DNA of 64,000 bases from an uncultured bacterium (GTDB lineage: Bacteria; Cyanobacteriota; Vampirovibrionia; Gastranaerophilales; Gastranaerophilaceae). The stretch spans positions 1 through 64,000 of the forward strand of contig CADAKY010000002.1 in the NCBI GenBank assembly GCA_902788575.1, in the 5' to 3' direction. Below are positions 1 to 64,000 of the stretch, in pieces (the first letter of the stretch is position 1; the number at the start of each line of letters is the position of its first letter). A program made the translations under genes and the position numbers. The notes beneath the pieces are model-generated. The model was not told the DNA's origin. It saw only the letters and a list, made by a program, of their open reading frames with translations, and did no database searches.

Positions 1-32
1 TTGATTTATCTCTCTCTTTTAAATATCTCTTA

Positions 33-100
33 CATATATATAAAGTATTTAACTTTTTAAAAATTGCCTTTTTTACTTTAAATTGTTAAGAAATGTTAAA
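33..100 (-). promoter_or_regulatory. Shared-design promoter for a gene off the left edge
   Basis: Read on the minus strand: a pair of TTTAACATTT / CTTAACAATT boxes 10 bp apart (about 79-100), then GGCAATTTTT (59-68), a 12-base spacer and ACTTTATATATAT (34-46). The same arrangement with the same 12-base spacer recurs upstream of genes at 10594-10884, 22687-22875 and 44918-46120. The gene it serves must lie left of base 1. Confidence 0.6.
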
Positions 101-171
101 TACGAAAATAAAAATTTATAGTCAGGCTTGTAATCATCAAATCTGCTGTTTTTTGAAAGAATAATTTAACA

Positions 172-207
172 ACAAAAAACTTATTGCAGGGATAAAATGT
201 GCAATAA
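172..207 (-). terminator. Rho-independent terminator of the YjfB-like gene
   Basis: On the minus strand an 8-bp stem TTATTGCA/TGCAATAA (11-base loop, 181-207) is followed by GTTTTTTG, about 37 bases past the stop codon of the 244-441 gene. Confidence 0.6.
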
Positions 208-243
208 TTTTTGGGGAAATGTTATTTTATTAAATTAACATAA

Positions 244-441
244 TTATGCGCTTTTTTCAGCCATAAACTTTTGCATAGCTTCCTGAGAAATTTCTACGGT
301 ATCTTCAATTAAATTTCCGATAACAGCTTCACTTTCCTGTGCCATTTTTATTAATTTAATACCATATAATTCTTTTGCCTGCTCAGCCTTAATCTCTGAT
401 TCTATCAGATTTTGTGTTTGTCCTACAGCACTTACATCCAT
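244..441 (-). CDS. YjfB-like putative motility protein
   Basis: A 65-residue protein whose opening (MDVSAVG, then a run of polar helix with IKLIKMAQESEAV) matches the pattern of the small YjfB family, annotated as putative motility proteins in flagellated bacteria; biochemical function is unknown. There is no signal peptide or membrane segment. The ATG at 441 has GAGGA eight bases upstream and a clear sigma-70 promoter behind it. The family match is from memory of the N-terminal pattern, so the name is tentative; flagellar genes elsewhere in the window fit it. Confidence 0.6.
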   Translation of the reverse strand: MDVSAVGQTQNLIESEIKAEQAKELYGIKLIKMAQESEAVIGNLIEDTVEISQEAMQKFMAEKSA

Positions 442-474
442 ATAAAATTCCTCATATTGATTGGTGATATAAAT

Positions 475-503
475 ATATTACCACATTTTATATACAATTT
501 CAA
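475..503 (-). promoter_or_regulatory. Sigma-70 promoter of the YjfB-like gene
   Basis: Minus-strand TTGAAA (498-503), 17-base spacer, TAATAT (475-480). The start codon is about 34 bases downstream of the -10 box. Confidence 0.6.
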
Positions 504-511
504 TACCAATC

Positions 512-545
512 AAAAAAAATGTAAAAAAAGAGCCCCTATGGGCTC
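512..545 (-). terminator. Intrinsic terminator with no annotated gene upstream
   Basis: Minus-strand stem GAGCCC/GGGCTC with a 4-base loop (530-545), followed by seven T, then ACATTTTTTTT. The next gene to the right, rny, is on the other strand, so this terminator must end an unannotated minus-strand transcript. Confidence 0.6.
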
Positions 546-651
546 ATGGAATTAAGAATAGCTGGAAGTATGAAAAAGATTTAATAATTATATTTAACCC
601 AAATTTTATTTGTAAAACTATTGGACAGTAAGGGAATTTTAGCGTGATATC
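520..651 (-). ncRNA. Candidate small RNA
   Basis: A minus-strand promoter-like pair TTTACT (681-686), 17 bases, TATTAT (658-663) lies about 130 bases ahead of the orphan terminator at 512-545. The interval has no open frame of useful size. Together these predict a small RNA of roughly 125-130 nt. No known RNA family is recognised, and the prediction rests on the promoter and terminator alone. Confidence 0.3.
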
Positions 652-842
652 AGGGGAATAATATTCACTTGTATACAAAAAGTAAAATATATGATATGAT
701 AAAATTAGAGTAGTAGATAACAAATTTTTGAAGATATATGCGATAGATAGAATTATTAATTAAAAATAGTAGTTTTTCGGGCAGGTTATATGTGCCCGTG
801 TCTCGTGTATATATAAAAAAATAGAAAGAAAAAAGGTGCCAG

Positions 843-2363
843 ATGAATGGATTACTTTACGTGGCAATTTTAGCAGTCGTGATGCTGATTGCTGTGATTG
901 TTGTGCAGAGGGTGAAGTACAAAAATCTTGTACTTCAGACAGAGCAGTCTAAAAAAGACTTGCAAGAAAAAGAATCAATTATTCAGAAAGAAGCTTTAAT
1001 TAAAGCAAAAGAATCATTGCAAGCTGAAAGAGAACAGCTTAACGAAGACGAAAGAGAACGCAGAAGAGAATTCGCACAAATTGAATCAAAATTAAACAAA
1101 AGAGAAGACATACTGGAAACTAAGATTCAGGAAGTGACAGATAAGGAAGTTGAACTGGATAAGCTGAAAGAGCGGCTTATTGATAAAGAAGATTATTTAG
1201 CGGAAATAGTTCAAAAGCAGACAGAAGAGTTGGAAAAAATCGCAGGTATGTCTGCGGAAGATGCAAAAAAAATGCTTTTGGAACAGTTAAAAAACGACCT
1301 AGCACAAGAGCAAATGCAGCTTATTCGCGAGAACGAAGCTAAAATCCGAGAAGATGCGTTAGAAAAATCAAAAGAAATTCTTTCAACAACTATGCAGAGA
1401 TGTATGATGGAGCAGGTTGTTGAATCAACCGTATCGGTTGTATCTCTTCCTAATGACGAAATGAAGGGAAGAATAATCGGAAGAGAAGGTAGAAATATAA
1501 GAACTTTGGAAACTTTAACAGGCGTGGATTTAATTATTGATGATACTCCGGAAGCAGTTGTTCTTTCTTCTTTTGACCCTGTAAGAAGAGAAATCGCTAA
1601 AATCTCTTTGGAAAAATTAATACAGGACGGACGTATTCATCCGGTAAGAATTGAAGAAACGGTTGAAAAATCAAGAGAAGAAGTTGAAAAGAAAATCATG
1701 AAAGAGGGTGAAAATGCTGCTCTTGATATGGGTATAATGGGCTTAAACAAAGAGCTTATAAAAAACTTAGGACGCTTATACTACAGAACAAGCTACGGTC
1801 AAAACGTTCTTAAGCATTCTCTTGAAGTTGGTCATATAGCAGGAATGCTGGCGGCTGAACTCGGTGCAAATGTAAATGTTGCAAAAAGAGCAGGCTTACT
1901 TCACGACATCGGTAAAGCGGTAGACCAAACACAGGAAGGAACACATATTCAACTCGGTGTTGAACTGGCTTCTCGTTATGGTGAAAAACCGGAAGTAATT
2001 CACGCAATAGAGGCTCACCATGATGATGTTACAGCAAATACAGTAGAGGCAGTTCTTGTAAAACTTGCAGACGCGATTTCTGCGGGACGCCCCGGTGCAA
2101 GACGTGATACTTTAGAAATCTATATCAAACGTTTACAAAAAATTGAAGAAATTGTAAACGGATACGAAGGTATAAAACAATCTTTTGCGGTACAGGCAGG
2201 ACGTGAAGTTCGTGTAATTGTTCAATCGGAAATGTTTGACGATTTGGCTTCACAAAAACTTGCAAGAGATATTGCAAAGAAAATAGAAGACGAACTTGAT
2301 TATCCGGGACAAATTAAAGTTACGGTTGTAAGAGAGTTCAGAACAACAGAGATAGCTAAATAG
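843..2363 (+). CDS. rny: Ribonuclease Y
   Basis: Membrane-anchored endoribonuclease that starts mRNA decay. At 506 residues it has the usual family layout: an N-terminal membrane helix (about 4-22), a long charged coiled coil (about 30-180), a KH RNA-binding domain with [15 protein letters not shown], and an HD domain whose metal ligands are seen in KHSLEV and [10 protein letters not shown]. The ATG has AAGGTG just upstream. It begins a run with ymdB, which in Bacillus is known to interact with RNase Y. A hairpin CGGGCA/TGCCCG at about 778-798 sits in the leader; its role is unknown. Confidence 0.95.
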
Positions 2364-2372
2364 GAGGACAAG

Positions 2373-2503
2373 TGAGCTGTGAATAAGTGATTAATGATTG
2401 AGTGAGTATTAAATTTATTTTATAAATTATAAAACTTACATAAGTCACATAGAATAATTTTAAAACCACTTAATCACTTAATCACTTATTCACTAAATCA
2501 CCT
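2373..2503 (+). repeat. Foldback repeat built of 8-bp units
   Basis: The left arm (2379-2404, starting GTGAATAAGTGATTAA) is nearly the reverse complement of the right arm (2467-2493). The right arm is itself made of tandem 8-bp units of the type ACTTAATC. A related element with ACTTAGTC units lies at 60675-60780. Both sit between co-directional genes. Confidence 0.7.
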
Positions 2504-2510
2504 ATAACAC

Positions 2511-3362
2511 ATGCAATCTAACGAAGATACAATAAAGTTAATATTTCTCGGAGACATTACCGGCAGACAAGGACGCACTGCCGTAAAGTCATATATTGCA
2601 TCGTTAAAAGAAAAACCTGATTTTATTATTGCTAATATCGAAAATGCATCCCACGGTTTCGGTTTAACAAAAAAGAATTATGTTGATTTGTCTGAAAATG
2701 GAATTGATTGTTTCACTTCCGGCAATCATATATGGGATAAAAAAGATATTTATGAATATATTGATGAAGCGGATAACCTTATTCGTCCGATAAATTATCC
2801 CGCAGGAACCCGTGGTGCCGGCTCAAGAATTTTTGAAATAAAAGGTCAAAAGCTTGGTGTCATTAACGCACTCGGACGTGTATTTATGCCTCCGATTGAT
2901 TCTCCGTGGCAGGTGGTTACGGATGAAATTAAAAAAATGCAATCAGATGGTGTCGAACATATAATTATAGATTTTCACGCAGAAGCTACGGCTGAAAAAA
3001 TCTGTTTCTCCAAATACTTGGCAAAAGAATTTAATAATGAAAATAACGCGCTTATAAAAGGATTTTTCGGAACGCACACCCATGTTCAGACAGCGGATGA
3101 ACAAATAATTAACGGCATGGCTTATATAACCGACGCGGGATTTTGCGGTGCGGTTGATAGCGTAATCGGTATGGAGTTTGAGACTTCTTTGAAACGCTTA
3201 TCTACAAGTCTGCCTGAAAGATACGAAATTGCCGAAAATCCATGTGCGCAAGTAAACGGTGTTGAGGTTCTTATTGACAGAACAGGTGCAACACATATAA
3301 AAAGAATTAATGTTACTATAAATAATAATGGAAGTGAGGGGTTAAATGACGGGCAAAGTTAA
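2511..3362 (+). CDS. ymdB: YmdB-family metallophosphoesterase
   Basis: Calcineurin-like phosphoesterase of the TIGR00282/YmdB family; the Bacillus member hydrolyses 2',3'-cyclic nucleotides and affects biofilm and motility choices. Metal-binding blocks are visible in order: FLGDITGRQGR (about 12-22), NIENASHGFG, SGNHIWD, IDFHAEATAEK, GTHTHVQTADE and YITDAGFCGAVDSVIG. The 283-residue length exceeds the usual 260-odd because of a C-terminal tail. The ATG has no ribosome binding site directly upstream; the good AGGAGG after rny lies about 140 bases away, on the other side of the foldback repeat. It follows rny and overlaps the next gene by 17 bases. Confidence 0.9.
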   Translation: MQSNEDTIKLIFLGDITGRQGRTAVKSYIASLKEKPDFIIANIENASHGFGLTKKNYVDLSENGIDCFTSGNHIWDKKDIYEYIDEADNLIRPINYPAGTRGAGSRIFEIKGQKLGVINALGRVFMPPIDSPWQVVTDEIKKMQSDGVEHIIIDFHAEATAEKICFSKYLAKEFNNENNALIKGFFGTHTHVQTADEQIINGMAYITDAGFCGAVDSVIGMEFETSLKRLSTSLPERYEIAENPCAQVNGVEVLIDRTGATHIKRINVTINNNGSEGLNDGQS

Positions 3363-4209
3363 AGGTGACTTTCATATACACACTTACTATTCGGATGGTG
3401 TATTCTCGCCTGAAAAAGTCGTTGATTTGGCGATAGACGCGGGACTGCAGGTTATATCGCTGACTGATCACGATAACGTTCTATCTTATGACGTTGCAAC
3501 AGAATACCTTAAAAAGAAAGAAAATGTTGATTTTAAAATAATTCCGGGAATAGAGGTTAATACTCTTTATAAAGACTATGAAGTTCACATTCTCGGGTAT
3601 TTTCCGGATGCCAATAAACCGGATTTCAAAGCTATGTTGAAGAATCAACAGCAGGCTCGTATAAAACAAACGAAAGAAATATTGAGACTTCTTGCCAAAA
3701 AAGAAGGCATAAAAATTGCATTTGAAGACGTAAAAGAAATGGTTGCGGAAGGCGGTTCCATAGGTCGTCCGCACATAGCAAAAGCTATTACGAATGCAGG
3801 CGGAACAAGCAATGTTATGGAAGCATACAGCAAATATATTCACAAAGATTCACCTGTTTATGTAGAACGTAAAACCGTTTCTCCGTTTGAAGCGGTTGAA
3901 GTAATTTATGATTCAGGCGGAATCCCTGTGATTGCGCATCCGTATGATATTGATATTGCCGAAAAATTGATTAAAGAGCTTATGTCATGCGGGCTCAGAG
4001 GAATTGAAGCTTATCACAGAAAACATTCTCCTGCAATTGTTGAATATTTCTCTTCAATGGCAGAAAATCTCGGACTTATCGTAACAGGCGGTTCGGATTT
4101 TCATGCGCCGAATATTATGAACGGTCAGATTATTTTGGGTAAAAACTTTGTTCCTGAATGGATTTATGACAAATTAATTGAAGAAAAACACAATATTGAT
4201 ATGGCTTAA
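3346..4209 (+). CDS. PHP-domain phosphoesterase, RNase AM-like
   Basis: A 287-residue PHP-domain protein of the COG0613 (TrpH/YciV) type. Members act as 3',5'-nucleotide phosphatases, and the E. coli protein is the 5'-3' exoribonuclease RNase AM. The metal ligands appear in order as FHIHTYYSDG, LTDHDN, PGIEVNT, GRPHIAKA, IAHPYDI and GGSDFHA. It overlaps ymdB by 17 bases, with GTGAGGGG upstream of the ATG, so the two are translationally coupled. Its place after two RNA- or nucleotide-turnover genes fits a role in RNA decay, which is inference. Confidence 0.82.
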   Translation: MTGKVKGDFHIHTYYSDGVFSPEKVVDLAIDAGLQVISLTDHDNVLSYDVATEYLKKKENVDFKIIPGIEVNTLYKDYEVHILGYFPDANKPDFKAMLKNQQQARIKQTKEILRLLAKKEGIKIAFEDVKEMVAEGGSIGRPHIAKAITNAGGTSNVMEAYSKYIHKDSPVYVERKTVSPFEAVEVIYDSGGIPVIAHPYDIDIAEKLIKELMSCGLRGIEAYHRKHSPAIVEYFSSMAENLGLIVTGGSDFHAPNIMNGQIILGKNFVPEWIYDKLIEEKHNIDMA

Positions 4210-4215
4210 ATTATT

Positions 4216-5052
4216 ATGGATTATTTACAAAGGGCAAAATATTTCAGGACAAAAAAACGCTTGGGACAAAACTTCCTTATAAATGGGGAAGTTATTGCCG
4301 ATATTATTGATTTTGCAAAAATTACAAAAGAAGACACTGTTTTGGAAATCGGTCCGGGAGTCGGATTTGTAACAGAACAATTAGTTAAAAAAGCAAAAAA
4401 AGTTATTGCGGTAGAATTGGATGAAGAGGCAATAAAAGAACTGGAAAAGCTTGATTGTGACAATCTCGAAATTATACATAATGACATTCTGAAAACGGAT
4501 TTATCAACTTTAACGGATGAAAAAATCAAAGTTGTAGCAAATATTCCATACTACATAACCTCTCCTATAATTGCACACTTGCTTGGAGAAATTGATGATT
4601 TGGAGAATAAAAATCGTTCAAAAATTACGGATATTATTCTTATGGTTCAGGAAGAAGTCGCAAGGAGAATTGTCGCAACTGAAAAAAGTTCTGCAAAACA
4701 ATACGGACTTTTGACAATATTGGCGCAATTTTGGGCAGAGTGTTCGATAATAAGAACAGTAGGGAGACGCTCTTTTTATCCGGCTCCGAAGGTTAATTCG
4801 GCTTTGGTATATTTAAAAGTAAGACCGGAGGCAAAGCTCAAATTATCAGATTATTCACATTTCAGAAAAACGATTAAAGCAGCTTTTTCACAAAGAAGAA
4901 AAACTCTGAAAAATTGTCTTGCCGGCTCCGGATTTGATAAAAACTCAATTGAAAAAGTTCTCTCAGAAATGAATCTTGATGAAAACATAAGAGGAGAAAA
5001 ACTTTCTATTGATGAATTTGGGATTCTTTCTGAAAAACTGTTGAGAAATTAG
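4216..5052 (+). CDS. rsmA: 16S rRNA dimethyladenosine transferase
   Basis: RsmA/KsgA dimethylates two adjacent adenines near the 3' end of 16S rRNA during small-subunit assembly. The 278 residues show KRLGQNFLI at the N terminus, the SAM-binding loop LEIGPGVGFV, and the catalytic NIPYYITSPI motif; the C-terminal helical domain carries AFSQRRKTLKN. It starts six bases after the PHP gene, in the same operon. Its TAG stop directly abuts the stop of the convergent TPR gene, with no intergenic base. Confidence 0.95.
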   Translation: MDYLQRAKYFRTKKRLGQNFLINGEVIADIIDFAKITKEDTVLEIGPGVGFVTEQLVKKAKKVIAVELDEEAIKELEKLDCDNLEIIHNDILKTDLSTLTDEKIKVVANIPYYITSPIIAHLLGEIDDLENKNRSKITDIILMVQEEVARRIVATEKSSAKQYGLLTILAQFWAECSIIRTVGRRSFYPAPKVNSALVYLKVRPEAKLKLSDYSHFRKTIKAAFSQRRKTLKNCLAGSGFDKNSIEKVLSEMNLDENIRGEKLSIDEFGILSEKLLRN

Positions 5053-5976
5053 TTATAAATATTTATTTTCAATAAGTTTTTTCAAAGCCTTTGCATTCAC
5101 TGCATTTGGTTCAATTTCTATAATCTTATCAAGATTCTGTACAGCCTCTTTATACTGCCCCAAATTCTTTTGTATAGCAGCTATAGAATAGTATGCATCA
5201 ATAAATTTCGGATCTAACGCAACAGCTGTGACAAAATCGTCCAGTGCAAGCTTTGGGTTATCTTTGAATAAAAGCTGACCGCGGTTAAAATATGCATCAA
5301 TCATTTTTTTATTTAATTCAATTGATTTTGTATAACTGTTAATTGCATCTTCTGCTCTGTTTAAACTTTGGTATGCAACTCCTTTGTAGAAATGCACAAG
5401 GGCAGAATTGAAATTAAATTTTAATGCTTCATCAAAGTTTTCGACAGCTTCTTTTAAGTTGCCCTTATTGATTTCTGAAATACCAAGGCTTAAATAATAT
5501 TTTTCACTAAATTCTTTATCATCCTCCAAGCAGACTTCTGAAACCAATTTTGCTTTATTATCGAGTGCAATGTTTAATTTTGGATTCAGAAGTATAGCTT
5601 TGTTGTAATCATTCAATGCGCCCTTAAAATCCTGCATTTTATATTTTGTATATCCTCTGTTGTTATATGCAAGTGCACATTTTGAATCCAATTCTATTGC
5701 TTTATCGTAGTCCGTTAAAGAGTTTTCATAATCTCCGAGTTCATTATTAACAAGCCCTCTGTTAAGATATGCGTCCATAAAATCAGGATTCTGTTCTATT
5801 GATTTTGTGTACAATTCTTTTTTTTCTGCTAAATCACTGCTTACAAGAGCTAAATAGAAATAATATTCATCCATAGCTCCCATCCGTTTCAAATCATTAG
5901 AAGCAATTTTTCTGACAGCATCGTAATCGTTTGCCGTTAGGGCATTATGCAATTTTCTGTATATCTTTTCGTCCAT
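5053..5976 (-). CDS. TPR repeat protein
   Basis: A 307-residue cytoplasmic protein made almost wholly of tetratricopeptide repeats, with about eight units recognisable by patterns such as AYLNRGLVNNELGDYENSL and AYNNRGYTKYKMQDFKGAL. It has no signal peptide or catalytic domain, so a scaffold role is likely but the partner is unknown. No Shine-Dalgarno sequence precedes the ATG; instead TAGAAT lies six bases upstream, with TTTTAT 17 bases before that, as expected for a leaderless mRNA. Confidence 0.8.
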   Translation of the reverse strand: MDEKIYRKLHNALTANDYDAVRKIASNDLKRMGAMDEYYFYLALVSSDLAEKKELYTKSIEQNPDFMDAYLNRGLVNNELGDYENSLTDYDKAIELDSKCALAYNNRGYTKYKMQDFKGALNDYNKAILLNPKLNIALDNKAKLVSEVCLEDDKEFSEKYYLSLGISEINKGNLKEAVENFDEALKFNFNSALVHFYKGVAYQSLNRAEDAINSYTKSIELNKKMIDAYFNRGQLLFKDNPKLALDDFVTAVALDPKFIDAYYSIAAIQKNLGQYKEAVQNLDKIIEIEPNAVNAKALKKLIENKYL

Positions 5977-6051
5977 AGAATTATTCTATCATATTAATAA
6001 TTTTGATAAAATCCCCTTAAAGGTGACAGCCGAAAATATATTAATAACTAT

Positions 6052-7131
6052 CTAGTTATTGTCTCTTCTTGAATTGTAAACAAATGCCAAAATTTCAGCA
6101 ACTGCAACATATAAATCAGACGGAATTACACCATCAAGCGGAACCGTGTTATACAAAGCCCTTGCAACGGGTCTGTTTTCTACAATAGGGACATTGTTTT
6201 CTTTTGCAATTTCTCTAATTTGAAAAGCTAAATAATCTACTCCTTTCGCAACAACCATAGGTGCCGGAGCCTTTGTTTTGTCGTACTTTATGGCAACAGC
6301 ATAGTGTGTAGGGTTGGTTACAACAACATCTGCGGATGGGACTGATGACATCATCCTTTGACGTGCCATTTGCATTTGAATAGACTTGATACGTGCCTTG
6401 GTTTTCGGGTCTCCTTCAATATCCTTTTGCTCGTCTTTAACCTCCTGCTTGGTCATTTTAATTGATTTATTGTATTCATATTGCTGATATTTTTTGTCTA
6501 AATATCCCAAAACCAGCATTGCAAGACACATATTGATAATCATATTTATTAAGATAGAAGCGATTATATTCAAAGAAACAGGAATTTCCAATCCGACCAA
6601 ACCAAGCAGGTCAGATTTTCGGCTATTAATTGCGGAATAACCGCATGCCCCGACTATTACAATTTTTAGTATGGACTTTGCAAATTCTACAAGTGAACGC
6701 GGCTCAAACGGGTTAAACAAACGCTTTGCATTTCCCATCATTTTTCTGGGGGAAATATTTTCAAACTTAGGTTTAATTTTTTCAACTGAAAAAACCGGAC
6801 CGACATCCATTCTTATTACGGCAATAGAAAGTATTACCAATAAAACCATAAAAGGGAGTACGATAATTGCCAGTTTTTGAAAAAATGGCAGCATAATTCC
6901 CAAAATATTATTAGGGTCAATGTATGGATTCAGGTGAGAAAAAGTTTCTCTCATCATTTGCAATATAGTTTGTCCCATATGCTTGGCAAAAACAGCCAAT
7001 AAAGCACAAGCACAAACCATTATGAGGGCAGCATCCATGTCCTGACTTTTTGATACATTGCCTCTTTCCCGCTCTTTTCGTTTCCGTCGCTCGGTGGCCT
7101 CTTCCGTTTTTTCAGCCGCTTCGTTACCCAT
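6052..7131 (-). CDS. flhB: Flagellar export protein FlhB
   Basis: Core membrane component of the flagellar type III export gate, which switches substrate specificity by self-cleavage. At 359 residues it starts with the charged stretch KTEEATERRKRKERERGNVSKSQD, has four membrane segments (about 30-210) and a cytoplasmic domain with the autocleavage site NPTH (about 273-276). It lies 146 bases behind fliR on the same strand, with GGGGA before its ATG. FlhB rather than a virulence paralogue is indicated by the adjacent fliP-fliQ-fliR. Confidence 0.95.
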   Translation of the reverse strand: MGNEAAEKTEEATERRKRKERERGNVSKSQDMDAALIMVCACALLAVFAKHMGQTILQMMRETFSHLNPYIDPNNILGIMLPFFQKLAIIVLPFMVLLVILSIAVIRMDVGPVFSVEKIKPKFENISPRKMMGNAKRLFNPFEPRSLVEFAKSILKIVIVGACGYSAINSRKSDLLGLVGLEIPVSLNIIASILINMIINMCLAMLVLGYLDKKYQQYEYNKSIKMTKQEVKDEQKDIEGDPKTKARIKSIQMQMARQRMMSSVPSADVVVTNPTHYAVAIKYDKTKAPAPMVVAKGVDYLAFQIREIAKENNVPIVENRPVARALYNTVPLDGVIPSDLYVAVAEILAFVYNSRRDNN

Positions 7132-7277
7132 TAATAATCCCCGTTTGTGATGTTGTCAATATTTATTTTATCAAAAATAACAAAACAAATCCAGTTTTAT
7201 TGTAGTAAACAAAACTAATGTAAACCAAATAATCAGTTAAATTATCTCCGCTTTTGCTGACACTAATGCTTAAAGCA

Positions 7278-8057
7278 TTAAAATATAAGAGCTACCTGCG
7301 TCAGCAATTTTTCAATTAAATGTGCCATACATTCTGCCATCGGGCGCACAAAAATTAATGAAAGCAGCAAACCGAGATAGATTTTTAAAGGCATTGAAAC
7401 CATAAAAATATTCATTCTCGGCATCATTTTTGAAGTAAAACCAAGAAGCACATCTGTTATAAAAAGCACACCGAATATAGGGAGTGCTATACTCAATGCT
7501 ATACTAAACATCTGACTTGTAATAACAACTATTTGTCCGAAAATCTCAGGTGAAAAAGTAAAGGAATAGCCTACCGGCATTGTTTTAAAGCTGTTATAAA
7601 TTGCGGAAAACAACCATTGATGAGCGCCCAGAGAAATAAAAATCATGGTTGCAAGAAACGTATACGCCTGTGTAATAACCGGCGAACTGCCTCCGGATGT
7701 TGGATTCAAAGCCTGATCGGCAGACAAACCCATCTGAATTGCAAACATATTTACACCGAGTTCAACCCCGACAAACAAAACATTTGCACAAAAACCGATA
7801 GCATATCCGATTAAATATTCTTTAAATAAGATTACGGTCAAAGCCGGAACAGAATTTGGGGCAACAAAATGCGTATTATACTGCACTATCGGAAAAAGTA
7901 TAAATGCAATCGTTGCTGCGAGCCATATTTTAGCCTGCTGTGGTATCGGAAATGTTGAAAACAGAGGAGCTGACGCAAACAGTCCGGACAACCTTGTTAT
8001 AATTGCCATAAACATAATTATATTAGCAGTTGAAAATAGTACGTCCAGATTAAACAT
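7278..8057 (-). CDS. fliR: Flagellar export protein FliR
   Basis: Polytopic subunit of the FliPQR export-gate complex; 259 residues, the usual size, with about six hydrophobic segments. Family patterns include ITRLSGLFASAPLFS near the N terminus and KIYLGLLLSLIFVRPM near the C terminus. Its ATG overlaps the fliQ stop codon (TAATG), with GGCGGAG as the ribosome binding site, so translation is coupled. Confidence 0.93.
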   Translation of the reverse strand: MFNLDVLFSTANIIMFMAIITRLSGLFASAPLFSTFPIPQQAKIWLAATIAFILFPIVQYNTHFVAPNSVPALTVILFKEYLIGYAIGFCANVLFVGVELGVNMFAIQMGLSADQALNPTSGGSSPVITQAYTFLATMIFISLGAHQWLFSAIYNSFKTMPVGYSFTFSPEIFGQIVVITSQMFSIALSIALPIFGVLFITDVLLGFTSKMMPRMNIFMVSMPLKIYLGLLLSLIFVRPMAECMAHLIEKLLTQVALIF

Positions 8058-8332
8058 TACGCTCCGCCGATTAGTTGTGGAATCATTGACATAAATTCAT
8101 TAACTGTTGTTATAAAAACACTGAACATCCACGGCAGAAGAAAAATCAGCAGTAGCACACAGCCTACAATTTTAGGCACAAATGTAAGCGTTGATTCCTG
8201 TATTTGTGTAACTGTTTGAAAAATACTTACCATCAAACCCAAAATTACACCAACCACAAGCATCGGTACGGACATTTCCAGCGTTAATATAAACATTTTT
8301 TGCAAAAGAGTTATTACTATATCCTGATTCAT
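8057..8332 (-). CDS. fliQ: Flagellar export protein FliQ
   Basis: A 91-residue export-gate subunit with two membrane helices (about 13-40 and 55-78) and the family stretch FQTVTQIQESTLTFVPK between them. It lies ten bases after fliP, with AAGGAA eight bases before the ATG, and runs into fliR with a one-base overlap. Confidence 0.95.
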   Translation of the reverse strand: MNQDIVITLLQKMFILTLEMSVPMLVVGVILGLMVSIFQTVTQIQESTLTFVPKIVGCVLLLIFLLPWMFSVFITTVNEFMSMIPQLIGGA

Positions 8333-8342
8333 TTATAATTCC

Positions 8343-9089
8343 TTACGTAACAAAGCTTTCTACCAGAGATTTTACGACCAAATACCAGCCGTCCACCATA
8401 ACGAACATAATGAGTTTAAACGGAAGTGCAACCATAGTAGGCGGCAGGAACATCATACCCATAGATACAAGAACCGAAGATACGACTATATCTATTACCA
8501 AAAACGGGAGATATATTACAAAACCTATTGTAAAAGCCGTTTTAAGTTCACTCAGAATAAAAGACGGAAGTAAAATATATGTCGGCACATCGTCTTTTGT
8601 TTTTGGTTTCTCAATTTTCGCCATTCTTACAAACAGGGCAAGTTCTTTTTCGTGTGTTTGCTTAAACATAAAGTTTCTTATTGGAACAATGCCTCTGTCA
8701 AGCGCCGCCTGTTGTGTAATTTGGTTTTGCATATACGGTTGAAGCGCTTTTTCATTAATTTCGTTAAAAGTAGGCGCCATGATAAAAAATGTAAGTATCA
8801 AAGCTAAACTTGTAATAACCTGATTCGGCGGTAAGTTACCGGCACCCATCGCCTGACGGGTCAATGATAACACTACTACAAGACGAATAAAACAAGTTGT
8901 CATTATTAAAATACTCGGAGCAAGTGTTAAAATAGTAAGCCAAATCAAAATTTGCAAACCGTTTGTGAAATCCTGCGGAGTATTTGCGGTACCCAATCCG
9001 ATATTTATATTAGGAAAAGTCATGGCAGCCATTGATGGTATGGTTGCCAGCATTAATCCTAATAACGTATAAAATATTTTTTTCATCAA
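8343..9089 (-). CDS. fliP: Flagellar export protein FliP
   Basis: First gene of the fliPQR set; 248 residues with a cleavable signal sequence (about 1-21), then membrane segments carrying the family motifs RLVVVLSLTRQAMG, PPNQVITSLALILTFFIMAP and the C-terminal GMMFLPPTMVALPFK. FliP forms the ring of the flagellar export channel. Two ATG codons are adjacent, and GGGA precedes them by six bases. A promoter lies at 9126-9155. Confidence 0.95.
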   Translation of the reverse strand: MMKKIFYTLLGLMLATIPSMAAMTFPNINIGLGTANTPQDFTNGLQILIWLTILTLAPSILIMTTCFIRLVVVLSLTRQAMGAGNLPPNQVITSLALILTFFIMAPTFNEINEKALQPYMQNQITQQAALDRGIVPIRNFMFKQTHEKELALFVRMAKIEKPKTKDDVPTYILLPSFILSELKTAFTIGFVIYLPFLVIDIVVSSVLVSMGMMFLPPTMVALPFKLIMFVMVDGWYLVVKSLVESFVT

Positions 9090-9125
9090 CTATCCCTTAA
9101 ATTACGAAGACTTTCCCCTAATTTT

Positions 9126-9155
9126 ATACTAGCAGAAGTTTATATTTCTTGGCAA
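9126..9155 (-). promoter_or_regulatory. Sigma-70-like promoter of fliPQR
   Basis: Minus-strand TTGCCA (9150-9155), 18-base spacer, TAGTAT (9126-9131), about 30 bases before the fliP start and after the end of the upstream gene. Confidence 0.5.
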
Positions 9156-9177
9156 ATATGTGTAGTTTGTAAAGTTT

Positions 9178-10263
9178 TTATTTAGTCTTTAACTGTTTAT
9201 CTGCCTTTTTTGCACGCTTTTTTGCTGCTTTCTTTGCAGCTTTCTTTAATCGTTTCTGTTCTGCCTGAATCCTTTTACACTCTTCTATTATTTCTTTGTA
9301 ATCTCTCGGATGAGCATAATTTTGATCTTTTGTATTTATAGTTTTGTAATTTTCTTCTTTAAACTGAATTTCCTCAGTTTTCACTTTTTCATTTTCTTTC
9401 TTAATCTCCGGAGCTTTTTCTTCTTTTGTTACTTCCGGTTCAATTATTTCTTCTTTGACTACTTCTTTTTTATTGTTTACATTTTTTTCGTTTTCATCAC
9501 TTTTTGCGACCGGTTTTACATCAACAGTTTCTTCTTTTACCGGTTCTTTTATTTCGTTCTCAGATTTTTGGTTGTTTACTTCATTATTTTGGAGTTCTTC
9601 AGTATTTAACTCTTCTTTTACCTCTTTTTTTACTTCATCAGGTTTTTGAGCAGGTTCTTCATTTACCCCTTCATTTACCCCTTCTTTTACCCCTTTGATA
9701 CGGCACTTGTCAATGTCTTCTGTTATAACAACAGGAACAGAGGCTTTTTCAATTTGCTTAAGAATTTTTTTTCTTGTTTTGGTGAACTCTCTTTTAACCT
9801 CTTCTGCTTCAAATTCATTTTTTACAACATATCTTTTTGCATATTGAATCGCAACAGAACCGCATTTATCTGATTTTGTATATTTAAAAGCATTAAACTC
9901 CATAATCACAAGGTTGCGCTTATTTTCAATAACTATAAAATCAATAATTCCGATATTTTTATCTTCATCAAAAGAAATTGAACTCGGGCAATTTGTACTG
10001 CTCAAAAACTTTCTGAATTCTATAATCTGATCTATTGGTGAATACGCATTCGGGAAATGATGAACACCGACCATTTCTGACCAAAGATTGTAAGTTTCTC
10101 CGGGTTTGTAATACTCATTAATATATCCGCCTAATTCCGGATTTTTTGCACTATATAATAAATTATACTTAACTCCGTTAAATTTAAAAGTTGTATTGCT
10201 TTTTGCAAAAACAGGCGTAATACCGATTATCAGTATCGCTAAAAATGTTAATATCTTTTTCAT
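9178..10263 (-). CDS. Secreted protein with charged repeat tail
   Basis: Function not recognised. The 361 residues begin with a signal peptide (MKKILTFLAILIIGITPVFA), then a compact domain to about residue 165 with two widely spaced cysteines. From about 185 to 310 it is a Glu/Lys/Val/Asn-rich low-complexity linker, and it ends in a strongly basic Lys/Ala-rich tail. A short degenerate repeat (KGVKEGVNEGVNE) comes from 12-bp DNA repeats at about 9659-9700. The layout suggests an envelope protein with a flexible linker and a polyanion- or wall-binding tail; that is inference. GGGAGA precedes the ATG. Confidence 0.75.
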   Translation of the reverse strand: MKKILTFLAILIIGITPVFAKSNTTFKFNGVKYNLLYSAKNPELGGYINEYYKPGETYNLWSEMVGVHHFPNAYSPIDQIIEFRKFLSSTNCPSSISFDEDKNIGIIDFIVIENKRNLVIMEFNAFKYTKSDKCGSVAIQYAKRYVVKNEFEAEEVKREFTKTRKKILKQIEKASVPVVITEDIDKCRIKGVKEGVNEGVNEEPAQKPDEVKKEVKEELNTEELQNNEVNNQKSENEIKEPVKEETVDVKPVAKSDENEKNVNNKKEVVKEEIIEPEVTKEEKAPEIKKENEKVKTEEIQFKEENYKTINTKDQNYAHPRDYKEIIEECKRIQAEQKRLKKAAKKAAKKRAKKADKQLKTK

Positions 10264-10302
10264 ACGTATTCTCCCTTAATAAAGAGAATACCACATACAA
10301 AT

Positions 10303-10521
10303 CTAACTTACAAATGCGCGCGCAATCATTTCAGCAGGGTCAGCTATTGCTGTCGAATATTCGTTAAATTCATTATCCGGCGCAAAATATTTACGCATAG
10401 CCATGCGGTTTGTTATTTTTTCATAGCAAACAAACGAGTCCACATTATCCTTCAAATATCCCGCAAAAATCCTTTGTTTGTGGGACAGTTGATAGTCCTT
10501 TAAATTTTTGACGATATACAT
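10303..10521 (-). CDS. Small unknown protein, probably leaderless
   Basis: A 72-residue soluble protein with no recognised domain; the first half is rich in Lys, Tyr and aromatic residues. TATAAT lies only eight bases before the ATG and no good ribosome binding site is present, consistent with a leaderless transcript. A CTTAACATAA / TTTAACAATA pair spaced 10 bp apart lies upstream, like the boxes seen at other unknown genes here. It lies 39 bases before the secreted-protein gene on the same strand. Confidence 0.6.
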   Translation of the reverse strand: MYIVKNLKDYQLSHKQRIFAGYLKDNVDSFVCYEKITNRMAMRKYFAPDNEFNEYSTAIADPAEMIARAFVS

Positions 10522-10529
10522 ATACCTAT

Positions 10530-10580
10530 ATTATATATCGTTTTTACATAAAAGTGTACATATTGTTAAATTATGTTAAG
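10530..10580 (-). promoter_or_regulatory. Promoter with tandem TTAAC boxes
   Basis: Minus strand: CTTAACATAA and TTTAACAATA (10560-10580), then TACACT, 17 bases, TATAAT (10530-10535). The boxes match the shared upstream pair, but the core differs from the GGCAATTTTT type. Confidence 0.4.
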
Positions 10581-10593
10581 AGTTACGTTTATA

Positions 10594-10884
10594 TTAAGAA
10601 TTGGTATCAAACGTATTCTCTTGATTTTTTATATTTTGACGTATTTCGTCAGTCTTTGCCACTATAGATTCCATTTCTTGAATAAAATCTTTATAAACAA
10701 GATTTTTAAAATATCGAACAGTTACACTGTCATCATAAGCTTCTTTTTTAAATCTATCAAAGATTAATCCTTCTAATTGACTGAGTTCTTCCTTATTTCC
10801 GTCTAGCCCTTTTACATATTCAAGTTTTTTAGTAGCAATGTGATTCATTTTTTGATAGTTGTTTGTTTTTACTTTGATTCCCAT
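10594..10884 (-). CDS. Small unknown helical protein
   Basis: A 96-residue, highly charged, probably all-helical protein without signal peptide, membrane segment or recognised domain. AAAGGAA precedes the ATG. Its interest lies in its promoter, which has the GGCAATTTTT/TATATATA design shared with other unknown genes in the window, so it is probably co-regulated with them. Confidence 0.6.
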   Translation of the reverse strand: MGIKVKTNNYQKMNHIATKKLEYVKGLDGNKEELSQLEGLIFDRFKKEAYDDSVTVRYFKNLVYKDFIQEMESIVAKTDEIRQNIKNQENTFDTNS

Positions 10885-10908
10885 TCTCGTGTTCCTTTAT
10901 ATTATGTT

Positions 10909-10977
10909 CCTGTATATATAAAGTATTTTCAGAGCCAAAAATTGCTTTTTTTATTAAGTTTTATTAATCCGGTTACA
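10909..10977 (-). promoter_or_regulatory. Shared-design promoter
   Basis: Minus strand: a degenerate TGTAAC box pair (to 10977), AGCAATTTTT (10937-10946), 12-base spacer (10925-10936), then ACTTTATATATATA (about 10911-10924). The rest of the 304-base gap before typA holds only the typA promoter. Confidence 0.6.
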
Positions 10978-11116
10978 AAAAAGAGGGTGACTAAAAATTT
11001 TTGGAGGACATATTAAAAAATAATAAAATGGAAGCTTTGTTTTGAAAATATAATTCGAGCAATGTATTAGGCTTGTATTATAAATAGCGGATTTAACATT
11101 TTGGTAATTCTTTTTC

Positions 11117-11144
11117 TTGTAATTTCAAATTTATCCGATACAAT
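11117..11144 (+). promoter_or_regulatory. Sigma-70 promoter of typA
   Basis: TTGTAA (11117-11122), 16-base spacer, TACAAT (11139-11144). The leader is about 40 bases, with CAGGGA before the ATG. Confidence 0.55.
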
Positions 11145-11188
11145 ATAAGTGTAAGATTCACACTAGATAAAATTACAGGGATTAAACA

Positions 11189-12979
11189 ATGGCTAAAAAT
11201 ATAAGAAATATCGCAATTATTGCACACGTAGACCACGGAAAAACAACGCTTGTAGATTGTATGCTCAAGCAAAGCGGAGTTTTCAGAGAAGGACAACAGG
11301 TTCAGGAAAGAGTTTTGGATAGTAACGACCTTGAAAGAGAAAGAGGCATTACAATTCTTTCCAAGAACATTTCAATAAATTACAAAGGTACAAAGATTAA
11401 CGTTGTAGATACCCCCGGACACGCAGACTTCGGCGGAGAAGTTGAACGTGTATTAGGTATGGTAGATGGAGCTCTCCTTATTGTTGATGCAGCGGAAGGT
11501 CCTATGCCTCAGACAAGATTTGTTCTTTCTAAAGCATTAGAATTGGGAATAAAAATTATTGTTGTTATAAACAAAATCGACAAACCAGCAGCAGACCCTG
11601 ACGGAACATTGGATAAAGTATTCGATTTGTTTACAGAGCTAACTGACAGAGAAGATTTGATTGATTTTCCATACATATACGCAAGCAGTTTGAACGGATT
11701 TGCGATTAAGAACCTTGATGATGAAAAACGTGATATGGTTCCGCTCTTGGATTGCATTTTGGCTAACATTCAGGAGCCGGAAGGTGATGTAGAAAAGCCT
11801 TTCCAATTCAGGGCAACAACTCTTGACTACAACGAATACGTAGGAAGAATCGTTATCGGAAGAGTTGTAAACGGTGTTGTGCATTCACAAGATCAGGTTG
11901 CGTGGATTAACGCTGACGGTAACGTAACAAAGGGAAAAATTACAAAATTATTCGGGTTTAAAGACCTTGGAAGAGTTGAAATAGATTCTGCTCCTGCAGG
12001 TGATATTGTTGGTATTGCAGGATTTTCTGATATTCATATCGGAGAAACTCTCTGTGACCCTGCAAATATTAACCCGCTTCCGCTAATCAAAGTTGATGAA
12101 CCTACTTTGCAAATGAATTTCTCAGTAAATGACAGCCCGTTTGCAGGTCAGGAAGGAAAGTTTGTAACATCAAGACAATTAAGAAAAAGATTATATGATG
12201 AACTTGAAAAGAATGTAAGCTTGAGAGTCGAAGATACTGATTCAACCGATTGTTTCAAGGTTTCCGGAAGAGGCGAACTGCACCTCGGGATTTTGATTGA
12301 AACAATGAGAAGAGAAGGTTATGAATTTCAAGTATCAAAACCGGAAGTTATTTATAAAACAGTAAACGGTGAACAATATGAACCGTTTGAAGATTTGCTT
12401 GTAGATGTTCCGGAAGAATATGCAGGTTCTTGTATAGACAGACTTTCAGGCAGAAAAGCCAATATGAAATCAATGAATAATGCTAACGGAAGAACTAATA
12501 TGAAATTTTCTATTCCGGCGCGCGGTCTTATCGGATTCCGCAGTGAATTTATTCGTATGACACGCGGTGAAGGTATTATGTATCATACATTTGACGAATA
12601 TAAACCTTATGCAGGCGACATTCCGAAACAAAGAAGCGGTTCTATTTTGGCTCACGAACAAGGTGAAGCTATTCCTTACGCTTTGGCACAATTTGAAGAC
12701 AGAGGTGTATTTTTCGTAACTCCGCATACAAAAGTTTACCGCGGAATGATAATCGGAGAAGGTAATAAAGCTCAGGATATCGTTGTAAATATTTGTAAGA
12801 CTAAAAAACTTACCAATATGAGAAGTGCAACGGCTGATGTTATGGTAACTTTGCAGGGACACAAAGAGCTTACGCTTGAAGAATGCCTTGAATATATTTC
12901 AGATGATGAACTTGTTGAAGTTACACCTGAAAATATCAGAATGAGAAAACAAAACCTTGTTAAATTCGGAAGCATTTAA
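11189..12979 (+). CDS. typA: Ribosome-associated GTPase TypA/BipA
   Basis: Translational GTPase that binds 70S ribosomes and aids large-subunit assembly and stress adaptation. The 596-residue protein has all GTPase motifs: AHVDHGKTT (P-loop, about 11-19), ERERGITI (switch I), DTPGHADFG (G3) and NKIDKP (G4). Family-specific stretches [19 protein letters not shown] and [12 protein letters not shown] follow in the C-terminal half. It is a single gene with its own promoter. Confidence 0.96.
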
Positions 12980-12985
12980 TTTTGA

Positions 12986-13042
12986 CTTAATCTTTCTTAA
13001 CAAACGCGCAATTTTATTGCTGGATCTGTTTTTATATATACA
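12986..13042 (+). promoter_or_regulatory. Shared-design promoter, boxes one turn closer
   Basis: CTTAATCTTT and CTTAACAAAC (12986-13005) abut GCGCAATTTTA (13006-13016); a 12-base spacer leads to TTTTTATATATACA (13029-13042). Compared with the copy at 44808-44876 the box pair is 11 bp nearer, about one helical turn. Confidence 0.5.
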
Positions 13043-13070
13043 AGTGTAGTAAATATCGTGTGGTTAAATT

Positions 13071-13982
13071 ATGACAACAGATGTAAGACTTATAAGCGTT
13101 TCCAATGTAACTTACGTACAAAAAGATAACAAAAAAGTCAGAAGTACCGGAGGTTCTATCGGTGCGGCATCGGTTGGATTGACATTACCAGTTATAATAA
13201 GTCCGGCAACGGATTTAGCATTTAGTAAATTTAAAAAAATAGCGAATGTTTCGGATGATAAAGTAGAGATTTTGCATAGAGCTGCAGAAGAGGCTTTAGT
13301 GAATGCTAATTTGCATTCAAAAGATATAAAAATAAACTATGTTCCGGAAATACTCAAACCAACACCGGAAGATAGGTTATTTTCAACAATAAATCCTGTA
13401 TTAGCGGCAAAGCTTGGTAATAATGCTTATGCAGTTCCAAAAGACGGTAAATTCTTCAATTTACAGACATTAAGTTTGGAAAATATAGAAAAAGGTGTTT
13501 ATGTACCGGAGAAGAAATTGGCAACAAGTCCATTTCATGAACTTGGTCACCAAATGAATTATCATTTTTCAAAAATCGGCAAATGTTTGCAGTATATGAG
13601 AGGCGTTTCTATGATACTGCCGTTATCAATAATGTTATACGGAGCATTTTCTCAAAAGAGTGAACCGGATGAAGATGGAAATCTTTCAAAAATCGGAAAA
13701 GTTAATAATTTTGTAAGAAATCATGCAGGTTTGTTATCGTTTTTATCATTCGCTCCAATTCTTTTGGAAGAAGGTATGGCATCAATTAAGGGTCAAAAAC
13801 TTGCAAACAAAGTTCTGTCCGCAGATATGGCAAAACTTGTTAAAAAAAGTAATATAATGGCATATTTAACTTATGCTATTTCAGGTATTGCCGGCGGACT
13901 TGCGTCATGGGCTGCGGTAAAAGTTAAAGACAGAGCTATAGAAAAGAAAAAACAAAAACTGGAACAAGGTATAATTGCATAG
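13071..13982 (+). CDS. Membrane protein with HELGH zinc-protease motif
   Basis: No family recognised. The 303-residue protein carries FHELGHQMN (about 159-167), an HExxH-type zinc site as in metalloproteases, followed by hydrophobic segments at about 182-197 and 217-232 and one near 265-285, and a basic C-terminal tail. There is no classical signal peptide. A membrane-embedded or membrane-facing zinc protease is the best guess, but the third ligand is not obvious and activity is unproven. It ends at a strong bidirectional terminator. Its promoter has the design shared by several unknown genes here. Confidence 0.65.
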   Translation: MTTDVRLISVSNVTYVQKDNKKVRSTGGSIGAASVGLTLPVIISPATDLAFSKFKKIANVSDDKVEILHRAAEEALVNANLHSKDIKINYVPEILKPTPEDRLFSTINPVLAAKLGNNAYAVPKDGKFFNLQTLSLENIEKGVYVPEKKLATSPFHELGHQMNYHFSKIGKCLQYMRGVSMILPLSIMLYGAFSQKSEPDEDGNLSKIGKVNNFVRNHAGLLSFLSFAPILLEEGMASIKGQKLANKVLSADMAKLVKKSNIMAYLTYAISGIAGGLASWAAVKVKDRAIEKKKQKLEQGIIA

Positions 13983-13987
13983 ATGTG

Positions 13988-14031
13988 AAAAAAGTACGGC
14001 TGGCAAATTTATTTGCCAGCCGTACTTTTTT
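13988..14031. terminator. Bidirectional terminator
   Basis: A perfect inverted repeat with arms containing GTACGGCTGGCAAAT flanked by A6 on the left and T6 on the right. It sits between the convergent genes at 13071-13982 and 14041-15363 and can stop transcription from both sides. Confidence 0.85.
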
Positions 14032-14040
14032 ATTTAAAGT

Positions 14041-15363
14041 TTAAAGATATTTTACTTTCATATAGATTGTGCAAATCAAAAGCGAAACTCCGACTACACA
14101 AATACCGTATTTGAGGAATCTCATAAATGAAATCGGATGTCCTTCTCTTGCAGCGTTTTCCGATACGATTACGTTTGCTGCTGCGCCGATAATTGTCAAG
14201 TTCCCGCCGAGACAAGCCCCAAGTGATAAACACCACCAGAGCGGAAAGGCATATTCTGCGCCTTTTGCCTGTTCTATTACTGCAATCATAGGTGCCATAG
14301 TTGCTGTATAAGGAATGTTATCAATTACACCTGAAATTATTCCTGATGCCCAAAGAATAAGCATTGATGCAGCTTCCTGTGAACCTTGTGTTACGCGGAG
14401 AATCCATTCTGCCATAAGTTTTATACCTCCGGATGCTTCAACTCCGCCGATTATAATAAATAAACCTATGAAGAAAAATATAGTATTCCATTCAACATCT
14501 TTCAAAATATCTGTCGGTTTTTCGAAGAGTAAAAGTACACTCGCGCCGAGCATTGCGGCTACACAAGTTTCGATATGGGTTATATCGTGTGTTACAAAAC
14601 CTAAAATTACCAACCCCAAAACCAGCATTGAACGAATCATTAAATTTTTGTCAGTTATAGTGTTTGAGTTATCAATATTGGCTACTTCCTGCATTTTTTC
14701 AGGGTCAGCATGAAGTTTTTTTCTGAACACAAGTGCTAACACTGTTATAACAACAAGTAAAATAATTGCAACCACATCCGTAAGATTCCAGATGAAATCC
14801 ATAAAAGAGAATCCTGCGGCGCTTCCGATAATAATATTCGGGGGGTCTCCGATAAGAGTTGCCGTTCCGCCGATATTGGAAGCAAAAACTTCTGTCAAAA
14901 GGAACGGAAGCGGGTCAATGTCAAGTTTTCTTGCTATAGCAAAAGTTATCGGCAGAATTAATATTACCGTTGTTACGTTATCCAAAAATGCGCTTGTTAC
15001 TGCTGTGAATAATCCCAAAGCAACAAGAACTTTTATCGGATGTCCTTTTGTAAGTTTTAAAAGCTCGTTTGCAATATAAGTAAATACACCGCTCCTTGTT
15101 GAAATATTAACAATAATCATCATTGATACAAGTAAAAATATTACGTTAAAATCAACAAAGTTAATAAAATAGTGAGGATTTAAAACCTCTCCGTCCATTT
15201 TAATCTGGCTTACTAAGCCTAATAAAATTGTAATACCTGCTCCTAAAAGTGCAATTGTCACTTTCGGAATTTTTTCAGTCGCAATGAAGATATAGGCTAA
15301 GATTAGTAATCCCGCCGAAATCATAACATTATGCGCTGATACAAAAGAATGTATCATTTCCAT
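14041..15363 (-). CDS. ArsB/NhaD-type ion permease
   Basis: A 440-residue polytopic membrane protein of the ion transporter superfamily that includes ArsB, NhaD and SLC13 carriers; about 11-12 hydrophobic segments are visible. The repeated signature GGTATLIGDPPNIIIG (first half) and GGNLTIIGAAANVIV (second half) is typical of this group. The substrate (arsenite, Na+/H+ or an organic anion) cannot be told from sequence alone. The ATG at 15363 is preferred over a TTG 18 bases upstream because GAGGAGA lies seven bases before it and would be inside the coding region otherwise. Confidence 0.85.
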   Translation of the reverse strand: MEMIHSFVSAHNVMISAGLLILAYIFIATEKIPKVTIALLGAGITILLGLVSQIKMDGEVLNPHYFINFVDFNVIFLLVSMMIIVNISTRSGVFTYIANELLKLTKGHPIKVLVALGLFTAVTSAFLDNVTTVILILPITFAIARKLDIDPLPFLLTEVFASNIGGTATLIGDPPNIIIGSAAGFSFMDFIWNLTDVVAIILLVVITVLALVFRKKLHADPEKMQEVANIDNSNTITDKNLMIRSMLVLGLVILGFVTHDITHIETCVAAMLGASVLLLFEKPTDILKDVEWNTIFFFIGLFIIIGGVEASGGIKLMAEWILRVTQGSQEAASMLILWASGIISGVIDNIPYTATMAPMIAVIEQAKGAEYAFPLWWCLSLGACLGGNLTIIGAAANVIVSENAAREGHPISFMRFLKYGICVVGVSLLICTIYMKVKYL

Positions 15364-15473
15364 ATTTATGTCTCCTCTCAAAATTATATAAAGTACTTAT
15401 ATTAATTTTACCATAAATAAAGATGTTTTTTCTTAAGTAACTCAAATTACCTCTCCAAGGGGGAAGGCAGAAA

Positions 15474-15521
15474 ATCAATTTGTGCCTTAAGGCGAAAATT
15501 AGATTTTCGGATGGGGGCTGA
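15474..15521. repeat. Intergenic hairpin element
   Basis: Arms GAAAATCAATTT and AAATTAGATTTTC pair with a single bulge around a loop holding the palindrome GCCTTAAGGC. It resembles small palindromic repeats scattered between genes, but only one copy is seen here. The rest of the 338-base gap (15364-15701) holds the sigma-28 promoter at 15590-15645. Confidence 0.4.
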
Positions 15522-15589
15522 ATAATTTCCCGACACAGAAATGCACAGCTTTTATCACAATCTGATATTACAAATTAAAAATTCATGTA

Positions 15590-15645
15590 ACGAAATGTAA
15601 CAATTTTCCACAAAAGTCTAAAGTTTTTGAAACAACTGACCGTAA
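15590..15645 (+). promoter_or_regulatory. Sigma-28 promoter with tandem TGTAAC boxes
   Basis: TAAAGTTT (15619-15626), 11-base spacer, GACCGTAA (15638-15645) fits the flagellar sigma-28 consensus TAAAGTTT-N11-GCCGATAA. Upstream, TGTAACGAAA and TGTAACAATT are spaced 10 bp apart. A nearly identical layout precedes the gene at 19731. Confidence 0.75.
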
Positions 15646-15698
15646 TACATGGTGTAAGATTATGGGCAATTTATATATTTATTAAAATAAAGGAGTAA

Positions 15699-19565
<3,867 letters not shown>

Positions 19566-19587
19566 AAGTACAAAGTTCTGAATATTC

Positions 19588-19635
19588 AAAAAGATGCGGT
19601 AAAGTAACAATAAATCTTTTCCGCATCTTTTTTTT
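19588..19635 (+). terminator. Terminator of the giant repeat gene
   Basis: Arms AAAAAGATGCGG and CCGCATCTTTTT (19588-19599 and 19621-19632) enclose a 21-base loop and are followed by more T. Confidence 0.75.
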
Positions 19636-19642
19636 AAATTTA

Positions 19643-19702
19643 TGTAACAAAATGTAACAATTTTAAGAAAAATCCTAAAGTTTTTTTAAAATATGCCGAT
19701 AT
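19643..19702 (+). promoter_or_regulatory. Sigma-28 promoter with tandem TGTAAC boxes
   Basis: TAAAGTTT (19676-19683), 11-base spacer, GCCGATAT (19695-19702) is an almost perfect sigma-28 promoter. TGTAACAAAA and TGTAACAATT (about 19643-19663) are spaced 10 bp apart and end about 11 bp before CTAAAG, as at 15590-15645. Confidence 0.85.
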
Positions 19703-19730
19703 ATATAATACAAGCAAAGGGACAAAGGAT

Positions 19731-20144
19731 ATGGCAGAATCATTTAATTTAAATAATTTCTTAAATACCTACAAAACCCAGACTTATGACCCGACAAAGC
19801 TTCATGCAAATGCTCAGGCTAATATGGAGGCTGCCGAACTTCAAAAGGCAGAAGAAGCGGTTAAGGGTAACGGTTTTTTGTCTTTAACTCTTTCTGAAAA
19901 ACTAGCAGAACTCGGTATTGGTGAAAGAGTAATGCAGCAGGTTGCGGATACTGCAGTAGGAATGTTTGCGGATGTTATTAATCCGCTGACTGAATATCTT
20001 GATAAGTATGAAAACATTTTTGATCAAAATGTTTACAACGCAGAAATTCAAAGTTATGCAAAACAAATGTTCTTTGCAGGTCAGGCAATGAAACAGGATG
20101 CGGCAGAAAAAACAACCGGACAGAAATTTGTCTATGATATGTAA
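19731..20144 (+). CDS. Unknown sigma-28-controlled helical protein
   Basis: A 137-residue, mostly helical, Ala/Gln-rich cytoplasmic protein with no signal peptide and no recognised domain. Its near-perfect sigma-28 promoter places it among late flagellar or chemotaxis genes, so a motility accessory role or a flagellar export substrate is plausible. AAAGGA precedes the ATG. It ends just before a bidirectional terminator and is not linked to other genes. Confidence 0.7.
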   Translation: MAESFNLNNFLNTYKTQTYDPTKLHANAQANMEAAELQKAEEAVKGNGFLSLTLSEKLAELGIGERVMQQVADTAVGMFADVINPLTEYLDKYENIFDQNVYNAEIQSYAKQMFFAGQAMKQDAAEKTTGQKFVYDM

Positions 20145-20167
20145 AAACTTCTTCTTTTCTCATGTAT

Positions 20168-20209
20168 AAAAGCAGGCGTTGCAAAAAATTTTTGCAACGC
20201 CTGCTTTTT
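20168..20209. terminator. Bidirectional terminator
   Basis: Inverted repeat with arms AAAAGCAGGCGTTGC and GCAACGCCTGCTTTT joined through A/T-rich bases that also pair. It ends both the 19731 gene and the rpmI-rplT operon. Confidence 0.85.
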
Positions 20210-20224
20210 GTTAGACCTATTAAA

Positions 20225-20575
20225 TTAAAGAGCTGCTTTTGCAGTTTCAACTACCATTGCAAATGCTTCTTTATCGTTTACAGCAAGGTCAGCAAGCATT
20301 TTTCTGTTTACAAGAATGTTTGCCTTTTTGCAGGCATTAACAAATCTTGAATAGCTCATGCCTTGTTCTCTTACTGCTGCATTGATTCTTACAATCCATA
20401 AACGACGCATATTGCGTTTTGTAGCACGTCTGTCTCTGTAAGCGTATTTAAGAGCCTTCATTACAGCAATGTTAGCAACCTTAAATATTCTGCTTCTTGC
20501 ACCTTTGAAACCTTTAGCAAGCTTCAATATTTTTTTGTGTCTGTTACGACATACATTTCCACGTCTTATTCTCAT
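20225..20575 (-). CDS. rplT: 50S ribosomal protein L20
   Basis: A 116-residue basic protein that nucleates 23S rRNA folding in the large subunit. Typical stretches are [40 protein letters not shown] and [15 protein letters not shown]. It follows rpmI by 12 bases. The usual upstream infC is not in this operon: the promoter lies directly before rpmI. Confidence 0.97.
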
Positions 20576-20587
20576 TTTTCAACACTC

Positions 20588-20797
20588 CTATCTTGCATAC
20601 TTCTTGTAAGGTAACTCTTTAGAAACCAAATTTTCGTGAGTTTCAGAGATTACTACATCACTGAAAATCTTACGTTTTCTGGATTCTGACTTGTGTTGAA
20701 GAAGGTGGCCGATACCTGCATGTCTTCTTGTGATTTTACCCGTTCCGGTAACTTTGTATCTTTTAGCTGCCGCACGGTGTGTTTTTAATTTTGGCAT
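20588..20797 (-). CDS. rpmI: 50S ribosomal protein L35
   Basis: A 69-residue basic large-subunit protein with the family start MPKLKTHRAAAKR. Two ATG codons lie six bases apart; the second (20797) is chosen because AAAGGAG sits six bases before it but directly abuts the first, and because the family begins MPK. It is first gene of the rpmI-rplT operon. Confidence 0.95.
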   Translation of the reverse strand: MPKLKTHRAAAKRYKVTGTGKITRRHAGIGHLLQHKSESRKRKIFSDVVISETHENLVSKELPYKKYAR

Positions 20798-20910
20798 TTT
20801 CATCTCCTTTGGTGTAAATAAATTAGTTGTATTAACAACGACCAGCCTATTTACGCCCCTTTTGTAATACTATTCCGAGCAAGGCATACCATGAGCACTA
20901 TACTTCGGCA
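20798..20910 (-). promoter_or_regulatory. Leader of rpmI-rplT
   Basis: The promoter at 20917-20945 predicts a leader of roughly 112 bases. It can form a stem CATGCC/GGTATG and a second hairpin GTTGT/ACAAC. Leaders of L35-L20 operons are often bound by L20 for feedback control; whether this one is cannot be told from sequence alone. Confidence 0.35.
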
Positions 20911-20916
20911 TGTTTG

Positions 20917-20945
20917 AGTGTAGTATAAAGGAATTTTTCTGTCAA
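20917..20945 (-). promoter_or_regulatory. Sigma-70 promoter of rpmI-rplT
   Basis: Minus-strand TTGACA (20940-20945), 17-base spacer, TACACT (20917-20922). Confidence 0.75.
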
Positions 20946-20992
20946 TAAGTTGGGGTTCTTTATTTATTATTTTGAGTTATAATATCTTTGCT

Positions 20993-22621
20993 ATGAATAA
21001 TTTATTAACTATCCGAAATAATTCCTTAAAAACAACAAGCAATGCATCTGTGCTTGTAGAAACTTTGTATTCTCTCGGTACAGATTGCATTTTCGGATAT
21101 CCGGGAGCAGCGGTTTTAAGTATTTATAATGAACTTGCAAAATTTGAAAAAATTAAACATTATCTTGTTCGCCATGAGCAGGCTGCTCTGCATGCGGCTG
21201 AGGGTTATGCAAGGGTAAGTGGAAAAACAGGTGTTGTTCTTGTAACTTCCGGCCCCGGATTCACAAATACAATAACAGGTATCGCTAACGCTTACGCTGA
21301 TCACACCCCCTTAATTGTTCTTGCAGGTGATGTTTCTGCCTCGGGACAAAACGGTAAAGTCTTTCAGAAAGTTGATATTGTATCTCTTACAAAATCTTGC
21401 GCTAAAAAAACATTTATGGTTTCTGCAAAAGATGATATCAAAAAAATACTTCAGGAAGCTCATAAAATAGCTTCATCTGATGTTAAAGGTCCTGTCGTTA
21501 TTGCTCTTCCGAGAAATGTTTTAGAAGCACAATACAGACCGCTTTTTAAAAGAGAAAGAACTGAATACGTGAAGAAACAGGATTATTCAAAAGCGATTCA
21601 AAGTCTAAAAATATTGATAGAAAAATCAAAGCGTCCATTGTTAATAGTCGGAGGCGGAGCAATTAATGCTTCTTCCGAAATTCAAAAATTTGCATTAAAA
21701 GTAAATTGTCCGGTAGTATCTACTCTTATGGGAATAGGAATTTACCCCTCTTCTGATGAAAATTATCTGGGTATGATAGGTATAAATGGCGGATATCTTG
21801 CAAATTCAGCTCTTAATCAGTCGGATTTACTCATATCTATAGGAATGGCTTTTTCTGACCGTTCTACATGTAAGAATTTGAATTTTACAAAGAAAACAAA
21901 AATCGTAAGTATTAATATTGAAGACATTCCGTTTGATATAGAATTGAAAATTAATGCTGATGCAAAATATTTTTTGAGACAATTTTTATCAAAAATTTCT
22001 GATTTTGCGCAGAAGTCAGAATGGCATAATATAGTTGATATTTTGAGGGCAGAGAATATAAAACCGGAAAGCAAATCTGAGTTGATTCATTCTTCTTTTG
22101 TTTTGGAGACACTGTCAAACTTAACTAAAGAATACGAACCTGTTGTTGTTACAGATGTAGGTCAGCATCAAATGCTTACAGCTCAATATTTTAATTTTGA
22201 TAAACCAAGAAAATTTATAACATCAGGTGGTATGGGAACCATGGGATTCGGACTTCCCGCTTCTATCGGTGCTCATATAGCTAATCCAAAGACTATTGTT
22301 CTAAATATAACCGGTGACGGTTCTTTCCAAATGAATCTTCAGGAACTTGCAACATGTAGAGAACATAATATTCCGGTAAAAATAATAATTATGAATAATA
22401 GTTCTCTCGGAATGGTTCGACAGCTTCAGGAAAAAATATACAATACTCAATATCAAGTTCATATGATAAATCCCGATTTTGCAAAAATTGCAGAAGCGTA
22501 TGATTTATTTGCAATAAGCGTTTCTGATAAAAAAGAGCTGGTTCCGGCATTAAAAAATGCATTAGAATATAATGGAACCGCAATAATAGATATAAAAATA
22601 GATCCGGAAGAAAATATATAA
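20993..22621 (+). CDS. ilvB: Acetolactate synthase large subunit
   Basis: Thiamine-diphosphate enzyme joining two pyruvates (or pyruvate and 2-ketobutyrate) in branched-chain amino acid synthesis. The 542 residues show the N-terminal FGYPGAAVLSIYNEL and catalytic-Glu stretch RHEQAALHAAEGYAR, the central domain, and the ThDP/Mg motif GDGSFQMNLQEL. The family sequence MVRQWQ reads MVRQLQ. The ATG at 20993 is chosen over an in-frame TTG 21 bases upstream because TATAAT (20978-20983) overlaps that stretch, suggesting a leaderless mRNA. No ilvN or ilvC is adjacent, so a stand-alone or catabolic role is possible. Confidence 0.88.
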   Translation: MNNLLTIRNNSLKTTSNASVLVETLYSLGTDCIFGYPGAAVLSIYNELAKFEKIKHYLVRHEQAALHAAEGYARVSGKTGVVLVTSGPGFTNTITGIANAYADHTPLIVLAGDVSASGQNGKVFQKVDIVSLTKSCAKKTFMVSAKDDIKKILQEAHKIASSDVKGPVVIALPRNVLEAQYRPLFKRERTEYVKKQDYSKAIQSLKILIEKSKRPLLIVGGGAINASSEIQKFALKVNCPVVSTLMGIGIYPSSDENYLGMIGINGGYLANSALNQSDLLISIGMAFSDRSTCKNLNFTKKTKIVSINIEDIPFDIELKINADAKYFLRQFLSKISDFAQKSEWHNIVDILRAENIKPESKSELIHSSFVLETLSNLTKEYEPVVVTDVGQHQMLTAQYFNFDKPRKFITSGGMGTMGFGLPASIGAHIANPKTIVLNITGDGSFQMNLQELATCREHNIPVKIIIMNNSSLGMVRQLQEKIYNTQYQVHMINPDFAKIAEAYDLFAISVSDKKELVPALKNALEYNGTAIIDIKIDPEENI

Positions 22622-22626
22622 CAAAT

Positions 22627-22656
22627 AAAGCGCACTCAGGTGCGCTTTTATTTTTT
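22627..22656 (+). terminator. Terminator of ilvB
   Basis: Stem AAAGCGCAC/GTGCGCTTT with a TCAG loop, followed by TATTTTTT. Confidence 0.85.
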
Positions 22657-22686
22657 CCTTTTATTCCTTTTCCCTTGTTTCCGCTT

Positions 22687-22875
22687 CTAATCCAGCAGGG
22701 CGTCAAGCAACGCAGCATTTTTGGATGCCATTGTTGTAGATTTTACTCTGCTTTTGTACATGTAACTTCTCAGAGCTTCTCTGATTAATTCTGAACGTGT
22801 TCTGTTTTCGCCTTCTGCTACCTGATCGATTCTGTCCAAAAATTCTTCGGGCATTGAAATTAAAACTCTTGCCAT
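22687..22875 (-). CDS. Ribbon-helix-helix DNA-binding protein
   Basis: A 62-residue CopG/Arc-type regulator: the N-terminal strand ARVLISMPEEFLDRID is followed by helix-turn-helix ENRTRSELIREALRSYM. Such proteins bind DNA as dimers, often side by side on tandem boxes about one helical turn apart. No toxin gene is adjacent, so it is unlikely to be an antitoxin of a linked pair. AGGAGA precedes the ATG. Its promoter carries the tandem TTAAC boxes, so self-regulation through them is an attractive but untested idea. Confidence 0.85.
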   Translation of the reverse strand: MARVLISMPEEFLDRIDQVAEGENRTRSELIREALRSYMYKSRVKSTTMASKNAALLDALLD

Positions 22876-22914
22876 ATATTTCTCCTTTACTATTTAATTA
22901 CGAATGATATCCTG

Positions 22915-22982
22915 TATATATATAAAGTAATCGGAAGAAAAAAAATTGCCTTTTTTTTATAAAATATTAAGAAATGTTAAAA
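22915..22982 (-). promoter_or_regulatory. Shared-design promoter of the RHH gene
   Basis: Minus strand: TTTAACATTT and CTTAATATTT boxes (to 22982), GGCAATTTTT (22941-22950), a 12-base spacer and ACTTTATATATATA (22915-22928). Confidence 0.65.
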
Positions 22983-23052
22983 AATATTTTTTTTTAGCAA
23001 ATAAAATTTTTATGATTGTTAGATTATATATGGGTACCAAAAGGAGAATAAT

Positions 23053-23415
23053 ATGCAAATTAACAGAATAGAAAATCACAATAATACATCTTTCGGAATA
23101 AAAATTTCAAAAGAATTAATAAATGGTGCAAGTAATTTATATTGGGCAACTGAATATAATCAGGGTAAGTTTAATCGATTTTACAGAAAAGCAAAGTTTA
23201 TGGAAGAAAGATTCGGGTTTAATGATTATACAATAATTCCGAAAACAACTTACGAAAATGGTAAAAAAAATAGCAGTTTGTATGCAGTTAAGGATGGTGA
23301 GAGTATTGATGACGGTGTTTTGCTTACAATGAAAGATAATTTCAGAAAAGTATTGGATAAATTTATTCATATTAATGAGTTTGAATTAGCAGCCAAAATT
23401 AAATCAAAGAAGTAA
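23053..23415 (+). CDS. Unknown protein with NTSFG start
   Basis: A 120-residue basic soluble protein of unknown function. It begins MQINRIENHNNTSFGIKIS, a start pattern I associate with lineage-specific proteins of gut Vampirovibrionia; this is recollection, not a search. Middle and C-terminal parts are rich in Lys, Phe and Tyr. AAGGAGA precedes the ATG. The upstream region is shared with the divergent RHH gene and contains a weak, off-spaced version of the GCAA/TATATA promoter. Confidence 0.65.
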   Translation: MQINRIENHNNTSFGIKISKELINGASNLYWATEYNQGKFNRFYRKAKFMEERFGFNDYTIIPKTTYENGKKNSSLYAVKDGESIDDGVLLTMKDNFRKVLDKFIHINEFELAAKIKSKK

Positions 23416-23484
23416 ATACCGGTTCAAAAAAATAGTTTAACAATCCATTTTATAGTATAATTATCTGTGAAATAAGGAGGGTTT

Positions 23485-24324
23485 ATGCTTACAGGACCGT
23501 TTTTGGACAGAAACTGGATGGGTGAGAATAAGGATTATGAATCGGCAAATATTATAATGCTTGGGCTTCCTTTTGACGGTACGGTGTCTTATCGTCCGGG
23601 GTCAAGATTTGCTCCGGAGCAGATTAGACTTGCAAGCTGGGGTTTGGAAGAATATTCGCCTTATTTTGAAAAGCATCTTGAGGATTGTAATTTCCACGAT
23701 GCAGGTGACTTGGAATTTCCACTTGGTAATACTGTTAAATCTCTGGATTTGATTGAAAGAAATGTTGATGAAATTTATAAAGACGGAAAACGCGTTTTGG
23801 GAATCGGCGGCGAACATCTTGTAACATTACCGGAAATCAAAGCTGTTTCAAAATATTACGATAATCTTGCAATAATTCATTTTGATGCGCATACGGATTT
23901 GAGAGAAGAATATTTGGGAGAAGAATTGTCACACTCTGCTGTTATAAGACATGTCGGAAAAATTGTCGGATATGAAAATATCAAACAAATCGGAATTCGC
24001 TCAGGTATGAAAGATGAGTTTGAGCATATGGAAAAATACAATACAAGAGCGTATAAATATGAAGATTTGAATGAATTAAAAGATAAAAATATATTTGTTA
24101 CTGTTGATTTGGATGTTTTAGATACATCTATTATGCCGGGGACAGGAACTCCGGAAGTTGGGGGTTTGACATTTAATGAACTTTTAGGCTGGTTTAAGTA
24201 TATTTCAAAATTTAATATTGTAGGTGCGGATGTTGTAGAGCTTGCTCCTGATTATGATGCAAGCGGTGTATCTACAGCAGTTGCAACAAAAGTTATCAGA
24301 GAATTATTAATGGCAATGAATTAA
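23485..24324 (+). CDS. speB: Agmatinase-family ureohydrolase
   Basis: Manganese enzyme of the arginase/agmatinase/formiminoglutamase family; 279 residues. The metal-binding blocks are GGEHLVT, IIHFDAHTDLRE (DAHTD), VTVDLDVLDTSIMPGTGTPEVGG (DxDxxD) and ADVVELAPDYD. The length and DAHTDLREEYLGEELSHS stretch fit agmatinase, which releases urea from agmatine to give putrescine. GGAGG precedes the ATG. No speA or speE is nearby, so the exact substrate is inferred. It overlaps tag by one base. Confidence 0.88.
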   Translation: MLTGPFLDRNWMGENKDYESANIIMLGLPFDGTVSYRPGSRFAPEQIRLASWGLEEYSPYFEKHLEDCNFHDAGDLEFPLGNTVKSLDLIERNVDEIYKDGKRVLGIGGEHLVTLPEIKAVSKYYDNLAIIHFDAHTDLREEYLGEELSHSAVIRHVGKIVGYENIKQIGIRSGMKDEFEHMEKYNTRAYKYEDLNELKDKNIFVTVDLDVLDTSIMPGTGTPEVGGLTFNELLGWFKYISKFNIVGADVVELAPDYDASGVSTAVATKVIRELLMAMN

Positions 24325-24875
24325 TGAAAAAAAGATGTATTTGGGTTGATGAGAATAATCCTGTTTATGTAAAATACCATGATGAAGAGTGGGGTGTTCC
24401 GAAATATGACGACGGTGAATTGTTTGAACTTCTTATACTGGAGGGTTTTCAGGCAGGGTTGTCATGGGTTACCGTTCTCAAAAAACGTGATGCATTCAGA
24501 AAAGCATTTGATAATTTTGACGTTCAAAAAGTGGCAGGTTATACCTCGGAAAAGGTTGAAGAACTTCTGAAAAACGAAGGAATAATAAGAAGCAAAAACA
24601 AAATTGAATCTGCAATAAAGAATGCAAAAATATTTATTGAAATTCAGAAAGAATTTGGAAGTTTTTCAAATTATATCTGGGGTTTTACTGATGGCAAAAT
24701 TATCAAAAATAAAGACAATAAATTTGCCGTTTCAACTCCGCTTTCAGACAAAATCTCTAAAGATTTAAAAAAGCGCGGAATGAAATATACAGGAAGCGTT
24801 ATAATATATTCATACCTTCAGGCTATCGGGGTCGTAAATGACCATGAAACAAGCTGCTGCAGATATAATAAATAA
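24324..24875 (+). CDS. tag: DNA-3-methyladenine glycosylase I
   Basis: Base-excision repair glycosylase that removes 3-methyladenine from alkylated DNA. The 183 residues match the family in order: RCIWVDENNPVYVKYHDEEWG (zinc ligands and substrate pocket), LFELLILEGFQAGLSWVTVLKKR, and the C-terminal zinc site VNDHETSCCRY. Its ATG overlaps the speB stop codon, so it is translated in coupling, though the two functions are unrelated. Confidence 0.94.
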   Translation: MKKRCIWVDENNPVYVKYHDEEWGVPKYDDGELFELLILEGFQAGLSWVTVLKKRDAFRKAFDNFDVQKVAGYTSEKVEELLKNEGIIRSKNKIESAIKNAKIFIEIQKEFGSFSNYIWGFTDGKIIKNKDNKFAVSTPLSDKISKDLKKRGMKYTGSVIIYSYLQAIGVVNDHETSCCRYNK

Positions 24876-24889
24876 GAAATCACAATATT

Positions 24890-26008
24890 TTATTTCACTA
24901 TACTTTTAACCATATTTGCAATTTCTTGTGCTGCATCAAATTTTGCAAGATTTGATGAATTTTGTTTTAAATAATTCATTTTTATAGGGTTATCAATAAG
25001 CTCGTTCAGTGTTTCTCTGAGTTTGTTTGGCTCCAATTCAGAATCTTCTATATAAATACAGGCGCCTGCATCAAGCATTGATTTTGCATTTACTCTTTGG
25101 TGATTTGCGGCTGCATACGGATATGGAACAAGAATCGGTGCAACTTCGGATGCACAAATTTCGGATAAACTCAATGAACCTGCTCTCGAAATTACTATAT
25201 CACCGGCTTTAAGAACTGATACCATATTGTCAAAATAAGGTCTTATCAAAAGATTTTTGTCTTGTTCGTATGCCGGATAAAACTGTTTTAAACGGTTAAT
25301 TACATCATTATAATTTTTTTTACCGGTTTGAAAAATTATTTGAATATTTTTCTCTACAGAAAATTCTTTCAGTAATTCAACAGTTGTATTATTAATGGAT
25401 TTTGCGCCCTGTGAACCTCCAAATACACAAAGTGTGAGCTTATCTTCCAAACCCAGTTCTTCTCTTGCGGCGGTTTTTGTTATTGTTTTAAACGTTTCGC
25501 GTATCGGATTTCCTGTTACTACAGTTTTTTTATTCGAAATAAATCTTTTTGCTTTTTCAAAAGCCAAGGAAACATATTTCGCCCGTTTTGAAAGTTTTCT
25601 TGTTACAAGCCCAGGCATTGCATCGCAATCGTGCATCATATAAGGGGTTTTTGTTATTATGCAGGCAAATATCATTGGAGCTGAAACATAACCGCCTGTT
25701 GCAAAAACTGCATCCGGTTTATATTTTTTTATATATCTTACGGAACGCATTATTGCTTTAATAAGTTTAAATCCCCATATAAAAAATTTTATATTAAGCC
25801 CTCTTGGCATACCTTTTACACTTACGTGCAAAAACTTATATCCTTTTTTTGTTGCAAGCTCGTATTCCATATTGCGCTTGTTTCCTATGTAGTAAACCTT
25901 TGCTCCGTCTTTTGCTAATTCATCCGCTACTGCCAGTGCCGGGTAAATGTGTCCTCCTGTACCTCCTCCGGTAACAAAGAACTTGCTATTACATATTTCT
26001 GCCAACAT
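24890..26008 (-). CDS. murG: UDP-GlcNAc lipid II synthase MurG
   Basis: Peripheral membrane glycosyltransferase that adds GlcNAc to lipid I to make lipid II. The 372 residues show the N-terminal glycine loop FFVTGGGTGGHIYPALAVA, the second FGGSQGAKSIN and the donor-binding ISRAGSLSLSEICASEVAPILVPYPYAAANHQ. It is last in the minus-strand run rfbB-rfbD-rfbA-murD-ftsW-murG and overlaps ftsW by 20 bases; GGAAGATTCGG lies before the ATG. Confidence 0.96.
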   Translation of the reverse strand: MLAEICNSKFFVTGGGTGGHIYPALAVADELAKDGAKVYYIGNKRNMEYELATKKGYKFLHVSVKGMPRGLNIKFFIWGFKLIKAIMRSVRYIKKYKPDAVFATGGYVSAPMIFACIITKTPYMMHDCDAMPGLVTRKLSKRAKYVSLAFEKAKRFISNKKTVVTGNPIRETFKTITKTAAREELGLEDKLTLCVFGGSQGAKSINNTTVELLKEFSVEKNIQIIFQTGKKNYNDVINRLKQFYPAYEQDKNLLIRPYFDNMVSVLKAGDIVISRAGSLSLSEICASEVAPILVPYPYAAANHQRVNAKSMLDAGACIYIEDSELEPNKLRETLNELIDNPIKMNYLKQNSSNLAKFDAAQEIANMVKSIVK

Positions 26009-27131
26009 TTCCGAATCTTCCTCTTCTTACATTATCTTTCGATATATTTAATAAAATTCCAACCATCCATAATGATACCATAACCGAAGAACCTCCGTAA
26101 CTGATAAATGGCATTGGTACCCCTGTTGCGGGAACAAAAGAGCTTGCTACCCACATGTTTAAGAATCCCTGAAAACAAATGGAAAATGTTAATCCCAATG
26201 CAAGCAGTTTTCCGTACATATCCTGACATTTCATTGCAATAACAAATCCTCTTTGCAGAATTGTCCAGAATAAACATATAATAAGAAGGCATCCTATAAA
26301 CCCGTGTTCTTCTCCTATGACTGCATAAATAAAGTCAGTATGTGCTTCCGGCAGCCATGCCAGTTTTTGTTTTGAGCTTCCGTATCCTACTCCGTATAAC
26401 CCTCCGGAAGCAAAAGCTACCAGAGATTGAATTATATTATAACCGGCACCCAAAGGATCAGCCTCCGGATGAAGCCATGTTGTAATTCTTGATGATTGAT
26501 ACCCTTTCAATCCCTTGAATACCAGCAAAGGTATAAAGCAGACTCCGCTCCAAAATATTAATTGAAAAGAACCGCCGGCACATATATAAATAGCAACAGA
26601 TGTAGCCAAAAGTAAAATTACCATACTTAAATTCGGCTGAGTAAAAATTAAAGCAATCATAATAAGTATAGGAATAAACGCAGTTACGATTTTGTTGTTA
26701 TCCATGATAACTGTGTCTTTTGAAAATACTGCCGCCAAAAGTAATGCTACAGCCGGTTTTGCAAATTCAGAAGGCTGAAGACTTAAAGGACCTATATTAA
26801 GCCATCTTTGTGCACCGTTTACGGTTGTTCCTGCTATTTTGACCATAATAAGCATTATGATTACAAAAATTGCATACGGAAGAGTGACTCCTATTAGTTT
26901 TTTATAATGATAATTAGAAAGGAATTTTAACCCCAGAAAACCGATAATGACTCCTGCTGTTTGCATAAAAAGAAATCTTAACGGGTTAAGTCCCATTTCA
27001 ACACACTTGGGAGCACTCGCGGAAAATATTGCCATAAGCCCTATAACTACAAGAAAAATTACCGCTATTAACAGCGGGCGGTCTGACTGCATATTTTGTG
27101 TACTTATATTCTGATTATTTGGATAAGACAT
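25989..27131 (-). CDS. ftsW: Septal peptidoglycan polymerase FtsW
   Basis: SEDS-family membrane glycosyltransferase of the division septum; about ten membrane segments. Signature stretches are PLSLQPSEFAKPAVAL and GLYGVGYGSSKQKLAWLPEAHTDFIYAVIGEE. It is called FtsW rather than RodA because it lies between murD and murG. The ATG at 27131 (MSYPNNQ) gives 380 residues and a 17-base overlap with murD; an upstream in-frame start at 27212 would add 27 residues encoded entirely within murD and lacks family similarity. Confidence 0.93.
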   Translation of the reverse strand: MSYPNNQNISTQNMQSDRPLLIAVIFLVVIGLMAIFSASAPKCVEMGLNPLRFLFMQTAGVIIGFLGLKFLSNYHYKKLIGVTLPYAIFVIIMLIMVKIAGTTVNGAQRWLNIGPLSLQPSEFAKPAVALLLAAVFSKDTVIMDNNKIVTAFIPILIMIALIFTQPNLSMVILLLATSVAIYICAGGSFQLIFWSGVCFIPLLVFKGLKGYQSSRITTWLHPEADPLGAGYNIIQSLVAFASGGLYGVGYGSSKQKLAWLPEAHTDFIYAVIGEEHGFIGCLLIICLFWTILQRGFVIAMKCQDMYGKLLALGLTFSICFQGFLNMWVASSFVPATGVPMPFISYGGSSVMVSLWMVGILLNISKDNVRRGRFGNVGRNM

Positions 27132-28422
27132 ACTCTTTAAACACGTCTCCTCTGTGTTCATAACTCTTGAACATATCGAAACTTGCACACGCAGGTGAAA
27201 GCAGTACCACATCAGGTTTTAAACTTATCGCCTTATCTATTGCAGATTCCATTGTCCCCTCTTTTATTATATTATCAAATCCGTTTTTTTTCAGATTTTG
27301 TTCAAATCGTTCTGTAGCTTCTCCGATAAGTAAAACTGTGTGAATATGTTTGTTTATTGATTCGCACATTTGTGTTAAATCTGTATTTTTATCTCTCCCT
27401 CCGAGAATCAAAGCTACATCAACATTATTAAAAGAATCGATTGCTACAATTGAAGCTTCAGGGTTTGTTGCCTTAGAATCGTTGTAGAATGTAATTCCGT
27501 CCATTTCACGAACTTTTTCAAGTCTGTGTTCCGGCGCACGAAATGACATAATACGTTCTCGGATGTCTTCGTTTTTCATACCCAAAAGTTTTGCAACTGC
27601 AATTCCGCACATTATGTTTTGATAATTATGATGTCCTAAAAGAGGACATTCCGTAAGTTTTATTATTTCTTCATTTCTAAAATATATTGCGCCATCTTTT
27701 ATTCCGCAATCTTTTTCATCATCAAACATAACAATTTTGCCGCCGGATTTTTTTGCAAAATCTTTTAATCTGGGGTCTTTTGCATTGAGTATTGAATACT
27801 CCGGAGATTGTGAACCGGTAAACAATTTTGCTTTTGCTTTAAAATAATTTTCCAAACCTCCATGCCAGTCAATGTGGTCCGGTGTGAAATTTGTCCAGCA
27901 GGCAATTTTTGCTTTAAACTTGTTTGTCATCTGCGCTTGATAGGAACTAACTTCGCATACAAGAAAATCATGTTTTTCGTCAATTAAAGAAGTAGGCGGG
28001 ACGCCTATATTACCGCAATAAGGCGCAGAAAAATTTTTGCTTAAAATATGCGAAACGAGCGCGGTTGTTGTAGTTTTCCCATTTGTTCCCGTAATAACAA
28101 TAAACGGAATATCCGTATTTTGATAAGCAAATTCAATTTCTGAAATTATCGGAATATTTTTTGCGTTAAGTTTTTGGAATATTTCGGATTTAGGAGGAAT
28201 ACCGGGACTTGTGATTGCAAAATCAGTTCCCTCAATAAAATTGTTAGTATGACCGTTTGTTTCTATATGTATACCTTGCGCTTTAAGCTCGTCAATTTGA
28301 TTTAAAAACTCTTCTCTCGGGGTTTTTCCTTCGGTTATATAAACGTCATACCCTCTTTTTTTTGCCCCAATAGCCGCTGCAATACCGCTTTTGGACAAGC
28401 CCAATACCAAAACTTTTGCCAT
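27115..28422 (-). CDS. murD: UDP-MurNAc-L-alanine:D-glutamate ligase
   Basis: Cytoplasmic ligase that adds D-glutamate to the peptidoglycan precursor. The 435 residues have an N-terminal Rossmann-like domain (VLVLGLSKSGIAAA), the ATP loop ITGTNGKTTTTALV, the central NFTPDHIDWHGGLENYFKAK and the C-terminal NDSKATNPEAS and LILGGRDKNTD stretches. GGAGAG precedes the ATG. It overlaps ftsW. Confidence 0.96.
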   Translation of the reverse strand: MAKVLVLGLSKSGIAAAIGAKKRGYDVYITEGKTPREEFLNQIDELKAQGIHIETNGHTNNFIEGTDFAITSPGIPPKSEIFQKLNAKNIPIISEIEFAYQNTDIPFIVITGTNGKTTTTALVSHILSKNFSAPYCGNIGVPPTSLIDEKHDFLVCEVSSYQAQMTNKFKAKIACWTNFTPDHIDWHGGLENYFKAKAKLFTGSQSPEYSILNAKDPRLKDFAKKSGGKIVMFDDEKDCGIKDGAIYFRNEEIIKLTECPLLGHHNYQNIMCGIAVAKLLGMKNEDIRERIMSFRAPEHRLEKVREMDGITFYNDSKATNPEASIVAIDSFNNVDVALILGGRDKNTDLTQMCESINKHIHTVLLIGEATERFEQNLKKNGFDNIIKEGTMESAIDKAISLKPDVVLLSPACASFDMFKSYEHRGDVFKEYVLSK

Positions 28423-28470
28423 TTTATAATCTCTCCATGTCTAAGTTATATTTTACTTCAAACATATAAA

Positions 28471-29337
28471 TTAATTAACTCTTTTGACATAGGAAAAATA
28501 TTCATTATTTTTAAATTGTTCTGCTCTTTTTTTTATGCTGTCTTTCGAAAGAAATCCCATCCTAAAAGCAACTTCTTCCAAACATGCAATTTTAATTCCC
28601 TGATTTTCTTCAATAGTTTGAACGTATTGTCCTGCTTTCAAGAGTGAATTGTGAGTTCCCGTATCGAGCCATGCAAAACCTCTACCCAAAACTTCTGTAT
28701 AAAGTTTTCCTTTTTCAAGATAAACTGTATTCAAGTCTGTAATTTCTAATTCTCCTCTTGCTGAAGGTTTGAGGTTTTTAGCGTATTCAATAACTTTATT
28801 ATCATAAAAATACAGACCGGTCACCGCATAATTAGATTTTGGATGAGAAGGTTTTTCTTCCAGTGAAAGTGCTTTACCGTTTTTATCAAATTCAACAACA
28901 CCGAATCTTTCAGGGTCTTTAACCGAATATCCGAAGATTGTTGCTTCACCCTTTTGGGTTCTTTCTCCCGCTTCTCTTAATGATTTGGAGAAACCTGCAC
29001 CATAAAAAATATTATCACCCAGAATCATTGCAACTGAATCATTTCCAATAAATTCTTCCCCCAATATAAAAGCCTGAGCAAGTCCATCAGGGCTTGGTTG
29101 AACTTTGTATGAAAATTTTACACCAAATTGCGAACCGTCTCCAAGTAATTTTTCAAAATTCGGTAAGTCATGGGGTGTGGAAATTATTAAAATATCTTTA
29201 ATTCCCGCAAGCATAAGAACTGATATCGGATAGTAAACCATCGGCTTATCGTATACCGGTAAAAGCTGTTTTGAAACAACCATTGTGCTTGGGTATAATC
29301 TTGTTCCGCTTCCTCCTGCTAAAACAATTCCTTTCAT
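28471..29337 (-). CDS. rfbA: Glucose-1-phosphate thymidylyltransferase
   Basis: Makes dTDP-glucose, the first step to dTDP-L-rhamnose. At 288 residues it is family length and begins with the nucleotide-binding signature [16 protein letters not shown], followed by [41 protein letters not shown] and [13 protein letters not shown]. It lies downstream of rfbB and rfbD, and the wall-synthesis genes follow 48 bases later on the same strand. Confidence 0.95.
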
Positions 29338-29385
29338 AACATCCTTTCTTTAACCGGTCAGAGATTTTCTGAAACCGTTAAGTTT

Positions 29386-30210
29386 TTATAAATTTCTAAG
29401 TTCTAAATAATCTTTTAGTGCAGCTTTCCAGTTTCTGCATATACCGGCATTATTCATAACGCTGTATGCCGGACGTTTTGCCGGACGTGGAAATTCTTCT
29501 GTTGTACATGGTTTCAGATTTACATTTATACCGGACTTTTCAAATATTTCTTTTGCAAAACCGTACCAGCTTGTTTGTCCGCTTCCGCATGTGTGGAAAG
29601 TCCCGAATTTACCATTTCTTAATATTTTGACTATTGCGTTTGCAAGTTCTATTGTCCAAGTCGGGCATCCTACTTGGTCATCAACAACTTTTAATTCCGG
29701 TTTGTCCGCAAGAGAAATCATTGTTTCTACAAAATTTTTCCCGTGAATTCCATAGAGCCAGCTTGTTCTGCATATATAATATTTTTGCAGATTTTTTCTT
29801 ACAGCCTCTTCACCTTCCCATTTTGTTTTACCGTATATACCAAGCGGATTTGTTTTGTCATTAGGTTTGTATGGTTCGTTTCCGTCTCCGCCAAAAACAT
29901 AATCTGTTGATATGTAAACCATCTGTGCATCAATTTTTGCGCAGGCTTTTGCAATATTTTCAGTCCCTTTTGCGTTAATAAGTCTTGCTGTTTTTTCATC
30001 TTCTTCAGCTTTATCAACGTTTGTATATGCTGCACAATGAATTACAATATCCGGTTTTTCTTTCTCAAAAACATCTTTTATATTTTCAGGATTGGTGATA
30101 TCAAGGTTATTTATATCAGTTTCTATGACATCATATCCTTCATCCTCGAGTATTGGGCATAAGTCTTGCCCTAACATTCCGTTTGCACCTGTCACAAGAA
30201 CCTTTGCCAT
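29386..30210 (-). CDS. rfbD: dTDP-4-dehydrorhamnose reductase
   Basis: NADPH-dependent last step of dTDP-L-rhamnose synthesis. The 274 residues show the Rossmann loop VTGANGMLGQDL, the YISTDYVFGGDGNEPY stretch and the catalytic YGKTKWEGE (YxxxK). It overlaps rfbB by one base (TAATG). rfbC, the 3,5-epimerase, is not in this cluster. Confidence 0.94.
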   Translation of the reverse strand: MAKVLVTGANGMLGQDLCPILEDEGYDVIETDINNLDITNPENIKDVFEKEKPDIVIHCAAYTNVDKAEEDEKTARLINAKGTENIAKACAKIDAQMVYISTDYVFGGDGNEPYKPNDKTNPLGIYGKTKWEGEEAVRKNLQKYYICRTSWLYGIHGKNFVETMISLADKPELKVVDDQVGCPTWTIELANAIVKILRNGKFGTFHTCGSGQTSWYGFAKEIFEKSGINVNLKPCTTEEFPRPAKRPAYSVMNNAGICRNWKAALKDYLELRNL

Positions 30211-31199
30211 TATACATTTACCCCCGCAGCTTTCTTATTTTCTATTGATTTTATCCAATCTTGATTATTCAAATACCAGTTAATTGTAAGTTTTATTCCT
30301 TCTTCAAATGTTATGGAAGGTTTCCAGCCGAGCTCGGAAGTGATTTTATCATTAGAAATTGCATAACGCCTGTCGTGTCCAAGACGGTCTTCAACGTATT
30401 TTATGGAAGATTCGTCTTTACCCATCGCTTCAAGTATAAGATGCGTAATCTCCATATTTGTTTTTTCGTTATGTCCGCCGATGTTGTATACTTCGCCAAT
30501 TTTACCTTTATGAAGAACAACATCAATTGCTTCGCAGTGGTCATAAACGTACAACCAGTCGCGAACATTCAAACCGTCTCCGTATACCGGAACTTTTTCA
30601 CCTTTTAAAAGTTGTGAAATGAAGAACGGAATAAGTTTTTCCGGATACTGATACGGACCGTAGTTGTTTGAACATCTTGTGTTCAGTGTCGGCATTCCGT
30701 AAGTTTCTCTATAAGCCCTGACTAACATATCAGCACTCGCTTTACTTGCAGAATACGGGCTGTTTGGCGCAAGCGGTGTCGTCTCGTAAAAATAACCTGT
30801 TTTACCCAAAGTTCCGTATACTTCATCGGTTGAAACCTGCAAATATCTTTCTACACCTAGTTCACGGCTTGCTTGCAAAAGGTTTAGAGTCCCCTGAACG
30901 TTTGTTTCAATAAAGATTTCAGGTCTTTTTATAGAGTTATCAACATGAGATTCGGCAGCAAAATTCACTACGCAGTCACATTCTTTAATTAAATCTCTGA
31001 CTAAATTTTTGTCACAAATGTTTCCATGGACAAATGTATAATTCGGGTTATCTTCAATATCTTTTAAATTTTCAATATTGCCGCAGTAAGTAAGCGCATC
31101 TAAGTTTATAATTTTATAATCCGGATGTTTTTTTAGCTCATGTCTTACAAAACAACTTCCTATAAATCCTGCACCACCTGTTACTAAAAGTGTTGTCAT
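30210..31199 (-). CDS. rfbB: dTDP-glucose 4,6-dehydratase
   Basis: Extended short-chain dehydrogenase making dTDP-4-keto-6-deoxyglucose. The 329 residues carry VTGGAGFIGSCFVRHEL, the substrate stretch STDEVYGTLG and the catalytic YSASKASAD (YxxxK), then RCSNNYGPYQYPEKLIPFF. First gene of the minus-strand run that continues to murG; GGAG precedes the ATG. Confidence 0.96.
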   Translation of the reverse strand: MTTLLVTGGAGFIGSCFVRHELKKHPDYKIINLDALTYCGNIENLKDIEDNPNYTFVHGNICDKNLVRDLIKECDCVVNFAAESHVDNSIKRPEIFIETNVQGTLNLLQASRELGVERYLQVSTDEVYGTLGKTGYFYETTPLAPNSPYSASKASADMLVRAYRETYGMPTLNTRCSNNYGPYQYPEKLIPFFISQLLKGEKVPVYGDGLNVRDWLYVYDHCEAIDVVLHKGKIGEVYNIGGHNEKTNMEITHLILEAMGKDESSIKYVEDRLGHDRRYAISNDKITSELGWKPSITFEEGIKLTINWYLNNQDWIKSIENKKAAGVNV

Positions 31200-31247
31200 G
31201 TTTTCTCCTTTTTATAATATATTATTACAATTTATTTTTTATATAAA

Positions 31248-31868
31248 CTAATTTAATGTTTTTACGACTGCTACAATTTTTCCTATAACAATCATATCTA
31301 TCGCAGATTTTGCGCTGATTGTTCTTACACGATACTCAGGATTATCTGATTTTATAATAATTTCATCAATGTTTTTTGAAAGACGTTTAACAAAAAACTC
31401 GTTATTGTAACAAAAAACGTATATTTTATTGTCCTGAATTTGGTCTCCGTTCCAGTGTTCAACAATAAGTTTGTCGCCATTATCAATCGTCGGAGCCATG
31501 CTGTTACCAGTTGCATTTATCATTGAATATAATTTGTTTTTTGAGTAACCGTTTATCATTTTTGCTGAAATCGGGAGTTTTGTTTTTTCGCTGGAAAAAA
31601 TTATGCTTCCGGCTCCACAGCTGGCAAAGACATCGTTATAATAATCTATATAAGCAATGTCAAAATCAGATTCTTCGCTTTTGGAAAAAAGTTTTATTCC
31701 AAAAAAATTTTCTGCACGAATTAATTCGCTAACTGTTACTTCACTTTCATTTCTTATACGGTTGCTTACAGTTTGTCTTGTTATACCAAGACTTTCGGCA
31801 AGCATGGATTGGTTTATTGTGCTCCCGAGTTTTCGGGAGATTAATGCAATAAGTTCTTCTAATCTCAT
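31248..31868 (-). CDS. LexA/CI-like S24 repressor
   Basis: A 206-residue regulator with an N-terminal helix-turn-helix (NQSMLAESLGITRQTVSNRI, about 17-36) and a C-terminal S24 peptidase domain: cleavage-site-like SCGAGS, catalytic Ser in GNSMAPTI and Lys in FFVKRLS. Such repressors cut themselves when RecA filaments form. The ATG at 31868 is chosen because GGTGA lies six bases upstream; an in-frame TTG at 31880 lacks support. Directly upstream is a perfect 17-bp palindrome overlapping promoters in both directions, so it probably controls itself and the divergent small genes. It could be a domesticated phage repressor or a diverged LexA. Confidence 0.82.
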   Translation of the reverse strand: MRLEELIALISRKLGSTINQSMLAESLGITRQTVSNRIRNESEVTVSELIRAENFFGIKLFSKSEESDFDIAYIDYYNDVFASCGAGSIIFSSEKTKLPISAKMINGYSKNKLYSMINATGNSMAPTIDNGDKLIVEHWNGDQIQDNKIYVFCYNNEFFVKRLSKNIDEIIIKSDNPEYRVRTISAKSAIDMIVIGKIVAVVKTLN

Positions 31869-31895
31869 ATGTTTCACCAATTAAGAAAATAATAC

Positions 31896-31937
31896 TTGAC
31901 ATTTGTATTATATTGTCTTACAATATAATACAAATGT
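31896..31937 (+). promoter_or_regulatory. Palindromic operator over divergent promoters
   Basis: Perfect inverted repeat with 17-bp arms (ACATTTGTATTATATTG, 31899-31915, and its complement at 31921-31937) around a 5-base centre. On the plus strand TTGACA (31896-31901), 17 bases, TACAAT (31919-31924) overlaps it; on the minus strand TTTACA and GACAAT with a 17-base spacer also overlap. Binding would block both directions. Confidence 0.75.
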
Positions 31938-32029
31938 AAAATTCATATTGATATTAAATCATGTTTTACATGTATTGTCAAATTTTGGGAAAAACATTTT
32001 TATAAATAGGAAGAGGTTTTTTAAGAAGA

Positions 32030-32254
32030 ATGAATTACAAATATGGTGTATCATGCAGTGAAACATTGCAAAAGAAATGGACGGCAACTGCTATTGATTG
32101 TTATAAACTTGGTTGCTGCTGTTCAAAATGTAATTTGTATAAAATATTTTTTAAAAATAGTGTTGTGAACTGCAAAATGAAAGAAACAGTTATTGATCTT
32201 GTACGGCAAATAGGTGTGCCGAGTTTTGGAGGTGAGTCCGGTTATGAATCGTAG
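32030..32254 (+). CDS. Small cysteine-rich protein
   Basis: A 74-residue protein with cysteines at 9, 24, 29, 30, 31, 34 and 48; the cluster C-x4-CCC-x2-C suggests a metal or Fe-S site. No known family is recognised. The C-terminal part (MKETVIDLVRQIGVP) is a short amphipathic helix. It is transcribed from the operator-controlled promoter facing the S24 repressor, with GGAAGAGG upstream, and overlaps the next gene by 11 bases. A redox or metal-sensing partner of the repressor is possible but speculative. Confidence 0.6.
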   Translation: MNYKYGVSCSETLQKKWTATAIDCYKLGCCCSKCNLYKIFFKNSVVNCKMKETVIDLVRQIGVPSFGGESGYES

Positions 32255-32528
32255 ATTTTCAAGTAAAAGAAATGGTAAAAAGGGTGGCCGCCCTGTGGCA
32301 GATATAAATTTGCAGATGGAGATTCCGGATTTTAATATAGTTGTTTTGACGCCAAATCAATATTATACGTTGGTTGTAAAGTACGGGAACCCTCTTTTGA
32401 AAAAGGCATTAAGCATATTACAAAATTGGCTTATTTCAAGTCCTGAGGGAGAAAAATACAGAGGGAAAAATAATTATGCACATTTTCGTTCAGACGGATG
32501 GGTTATTAATGCAGCTAAATGTGAATAA
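32244..32528 (+). CDS. Phage replisome-organiser-like small protein
   Basis: A 94-residue protein. Its C-terminal half (LTPNQYYTLVVKYGN, later GKNNYAHFRSDGWVIN) matches the pattern seen at the C terminus of phage and plasmid replisome-organiser proteins (LTxxQYxxLxxKYG ... YKxHYxxIxxWV). The N-terminal replication domain is missing; instead there is a short basic stretch with GGRPV. The ATG at 32244 has GGAGGTGA upstream and is preferred over a GTG at 32214. With the S24 repressor it looks like a phage-derived regulatory fragment. Confidence 0.6.
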   Translation: MNRRFSSKRNGKKGGRPVADINLQMEIPDFNIVVLTPNQYYTLVVKYGNPLLKKALSILQNWLISSPEGEKYRGKNNYAHFRSDGWVINAAKCE

Positions 32529-32633
32529 ATTTAAATTCTTTTTATTAATAGTGTTTATTTAAATTGTTAATTAATATCAGTTTTGATTCAGCTTAGTGAT
32601 TTCTTTCATGCAAAGCTGAACCGGAAACTTATA

Positions 32634-33236
32634 TTATATTTTTTCAAAATCTTCAGCTCCATGTTTACATAGCGGACAGATATAGTCTGAGGGCAGGTTT
32701 TCACCTTCGTATATGTAACCGCAGATTTTGCATCTCCACCCTGATTTTTTTTCTGTCTGAGGTTTTGGTTTAATATTTTTATGATAGAAATCATAGGTCA
32801 GAGATTGTCTGTCAGAAAGAGTTTCTGCGGCTACAAGTTGAGCGATAAACAGAATATGTGAACCCAAATCTATTTCATTTTTAACGTAAGCAGACATATA
32901 GGCATTTGTACTTTGAGTTAAATACAGTAGTCCGTTTAAGCTTCTTTTTGTTTCAGAAAAGTTGTTGAATTTGTCGGTATCTTTTCCTGATTGGAAGCCA
33001 AATCGTTTAAACAATTCAAATGGAGTATCTTCAGTAAGAACAGAAATGTTAAATTTTTTATTCTTTTGAATCATTAGTGTTGTGTAATTGAGTTTGTTTA
33101 CTGCAATAGCAATTTGTGAAGGGTTTGATGTAACCTGCATTACCGTATTGATAATGCAACCATTGTCTTTTCCGTCATGGTTTGCTGTTAAAACATACAA
33201 ACCGTATCCTATTTTAAATAAAGCACTCATATCCAT
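32634..33236 (-). CDS. Flavin reductase-rubredoxin fusion
   Basis: High-molecular-weight rubredoxin type: an FMN-binding flavin reductase domain (about 1-155) joined to a C-terminal rubredoxin with two CxxC pairs (CKIC and CPLC) and the WRCKICGYIYEGE signature. Such proteins pass electrons from NAD(P)H to flavodiiron proteins or other acceptors in oxygen and NO defence of anaerobes. The ATG at 33236 lies eight bases from AAGGAG; a GTG nine bases upstream abuts the same site and is less likely. Single gene. Confidence 0.9.
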   Translation of the reverse strand: MDMSALFKIGYGLYVLTANHDGKDNGCIINTVMQVTSNPSQIAIAVNKLNYTTLMIQKNKKFNISVLTEDTPFELFKRFGFQSGKDTDKFNNFSETKRSLNGLLYLTQSTNAYMSAYVKNEIDLGSHILFIAQLVAAETLSDRQSLTYDFYHKNIKPKPQTEKKSGWRCKICGYIYEGENLPSDYICPLCKHGAEDFEKI

Positions 33237-33390
33237 AATAAACACTCCTTGTCTTTAATATATTTTATAATAAATATTTAACAATACAACTAAATAAAGG
33301 GTTGATTTAAAAATTTGTTTACATTAAAATAGACTTACACTTGCCGATAAAACATTGTCGTGCGGGTATTTGAAAATAGAATAATCGTTA

Positions 33391-33540
33391 CTGCAATGTA
33401 GCGCAGTTTGACTCTGCCGAAGAAAAGGTGACTAAACGTCACGTTTTCTGAGAGGTAGCACGTAGGGCGCGGGTACAGTAACAAATGTTGTCGGGATGTA
33501 GCAGGTTCCCTATGTAGAAGGTGACTAAATGTCACGTTCG
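33391..33540 (+). repeat. tRNA-Pro-like fragments and a repeated hairpin
   Basis: The 404-base gap 33237-33640 has no convincing gene. ATGTAGCGCAG (about 33397) and GTCGGGATGTAGC (about 33490) match the 5' end of the intact tRNA-Pro at 33641. Each is followed by AAGGTGACTAAAYGTCACGTT, holding a GTGAC/GTCAC hairpin. These look like decayed duplications of the tRNA region. Confidence 0.55.
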
Positions 33541-33640
33541 GAATAGGGCAGGCGAATGGAAAGCCGTAAGGCTTGATGGAGCTGAATGATAGAAATACCA
33601 AGCTGCGCTCGGTAATAGTTGAAAATTTAATAAAATCTGT

Positions 33641-33717
33641 CGGGATGTAGCGCAGCTTGGTAGCGCACTTCGCTTGGGACGAAGGGGTCGCACGTTCGAA
33701 TCGTGTCATCCCGACCA
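33641..33717 (+). tRNA. tRNA-Pro (UGG)
   Basis: A full cloverleaf of 77 bases including encoded CCA: acceptor arms CGGGATG/CATCCCG, D stem GCGC/GCGC, anticodon stem CTTCG/CGAAG with loop CTTGGGA (anticodon TGG), and T arm GCACG-TTCGAAT-CGTGT. Discriminator base A. A terminator follows at once. Confidence 0.95.
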
Positions 33718-33723
33718 TTTAAA

Positions 33724-33757
33724 AAAGAGCTTATCGTAAGATAGGTTCTTTTTTTTT
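33724..33757 (+). terminator. Terminator of tRNA-Pro
   Basis: Stem AAAGAGCTTATC/GATAGGTTCTTT (two G-U pairs) with a GTAA loop, followed by a run of T. Confidence 0.8.
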
Positions 33758-33824
33758 GTGTTATTAAAACAATATTACGAAAATTATTATTGTTTTTTTA
33801 CTAATCCTTCAAACGAATGATTTT

Positions 33825-33854
33825 TTGGCGCGAAAAAAAATATTCTGTTATAAT
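33825..33854 (+). promoter_or_regulatory. Sigma-70 promoter of the fliL operon
   Basis: TTGGCG (33825-33830), 18-base spacer, TATAAT (33849-33854), about 35 bases before the fliL start. Confidence 0.65.
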
Positions 33855-33888
33855 GAGATTGGAATATTATAATGTGGCGGAGAACAAA

Positions 33889-34479
33889 ATGGCTGAGAAT
33901 GAAAATAATACAAACGGACAGGAATTTAAGAAGATTTCTATTATAATGATTGCTTCAATGGTTATATTGCTGCTGGTGTTTTCAGCCGTAAACTACGTTG
34001 TTGTTAAAAATCTTGTACAAAAAATTGAAATTACTGCTCCTGCTGATGAAGAGGTTGCAGAAGATGGTGATGAAGAAGAAATTCAAAAAGGTATTATCGT
34101 TGATTTAGGTGATTTTATACTTAATTTGTGTGACGAAAATCAAAGAAAATATTTAAAAGTAAATGTGGCAATAGAAGTTTCTAAAAAAGAAACAGATTTT
34201 CCGGCACAGGATGCTGCACCGGCTAAAGGCGGACACGGTCATGAAGAAGCTCCGGCTCCTGCAGATCCGATGGCTGCAATTCAGACAGAAATGAATCAAT
34301 ATAAACCGGCAATAAGAGATGCCGTTATTACAAATCTGTCCAGCAAAACATCTGCAGAGCTATCTACTGCAGCAGGAAAAGAACTTGCAAAAGAACAAAT
34401 AACAAATGATATAAATTCAATACTTGGCGGAGAAAGAGAAGTCCTGAGGGTAAGCTTTGGACAGTTCATTATTCAATAG
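33889..34479 (+). CDS. fliL: Flagellar basal body protein FliL
   Basis: Single-pass inner-membrane protein that sits around the stator and supports torque. The ATG at 33889 gives 196 residues: short cytoplasmic tail, membrane helix (about 17-40), acidic linker and the FliL domain with VDLGDFILNLCDENQRKYLKVNVAIEV and the C-terminal VLRVSFGQFIIQ. A Pro/Ala/His insert splits the domain. GGAG lies seven bases before this ATG; an in-frame ATG 72 bases upstream lies over the promoter -10 and is rejected. First gene of fliL-fliM-fliN. Confidence 0.88.
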   Translation: MAENENNTNGQEFKKISIIMIASMVILLLVFSAVNYVVVKNLVQKIEITAPADEEVAEDGDEEEIQKGIIVDLGDFILNLCDENQRKYLKVNVAIEVSKKETDFPAQDAAPAKGGHGHEEAPAPADPMAAIQTEMNQYKPAIRDAVITNLSSKTSAELSTAAGKELAKEQITNDINSILGGEREVLRVSFGQFIIQ

Positions 34480-34485
34480 GGAAAA

Positions 34486-35466
34486 ATGACAGAAAGTAAT
34501 CAAGAAAATTTAATAAATTCAAATGTTTTGGATGAAGATTTTTCGGATGCGGAACACAAAAGTTACAAATTATATAACTTCAGACGTCCGGACAAATTTT
34601 CTAAGGATAATTTGCGTGCTTTGAGAGATATTCACAGAGAATTTTCTAAGGCAATTTCGCTTGTTTTAAGCGGTTATCTTCGTATGAGAGTAGAAATAGA
34701 AATTGTTTCTGTAGACCAGCTTACTTATGAAGAATTTGTTCGTTCAATGCCGTCCCCGATAAGTGTCGGTGTATTTGAATTTGAGCCGTTAGCAGGTCAA
34801 ATTCTTCTGGGGATAAGCTTTGAAGTTATATCTTGTATAGTTAACAGAATGCTTGGAGGTGTCGGGAATATTGATTCTCAGTCAAGAGAATTGACCGATA
34901 TTGAAAAAGCTCTTGCCAAAAAAGTTATTAATATAATTATCAAATCATTGGAAGATTCGTGGAATACAATCATTCCGGTTACAGGCAAATTTATAAGTAT
35001 TGATGACAATTATCAATCTATTCAGGTTGCAACAGCCGGAGAAATTGTTGCTCTTCTGACATTTGAAGTTCAGATTTCCGGTAAACATTTTGGATTATTT
35101 AGTTTGTGTTTCCCATACCCTGTACTTGAAACAGTATTAGGACACCTGAGTACACAACATATTTTCCAGACAAAAGGTTTGGTAGCATCTAATGATGAAA
35201 GAATGAAAATGATTTCCAAAATCAATTCTTCAACAGTTGATGTCCGTGTTCAATTCGGAACTTGCAGTATCACTCTGGATGACTTTTTGCAACTTGCGGA
35301 AGGTGACATCATAAAGCTTGATAACAAAGTTGAAGATGATTTGATAGTAAAAGTTAATGATGAAAAGAAGTTCTTTGCACGTCCGGGAATTATGAAGAAT
35401 CAGGTTTGTGTGAAGATTACTGATGTATATGATGAAATGCATGAAATTTTAAGAAATTATTTTTAG
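34486..35466 (+). CDS. fliM: Flagellar motor switch protein FliM
   Basis: C-ring component that binds phosphorylated CheY. The 326 residues show the N-terminal region with YNFRRPDKFSKDNLRALRDIHREF, the CheC-like middle domain (PSPISVGVFEFEPLAGQILLGIS, DIEKALAKKVI) and a C-terminal SpoA domain (VDVRVQFGTCSITLDDFLQLAEGDIIKL). The extreme N terminus lacks a clear LSQxEIDALL CheY-binding motif. It follows fliL by six bases. Confidence 0.93.
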   Translation: MTESNQENLINSNVLDEDFSDAEHKSYKLYNFRRPDKFSKDNLRALRDIHREFSKAISLVLSGYLRMRVEIEIVSVDQLTYEEFVRSMPSPISVGVFEFEPLAGQILLGISFEVISCIVNRMLGGVGNIDSQSRELTDIEKALAKKVINIIIKSLEDSWNTIIPVTGKFISIDDNYQSIQVATAGEIVALLTFEVQISGKHFGLFSLCFPYPVLETVLGHLSTQHIFQTKGLVASNDERMKMISKINSSTVDVRVQFGTCSITLDDFLQLAEGDIIKLDNKVEDDLIVKVNDEKKFFARPGIMKNQVCVKITDVYDEMHEILRNYF

Positions 35467-35480
35467 GAAGGGGAGCCTAA

Positions 35481-36035
35481 ATGCCTGACGATAAAAAAGA
35501 TGAATTAAATGAACAAAACGAAACTGCAGCTGGTGAAGCAGAAACTTCAAAAACGGAGAGTTCTGCAGCAGAACCGGCAGCAGATGAAACCGGAAAAGAA
35601 GACAACGAGACAAAAAAGAATGATGGTGTAAAAAATTTCAAGCCGGAATCTTTTGAAGAAGAACATCCCGAAGAAGAGGAGGTTCCGAGAACTGTAACTG
35701 TTCAACCGGTTCAGTTTGCATCTTTTGAGGATATGGACCAGATTCAGGGACCTCAAAACCAAAACCTGAATATTCTTCTTGATGTTAAGCTTCAGTTATC
35801 AGTAGAGCTTGGTAAAACAGATTTGCCTATCAAAAAAGTTTTGGAGCTTACAAAAGGTTCTATTGTTACTCTTAATAAAGCAGCCGGTGAACCTGTTGAA
35901 TTATATGCAAACGGTAAACTTATTGCGTATGGTGAAGTTGTTGTTATTGAAGATAACTTTGGTTTAAGAATTACGCACATTACTGATCCGGTTAAACGTT
36001 TGAATACTATTAACAGTACCAGAGAAGATTACTAG
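35481..36035 (+). CDS. fliN: Flagellar motor switch protein FliN
   Basis: C-ring protein; the C-terminal SpoA domain (about 100-175; NILLDVKLQLSVELGKTDLPIKK, LYANGKLIAYGEVVVIEDNFGLRI) is typical. The first 95 residues are an acidic, Glu/Ala/Thr-rich low-complexity extension, so the protein (184 residues) is longer than E. coli FliN, closer to FliY-type proteins but without a CheC phosphatase domain. GGAAGGGG precedes the ATG. Confidence 0.92.
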   Translation: MPDDKKDELNEQNETAAGEAETSKTESSAAEPAADETGKEDNETKKNDGVKNFKPESFEEEHPEEEEVPRTVTVQPVQFASFEDMDQIQGPQNQNLNILLDVKLQLSVELGKTDLPIKKVLELTKGSIVTLNKAAGEPVELYANGKLIAYGEVVVIEDNFGLRITHITDPVKRLNTINSTREDY

Positions 36036-36038
36036 CAA

Positions 36039-36506
36039 ATGAAGAAAATTGCAATCCTATATGAAACTTATCGACCGGTTATTGATTCACTAAAGTCGCT
36101 CGGATATGTTACTGATTGCTATACTTCTTTGAATTTTAGTCCTGATGATTATGATTTGGTTATTTCGACGGATGATAGTAAAAAAACTCCGTTTAGAGTG
36201 TTGACGTCTCATTTATCATTACTTCCTGCATTTGCGGATGAAGAACCGGTGAAAACTGCGGTTCTTTCAGGTGTAAAGGTAACCGGAGTAACTGTGTATT
36301 ATTCAAATCCTGAAACAATTTTAGCTCAATATCCAGTTTTTATATATAATGATGCCCATTATGATGAAATTTATCAGGAACTTACGTACATAGAGCAGGT
36401 ACTTTTGACAACTGTTGCGAATAAAATTTTAAAGAACGAACCGTTTGAAAGTAAAACTCTTTTAGGCAGCAAACATTGCGGAGGATGCAGCGGATGTTCG
36501 AAGTAG
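36039..36506 (+). CDS. Degenerate PurN-like formyltransferase fold
   Basis: A 155-residue protein whose residues about 57-130 follow the C-terminal half of glycinamide ribonucleotide formyltransferase (PurN): SHLSLLPAF for the catalytic NxHPSLLP, VKVTGVTVYYS for the core strand, then ILAQYPVFI and YIEQVLLTTVANKIL. The catalytic Asn is replaced (TSH) and the loop with the catalytic Asp is missing, so formyl transfer is unlikely. It ends in a cysteine-rich tail CGGCSGCSK. It lies three bases after fliN and overlaps the PurD-like gene. A binding or regulatory role linked to motility is inferred. Confidence 0.7.
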   Translation: MKKIAILYETYRPVIDSLKSLGYVTDCYTSLNFSPDDYDLVISTDDSKKTPFRVLTSHLSLLPAFADEEPVKTAVLSGVKVTGVTVYYSNPETILAQYPVFIYNDAHYDEIYQELTYIEQVLLTTVANKILKNEPFESKTLLGSKHCGGCSGCSK

Positions 36507-37306
36507 GTATTCTGAACAGTCAGGGATTAAACGTTCTTTTAATTGGCAGTGAGAATACGGAGTACATTCTTTCATCAAAATTCCTCAGAAAGATGTATGC
36601 AGTGTCGGACAAAAATGTTGAAGGTGTTGTTAATATTTCATTTAATACGTTTAAAGAGCTTGCCCAAAAATGTAAAACTTTACAAATAGATTTGGTATTA
36701 GTAGAAGATGAAAGATGGATTAATGAAGGAATTGCAGATGTAATGAAAAGCAATTATATTAATTGTGTTGCTCCGACTTCCGACTGGACAAAACTGGCTC
36801 TTTCAAATTCTTACTTGAGACAACTTTTGGAAAAATATGGTTTTAATCTGCCAAAGACAACACTTCTTCCTTCTGAATTTCCTCTAATAGTTAAGGGAGA
36901 TGGTGTACTAAAGAAAGCAGATTGCCTTCAGGATGTTATAAAAATAAGACAGGAAGTTTATAATAAATCACCGCACATTGCTGCAGGATTATATTTGGAA
37001 AAATATTTGGAGGGAGAAAAATTTTACATTATCTCTCTTTATGATGGTAAAAACCTTATAACATTTCCGGTTGAAAATGTACCGGAGGAAATGTTGTCAG
37101 AATTTTCAAAAAAAACAGAAGTAATGTTGAATAAAGAAAATGCAAATTTTTTGGGCTTTATACAGTCTGAAGTTATTTTATGTGATAATATGTTATATAA
37201 TACAGGTTTCAAATTTGGTTTTCGAAAAATTAATTGTGATATAGATATTTTATATTTATTATGGATGGCAATATACGGTAAGTTAAACGAAATCAGCATA
37301 ACCTGA
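36494..37306 (+). CDS. Degenerate PurD-like ATP-grasp protein
   Basis: A 270-residue protein resembling a shortened glycinamide ribonucleotide synthetase (PurD). NVLLIGSENTEYIL stands for VLVIGxGGREHAL, DLVLVEDERWINEGIAD for the D-V-GPE-PL-GI region, then VAPTSDWTKLALSNSYLRQLLEKYG, FPLIVKGDGVLKKAD for the ATP-grasp lysine strand, and YLEKYLEGEKFYII. The glycine-rich loop (GLAAGKGV) and the metal-binding ExN of the EFNxRFGD motif are lost, and the C-terminal domain is absent. The ATG at 36494 has GGAGG nine bases upstream. It overlaps the PurN-like gene by 13 bases. Confidence 0.7.
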   Translation: MFEVGILNSQGLNVLLIGSENTEYILSSKFLRKMYAVSDKNVEGVVNISFNTFKELAQKCKTLQIDLVLVEDERWINEGIADVMKSNYINCVAPTSDWTKLALSNSYLRQLLEKYGFNLPKTTLLPSEFPLIVKGDGVLKKADCLQDVIKIRQEVYNKSPHIAAGLYLEKYLEGEKFYIISLYDGKNLITFPVENVPEEMLSEFSKKTEVMLNKENANFLGFIQSEVILCDNMLYNTGFKFGFRKINCDIDILYLLWMAIYGKLNEISIT

Positions 37307-37319
37307 AAAGGTGTATATT

Positions 37320-37496
37320 ATGAGTGAAAGTCAAAAAGATATTAACGCAGAATTGAATAATTTAAAAAATTTAGCACTTCTTCTCAGGAATGCTGCTCAA
37401 AATGCGATTAATGATAATGAAGAACTTTCTGCTGATGATTTTTTGGATAGTATTAATTTGATAATAGATAAAATTGATGGAATTATACAAAAATAA
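37320..37496 (+). CDS. Small coiled-coil protein
   Basis: A 58-residue acidic, heptad-rich helical protein of unknown function. AAAAGG lies eight bases before the ATG at 37320; a GTG nine bases upstream is less likely. It sits between the PurD-like gene and coaD and is probably part of the fliL operon. Confidence 0.6.
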   Translation: MSESQKDINAELNNLKNLALLLRNAAQNAINDNEELSADDFLDSINLIIDKIDGIIQK

Positions 37497-37549
37497 AAAT
37501 AGAATTTTGTAAATGTGGTTATTTATAAAATATTTCGGAAAGGAATTTT

Positions 37550-38023
37550 ATGAAAACAGCTATTTATGCCGGCAGCTTTGATCCTTTGACAAATGGGCAT
37601 CTTGATATTATAAAAAGAGCATCAAAAATTTTTGACAAAGTTATAATAGTCGTTTCTTATAATTGTAATAAGCAGAGTTTTGTACCATCAGAAGACAGAA
37701 TTAATCTTATAAAAGAATCTGTAAAAGATATTAAAAACGCAGAAATTGATGCTTTTGATGGATTAACGGTTGATTACGCGAAAAAACGCGGTGCAGAAGT
37801 TTTATTGAGAGGACTTCGTTCTTCTGTTGATTTTGATTATGAAAAAGAAATGGCACAGATAAATTTTACTCTTAATAAAGGAATAGAAACAGTATTCTTA
37901 ATTTCTGCTCCGGAATACAGCTTTGTATCATCTTCTGCCGTAAGAGAAATACTTAAAAACGGAGGAGATATTTCAAAATTTGTGCCGGAAGCCGTAAATT
38001 TATATTTTAAACATGGTATTTAG
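37550..38023 (+). CDS. coaD: Phosphopantetheine adenylyltransferase
   Basis: Penultimate step of coenzyme A synthesis. The 157 residues have the nucleotidyltransferase start AIYAGSFDPLTNGHLDII (T/HxGH motif), LLRGLRSSVDFDYEKEMAQIN and the C-terminal FVSSSAVREI. GGAAAGGA precedes the ATG. Its last 17 bases overlap the 3' end of the convergent cheA. Confidence 0.96.
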   Translation: MKTAIYAGSFDPLTNGHLDIIKRASKIFDKVIIVVSYNCNKQSFVPSEDRINLIKESVKDIKNAEIDAFDGLTVDYAKKRGAEVLLRGLRSSVDFDYEKEMAQINFTLNKGIETVFLISAPEYSFVSSSAVREILKNGGDISKFVPEAVNLYFKHGI

Positions 38024-40958
38024 TTAAAATATTTTTAATTTGTCTTGAGAATTCTGCCTGATTGAAATTGTCTTTTGACATATAATAATCTATTTTCATG
38101 CCCTGAAGTTTTTCACTGGCTTCTTTTTCAGGTTGAGAACTCATTACAATGACCGGAATATCGGCAAACATTTCATCATTTTTTAACCTTTGGACAAATT
38201 CATATCCGTCAACTTTTGGCATATTCAAATCTGTTATTATTAAATCATAATGGTTAAGTTTCAGTTTTACCAATGCTTCTTCAACATTGGATACAATATC
38301 TGCTGTATAACCTGAATTTAGTAAGATATTTTTTACCATCGTTCTTGTTGTAACAGAATCATCAACTGCGAGAATTCGTTTGTAAGAAAGAATATCATTT
38401 GACAAGAGGTTTTGACTTGAATTTCCGCTTACAGCTTTATTGAAGTCATAATGCATAATATCCTGCATGTTAAGAATCAGACATAATTCTCCTGATGCAA
38501 GGTTGGTTATTCCTGAAATGTTTTTAACTTTATAAAGAGGCGGAGAAAGTTTTTTCTGTAGAATATCCTGATCGCCGAGTAATTTATCGACAACAAGACC
38601 GATTTTTTTATCATCGGATTCTACAATAAGTATTGTTTCTTTTTCTTGTCTTGGCGGGGTTTCCAGCTGTAAAATATCAGACAGATAATAAAGCGGAACG
38701 ATACTGCCGTCATGCAATATAGAACGCTGACCGTTATTAGTGTTTATTTCACTTTGGTTCTTTAAAATAAATGTTGAAATTACCTGTATAGGAATTGCAA
38801 AAACTTGTTCGGAAATTTTTACAAGGAATACTCTCAGTGTTGTAAGTGTTACAGGAATTTCTATATGTACGCAGCTGCCTTTGCCAAATTCTGAAATTAC
38901 TTTAACTTTTCCGTTGAGCTGAGAAATTTTTGTTTTAACTACGTCCAGTCCGATTCCTCTTCCGGAAACACTTGTGATAGAATCACCTGTTGTAAATCCG
39001 GGCCAGAATATTATGTTCATAATAGCTTCATCATTCATTGATGCAATATCTTCTTTTGTAAGAAAACCTCTGGAAACGGCTCTATCTTTAATTTTTTCAA
39101 GGTTAAATCCTCTGCCGTCATCGACAACATCTATAATAACTTTATTATCATCCTGTTTCGCCGAAAGTATAATTTTTCCGACAGGACTTTTTCCTGCTGC
39201 CATTCGCTCTTCACGTGTTTCAATTCCATGGTCAATTGAGTTTCTGAGAATATGTATCAAAGGAGTTTTAATCTCTTCAATAATTTTTTTGTCAGCGCAG
39301 GTTTCTTTTCCTTCAATTTCAAAATCAATATCTTTACCTTTTTCAGTTGCGATATCTCTTACCATTCTGGAAAAAGAATTAAATACTGTAGAAATAGGAA
39401 GTACGCGGATATTTTTGACCATTGATTCCATTTCATCAATAATAAGTCTCATTTTTATATCGTCTTCTTTTGATGAACGGTAAAGTGAATTTAAATCATA
39501 AATTGTCTTTGAAACATTTTGTGTGATATCCGAAAGTAATGAAAATACTTGTTTAACAAATGCACCTGTGTATTGAAAAGAGCCATCGGATTGAAGATAT
39601 TTACGGTTATAATATCTTAAAAAATTTGAAGTTTTCAATAAATCCTTTTGGCAAACTTCATTTGCAATTTTTATAGAATCAATCTTTTCAAGATTCTTTT
39701 CGGTTTTAATTTTTGTAATGATGAGTTCACCAAGCTGATTAACCAGTAAATCAAGCTTTTGTGCATTTACGTGCAGAGTTTTTATTTCTGTTGAAGAATT
39801 TGTCTTATTTCCGCCTACGGATGTCTGAGTTGAAAGGGTTTTTATATTACTTACGCCGGTATCTTTTTTATAGTTAAGCTCCAGCAATTGCTTCATTATT
39901 TCCAATTGCTGAACAATAAGCTCGGAATCAATATTTTCATTTGGTGCAGCGCAATATTCTATTCCGCTTTTTAAAGTGAGCATCATTTGTTCTTCAAGTT
40001 GTACGGAATTTTCGGTTATGAAATCCAAAATTTCTAAAGTCATATTGATGATTTCAAGAATATTATGATCATCAATACCTTCTTTAAGTTTTAATATATC
40101 TTCTTTTATTTCATTTGTGTAAACACTGCTGCCTTGAAGCATTGTTATTTTTTCCGCTACATCAAAAAACGAAAGTCCGCCTGATTCTGAAGCAATGCAG
40201 GAGGTTGTGTATTTTGCTGCTGCTGAGCTTAATTCGTTTCTTATTTCTAAAATTTCGCTTACGGTCAATGTGTTTGTTGCGTTCATTACAAAATCAAGCT
40301 TTGTAATAATATTTTCCAGAGATGTTTTTACCTCGTACAGGTTTGTATTTTTAAAGTATTCATAAAGCTTTTGTATTTCTTCTTCCAAAATAACAAGATC
40401 TTGTGATTCCTGTTCGGGAGTGATTCCGTCTACAAGATTGAAACAATTATTAAATTCGGTATTTATTATTTCCTGATTATCAGTAAGCTCGGAAGGTATA
40501 TCATTTTCAGTATTTTCGGCATCTAATATAGTTGTTTTGTTTGATGCTTCGGGAATTTCAACTTCTACAACATATTCTATATTGGACATTGCCGCTGTGT
40601 AATCGTCATCAATAATTTCGCGTTCATTTTTTATTGATTCCTGTAAATATTTAGATACGGTTTCCAGAGTTTTGTATAAAAGTCTTATAACATCCGGTTC
40701 GAGAGTATATGTACCTGTATTTACAGCATCAAACACGTCCTCCATTTTATGAATAATCATTTGGATGTTATTAAATCCTACCATCCGTGTTGCACCTTTA
40801 AGACTGTGCAAATCACGGTAAATAGTTGCGGTTAGTTCTTTATTTGCAGGTGTTGTTTCCAAAGAAAACAAATTGTTAAATAACCGCTCCAATATTTCTT
40901 CAGATTCGGTTTGAAATATACTGAAAACTTCTTTATTGTCGTTATCTGCAAAATCCAT
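38007..40958 (-). CDS. cheA: Hybrid chemotaxis kinase CheA-REC
   Basis: A 983-residue hybrid sensor kinase: N-terminal Hpt domain with phospho-His in RDLHSLKGATRMVGF (about H51), long middle region with a possible second helical domain, a dimerisation stretch, the HATPase with HILRNSIDHGIETREERMAAGK and DDGRGFN, a CheW-like domain (about 700-830), and a C-terminal receiver with phospho-Asp in LIITDLNMPKVDG (about D910). This order matches WspE and other alternative-pathway CheA proteins. It lies 12 bases after the mcp gene on the minus strand. Confidence 0.93.
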   Translation of the reverse strand: MDFADNDNKEVFSIFQTESEEILERLFNNLFSLETTPANKELTATIYRDLHSLKGATRMVGFNNIQMIIHKMEDVFDAVNTGTYTLEPDVIRLLYKTLETVSKYLQESIKNEREIIDDDYTAAMSNIEYVVEVEIPEASNKTTILDAENTENDIPSELTDNQEIINTEFNNCFNLVDGITPEQESQDLVILEEEIQKLYEYFKNTNLYEVKTSLENIITKLDFVMNATNTLTVSEILEIRNELSSAAAKYTTSCIASESGGLSFFDVAEKITMLQGSSVYTNEIKEDILKLKEGIDDHNILEIINMTLEILDFITENSVQLEEQMMLTLKSGIEYCAAPNENIDSELIVQQLEIMKQLLELNYKKDTGVSNIKTLSTQTSVGGNKTNSSTEIKTLHVNAQKLDLLVNQLGELIITKIKTEKNLEKIDSIKIANEVCQKDLLKTSNFLRYYNRKYLQSDGSFQYTGAFVKQVFSLLSDITQNVSKTIYDLNSLYRSSKEDDIKMRLIIDEMESMVKNIRVLPISTVFNSFSRMVRDIATEKGKDIDFEIEGKETCADKKIIEEIKTPLIHILRNSIDHGIETREERMAAGKSPVGKIILSAKQDDNKVIIDVVDDGRGFNLEKIKDRAVSRGFLTKEDIASMNDEAIMNIIFWPGFTTGDSITSVSGRGIGLDVVKTKISQLNGKVKVISEFGKGSCVHIEIPVTLTTLRVFLVKISEQVFAIPIQVISTFILKNQSEINTNNGQRSILHDGSIVPLYYLSDILQLETPPRQEKETILIVESDDKKIGLVVDKLLGDQDILQKKLSPPLYKVKNISGITNLASGELCLILNMQDIMHYDFNKAVSGNSSQNLLSNDILSYKRILAVDDSVTTRTMVKNILLNSGYTADIVSNVEEALVKLKLNHYDLIITDLNMPKVDGYEFVQRLKNDEMFADIPVIVMSSQPEKEASEKLQGMKIDYYMSKDNFNQAEFSRQIKNILTKYHV

Positions 40959-40970
40959 TATTTTTTATTG

Positions 40971-42017
40971 TTAGCCTTCTGATGCTGAATTCTTGATTTC
41001 ATTTGATAAAGCACTCAGTTCGGAAATTTTTTCTGTACTTTGTGCCATGCTGTTAATTAGTTCTGATGAAATTGAAATATTATCTTCATCTATCTGGTTA
41101 AGTTTTTCGATGATATCATCTTGCTTTTTGGCATTTTGATTTAATATTTCAAGTGAGCCCAGAATTTCTTTTATAAGGTTGAGTAAAGTGTCGGAATCTG
41201 TTGCGAGGGAGTTAATATCTTTTACAACGGACTCAATTTCTTTTGAACCTTCTTCTGTTGCCATTACGGTAGAATTAGTTGTGTATTGGATACTGCTGGT
41301 AAGAGAAGTGATTTTTGTAATTGCCTGTTTTGATTCGTCTGCAAGCTTTCTTATTTCGCCGGCAACAACTGCAAAACCTTTGCCGTGTTCGCCTGCTCTT
41401 GCCGCTTCAACAGCCGCATTTAGTGCAAGCATATTTGTTTGTTCCGCAATATCATCTACAACACTTATACTATTTCCGATTTGTTGTGTATGTTCGGAAA
41501 GCTCAAGTACAAGTTCTGCAATCATTTGTATTTTTTGTCTCAAAACAACCATTTTTTCTGCATTTGCAGATATTGATTCATTTTCTTTTTGAGAAAATGT
41601 TATTGATTGTCCGATTTGTTTTTCAGTATTTTTTGATGTACTTAGGGAAGATTCAGACAGAGTTCTTAATTTATCAACAAGTCCGGAGATGTTTTTTGCA
41701 TTGCCGGAAATTGCTTCTATTGTTTTCTTCTGGGAGTTTACGTTTTTGAGTATATCTTCAGCGGTATCGGATAAAGAAATTGATTGCTGATTAAGAGATT
41801 TTTTGATTGCTCTTGAAACCCATTGCTTTGTAACAAAGTATATCAGCGCATTTGTGACAATAATAACTGTTAAGAACAGAAATGCATCGTAAGGTGCAAT
41901 TCCTTTTATTTTTGCAAAAAGCATAAAAATTATACAAGACAAAGCAAAAACACAAATATCAATTATGCATTTCACATTAAACTTTTGTTTTACGTCAAAA
42001 CTCCAATTGCTAGCCAC
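40971..42017 (-). CDS. Methyl-accepting protein without periplasmic domain
   Basis: A 348-residue chemoreceptor-type protein. Two membrane helices (about 18-38 and 46-66) are separated by only about eight residues, so there is no periplasmic ligand domain. The cytoplasmic part is a coiled coil with the kinase-contact tip [36 protein letters not shown]. The start is GTG, eight bases after GGAGA. It probably signals to the CheA encoded downstream, responding to membrane state or an unseen partner. It is divergent from the REC-GGDEF gene. Confidence 0.9.
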
Positions 42018-42097
42018 TTCTTCTTCTCCTATAGTTTTTTTTATTCATTTATTATATAATTATCTTATACTAAAATCGTTAAAATTGGAATATATTA

Positions 42098-43555
42098 ATG
42101 TCAGCAAAAATTTTGTTAGTAGAAGATAGTGAGACACAGCTAAAATTCCTTCAGGAGGGTTTGGTTGGGTGCGGGTATACCGTAGAAACGGCTCAAAACG
42201 GTGCGGAGGCATATAAAAAATTTTTTGAATTCGTTCCTGATATTGTTGTTTCTGATATTATGATGCCTGTGATTGACGGTTATCAATTGTGTAGATTAAT
42301 CAAAAGTAAAGAAGAGACAAAAAAAGTGCCTGTTATACTTTTGACGGTTTTGGAAAGAAAGATTGACGGCTTTTGGGGTAAAAAAGCCGGTGCACAGCTT
42401 TTTCTGTCAAAGTCTATTGATATAAAGGAGCTTTCTTTAGGGATAAATTCAACACTAAGGAGATATCCGGTTACGGATGAATACAAAGCAAATATTGCCG
42501 GCATGGCGAAAGGTGAAAATACTGCGCAATCACAGCTTAATACAATATTGAATGATTTGTTGATGAAATCTGTATTTTCAAATGAATTCAGAAATCTTTC
42601 TGATTTTATGAATTATGAAAGAATTCTGGTTGAAAAAATGTTTTCTCTGCTGAGTTCTTTTGTTGAATATAATGTTGCCGGAATATTCTTTTCTTCTCCG
42701 GATGATTTTGCGGATAAAATTCTTTATATTGATACGCTGGGAAGAAATTTCCCAAAGAATTTGCTTACGGACATTCAGTATGACTTTTTTAGAAAAATGG
42801 AAGAGTTTAAAGATTGTAAAGGTTCTAAATTCGAAGTTGTAAGAATGCTCTTGGGCAGAGAAATGGATTATATATTTTCCGATTTTAAATCCAAAATCAT
42901 AATCCCGCTTGTTTTTGATAAAAAACTTATCGGCGGAATCTGCTTCTATTCTCGTGCGGAAATTGATTATGCGTCATTCGGGTATTTTGATATTATGATT
43001 AGTGAGCTTTTGACAATATTCAAAATGAAGTATCAATATACAGAAAAAGAATTTATGTCGGTATTGGACGGGCTTACCGGTCTTTATAACAGAAGACAAT
43101 TTGAAATAAGTTTGGAGCAGGAATACAATCGTTCAAAGCGTCATACATCAGAATTTAGTTTAGCAATTCTGGATATAGACTTTTTCAAAAAAGTTAATGA
43201 CACATACGGTCACCAGTATGGTGATTATGTGCTTAAAACAGTTGCCGAATTGATGAAATCATCATTCCGTAAAACGGATTTGCTGTACAGATACGGTGGC
43301 GAAGAACTCGTAATGATTATGCCGGAAACTAATATAGAAGGCGCAATTATTCCGGTTCAGAGACTCAGACGTGCGGTTGAAGAATATGAATTCAATTATA
43401 ACGGAGTAAAAGCAAAAGTAACAGCAAGTATAGGGCTGACTATGAATTTTCAATCATTTAATACAGCTGCTGAAATGCTTAAATCCGCTGACGAGGCTTT
43501 ATATAAAGCAAAAGAAGAGGGAAGGAACAGAGTAATATTACATGACGAGCAGTAA
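42098..43555 (+). CDS. Response regulator diguanylate cyclase
   Basis: A 485-residue protein: N-terminal receiver with phospho-Asp in DIVVSDIMMPVIDGYQL (about D53), a middle region that looks GAF-like (about 165-310), and a C-terminal GGDEF domain whose active site reads GGEEL. An RxxD product-inhibition site (RKTD) lies five residues before it, as in feedback-controlled cyclases. It should make cyclic di-GMP when phosphorylated, probably by the divergent CheA-REC, as WspR does. No strong ribosome binding site precedes the ATG. It overlaps the CheW gene by 14 bases. Confidence 0.92.
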   Translation: MSAKILLVEDSETQLKFLQEGLVGCGYTVETAQNGAEAYKKFFEFVPDIVVSDIMMPVIDGYQLCRLIKSKEETKKVPVILLTVLERKIDGFWGKKAGAQLFLSKSIDIKELSLGINSTLRRYPVTDEYKANIAGMAKGENTAQSQLNTILNDLLMKSVFSNEFRNLSDFMNYERILVEKMFSLLSSFVEYNVAGIFFSSPDDFADKILYIDTLGRNFPKNLLTDIQYDFFRKMEEFKDCKGSKFEVVRMLLGREMDYIFSDFKSKIIIPLVFDKKLIGGICFYSRAEIDYASFGYFDIMISELLTIFKMKYQYTEKEFMSVLDGLTGLYNRRQFEISLEQEYNRSKRHTSEFSLAILDIDFFKKVNDTYGHQYGDYVLKTVAELMKSSFRKTDLLYRYGGEELVMIMPETNIEGAIIPVQRLRRAVEEYEFNYNGVKAKVTASIGLTMNFQSFNTAAEMLKSADEALYKAKEEGRNRVILHDEQ

Positions 43556-44540
43556 TTATATAGAACAGAAGAAAAATACTCACCTCTATTTTCAGATAGG
43601 TGATAACAAATATGCAATAAATTCTGATAATGTGCTTGAGATTATGAAGCTTCCTGCTCTGGATTATCCGCAAAAGCTTCCGAATAATATAGTCGGACTT
43701 TTAAAATACAATAATTTTGTTATTAATGTAATTGATGTAAGATTTTATCTTGATATTGAAGTAAAACCCTATAATACTCATAATGAACTTTTGATTGTAA
43801 AAACCGATGAAACAATATTCGGAATTATTACGGATAAAGTGATTGGTATTATTCCTTTCAATTCTTCAATGATAGATTCAATTCCTTATGTAGATAACAG
43901 GACAATTGTTGATTCTTTGTACAAGTTTAATAATGAAACTATTTTTATAATAAACATTTATGCTATCGAAAATATTTTAAAAGAACACAATGTTATGCCG
44001 GATTTTGATATGAAGTCATTGTTCCCGCAGGATGAAGCTTCTTCTGGTTTGCTTGCAAAAAGAACTTTTGATATCGCAAAAAAATCTAATATGCGTCTTG
44101 TATCAGGAGAACTTCATACGAAAAGTAAATTTATTTCTTTTAAACTCAATGATGTTTCATATTGCATTCCTCTTGATTCTGTTAAAGAAGTTTTGAAAGA
44201 TACGGCTATAACACCAATCCCAGGGACACCAAATTATATAGAAGGAATAATGAACCTTAGGGGGGATTATATAACGGTGTTAAATTTAAAGAAATTTTTA
44301 GATTTTCCACAGGATACTGTCTCGGATAAAAATCCGGTTATTATAATAGAAAGTAATGAATTGACTTTGGCTCTTTTGATAGATAAAATTAATGAATTGT
44401 TTGACTATCAAGAAGACGGAATATTAAACGCAGGTGACAGTTATTTTGCAGGCGAATTTATTTATAATGAAACCTTATACACGGTTTTAAATATAGAAAA
44501 AATCGCTTCTGATAAGAAAATTATTATAACTGATATGTAA
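43542..44540 (+). CDS. Double CheW-domain coupling protein
   Basis: A 332-residue protein made of two CheW-like domains in tandem. The first starts at about 12 (HLYFQIGDNKYAINSDNVLEIM), the second at about 200 (FISFKLNDVSYCIPLDSVKEVLKD) and holds the stronger signature YIEGIMNLRGDYITVLNLKKFL. Such proteins couple receptors to CheA. It is the second gene of the REC-GGDEF pair. The large structured gap after it has no gene. Confidence 0.9.
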   Translation: MTSSNYIEQKKNTHLYFQIGDNKYAINSDNVLEIMKLPALDYPQKLPNNIVGLLKYNNFVINVIDVRFYLDIEVKPYNTHNELLIVKTDETIFGIITDKVIGIIPFNSSMIDSIPYVDNRTIVDSLYKFNNETIFIINIYAIENILKEHNVMPDFDMKSLFPQDEASSGLLAKRTFDIAKKSNMRLVSGELHTKSKFISFKLNDVSYCIPLDSVKEVLKDTAITPIPGTPNYIEGIMNLRGDYITVLNLKKFLDFPQDTVSDKNPVIIIESNELTLALLIDKINELFDYQEDGILNAGDSYFAGEFIYNETLYTVLNIEKIASDKKIIITDM

Positions 44541-44576
44541 GATATAAGAAACTCTTGCGAGTTCAAAATAAATTTA

Positions 44577-44743
44577 AATGAGGATGCGGAAAAATTAATT
44601 AATATAAAGATACTTCAGTAAAAATTGATATTGCATTAGAATGATAAGAAAGTTAAAACACAGCTAATACATCATTCAGAACACAGTATTAATTTGGGGG
44701 TGATGAACCTTTTAAACTAAAGTACTAGCATTTTCCGCATCCT
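44577..44743 (+). other. Structured intergenic element
   Basis: The 377-base gap 44541-44917 holds no gene. GAGGATGCGGAAAA (near 44577) and TTTTCCGCATCCTC (ending near 44743) form a perfect 14-bp closing stem around about 140 bases. Nested inside are AATTAATA/TATTAATT and GAATGAT/ATCATTC. The nesting resembles a structured RNA or a foldback mobile element. No known RNA family is recognised. Confidence 0.45.
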
Positions 44744-44778
44744 CTAAGCCCCCTATTCCCCAAGTGTTTCCTAAGCGT

Positions 44779-44876
44779 AACTCAAGAAACTCAAGTGAAA
44801 CTCAAGTTGTAAAGTTTTGTAACAACTTTTACTCTTAAGAGGCAATTTTTGAATACAAAAAAACTTTATATATATA
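44779..44876 (+). promoter_or_regulatory. Shared-design promoter with extra repeats
   Basis: Clearest copy of the shared promoter: TGTAAAGTTT and TGTAACAACT (44808-44827), 11-base gap, AGGCAATTTTT (44840-44850), 12-base spacer, ACTTTATATATATA (44863-44876). Three direct repeats AACTCAAG at 44779, 44788 and 44799 lie just upstream. Confidence 0.7.
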
Positions 44877-44917
44877 AGGGTTAATTTAAAAAGGTTAATT
44901 GAAAGGTAGGTTACACT

Positions 44918-46120
44918 ATGACTTATGGTACATTAGGCATTGGCGGCAGCTATTATAATGATCCGTATTTAATGGCGTTAATGCAGTCATATAATCCGAG
45001 TTTTAGAGCGTCTGCACCTGCATCAGCAGCGGCAGCAGACTCAACTGCATCAGCAGTTCAAGCACCTTTAACAACTCCGGCTGTAACAACTCAAACCTCT
45101 GCAGCAGCATCATCCGATGGAGATAAGGATGATTCAAATACTGCATTGCTTGTAGGCGGTGCATTGGCAGTAGCTGCAGCGACAGGGGCATGTATATATG
45201 CAGCCAAACGCGGTAACGGCAAAGGTATGATTGAAGGTTTTAAAAATATCTGGCAGGATGTAAAAGGTCTTTCTTCAAAATTAGTAAATGGCGCAGAAGG
45301 CAAGAAGACAACCAGATTTACTGTAATTAAGAATGCAGATGGTAGTGTTCAGTTCCTCGTCCCCGGTAAAAATACTACTGTTAAAGGTGACGAAATAACT
45401 AATTTTGCAGAAAAATATGGAATTAACCTTAAAAACTTATTTGGTTTGAAATCCGGTGGAAAAACAACCGTAAATAGCGGTATATTTAAAATTGACGGTA
45501 ATACTGTTTCGTTCAAAGACGGAAAAATAACAGAAGTGAAAAATGCGGCAGGTGATGTATTAGAAAAATTTGTTGGAAATACATCAGAATTGGCAGGTGA
45601 TGATAAAGTATTTTTAACTCGAATGGATGATTTTATTAAAGAAATTGTAAAAAATCCAAAAATAAGAAAAGACGGATTGATAGAAGCAAATATTACAAGA
45701 CAAATCGGTGATGATATTCTTACCGGTGTATATAAATACAAAGAAAAACCATCTTTGCAAAGCTTAACCACAATAGCACGTTTAGAAAAAAATGATCCGG
45801 CTGTTAAAAACTTCCTTCTGAAGAATCCAAAAATTGATAAAATCGTTAAATCTAAGGATTTTGAAAACGGTAAGATTTTGATGGGCAAAACTCCTGAAAG
45901 TGTAATTTTTGAGACTGATGGCAGAACTTTTGTAATGAATAACGGTGAACTGCAAGGTTTCTATGAAACAGTTAATGGCAAATCTATTTTCCGCAAAAAA
46001 GGCAGTGATGGGTTTGGTGCTTATGTTTATGATAATTCAGAAGCATTAACAAAATGTTATAAAGATTTGTTCAAAGACGGAAAAGTACCGCAAGGCGTTG
46101 CCGTAAGAGTAGCTTTGTAA
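44918..46120 (+). CDS. Unknown single-pass membrane protein
   Basis: A 400-residue protein of unknown function. After a Tyr/Gly/Asn-rich start it has an Ala/Ser/Thr low-complexity stretch (about 29-68), one membrane helix (about 75-97; ALLVGGALAVAAATGACIYAA), a basic patch and a soluble C-terminal domain with repeated strand pairs (FKIDGNTVSFKDGKI; MGKTPESVIFETDGRTFVM). There is no signal peptide. GAAAGG precedes the ATG. It is a lone gene with a shared-design promoter and its own terminator. Confidence 0.7.
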   Translation: MTYGTLGIGGSYYNDPYLMALMQSYNPSFRASAPASAAAADSTASAVQAPLTTPAVTTQTSAAASSDGDKDDSNTALLVGGALAVAAATGACIYAAKRGNGKGMIEGFKNIWQDVKGLSSKLVNGAEGKKTTRFTVIKNADGSVQFLVPGKNTTVKGDEITNFAEKYGINLKNLFGLKSGGKTTVNSGIFKIDGNTVSFKDGKITEVKNAAGDVLEKFVGNTSELAGDDKVFLTRMDDFIKEIVKNPKIRKDGLIEANITRQIGDDILTGVYKYKEKPSLQSLTTIARLEKNDPAVKNFLLKNPKIDKIVKSKDFENGKILMGKTPESVIFETDGRTFVMNNGELQGFYETVNGKSIFRKKGSDGFGAYVYDNSEALTKCYKDLFKDGKVPQGVAVRVAL

Positions 46121-46152
46121 ACAGAATTAATTTCCTATTAATTCCCCCTATC

Positions 46153-46178
46153 AGCCCCAAAATTTTGGGGCTTTTTAA
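46153..46178 (+). terminator. Terminator
   Basis: Perfect stem AGCCCCAAAA/TTTTGGGGCT followed by TTTT, 32 bases after the stop of the 44918 gene. Confidence 0.85.
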
Positions 46179-46321
46179 TTTTTGCAGGATAAACTGTTTT
46201 TCATTTTTATTGACTTTTTTTATTAAATTATTAAAAAAATATCATCTAAACGGATGAAATTTTAAAAATAAAGTCAAGAACATCAATAATAATACCGATA
46301 TTATTGAAGGAAGGACGGTTT

Positions 46322-47995
46322 ATGTTTAACACAATGAACACAATACGCCCGCGCCAGTATCCACAGGCTAACGGGAATTACACAGCAGGAAACGGAGAGA
46401 CCGATAAAGACGGTCATAACCAAAATGCGCAAGACCAGAACCGCGGACAACAAAACCGTCAAACCGTCGCACGCGGAAGAGTTGAAGATGTTCAAAACCA
46501 AGCCCCGCGGGTTTACTCTCCGGCAGCAAATGCTTATGCTCAGGCTTATCCGACAAGACAGTCATATCAGGTTACAACACCTCCGCCTATCAGACACGTA
46601 TCACCGAACCAAATTAATCCGATGCAATATCAAGCTGCACAGGCAGGGTATCAACCGATTCAGCAACAACCGGCACCTCAAGCCGTCCCAACAACCACTG
46701 CCGGCATGAGAAGTAACAAAATTAATATTGCGCAGATATTAAAAGATTTCAGAAATACAATAAAAGCAATTGCAACACCTCCCGAAGTTGAAGAACAGGT
46801 AAACAAGTATCTTCAAACTGTAGGTGAGCAGGTTCGTGCGGAGCATCCGCAGGTTAATCTTATACAGAGCAACCTTAAAATTGCGGCTTCTCTTTTGGAT
46901 AAATATATTTCAGAAACTCTTAACAAAGAATCAAAAGTCGTTCAGAATTGGCTGGATGCTTTGTTCTTGCAAAAAATTAATTACAGCTATAATGAAGAAG
47001 AAATTAATCCGAACTTTTTGGTAAAATTTCCGGAACAGCAGCAATCCGCACCAAAACATGAGGAGGAACAACAACCGGAAACCCATCCGCAAACAACTGA
47101 ACAACAAACACAAGTTGCACAGAATGTTCAGGAGAATGTTCAAATCGAAATTGAACCGGAAGAATTATCATTGGAAGAAGAATTTACACATGCTAAGGCT
47201 GTAATTTCTCACAAACCGAATATCACGATAATACCACAGGACAACAGACTTAAGTCATTATTTGTGGAAGCTAAGAAACAAGCTTTTTCAAACAATCCGC
47301 AAAAAGCTATGAATATGTTTAAGGAAGCATTTGTCCGTGCTCAAGAGCTTAATGACACAGAAACACAATCAAGAATTTGTCTTGAAATCGGTAAAATTTA
47401 TGATGATAATGACCATTTTGTACAGGCTTTGAACAGTTATAATAAGTCTTTGCAGTATACAACAGATGTCAATGTCAAATCCCGCGCGCATTTTTCTATG
47501 GCACAGATTTATGATGACGTAAACCAAACATCAGCAGCGCTTGAACACTATATAACTTCAATTTCTTATGCAGGAAAGTCTGATGACTTAATCGGTCAGT
47601 CTGAGACATTGACAAAAATGGCAAATATTTTCACTGATAAATATGATGAAAATGCTTTTGATTATTATGATACAGCACGTAAATTGATTGACCAGACAAC
47701 GGATTCTTCTATGAAGGGTTACGTTTTGAGTAATACTGCTGACGCTTGTGTCCAATTCAGAAAAAGTGATAAAGCCTTGAAATATTATGCAGAGGCTGTA
47801 AGGAATTATGAAAAATCACATTCAACGGAAGAAATTGCCCGTAACTATAAAGCTGCGGCGGAATTGATGATAGATTTCAGAAATCCGAATAAGGCTAAAT
47901 CTTTGCTTAAAAAGGCGCTTGTTAATGCAGTAAAATGTACGGATGAAGATTTGGTTGCAGAAATCAATATGCTCCTTGCTTCTGTCGAGGGGTAA
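46322..47995 (+). CDS. Gln/Pro-rich TPR protein
   Basis: A 557-residue protein. The first 130 residues are rich in Gln, Asn, Pro and Tyr and probably disordered; a helical block follows (about 140-220), then a second Gln/Glu-rich linker, and a TPR superhelix from about 300 to the end (for example RICLEIGKIYDDNDHFVQALNSYNKSL). No signal peptide or membrane helix. The ATG at 46322 is preferred to a TTG at 46304 because GAAGGAAGG lies between them. The partner is unknown; chemosensory and motility neighbours hint at a related scaffold role. Confidence 0.75.
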   Translation: MFNTMNTIRPRQYPQANGNYTAGNGETDKDGHNQNAQDQNRGQQNRQTVARGRVEDVQNQAPRVYSPAANAYAQAYPTRQSYQVTTPPPIRHVSPNQINPMQYQAAQAGYQPIQQQPAPQAVPTTTAGMRSNKINIAQILKDFRNTIKAIATPPEVEEQVNKYLQTVGEQVRAEHPQVNLIQSNLKIAASLLDKYISETLNKESKVVQNWLDALFLQKINYSYNEEEINPNFLVKFPEQQQSAPKHEEEQQPETHPQTTEQQTQVAQNVQENVQIEIEPEELSLEEEFTHAKAVISHKPNITIIPQDNRLKSLFVEAKKQAFSNNPQKAMNMFKEAFVRAQELNDTETQSRICLEIGKIYDDNDHFVQALNSYNKSLQYTTDVNVKSRAHFSMAQIYDDVNQTSAALEHYITSISYAGKSDDLIGQSETLTKMANIFTDKYDENAFDYYDTARKLIDQTTDSSMKGYVLSNTADACVQFRKSDKALKYYAEAVRNYEKSHSTEEIARNYKAAAELMIDFRNPNKAKSLLKKALVNAVKCTDEDLVAEINMLLASVEG

Positions 47996-48039
47996 AGGGC
48001 TAAAGGGGTAAAGGGGTAAAGGGGTAAAGGGGTAAAGGC
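47991..48039. repeat. Tandem 8-bp repeat GGGGTAAA
   Basis: Six head-to-tail 8-bp units, five exact GGGGTAAA and one GGGCTAAA. The first unit contains the TAA stop of the TPR gene. The repeat lies between convergent genes. The same GGGGTAAA core appears in 12-bp repeats inside the gene at 9178-10263. Confidence 0.85.
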
Positions 48040-48101
48040 AAAAATCAGATTCCTGTAATGAGGTTTGACAATTGGTTTTTCGTCGGACTGAAGATTGCAG
48101 T

Positions 48102-49364
48102 CTATTTAGCAAAAAATTCTTGATATGCGTTTAAATTTTCAGTGAATTTTCTTGCTGTAATAACTGAAAGTATTTTGGTTGTTGCATCTTCTTCACTCAT
48201 ATTTTTTTCTTTCATAAGTATATCAATATAGTTTTTGATGTCGTTGTCGGATAATTTATTTTGTTTAATTTGTTTTAAAATTTCTACAGGTATGTCATTA
48301 TCTTTTGCAAATGCTTGCAAATTCTCTTCAATTTCATCTTCCGTTAGTGTTTGATTCCCTCTAAGGCGAATTTTATTATTATCACTGTTAAAGATGTTTG
48401 CAGAAACGTCAAATGACTCAAGCATTTCATCTGCCATTATTAATTCTTCTGATGTAATACTATGCTTGTCATCGTTTAATAATGCCATAGACATCAAATA
48501 TGCAGAGGCTTCTTTTGTAGATAAAGAATCATCATTATCATTATCAAGATTTATGATTCTGCTGACTACGCCATAATATAAATTTTCTTCTTCGGAGCCT
48601 TCTTCTAATGTTCCGGCTTTTGCTTTATTTGCCATTTCTTCCGCTTTAGATATTATTTCATCAGGTTTCATATCTTGCGCTTGATAATAGTCTATGAGTT
48701 TTCTATAAAACATTTCATTTACATCTACTTTACCGTTTCCGTCAATATCATAGGTTTCAACGTATTCTTTTCCAAACTGTAAATATGATGTTTTGATGTG
48801 ATTTAACATTTCTTCTTTTGCTTTTTCTTCTGCTTGCGTTTCTTCCATACCTTTTAATATATATTGTTGTTTTAGGTTTGCTATTGATGTATTACCAACG
48901 CGTGAATTTTTGTATTCTTGTGCTTTTTCTTGGCTTGCACAAAGTTCAAATGTATGATAGTCTAAACCTTTTGCATAGTTCTTTAATCTTGTCTCGATTA
49001 TTTCATCACTCAGTTTCTGTTTATTCTGTTTTGCTATATCAACCATTGTATTATATTTTGTTGCAAATCTTGTTTGATAACTTTTGTCATAATTGTTGTA
49101 ATTCGGAAATACAGATTTTAAAACGTTAATCGTATCTTTATCTTTGTATTTGCTATTTTCATCAAAAGGTGTAAATTCTTCTTCCGCAGTTTTTTCTTGT
49201 GCGGCAGGTTGCTGTGTTTCTATAGGAGTTTCGGTAGTTTCTTGTTCATTCCATACAGAATTAGGTTTAGTGGTTGGTGCTTTTGTTGCGCTGCCTGATA
49301 CAGTTCCTAATGTTCCCAATAGGAGTGAAAAACCCGTATTTACATATAATTCAGCATTTTTCAC
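48102..49364 (-). CDS. EF-hand protein of unknown role
   Basis: A roughly 420-residue helical protein with a clear EF-hand loop DIDGNGKVDVNE and a second, DNDNDDSLSTKE, so calcium binding is likely. A short hydrophobic stretch near the N terminus (NTGFSLLLGTLGTVSG) precedes a Thr/Glu/Gln-rich linker. The GTG at 49364 is preferred because GAGGT lies five bases upstream; an ATG at 49376 overlaps that site and would add four residues. The promoter resembles the shared design, keeping the TGTAAAG/TGTAACAA pair and TATATATA but not GGCAATTTTT. Confidence 0.72.
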   Translation of the reverse strand: MKNAELYVNTGFSLLLGTLGTVSGSATKAPTTKPNSVWNEQETTETPIETQQPAAQEKTAEEEFTPFDENSKYKDKDTINVLKSVFPNYNNYDKSYQTRFATKYNTMVDIAKQNKQKLSDEIIETRLKNYAKGLDYHTFELCASQEKAQEYKNSRVGNTSIANLKQQYILKGMEETQAEEKAKEEMLNHIKTSYLQFGKEYVETYDIDGNGKVDVNEMFYRKLIDYYQAQDMKPDEIISKAEEMANKAKAGTLEEGSEEENLYYGVVSRIINLDNDNDDSLSTKEASAYLMSMALLNDDKHSITSEELIMADEMLESFDVSANIFNSDNNKIRLRGNQTLTEDEIEENLQAFAKDNDIPVEILKQIKQNKLSDNDIKNYIDILMKEKNMSEEDATTKILSVITARKFTENLNAYQEFFAK

Positions 49365-49386
49365 TATACACCTCATTAATATCTTA

Positions 49387-49453
49387 CATATATATAAAGT
49401 TTTTTTGAAACCCGCGATTTCACATGGTTTTAGGTTTGTTACAAAACTTTACA
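49387..49453 (-). promoter_or_regulatory. Variant of the shared-design promoter
   Basis: Minus strand: TGTAAAGTTTTGTAACA (49437-49453), identical over 17 bases to the copy at 44808, and ACTTTATATATATG (49387-49400). The GGCAATTTTT element is replaced by GTGAAATCGCG. Confidence 0.5.
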
Positions 49454-49470
49454 TTGATTAATCACTCAAT

Positions 49471-49499
49471 TTGATATTTACCACTTTTCTGTGTATACT
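49471..49499 (+). promoter_or_regulatory. Sigma-70 promoter of glyQ
   Basis: TTGATA (49471-49476), 17-base spacer, TATACT (49494-49499). The leader of about 60 bases holds a CGGATT/AATCCG hairpin and AGGAAA before the ATG. Confidence 0.65.
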
Positions 49500-49567
49500 T
49501 ATTAAGTGTAAATTTTACAATATAGTAGGTCGGATTGAATAATCCGGCAGAAGCATAGGAAATAGAA

Positions 49568-50440
49568 ATGGCGCTAAATTTTCAAGATTTAATTATTAAT
49601 TTGTCACGTTTTTGGTCTGAATACGGTTGTATAATTCAACAGCCTTATGATATCGAAAAAGGTGCTTCTACAATGAACCCTGCAACTTTTTTGAGAGCTT
49701 TGGGGCCTGAACCTTGGCAAACTGCAATGGTAGAACCTTGCAGACGTCCTACTGATGCAAGATATGGTGAAAACCCGAACAGGCTGGGACATTATTTTCA
49801 GTATCAGGTTATTCTAAAACCGTCTCCTGACAATGCTCAAGAACTTTATTTAAAGAGTCTTGAGGCTATGGGTATCGATTTATCAAAGCATGATGTGAGA
49901 TTTGTTGAAGATAACTGGGAATCTCCGACACTTGGCGCAGCCGGTGTAGGTTGGGAAGTTTGGCTTGACGGTATGGAAATTACTCAGTTTACATATTTCC
50001 AGCAGGTAGGCGGATTAGAGGTTAAGCCTGTTGCTTTGGAAATTACGTACGGTTTAGAGAGAATTGCCATGTATATTCAAAACAAAGAATCTGTATTTGA
50101 TATTATGTGGAACAATACCTTAAAGTACGGTGATATTTACCTTCAGAACGAAATTGAACAGTCAAAATACAATTTTGAATATTCTGACGCAGACAGATTA
50201 TTTAAACTTTTTGATGCATATCAGGCAGAAGTTGATAACTGTGTAAAGGCAGAACTTGTTCTTCCCGCTTATGATTATGTTCTAAAGTGTTCACATACTT
50301 TTAACCTTCTTGATGCAAGAGGAGTAATCTCAAAAGACGAACGTATAAACTTTATAAACAGAGTTCGTACGATGGCTTCAGCAGTTGCAAAGCTTTACGT
50401 AGAGCAACGCGAGAAGTTAGGATTCCCTCTTTGCAAGTAA
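49568..50440 (+). CDS. glyQ: Glycyl-tRNA synthetase alpha subunit
   Basis: Catalytic subunit of the heterotetrameric bacterial glycyl-tRNA synthetase. The 290 residues show [69 protein letters not shown] and the motif-3 region [13 protein letters not shown]. The beta subunit gene glyS normally follows glyQ but here an amino-acid permease does, so glyS must be elsewhere. Confidence 0.97.
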
Positions 50441-50460
50441 AGGCACTAGGGTACTAAGAA

Positions 50461-50518
50461 TATAGGTCGGGTTTCAACCCGACAAAAACTTTATTGTCGG
50501 GTTGAAACCCGACCTATA
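50461..50518. repeat. Perfect 25-bp inverted repeat
   Basis: Arms at 50461-50485 and 50494-50518 are exact reverse complements around an 8-base centre. Each arm is itself a near-palindrome, GTCGGGTT-TC-AACCCGAC, so the element can form one long hairpin or two small ones. No T-run follows, so it is not a typical terminator. It resembles REP-type palindromic elements. Confidence 0.75.
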
Positions 50519-50609
50519 ATTACTAACCGGTATAGTAAAAACAACAAGTGATAGTTTAAAATAACTTTTCACTTTCCACTTTCCACTCAAAAAAACGAAA
50601 GGACCACGA

Positions 50610-52178
50610 ATGACATTATTACAAAACCTGCTAAAAAGAAAAAATCCTGACGATGCAATTGCAAATGCGGCAAAGGGTGGACTTGCAAAGACTTTGACTG
50701 CTTGGGATTTGATTATTTTAGGTGTTGGTGCGATTATTGGTTCGGGGATTTTTGCTGTTGTGGGTATTGCGGCAGCCGGTTCTGCTGACGGAGCAACTCC
50801 GGGGGCTGGTCCTGCGCTAATTTTATCAATGATTGTTGCAGCTATTGCGTGTGTATTTTCAGCATTATGTTTTAGTGAATTTGCTTCTATGATTCCGGTT
50901 GCGGGCGGTGCTTATGCCTATGCGTTTGCAACACTGGGTGAATTTGCGGCTTGGATTGTCGGATGGATTTTAATGCTGGAATATGTTATAGCTTTTATTG
51001 CGGTATCTTGCGCGTGGGCAAATTATGTTGTTCAATTTTTGAAGGGGTTTGAATTTCTACCGTCATTCATTTCCAATCCGCCGATTTGGCTTGTGAGTGA
51101 TTTCAGAAGTGCTGTTAATACTCTTTCTGCACAGGGAACGGATTGGCATTCGGTTATTCCTACCGTGTTTGGACTGCCGATTAGTATAAATCTTCCTGCG
51201 GTTTTGATAATTTTAGCGATAACATTAATTCTGATAAAAGGTACAAAAGATTCAAGTAAAATGGCGGCAATAATGGTTGCTTTAAAGCTTGGAGTAATCG
51301 GAATTTTTATATTGACGGGCTTGTTTTATATACAGCCTTCTAACTGGACTCCTTTTGCGCCAAACGGGGCAAGCGGTGTATTTATGGGTGCATTTATAAT
51401 CTTTTTTGCATACATCGGATTTGATGCACTTTCAACTGCGGCAGAAGAATGTAAGAATCCTCAAAAGGATTTGCCGATAGGGATTATCGGTTCTCTGGTT
51501 GTAACAACAATTGTTTACACTCTTGTGGCACTTGTGCTTACAGGTATTTATAAAACACAGGGTTCTGTTGATGCAGGATTCTTGAGTGCGCCTATGGCAT
51601 TTTCAATTACAAATGTTACGACAGGATGGGTTGCAAGAGCGATACCGGGATTCATTTCAATTGGTGTAATTGCAGGTATGACATCCGTTCTTTTGGTTAT
51701 GGAAATGGCAGCGACAAGAATTCTTTATGCAATGAGTCGTGACCACTTTTTACCGAAAGCGTTCCAAAAATTACATCCCAAATTCAATACTCCGCACATT
51801 TTAACGTGGACGGTTTGTATAATTTCAATATTCGGAACTTTGACGTTGAACTTGGATTCTGCGGCAGCTTTATGCAACTTCGGAACGTTCACATCATTTA
51901 TAATAGTTTGTGTTGCTATATTAATTTTGAGAAAAATCGACCCTGAAAGACCTCGCCCATTCAAAGTCCCTCTTTGTCCTTGGACACCTATTGCGGGAAT
52001 TCTTTGCTGTGGCGGATTGATGGTATTTTCTATGGTAACTGCAAGCGGCAGCTCCGCAACACTTTCAACAGAATTATTTATAGCGTGGATTATAATGGGT
52101 GCATTGATTTATGCATCATACGGATACAGAAAAAACAGAATAGCGGAAAAAGAAATAGCAAATGAATCAGATAATTAA
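50610..52178 (+). CDS. APC-family amino acid permease
   Basis: A 522-residue amino acid-polyamine-organocation transporter with about 12-14 membrane helices. The first helix carries the substrate-binding glycine signature LIILGVGAIIGSGIFAVVG, and FIIFFAYIGFDALSTAAEECKNPQKDLPIGI is the conserved consensus of the cationic-amino-acid-transporter-like branch. Specificity cannot be assigned. AAAGGA precedes the ATG. Its 3' end overlaps a paralogue by 17 bases. Confidence 0.9.
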   Translation: MTLLQNLLKRKNPDDAIANAAKGGLAKTLTAWDLIILGVGAIIGSGIFAVVGIAAAGSADGATPGAGPALILSMIVAAIACVFSALCFSEFASMIPVAGGAYAYAFATLGEFAAWIVGWILMLEYVIAFIAVSCAWANYVVQFLKGFEFLPSFISNPPIWLVSDFRSAVNTLSAQGTDWHSVIPTVFGLPISINLPAVLIILAITLILIKGTKDSSKMAAIMVALKLGVIGIFILTGLFYIQPSNWTPFAPNGASGVFMGAFIIFFAYIGFDALSTAAEECKNPQKDLPIGIIGSLVVTTIVYTLVALVLTGIYKTQGSVDAGFLSAPMAFSITNVTTGWVARAIPGFISIGVIAGMTSVLLVMEMAATRILYAMSRDHFLPKAFQKLHPKFNTPHILTWTVCIISIFGTLTLNLDSAAALCNFGTFTSFIIVCVAILILRKIDPERPRPFKVPLCPWTPIAGILCCGGLMVFSMVTASGSSATLSTELFIAWIIMGALIYASYGYRKNRIAEKEIANESDN

Positions 52179-53697
52179 AAACTTATTAAAATGTAAAAGT
52201 CCTCAGGAATTGATTGAGGAAGGCGAAAAGTCGGAATTAAAGAAAACGCTCAATGCATTCGATTTAATTATATTGGGTATAGGTGCGGTTGTAGGAACAG
52301 GCATTTTTACTATTATAGGAAGCGCGATTGTAGGCTCATCAGACGGAGCAGGTGCAGGTACGGCAGTTGTAATATCAATGCTTTTGGCGGCAATTGCGAG
52401 TGTGTTTTCAGCGTTATCATATTCTGAAATCGCTTCTATGATTCCTGTTGCGGGAAGTGCTTATACATATACCTATGCAACAATGGGCGAATTTATGGCT
52501 TGGATGGTTGGCTGGATTCTTATGCTTGAATACGCAATCGGAAATATTACTGTTGCGAGTGCATGGACAGGGTATTTTGTTCAGTTTTTGAAAGGATTTA
52601 AACACATTCTTCCCGCATTTGTCGTTAATTGTCCCCTTTGGCTCAGAAATGATTACAGAACGATGTATGAAATTTGTAATAAATACGGCTGGGATGTTCA
52701 TGATAAAATGCCGTTTTTGAATTTGCCGTTTGGATTGGAGATTCCGATAGCAATTAATATTCCTGCAATAGCAATTGTATTTATTCTTACTTTACTCTTG
52801 ATTAAAGGAGTAAAAGAATCTACAAAAGTTGCAACAATAATGGTTGGCGTAAATATGTTCATTATTGTTTCGTTTATCTTGGTAGGTTCTTTTTACGTAA
52901 AACCTGAACATTGGGGGGTAAATTTAGCAACATTTGCACCAAACGGTATAGAAGGAATTTTTTCCGGTGCGTTTATAATATTCTTTGCATATATTGGGTT
53001 TGATGCTGTTTCAACAGCAGCAGAGGAAACAAAAAATCCTCAAAGAGATTTGCCGATTGCGATTATGGGAACACTTTTGATTTGTACCGTTTTGTATGTA
53101 TGTGCAGCACTTGTTCTGACAGGAATTGTTCCTTTTAACGCAATTGATACACAAGCCCCGCTTGCACATGCAATGAGATTTATCGGAATGAACTGGTATG
53201 CCGGATTGTTATCTGTGGGTGCATTGTGCGCATTAACTTCAGTTCTTTTGATTTATCAGCTTGGAACGACAAGAATTTTGTGGGCAATGAGCAGGGACAA
53301 TTTTCTCCCTAAATCTTTAAATGCAGTTCATAAAAAATACAAAACGCCTCACGTTATGACTTGGATTTCAGGTCTTGTTGTTATAATTTGTGCGTTGTTT
53401 ATGGACTTGAATTTATCGGCAGAACTTTGTAATTTTGGTACATTTACATCATTTATTATAATTTGTATTGCGGTTTTGATTTTGAGAAAAACAGAACCGA
53501 ATAGACATCGTCCTTTCAAGGTTCCTTTCTGTCCTTGGTTCCCGATTCTGGGAATATTGACTTGCCTTGCTTTGATGTATTGTAAATTCTCAGCAAAAGC
53601 TACATCGGCATTTTATTTCTTAATATGGCTTTTGATAGGTGTGGTAATTTATGCCGCATACAGTTACAAATCTAAACGTCAGGAAGAAAATGGTTAA
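52162..53697 (+). CDS. APC-family amino acid permease, tandem paralogue
   Basis: A 511-residue transporter clearly duplicated from the upstream gene: the first helix reads LIILGIGAVVGTGIFTIIG, and FIIFFAYIGFDAVSTAAEETKNPQRDLPIAI and LCNFGTFTSFIIICIAVLILRKTEPNRHRPFKVPFCPW repeat the neighbour's sequence with changes. It differs mainly in the loop near residues 140-180. Coupled translation by a 17-base overlap suggests joint expression, perhaps with different substrates. Confidence 0.9.
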   Translation: MNQIIKNLLKCKSPQELIEEGEKSELKKTLNAFDLIILGIGAVVGTGIFTIIGSAIVGSSDGAGAGTAVVISMLLAAIASVFSALSYSEIASMIPVAGSAYTYTYATMGEFMAWMVGWILMLEYAIGNITVASAWTGYFVQFLKGFKHILPAFVVNCPLWLRNDYRTMYEICNKYGWDVHDKMPFLNLPFGLEIPIAINIPAIAIVFILTLLLIKGVKESTKVATIMVGVNMFIIVSFILVGSFYVKPEHWGVNLATFAPNGIEGIFSGAFIIFFAYIGFDAVSTAAEETKNPQRDLPIAIMGTLLICTVLYVCAALVLTGIVPFNAIDTQAPLAHAMRFIGMNWYAGLLSVGALCALTSVLLIYQLGTTRILWAMSRDNFLPKSLNAVHKKYKTPHVMTWISGLVVIICALFMDLNLSAELCNFGTFTSFIIICIAVLILRKTEPNRHRPFKVPFCPWFPILGILTCLALMYCKFSAKATSAFYFLIWLLIGVVIYAAYSYKSKRQEENG

Positions 53698-53755
53698 TTG
53701 GTATCAATAATTATCCCTTCTTCCACTGAATATCGATTCGTGCTATAATTAACCT

Positions 53756-54817
53756 ATGAAGCGATTTTTTAAGAAAATATTTTCATTATTATTGCTGGTT
53801 TGTGCAGTATATTTGATTTATTACTTCTGTCATCCGTGGATAGAGAGACAGGTTTTAAAAGTTAAGGGTATTTATTATATTCATAAAGGTGATCAGGCTT
53901 ATTCTCAGGATAATATGGCTAAAACTCTGGAATTTTATAACAGAGGTTTGAATCTTTTCCCCGGACATTATGAGGCTTGGTTCAATTTAGGCAATATTTA
54001 TGCTGTGTATGAGGATTATTATTCAGCGGTTGATGCTTATACAAATGCAATAAAATATAATCCGAAATTTGTTATGGCAAGAATGAACCTCGGAATTGTT
54101 TACTCAGAGGATTTGGGATTTTTTGATGAAGCAATAGAACAATTTGATACAATTACGGAAATCAAATTGTTTAAGCTCTGGATTCCTTTTGTATACAGTA
54201 ATGTTAAGAGTATAAGAGCTAACAGAGGGATTGCTTATTTCAATAAGGGTGTAGCTTATAAACAAAAAGCAATGTACCTGCCTTATGAAAAAAAATATCT
54301 TGCATATCAGTATTTGGGTGAAGCGATAGAGGCATATACTAATGCATTAAAGATTCTAAAAAAGAACTATGATATATTGTACAACAGAGCTGTAGCGCAT
54401 CATTTGAGAGGAGAGTATTCGGAAGCCGGACTTGATTATTGTAAAGCAATAGAGTTGGAGCCGATGAAATTTGAGGCGCATTACAATTTGGCAGTGCTTT
54501 TAAGACACACCCACCATTATCGTGAATCTATAAGCGAACTTGAGAAAGCTGCTTTATTAATTACGGAATCTAAAGATTCAAGCGAATTACAGACGGCATA
54601 TATATTTAATCTTCTTAATGAAGTTTCCAGGAAATTTATGACAAGTGACGACTACGGAACACAAAAACTTACTGATGAACCGAAAAACGGTCTGAGCTAT
54701 ACGTATATTAATGGGAAAATTGTAGCGGATGATGAGTTTGATAAAGCAATGGTTAAGAATTTTAAAACCTGCGCAGGATATGAGACATTTAAATATGAGA
54801 AAGATGAAGAGTTTTGA
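53756..54817 (+). CDS. Membrane-anchored TPR protein
   Basis: A 353-residue protein with one N-terminal membrane helix (about 8-26) followed by some seven TPR-like units, for example AWFNLGNIYAVYEDYYSAVDAYTNAIKYNPKF. The C-terminal 60 residues are not TPR. The start is directly behind an extended -10 box TGCTATAAT, six bases from the ATG, with no ribosome binding site, so the mRNA is probably leaderless. It is coupled (TGATG) to the GGDEF gene, suggesting a shared pathway. Confidence 0.8.
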   Translation: MKRFFKKIFSLLLLVCAVYLIYYFCHPWIERQVLKVKGIYYIHKGDQAYSQDNMAKTLEFYNRGLNLFPGHYEAWFNLGNIYAVYEDYYSAVDAYTNAIKYNPKFVMARMNLGIVYSEDLGFFDEAIEQFDTITEIKLFKLWIPFVYSNVKSIRANRGIAYFNKGVAYKQKAMYLPYEKKYLAYQYLGEAIEAYTNALKILKKNYDILYNRAVAHHLRGEYSEAGLDYCKAIELEPMKFEAHYNLAVLLRHTHHYRESISELEKAALLITESKDSSELQTAYIFNLLNEVSRKFMTSDDYGTQKLTDEPKNGLSYTYINGKIVADDEFDKAMVKNFKTCAGYETFKYEKDEEF

Positions 54818-56211
54818 TGGAAAATTTGTATTTTTTATCTAAAGTATCTGATATATTAAATAAAGAAATAGATGCTAAGGATTTAAGTGTAAAACTGAAA
54901 TCGCTTTTGGATGAGTCTGTAAAAGAACTTAATATTTATATTTTTGATAATGTGACATCTACAATAAGAGATTGTGTTGATAATTGGCGAATTTTGGAAG
55001 AGGATTCGGAAATTTACAGTTTGTTTGAACAAATAAAAGGGCATGATTTTGTAATAAATTCAAAAGCGTACAAACTTCCTCCTTCGGTAAGCGAAATGAC
55101 ACTGAAAATTTCTTCTTTGTATATGCCTATTATCAGAAATGAAAAGGTTTTTGGCTTGATTGAATTAAAAATGGAAGAAAATCATTCTTCTAATATGGAA
55201 TTTTTATTTTTGATGAAAATCTTTTCTTCTCAGATATCACTTAAATTACAGAATATTTTTCTTGATGAGCAGTCTAAAATAAATGTGGATTTTCATGATT
55301 CAATGAAAAATATCGCAAAAATTATTGAAACACAGTATGAGCTTAATTATATAGTGCCATTGATTGGTGAAATGCTTGACAGATTTATATCAGATCATTT
55401 GATTTATGTCTTCCTTAAAAAGAGTGAAGGGTTTAGCTTGGTTTGGCCAAAAGCTTGTAATGATGCAAGGGTGTATGAAGCACTTGAACAGCTTACTCCC
55501 GAAACTGAATACATACTAACAAACAACGATAAAATTGGCGCATTTCCGCTTGTTTCTGAGGGTGAAATTACAGGGTGTATAGTTGCAAGAAGTACGCTCG
55601 ATAATCTTTCTAAGCGCGATATAAGTTATCTTGAACAGCTTACCCGTCAGTCTGCAATTACAATAAATAGAGCCAATGCATATTCTAAAATTTTGCAATA
55701 CGCTACAATTGATGCACTTACGAATCTTAATAACAGACGTCAGTTCGAAATTCGTTTAAAACAAGAGATTGCAACAACTAAGCGTCAAAATAATCCGCTT
55801 TGCGCAATGATGATTGATATAGATTTCTTTAAAAAGGTTAATGATACTTACGGGCATGCAAGCGGTGATGCTGTATTAAGAGGAGTTGCACGTATTATAA
55901 AATCTGCTCTTCGTGAATCTGATATTCCTGCAAGATACGGAGGAGAAGAATTTGCAATACTTCTTCCTTATACACATATTGAAGAAGCGCAAATTGTTGG
56001 TGAACGTTTAAGAAAAGCCGTTGAATCTTCGTCGATTGCAATAGATGTTGAAGACGTTGATACTAAAGAAATTCAGGTTACAATAAGCATGGGGCTTGCA
56101 GAGTTTAATAAGACGGAAACCGGAGAAGAGTTGTTTGAAAGAGCAGACAGGGCTTTATATGAGGCAAAAACCTCCGGCAGAAATAAAGTTTGCTTGAATA
56201 TAGAAAAATAG
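54817..56211 (+). CDS. GAF-like diguanylate cyclase
   Basis: A 464-residue soluble protein: two GAF-like sensory regions (about 1-150 and 165-285) and a C-terminal GGDEF domain with active site RYGGEEFAILLP. An inhibition site RESD lies five residues before GGEEF. It should make cyclic di-GMP. The ATG overlaps the upstream TPR stop (TGATG); an adjacent TTG three bases upstream is not needed. It is the second cyclase in the window, with a GGDEF domain closely similar to that of the REC-GGDEF protein. Confidence 0.88.
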   Translation: MENLYFLSKVSDILNKEIDAKDLSVKLKSLLDESVKELNIYIFDNVTSTIRDCVDNWRILEEDSEIYSLFEQIKGHDFVINSKAYKLPPSVSEMTLKISSLYMPIIRNEKVFGLIELKMEENHSSNMEFLFLMKIFSSQISLKLQNIFLDEQSKINVDFHDSMKNIAKIIETQYELNYIVPLIGEMLDRFISDHLIYVFLKKSEGFSLVWPKACNDARVYEALEQLTPETEYILTNNDKIGAFPLVSEGEITGCIVARSTLDNLSKRDISYLEQLTRQSAITINRANAYSKILQYATIDALTNLNNRRQFEIRLKQEIATTKRQNNPLCAMMIDIDFFKKVNDTYGHASGDAVLRGVARIIKSALRESDIPARYGGEEFAILLPYTHIEEAQIVGERLRKAVESSSIAIDVEDVDTKEIQVTISMGLAEFNKTETGEELFERADRALYEAKTSGRNKVCLNIEK

Positions 56212-56279
56212 AGAATTATCCTGTCGGGGAAGAGGTTGGCGGAGATGATTCTTAAATACAAATGTGATATTCTTAATTT

Positions 56280-58094
56280 ATGAAAAAAATTTTTAGTATA
56301 ATTTTAATTTTAGTATTTGCGGGAATTGTTTTAAAATCTTGTATCAGAGCGGATATCCCTAGCGGATGTGATATAAAAAATACAAAACTCACGGATAATT
56401 CGGTTCAGTATCCTGAAGGACAAAAGAATGTAACAATTAACGGAGTAGATTATCTTCAGACTCAGGCGCCTGTCGGAAAATTTGGAGGAAAAATTGTAAT
56501 TTCCACAATAGGAGAAGGACCTAAAACTCTCAATCCTTGTAGTACGAAAGATGCAACATCATCTTCTATGGCAGGACTTTTGTATGACGGACTGGTTACG
56601 ACAAACCCTGTTACCGGTGAGGTTGAACCGTTACTGGCAAAATCCTTTGAAATAAACGGCAATGACTATATAATTCACTTAAGAAAAGGAATAAAATGGA
56701 CTGACGGCAATCCGATTACTGCGGATGATGTTATTTATACATATAAAGAAATCGTGTTTAAAGGACTTGGAAATCCTTCGGCGATGGATGCTATGACGGT
56801 TGAGGGCAAATTGCCCGAACTTGTAAAATTGGATGATTATACCGTAAAATATACTACATATAAACCATTTGCTCCATTTTTGCGGCAGCTTTCTTATCCG
56901 ATTGTTCCGAAACATTATTTCAAACCGTATTCTGACAAGGGTGCAAAGTCATTTGATACTTTTTTAAGCCCGAACACAAATCCTGAAAAAATCGTGTCAT
57001 CAGGAGCTTTTAAGCTTAAAGAATACGTTGCTGCTCAAAGGGTTATTTTTGAAAGAAACCCGAATTATTATAAAATTAATCTTGAAAATAAGCAGCTTCC
57101 TTATTTAGACAGACTGGTTTATTTGATAGTTGGTGATACAAATAATGAAATTCTTAAATTTGAAGCTAAAGAAATTGATGCACTTTCTTTAAGAGGCGAT
57201 AATGTTGCAAGATACAAAGAACGAGAAGATAATTCTGACTACAAAGTTTATAATCTGGGTGCTGATACAGGCACAATGTTTATTGCAATAAATTTGAACG
57301 ACAGAAAGAATGCACAGGGCAAATATTATGTTGAACCGAAAAAACAGCGCTGGTTCAGGAATAAAGAGTTTAGACGTGCAATAGATTGGGCAATTGACAG
57401 AAAAAGTATGGTTCAAAATATTGCTTTTGGTGTTGCAAAACCATTGTTTACATCAGAAAGTTTAAATTCAATTTATCTTAATAAAAAAATAAAGGGGCAC
57501 AATTATGACTCCAATAAAGCGCGGGAAATTCTTAAAAAAGCAGGTTTTAATAATAAAAACGGTATTTTGTACGATAATGACGGATATAAGGTTGAGTTTG
57601 ATTTGTATACCAATGCCGGAAACCTTGAACGTGAATCAATCGGGGTTATGATTAAACAAGATTTGGAAGATTTAGGGATGAAGGTTAATTTTAAACCGAT
57701 TGAGTTTAATTCTCTTGTTAATAAACTTACAAATACATATGACTGGGATATGGTTATAATGGGACTTACCGGTTCACCGCTTGAACCTCATGACGGTAAA
57801 AATGTTTGGACATCAACGGGCAGTTTGCATTTGTTCAACATGGGCGCGGGAGAAAATATTTATCCGTGGGAAAAAGAGTTGGATGAAATTTTTGAGCGTG
57901 GCGCTTTAAAACTCAGTTTTGAAGAAAGAAAACCGATTTATGACAGATATCAGGAAATTATTTCAGAAGAGAATCCGATAATATATCTTTATTCCCCGAT
58001 TAGAATTACTGCAATTCGCAAGAAGTTTGGCAATATTTTCCCGACACCTTTGAGCGGGTTGTTGTATAATCTGGATGAAATTTATATCAAATAA
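56280..58094 (+). CDS. Peptide-type ABC substrate-binding protein
   Basis: A 604-residue extracytoplasmic solute-binding protein of the oligopeptide/nickel family (SBP_bac_5). It starts with a lipoprotein-like signal (about 1-21, cysteine after VLKS), then the typical PKTLNPCSTKDATSSSMAGLLYDGLVT, WTDGNPITADDVIYTYKEI and RRAIDWAIDRKSMVQNIAFG-like stretches. The permease and ATPase genes are not adjacent, so it is an orphan component. No clear ribosome binding site precedes the ATG; GATATT lies eight bases before it. Confidence 0.88.
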   Translation: MKKIFSIILILVFAGIVLKSCIRADIPSGCDIKNTKLTDNSVQYPEGQKNVTINGVDYLQTQAPVGKFGGKIVISTIGEGPKTLNPCSTKDATSSSMAGLLYDGLVTTNPVTGEVEPLLAKSFEINGNDYIIHLRKGIKWTDGNPITADDVIYTYKEIVFKGLGNPSAMDAMTVEGKLPELVKLDDYTVKYTTYKPFAPFLRQLSYPIVPKHYFKPYSDKGAKSFDTFLSPNTNPEKIVSSGAFKLKEYVAAQRVIFERNPNYYKINLENKQLPYLDRLVYLIVGDTNNEILKFEAKEIDALSLRGDNVARYKEREDNSDYKVYNLGADTGTMFIAINLNDRKNAQGKYYVEPKKQRWFRNKEFRRAIDWAIDRKSMVQNIAFGVAKPLFTSESLNSIYLNKKIKGHNYDSNKAREILKKAGFNNKNGILYDNDGYKVEFDLYTNAGNLERESIGVMIKQDLEDLGMKVNFKPIEFNSLVNKLTNTYDWDMVIMGLTGSPLEPHDGKNVWTSTGSLHLFNMGAGENIYPWEKELDEIFERGALKLSFEERKPIYDRYQEIISEENPIIYLYSPIRITAIRKKFGNIFPTPLSGLLYNLDEIYIK

Positions 58095-58141
58095 TAATGA
58101 ATTTCTCTTGATTTTCACTGAAAAATCAGTAAAATAGTTAT

Positions 58142-58900
58142 ATGATAAAGAAGAGTTTTGTATTTATTATATTTGCCCTTCTGCTTTTACTTCCGGTAAA
58201 AGCAGATATTGCAGGCACTCCTGCCGGATTTTATGATGATATTGACCCCAATAGTGTTGAAGAAACGGACAATTCTTCCGATAGACCGGCTTTACGAGGA
58301 CAACCGGCAAATAAAAATTCTGTTTATACAGAATCGGAAGATGGGGGATATATTCATTTTTCGGAAGAAAGTTTTCCTCAGACTCAAGAAACAAAACCTA
58401 CAAAAGATTACGCTCAAATATATAATGATTTGGAACCGGCTGATTTTTCGTACCTGCATAATATAGACCCTGATCAATATTATGATATGAAAGACACGGC
58501 ATGGTCTATATATCCTTTATTCAGGCTGAATTCGCCTATTTATTTTAAAAACATAACAATAGAGCCGGGGTATTATTTAATTACTCCAAGAGAGCATGAA
58601 GGAAAATGGTATATTTTATTTAAGCAAAATGGCATTGTAATGCATATTATTCCTGTGTATGACAGAGATTACACTCCGGAAATGTTTTATGATCAGCATA
58701 TTCCGAAGCCAAAACTCACAAAGGCGCAGAAAATTCATATGGGGTTGTTGGATTTTATAGGTCATTTTAACAGTACAAAACGTAAAGAACCTGTTCAAAC
58801 TTATTTGGAAGTAAACGATTTGGATAATTACTTTGTTTCAATTGTTATATATTATGGCGGTCATAAGTACTCGACGCTATTTAGGACAATAAGATTATAG
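58142..58900 (+). CDS. Secreted protein of unknown function
   Basis: A 252-residue protein with a signal peptide (about 1-22, cut after VKA), a disordered acidic and Ser/Pro-rich segment to about 100, and a compact C-terminal domain (about 110-252) with many Tyr and His. No known family is recognised. TTGATT, 16 bases, TAAAAT lies six bases before the ATG with no ribosome binding site, pointing to a leaderless mRNA. It converges on tsaC and overlaps it by six bases. Confidence 0.65.
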   Translation: MIKKSFVFIIFALLLLLPVKADIAGTPAGFYDDIDPNSVEETDNSSDRPALRGQPANKNSVYTESEDGGYIHFSEESFPQTQETKPTKDYAQIYNDLEPADFSYLHNIDPDQYYDMKDTAWSIYPLFRLNSPIYFKNITIEPGYYLITPREHEGKWYILFKQNGIVMHIIPVYDRDYTPEMFYDQHIPKPKLTKAQKIHMGLLDFIGHFNSTKRKEPVQTYLEVNDLDNYFVSIVIYYGGHKYSTLFRTIRL

Positions 58901-59464
58901 TTCAATTTTTCCTTGTCTATAGATAACAATTTTTCCGTCCTTAAATCCGGCAACGGTGGACGCAAGCCCTTGTGCTTTTTCACCTTGGTTATCGACAACC
59001 AAATCAACTTTATCTCCAATGTATTCAAGAGCTTCTTCATAAGTAAGAGCGGGAGGTTCGCCGGAAATGTTTGCGCTTGTTGTAGCAAGAACGTGTCCTT
59101 CTATGTTTGCGCAAATTTCTGCAAAGATTCTGTTGTCCGGAATTCGGATTCCGACAGTTGGGAAACCTGATGTAATATAATCAGGTGTGTTTTCGGATTT
59201 TTCTAAAATCAGAGTCAAAGCACCGGGGAAATGTTTTTTTATTAAGATTTGCGCTTGCTTTTCTATAGGCTGTTTTACATAATCAAAAAGATTGTATATT
59301 TCATTGCTCATAAGTATGAGCGGTTTTTTTGCTTCACGATGCTTGATTTCATAAATCTTTTTAACGGCTTTTTCGCTGGAAGGCAAGCATCCAAGTCCCC
59401 AGACCGTATCTGTAACAAAGGCTATTACGCCGTCATTTTTAAGTATTTCGTTAATTTTGTTCAA
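58895..59464 (-). CDS. tsaC: Threonylcarbamoyl-AMP synthase
   Basis: Sua5/YciO/YrdC-family enzyme making threonylcarbamoyl-adenylate for the t6A37 modification of ANN-decoding tRNAs. The 189 residues show FVTDTVWGLGC, YEIKHREAKKPLILM (conserved KxR), FPGALTLIL, GIRIPD and TSANISGEPP. It is the short form without the C-terminal Sua5 domain. Start at 59464; the 5' region is shared with the divergent 83-residue gene. Confidence 0.92.
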   Translation of the reverse strand: MNKINEILKNDGVIAFVTDTVWGLGCLPSSEKAVKKIYEIKHREAKKPLILMSNEIYNLFDYVKQPIEKQAQILIKKHFPGALTLILEKSENTPDYITSGFPTVGIRIPDNRIFAEICANIEGHVLATTSANISGEPPALTYEEALEYIGDKVDLVVDNQGEKAQGLASTVAGFKDGKIVIYRQGKIEL

Positions 59465-59535
59465 TTTTTAATTTCCCATTTTCAATTTTCCACAATTTAT
59501 ATTATAATACCAATGTAAAAATAAAGGAGACCAAA

Positions 59536-59787
59536 ATGGTACAACAATTTGCAAACCAAGGACCTCAAAAAACAAGACAGGCTGTAATCCTTTTTCTGAA
59601 AGGCTCTGCAACTCCTGTTGTGATGTATTTTGAAAATCCGCAGGCGATTTATGCTGAATTTAAACAACTAATGAAAAGCCCGACACCTGTTTTAGTTGAA
59701 AAAGAACCAATGGGACCGATTAAGAAAATTTGCTTTGTTTCAACTCAGATAGCAGGACTTGTATTACAGGAAGAACCGTATGTCTAA
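59536..59787 (+). CDS. Small unknown protein upstream of yceD
   Basis: An 83-residue protein with a mixed strand-helix pattern (QAVILFLKGSATPVVMYFENPQAIYAEFKQLM), no signal and no recognised domain. GGAGA precedes the ATG. It overlaps yceD by eight bases in a run leading to rpmF, plsX and the fab genes. Confidence 0.7.
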   Translation: MVQQFANQGPQKTRQAVILFLKGSATPVVMYFENPQAIYAEFKQLMKSPTPVLVEKEPMGPIKKICFVSTQIAGLVLQEEPYV

Positions 59788-60268
59788 GCACATTGTTTCA
59801 GTTGATGATATTGAACTTGAAGGCTCTATTGACTATGAATTTGATGGTGAAATATCAGAGCTTGAAGGATGTAAAATCAAAGCGGATATTGAATTTAAGT
59901 CAATGGGAGAATTTATTTCGGCATCAGGGCACGTTGAAGGTAAAATTACGCTCGAGTGTGACAGGTGCTTGAATAAATTTGAGCATAATTTAGATTTTGA
60001 TATTGATGAAACATTTGCAAAAAAATCTTTGTATGACGAATACGGACAAGAGCTGGAACTCTCTTCGGGACAGTTTGTTACGGATTTGAACGGTGAAGAT
60101 GAAATTGATGTTTATGACTTATTGTATCAATCTGTAATATTAAACTTACCAAATAAAAAAGTTTGTGGTATAAATTGTAATGAGGGATTATTTGTGTCTG
60201 AAGAAGAATACAAAATTCCCGACGAAAGAATGAGTGTTTTTAAGAACATTAAGGTTGATAAAAAGTAA
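59780..60268 (+). CDS. yceD: YceD/DUF177 23S rRNA accumulation protein
   Basis: A 162-residue member of the YceD (DUF177) family, commonly found next to rpmF and needed for 23S rRNA levels in E. coli. The signature ECDRCLNKFEHNL and the later ILNLPNKKVCGINCNEGL give two cysteine pairs. The ATG at 59780 has AGGAAG six bases upstream. Linkage to rpmF and plsX is a conserved arrangement. Confidence 0.88.
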   Translation: MSKHIVSVDDIELEGSIDYEFDGEISELEGCKIKADIEFKSMGEFISASGHVEGKITLECDRCLNKFEHNLDFDIDETFAKKSLYDEYGQELELSSGQFVTDLNGEDEIDVYDLLYQSVILNLPNKKVCGINCNEGLFVSEEEYKIPDERMSVFKNIKVDKK

Positions 60269-60308
60269 TTAACCCGAAATATATATAGTAAAAGAAAAGG
60301 ATGGAAAA

Positions 60309-60659
60309 ATGGCAGTACCAAAGAAAAGAACAGGGCATAGCGCTCAAGGAAAAAGAAGATCAAACTGGAAAGCAACAAAACCGACTTTGACAAAATGTCC
60401 AAATTGCGGTCAAGCAGTTTTAGCACACACTGTTTGCACAGCATGCGGAACATACAAAGGCAAAGCTGTTTCTAAAAAAGGTGTAGTTGAAACTCCTGTT
60501 GAAGAAGTAAAAGAAGTTAAAGAAGAAAAAAAGGCTAAAAAATCAACAAAGAAAGCTAAAGCAGAAGAAGCTCCTAAAGCTGAAGAAACAAAAGTTGAAG
60601 AAACTGAAGAAAAAGCTGAAGAAGTAAAAGAAGAAGCAACAGAAGATAAAGCAGAATAA
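60309..60659 (+). CDS. rpmF: 50S ribosomal protein L32 with long tail
   Basis: Residues 1-57 are a normal zinc-type L32: AVPKKRTGHSAQGKRRSNW, then CPNC and CTAC zinc pairs. The remaining 59 residues are an unusual Lys/Glu/Ala-rich, probably helical tail with no stop or frameshift before it. L32 normally ends near residue 57-60, so this protein (116 residues) is about twice the usual length. AAAGGA precedes the ATG. It lies between yceD and plsX. Confidence 0.94.
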   Translation: MAVPKKRTGHSAQGKRRSNWKATKPTLTKCPNCGQAVLAHTVCTACGTYKGKAVSKKGVVETPVEEVKEVKEEKKAKKSTKKAKAEEAPKAEETKVEETEEKAEEVKEEATEDKAE

Positions 60660-60674
60660 TTATATAAGTGTAAT

Positions 60675-60780
60675 GTGACTAAGTGACGAGGTGACTAAGT
60701 AAATCTACAATTATTAATAATTCACCGGAGGTTCGTCTTTTAAATCACTTAGTCACTTAATCACTTGATTACTTGGTCAC
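60675..60780 (+). repeat. Foldback repeat built of 8-bp units
   Basis: Left arm (60675-60700, GTGACTAAGTGACGAG...) and right arm (60745-60780) are imperfect reverse complements. The right arm is four 8-bp units of type ACTTAGTC/ACTTAATC. It is the second copy of the element seen at 2373-2503. The plsX ribosome binding site lies outside it. Confidence 0.7.
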
Positions 60781-60796
60781 TAAGAAAGAGGGATAA

Positions 60797-61852
60797 ATGA
60801 CAAGAATAGCAGTAGATGCAATGGGAGGAGATCACGCACCTTTTGAGATTGTTGCCGGTGCGGTATGGGCAGCAGCTGAATACGGTGTGGCATTAGAATT
60901 GGTCGGGAAACAAGATCAGATTGAAGAATGCTTAGATAAAATTCAGCGTGAAGGTTTTATGTCGCCTTGCGGTAAAATCGGTAAGAATAAGCGTATAAGA
61001 ATTGATGTAAAATCTCTTGATATTAAAATTACTCACGCATCAGAAATTATTGAGATGGGTGAAGCCCCCGGACAGGCTATTCGTAAAAAGAAAAATTCTT
61101 CTATTGTTTTAACTGTAAATTCTGTTGCGACGGGCAGTTCGGAGGCTCTTGTTGCAGCAGGTTCAACCGGCGCGGCTATGGCAGCAAGCTTGTTTGGGTT
61201 AGGCAGAATTCCAGGAATCGACAGACCTGCAATTGCGGTTACGCTTCCTACTATGAAAAAACCTGTTGTTGTAATTGACGGCGGTGCAAACTCAAATTGC
61301 ACTCCGGAAATGCTCAGACAATTTGCAATTATGGGAAGAATTTTTGCAAAGAACGTTTTGGATATTGATAATCCGAAAACAGGTGTTGTAAATATCGGTG
61401 AAGAAGCCGGAAAAGGTAATGAACTTGCTCAAAGCGTTTATAATATGCTTGAAGAGGAAAAAGAAAAATTTAATTTTATCGGAAATATTGAAGGTAGAGA
61501 ATTATTTCTTAATCACTGCGATATAGTTGTATGTGACGGCTTTGTCGGAAATGTAGTATTGAAGGTTACGGAAGGTACCGCTTCAATGCTGTTTAAGATG
61601 ATTAAGAATGAATTTAAGTCCGATTTCTTGGGTATGATTATAGGTATGTTCGCAAAACCGTTCCTCAGAAGAATTTATGAAAAGATTAATTATGAAGAAT
61701 TTGGAGGCATGCTTCTTTTGGGTGTTAAGGGAATAACGGTTATTTCTCACGGCAGAAGTAAAGCTTATGCAATTAAAAATGCCGTAAGAGTAGCAAAAGA
61801 GGCTGTTGAAACTCAAGTTAACCAAAAGATTGCCGAAAGCATAGAAGGATAA
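60797..61852 (+). CDS. plsX: Phosphate acyltransferase PlsX
   Basis: Converts acyl-ACP to acyl-phosphate for phospholipid synthesis. The 351 residues begin IAVDAMGGDHAP and show ASEIIEMGEAPGQAIRKKKNSS, SAGNTGA-type AAGSTGAAMAAS, GGANSNCTPEML and CDGFVGNVVLKVTEG. GAGGG precedes the ATG. It starts a conserved plsX-fabH-fabD set, with a terminator after it. Confidence 0.96.
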   Translation: MTRIAVDAMGGDHAPFEIVAGAVWAAAEYGVALELVGKQDQIEECLDKIQREGFMSPCGKIGKNKRIRIDVKSLDIKITHASEIIEMGEAPGQAIRKKKNSSIVLTVNSVATGSSEALVAAGSTGAAMAASLFGLGRIPGIDRPAIAVTLPTMKKPVVVIDGGANSNCTPEMLRQFAIMGRIFAKNVLDIDNPKTGVVNIGEEAGKGNELAQSVYNMLEEEKEKFNFIGNIEGRELFLNHCDIVVCDGFVGNVVLKVTEGTASMLFKMIKNEFKSDFLGMIIGMFAKPFLRRIYEKINYEEFGGMLLLGVKGITVISHGRSKAYAIKNAVRVAKEAVETQVNQKIAESIEG

Positions 61853-61889
61853 ATTATATAAGTAAAAATAATTGTAATATAACAATATA

Positions 61890-61924
61890 AAAGAAAAAGT
61901 CGGTTTATTTCCGACTTTTTCTTT
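61890..61924 (+). terminator. Terminator between plsX and fabH
   Basis: Arms AAAGAAAAAGTCGG and CCGACTTTTTCTTT around a 7-base loop. An extended -10 (TGGTATAAT, about 61925-61933) follows at once and probably starts a separate fabH transcript. Confidence 0.75.
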
Positions 61925-61963
61925 ATGGTATAATTTTAAATACAAGAGGAGTATGAATAAGGT

Positions 61964-62977
61964 ATGGCTGAGAATATGATACCGTTGAAGATTGCAGGGA
62001 TAGGATATTGTGTTCCCGAGACGGTTGTTACGAATGAAGATTTAACAAAATTGTATGAAACGTCGGATGAGTGGATTTATACAAGAACCGGTATAAAAGA
62101 AAGAAGAGTTGTTTCAGGTAATGAAACAGCTGTGGATTTGGGTTTGAAAGCTGCACAAAATGCGATTGAAAAATCAGGGATTGATGTTAATGATATAGAT
62201 TGTATAATTTCTGCAGCGTCCGTTCCACCACAATTGTACCCGACACTGGCTTGTACTTTGCAGGCAAAGCTGGGTATTACAAAAACGATTCCCGCATTCG
62301 ATATGACTGCAGCTTGCACCGGTCTTATATATGCTCTGCAGGTTGCAAGAGGGTTTATCGGAGCAGGAATATATAAGAACATTCTTATTGTTGCGGCTGA
62401 TAATAATACAAAAATTACAAACTGGGAAGACAGAGGAACTTCAATATTATTTGGTGACGGAGCCGGTGCAATGGTTGTAACACCTTCTGATGACGGAATT
62501 GATGATATTTTATCAATAAAAATAAGTGCAGACGGTTCAATCGGGCAGATGATACAGACAAATATGCCGTCACAGTGCTGTCCGCTTGTGAAGCAGGCTG
62601 ATGAAGTCGGAACCGGCAAAATCATTATGAACGGTAAGGATGTTTATAAATTTGCTGTAACAACGGTACCAAAATACGTTGAAGAATGTATTGAAGCATC
62701 CGGAAAAACAGCGGAAGAAATAGATTATCTTATTCCGCATCAGGCGAATCAAAGAATAATAGAAGCTATTCAAAACAGGCTTAAATACACAGATGATAAA
62801 GTTATTTCAAATATTAAATATTATGGAAATACTTCTGCAGCGTCTATTCCGATTGCGTTAGTAGAGGGAGTTGAACAAGGTAAAATTAAACTGGGTTCAA
62901 CCGCTGTTCTTTGTGGATTTGGTGCCGGCATGACCTGGGGCGGTGCTGTTGTAAGGTTAAGAGAAGGAATTTGTTAA
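61964..62977 (+). CDS. fabH: 3-oxoacyl-ACP synthase III
   Basis: Condenses acetyl-CoA with malonyl-ACP to begin fatty acid synthesis. The 337 residues hold the catalytic triad: Cys in DMTAACTGLIYAL, His in LIPHQANQRI and Asn in YGNTSAASIPIAL; GFGAGMTWGGAVVR ends the fold. Start at 61964; a GAGGAG lies further upstream than usual and an in-frame ATG four codons on is possible. Confidence 0.96.
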   Translation: MAENMIPLKIAGIGYCVPETVVTNEDLTKLYETSDEWIYTRTGIKERRVVSGNETAVDLGLKAAQNAIEKSGIDVNDIDCIISAASVPPQLYPTLACTLQAKLGITKTIPAFDMTAACTGLIYALQVARGFIGAGIYKNILIVAADNNTKITNWEDRGTSILFGDGAGAMVVTPSDDGIDDILSIKISADGSIGQMIQTNMPSQCCPLVKQADEVGTGKIIMNGKDVYKFAVTTVPKYVEECIEASGKTAEEIDYLIPHQANQRIIEAIQNRLKYTDDKVISNIKYYGNTSAASIPIALVEGVEQGKIKLGSTAVLCGFGAGMTWGGAVVRLREGIC

Positions 62978-62992
62978 TAAGGAGAATATAAT

Positions 62993-63937
62993 ATGAAAAA
63001 AGTTGCATTTTTATTTCCCGGGCAGGGTTCACAGGCTGTCGGAATGGGAAAAGATGTTTATGAAAATTATAAAGATGCTAAAAACGTTTATGATACAGCA
63101 GACGAAGTTTTGGGTAAAAGTGTAACAACGCTTTGTTTTGAAGGACCGGAAGAAAATTTGAAACAAACGGTTAATACTCAGCCTTGTATCGTAACAACTT
63201 CAATAGCTTTGATGGAAGCTTTACGTTCGGAATTGAATATCGTACCGGATTATACGGCAGGACACAGTTTGGGTGAATACTGCGCAATGTTTACTGCGGG
63301 GGTTATGAGTTTGGAGACAACTTTTAAACTTATTCAAAAGCGTGCGGATCTTATGGGACAAACCAAGGGCGGAAGCATGGCTGCTGTTTTGAATGCAAGT
63401 GAAGATGTTTTGAAGGCTGGTCTGGAAGAAGGCAGAAAAGTAGGTTATGTAGATGTAGCAAACTACAATTCTCCGGCTCAGGTGGTTATTACGGGTGATA
63501 GCGATGCTGTAAAGGCAGCGGGAGATTATATTTTGGCAAACGGTGCGAGAAGAGTAGTTCCGTTGGCTGTTTCAGGTGCTTTTCATTCAAAATTTATGCA
63601 GGAAGCGGGAGCTGTTTTTGCTGAATTTATAGAAGATGCTGAACTCAATGATTCTGCGATACCTGTTATTACAAACGTAGATGCTGAACTTACAACAAGT
63701 GCGGAAGATTTTAGGGCAAAAATGCCAAAACAGATTTATTCTTCGGTACATTGGACACAAACTATCCAGAAAATGGTTGAGGAAGGTGTTGATACGTTTA
63801 TTGAAATCGGACCGGGGAAAGTTCTTGCAGGTTTGAATAAAAAGATTGCTCCGGAAGCTAATGTTTATAATGTTTTTGACAAAGCATCTCTTGATGCTAC
63901 TGTAGCCTCATTAAAGGAACAAATGGCAGGGGTTTGA
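62993..63937 (+). CDS. fabD: Malonyl-CoA:ACP transacylase
   Basis: Loads malonyl groups onto acyl carrier protein. The 314 residues show FLFPGQGSQAVGMG, the nucleophile motif GHSLGEYCAMFTAG, and the catalytic His in SGAFHSKFM, with FIEIGPGKVLAGL near the end. AAGGAGA precedes the ATG. It lies 15 bases after fabH. Confidence 0.97.
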   Translation: MKKVAFLFPGQGSQAVGMGKDVYENYKDAKNVYDTADEVLGKSVTTLCFEGPEENLKQTVNTQPCIVTTSIALMEALRSELNIVPDYTAGHSLGEYCAMFTAGVMSLETTFKLIQKRADLMGQTKGGSMAAVLNASEDVLKAGLEEGRKVGYVDVANYNSPAQVVITGDSDAVKAAGDYILANGARRVVPLAVSGAFHSKFMQEAGAVFAEFIEDAELNDSAIPVITNVDAELTTSAEDFRAKMPKQIYSSVHWTQTIQKMVEEGVDTFIEIGPGKVLAGLNKKIAPEANVYNVFDKASLDATVASLKEQMAGV

Positions 63938-63942
63938 ATTTT

Positions 63943-64000
63943 GTGAAAAAGTATTTTTTACCAGCATTGCTAATACTTTCGACAACTGCAGTATTTGCCT
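63943..64000 (+). CDS. Secreted protein, N terminus only
   Basis: A GTG start at 63943 opens a frame that runs off the window. Its first 19 residues (MKKYFLPALLILSTTAVFA) are a typical signal peptide. GGGG lies about eight bases upstream. The mature protein is outside the window. Confidence 0.55.
   Translation, partial: MKKYFLPALLILSTTAVFA

Follow-up and report, generated by a model that had tools for sequence, protein, structure and literature searches.

A Degenerate PurN/PurD Pair in a Gastranaerophilaceae Genus, Probably a Non-catalytic Remnant of a Lost Purine Pathway

The window analyzed here, a stretch of 64,000 nucleotides from an uncultured bacterium of the Gastranaerophilaceae, encodes two short proteins, PurN′ and PurD′, which are related to the purine enzymes glycinamide ribonucleotide (GAR) formyltransferase and GAR synthetase. 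With a probability of roughly 0.55, we regard this pair as what remains, conserved but non-catalytic and probably nucleotide-binding, of a purine pathway that has been lost.

Locus and Reading Frames

The genes fliL (33817..34479), fliM (34486..35466), and fliN (35481..36035), all on the + strand and recognized by family matches, are the upstream neighbors of purN′ (36039..36506, +; 155 aa), the product of which is designated a pseudo-glycinamide-ribonucleotide formyltransferase, and of purD′ (36494..37306, +; 270 aa), which specifies a pseudo-GAR synthetase. Both designations are based on profile searches, AlphaFold2 models, and residue alignments. Three bases separate the fliN stop (36035) from the purN′ open reading frame (ORF), and the two pur frames overlap by 13 nt if ATG 36494 is taken as the purD′ start; the ORF coordinates thus confirm the initial annotation of a PurN-like and PurD-like pair directly behind fliN. 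This ATG (36494-36496) lies 8 nt past a GGAGGA Shine-Dalgarno sequence (36480-36485) and appears better placed than the TTG at 36476; the whole element (36480..36496, +) is contained within the codons of the CGGCSGC tail of PurN′. A small ORF that follows (37311..37496, +; 57 aa from the ATG at 37323) has no significant family match and is absent from the relatives' loci that were searched.

The genome to which the window belongs is a draft of 36 contigs (1.73 Mb, 88% complete). The close relatives carrying the pair are rumen Candidatus Gastranaerophilales MAGs, so the window presumably comes from one as well, and because these independent assemblies possess the pair too, an assembly artefact was rejected. 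A search of viral contigs revealed no viral or phage relatives of the pair.

Loss of Catalytic Elements

PurN′ matches the Pfam family Formyl_trans_N with an E value of 7.9e-8, which is over the cut-off, and scores 30.9 bits against the PurN model TIGR00639, under the NCBIfam equivalog cut-off of 150.1. Its AlphaFold2 model (pLDDT 86) retains the C-terminal half of the formyltransferase fold, while the N-terminal half is shortened and the tail is disordered (pLDDT <50 from residue 141); the top Foldseek matches are PurN structures, with TMq values of about 0.6-0.7. The loss of the formyltransferase Asn and Asp loop, noted earlier from the window, is borne out among 26 distinct short PurN′ sequences: Asn106 is retained in three (the window has T at this position), and the Asp144 loop is deleted in every one. 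His108 is kept in 24. The GNGSN loop, which binds GAR, is gone from PurN′.

PurD′ is likewise over the Pfam cut-off for GARS_N (5.4e-7) and is matched by TIGR00877 purD (2.1e-11, 43.3 bits) without reaching the NCBIfam equivalog cut-off of 288. The AlphaFold2 model is compact, with a pLDDT of 94, and superposes on GAR synthetase 2qk4 with TMq values of 0.81-0.83. For PurN′ and PurD′, the predicted structures thus gave PurN and GAR synthetase, respectively, as the best matches. Both the ATP-grasp Gly loop and the GPNTGGMG loop are deleted in all 46 distinct short PurD′ sequences, and the metal ligands are mostly lost as well (Glu286 retained in 4, Asn288 in 8), which agrees with the initial annotation. 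Position 145 is Lys or Arg in 44 of the 46, and Glu187 is present in 45; these retained residues may only preserve the fold. The loop deletions are identical among the short proteins, and the remainder of the protein is held. The GARS_C domain is missing, the C-terminal end falling approximately 120 aa short of full-length relatives. In a comparison set of 10 full-length PurD proteins nearly all of the active-site elements are retained; one of these (L134) is the divergent PurD2 described below.

The Cys-rich tail of PurN′ had been considered a gain of the degenerate protein. Relatives with a full-length PurN that looks catalytically intact, however, already have a CGGC-type tail on it. GGAGG occurs within the tail codons of 26/26 short PurN′; in the window it is the Gly-Gly codons that carry this sequence, and the purD′ ATG overlaps the last Cys codon. 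Part of the tail's conservation can therefore be put down to the purD′ ribosome-binding site and start codon residing within it. Two invariant residues, Cys150 and Cys153, are not forced by GGAGG or ATG. The idea that a newly gained metal-binding tail marks a new function is weakened, since the tail predates the degeneration and hosts both signals. An outgroup PurD (G035, L133:6582-7934) also ends in a Cys-rich sequence, GCCGNCGF, which resembles the PurN tails.

Two further purine enzymes were encountered. A PurH relative of 295 aa (L175:4379-5266, - strand; contig C6 of G000, about 38378-39265) occurs nearly throughout the genus. It comprises the AICAR formyltransferase part only, in which the catalytic KH of KHSNPCG has given way to other residues (TPIGICAV), and is better conserved than PurN′ and PurD′, with 74% identity between G000 and G005. 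The second, PurD2 (L174:3447-4679, - strand; contig C5 of G000), is an order-wide second PurD of approximately 410-430 aa from which most active-site residues are missing; it adjoins or neighbors purH in several outgroups and is retained even in families without PurF, PurL, and PurM. Judging by their sequences, the PurH relative and PurD2 are also retained as pseudoenzymes. That all four proteins form a non-catalytic complex which senses purine or AICAR-type metabolites and regulates salvage strikes us as rather improbable.

Status of the Purine Pathway

PurF, PurL, and PurM are absent from the window genome, where the sole match to the PurF model is a GlmS-type protein and that to the AIRS_C model a protein of ThiL size. 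Within the genus, PurM and/or PurL were found only in G004, G010, G015, and G026, and the PurF model gives GlmS-type matches save for one doubtful contig in G015 (C41), which, with its neighbors judged by eye, is probably misbinned. These absences derive from draft genomes, and the pattern holds in several that are 97-99% complete. The window genome possesses the salvage genes hpt (hypoxanthine phosphoribosyltransferase) and apt (adenine phosphoribosyltransferase), together with prs (PRPP synthetase) and purA, from which, given the loss of PurF, PurL, and PurM, we infer a dependence on purine salvage. In the basal branch of the genus, a PurL shortened to 500 aa (L179:3711-5213; contig C1 of G015) occurs with PurM, PurN, and PurD; this branch, having no convincing PurF, possibly supplies AIR for thiamine.

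Distribution and Origin

A search of the genome contigs with an alignment recovered 39 loci, where a single window protein as query recovered none. Short PurD is found in nearly every species of the window's genus (46 distinct loci), usually with short PurN alongside, and among 383 genomes surveyed across the order no other genus gave a strong match to the short profile. All 45 short sequences in the PurD tree fall on one side of a branch with an SH-aLRT value of 98, which points to a single origin; this was a quick tree, in which 21 of 53 inner branches are poorly supported.

The ancestral arrangement can be seen among relatives. In the basal branch of the genus (G004, G010, G015, and G294) purN and purD are still full length, preceded by glgA and purM wherever the contig extends that far, and the outgroup genera display purC-purS-purQ-purL-purF-purM-purN-purD-purE, adjoined by glgA in two. 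At least three sister genera (L195-L199, L202, and L203) carry a fused purN-purD gene, a single ORF encoding approximately 573-590 aa; the fusions follow purM, purF and purL lie upstream in several of the loci, and the two that were domain-scanned each contain all four domains. That the two enzymes are fused in sister genera makes a complex of PurN′ and PurD′ plausible.

PurN′ has been lost several times, the tree requiring seven parsimony changes, some of which are possibly contig-end artefacts, and neither PurN′ nor PurD′ was found in G006 (94% complete). Another genus of the family, g21, contains a parallel shortened PurD of 285 aa (G082, L201:3990-4847) and a further degenerate PurD (G064, L205:3563-4684); no purN was found within the stretch fetched around either.

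Selection on the Pair

The dN/dS ratios of the degenerate proteins, obtained from pairs with usable dS (some dS values exceed 1 and are rough), are 0.06-0.24 for PurD′ and 0.09-0.22 for PurN′, with bootstrap upper bounds of no more than 0.43. The corresponding values are 0.017-0.047 for the neighboring glgA and 0.09-0.11 for full-length PurD. Purifying selection acts on the pair less strongly than on glgA, by a factor of 5 to 10; both proteins change more quickly than ordinary genes, though under clear constraint. These ratios disfavor a pseudogene drifting neutrally, and suggest that PurN′ and PurD′ are working proteins, though not pathway enzymes.

The Flagellar Neighborhood

The initial annotation proposed a repurposed complex, perhaps sensing a purine intermediate or nucleotide and acting on the flagellar motor or export. 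That the pair is degenerate, travels together, and is under selection has been upheld, as has the plausibility of a complex; the connection to the motor or export has not. Only four of the 46 distinct short loci (the window, L117/L151, L135, and L142) adjoin fliLMN, which requires two changes on the PurD′ tree. The usual ancestral neighbor is glgA; at the other loci purN′-purD′, or a lone purD′, lies behind glgA or any of many unrelated genes, a conserved genomic neighborhood being lacking across the relatives. In G010, fliLMN is located approximately 6 kb upstream of glgA-purM-purN-purD in matching orientation, from which a simple deletion could yield the order seen in the window. FliM was found in 30 and FlhA in all 33 of the genus members searched besides the window genome, and their carriers include members with full-length PurN and PurD as well as members without PurN. 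FlhA is present in 56 of 57 genomes sampled and in every member of the genus, so it shows no variation to set against that of the pair, and the repeated loss of PurN has not been accompanied by loss of flagella. Most sampled genomes of the order encode two full-length proteins of the FlhA family (FHIPEP), for example G000:C15:2314-4305 and G000:C19:646-2622.

A sensor acting on the motor would fit the 3-base gap to fliN in the window, and the arrangement recurs in three other species and persists over roughly 50% protein divergence. The remaining 42 short loci were not seen adjoining fliLMN, however, the adjacency itself takes so few changes on the tree and is so readily derived from the G010 order, and flagella occur throughout the order irrespective of the pair. 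Neither neighborhood nor occurrence supports a flagellar partner role, and we consider such a sensor extremely improbable.

Interpretation

We propose that the pair is what survives of purN and purD from the end of an ancestral purine operon; its genus, which inhabits the gut and has lost de novo purine synthesis, presumably lives on salvage. Both proteins have been stripped of their catalytic elements yet retained as folded, selected proteins, as the dN/dS ratios and the confident models show. In PurD′ the N domain persists, as does the portion of the ATP-grasp core that grips the nucleotide in the enzyme, where Lys145 lies on the phosphate side and Glu187 at the hinge; the flexible Gly loop and the substrate loop have disappeared, together with the metal ligands and the C domain. 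The position behind fliN would reflect a chromosomal rearrangement, with shared transcription at most. As to function, we tentatively suggest non-catalytic ligand binding, in which PurD′ might bind a purine nucleotide or phosphoribosyl compound and signal or act as a scaffold, with PurN′ as an optional partner supplied by coupled translation; this is possible rather than probable.

The weaker selection than on glgA, the repeated loss of PurN′, and the lack of both proteins in G006 count against the remnant being a conserved one. These observations, along with the disappearance of the pathway and an evolution much faster than that of glgA or FliM, would also fit purine-operon leftovers that are slowly decaying, have little or no present function, and are subject to residual constraint. 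This we hold to be unlikely, since none of the 46 distinct PurD′ ORFs is disrupted over species divergences that bring dS close to saturation, the dN/dS ratios lie far under 1, and the confidently predicted, compact PurD′ fold has common loop deletions with the rest of the protein held. The persistence of His108 in PurN′ and of Lys145 and Glu187 in PurD′ might instead hint at partial enzymatic activity, such as a different ATP-grasp or formyl-binding reaction with some other substrate. Catalysis is not expected of an ATP-grasp protein without its metal ligands, most of which are replaced in PurD′, and the deletion of its Gly and substrate loops, like that of the Asp144 loop in every PurN′, makes residual activity very unlikely. 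The conserved, non-catalytic remnant is therefore the reading we prefer. The word "purine" is absent from the two main genome papers on this group (PMC3787301 and PMC4040986), and in a literature search we found no paper joining pseudoenzymes, purine biosynthesis, and ATP-grasp proteins.

Comparison with Known Systems

PurD′ shares with PurD (TIGR00877; structures 2qk4, 3lp8, and 1gso) common descent, the fold of the N domain and ATP-grasp core, and a place after purN. It differs in possessing 270 rather than approximately 420 residues, in having neither GARS_C, the Gly loop, the GPNTGGMG loop, nor the metal ligands, and in scoring far under the curated TIGR00877 cut-off. Similarly, PurN′ resembles PurN (TIGR00639; 3da8 and 3p9x) in descent, in the C-terminal half of the fold, in the SLLP motif, and in the catalytic-site His, whereas its N-terminal Rossmann half is reduced to about 50 aa and the catalytic Asn and Asp loop are lost. 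PurD2 resembles PurD′ in being related to PurD while lacking a usable ATP-grasp active site; unlike PurD′ it is full length, older (occurring in the families sampled), and near purH in several outgroups. The fusions of the sister genera contain the same two enzymes in the same order and belong to the same family of bacteria, but their domains are full length, they stand in a purL-purF-purM operon where this is visible, and they are presumably active.

Pseudoenzymes are often paralogs kept beside an active enzyme. What has disappeared in this case is the pathway itself; its enzymes persist across the whole genus as conserved, shortened proteins, which together with their relatives constitute a defined set for ligand testing. 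The intact fusion, the intact pair, the shortened pair, and PurD′ alone all survive in living relatives, whereby the route from enzyme to non-enzyme can be read directly.
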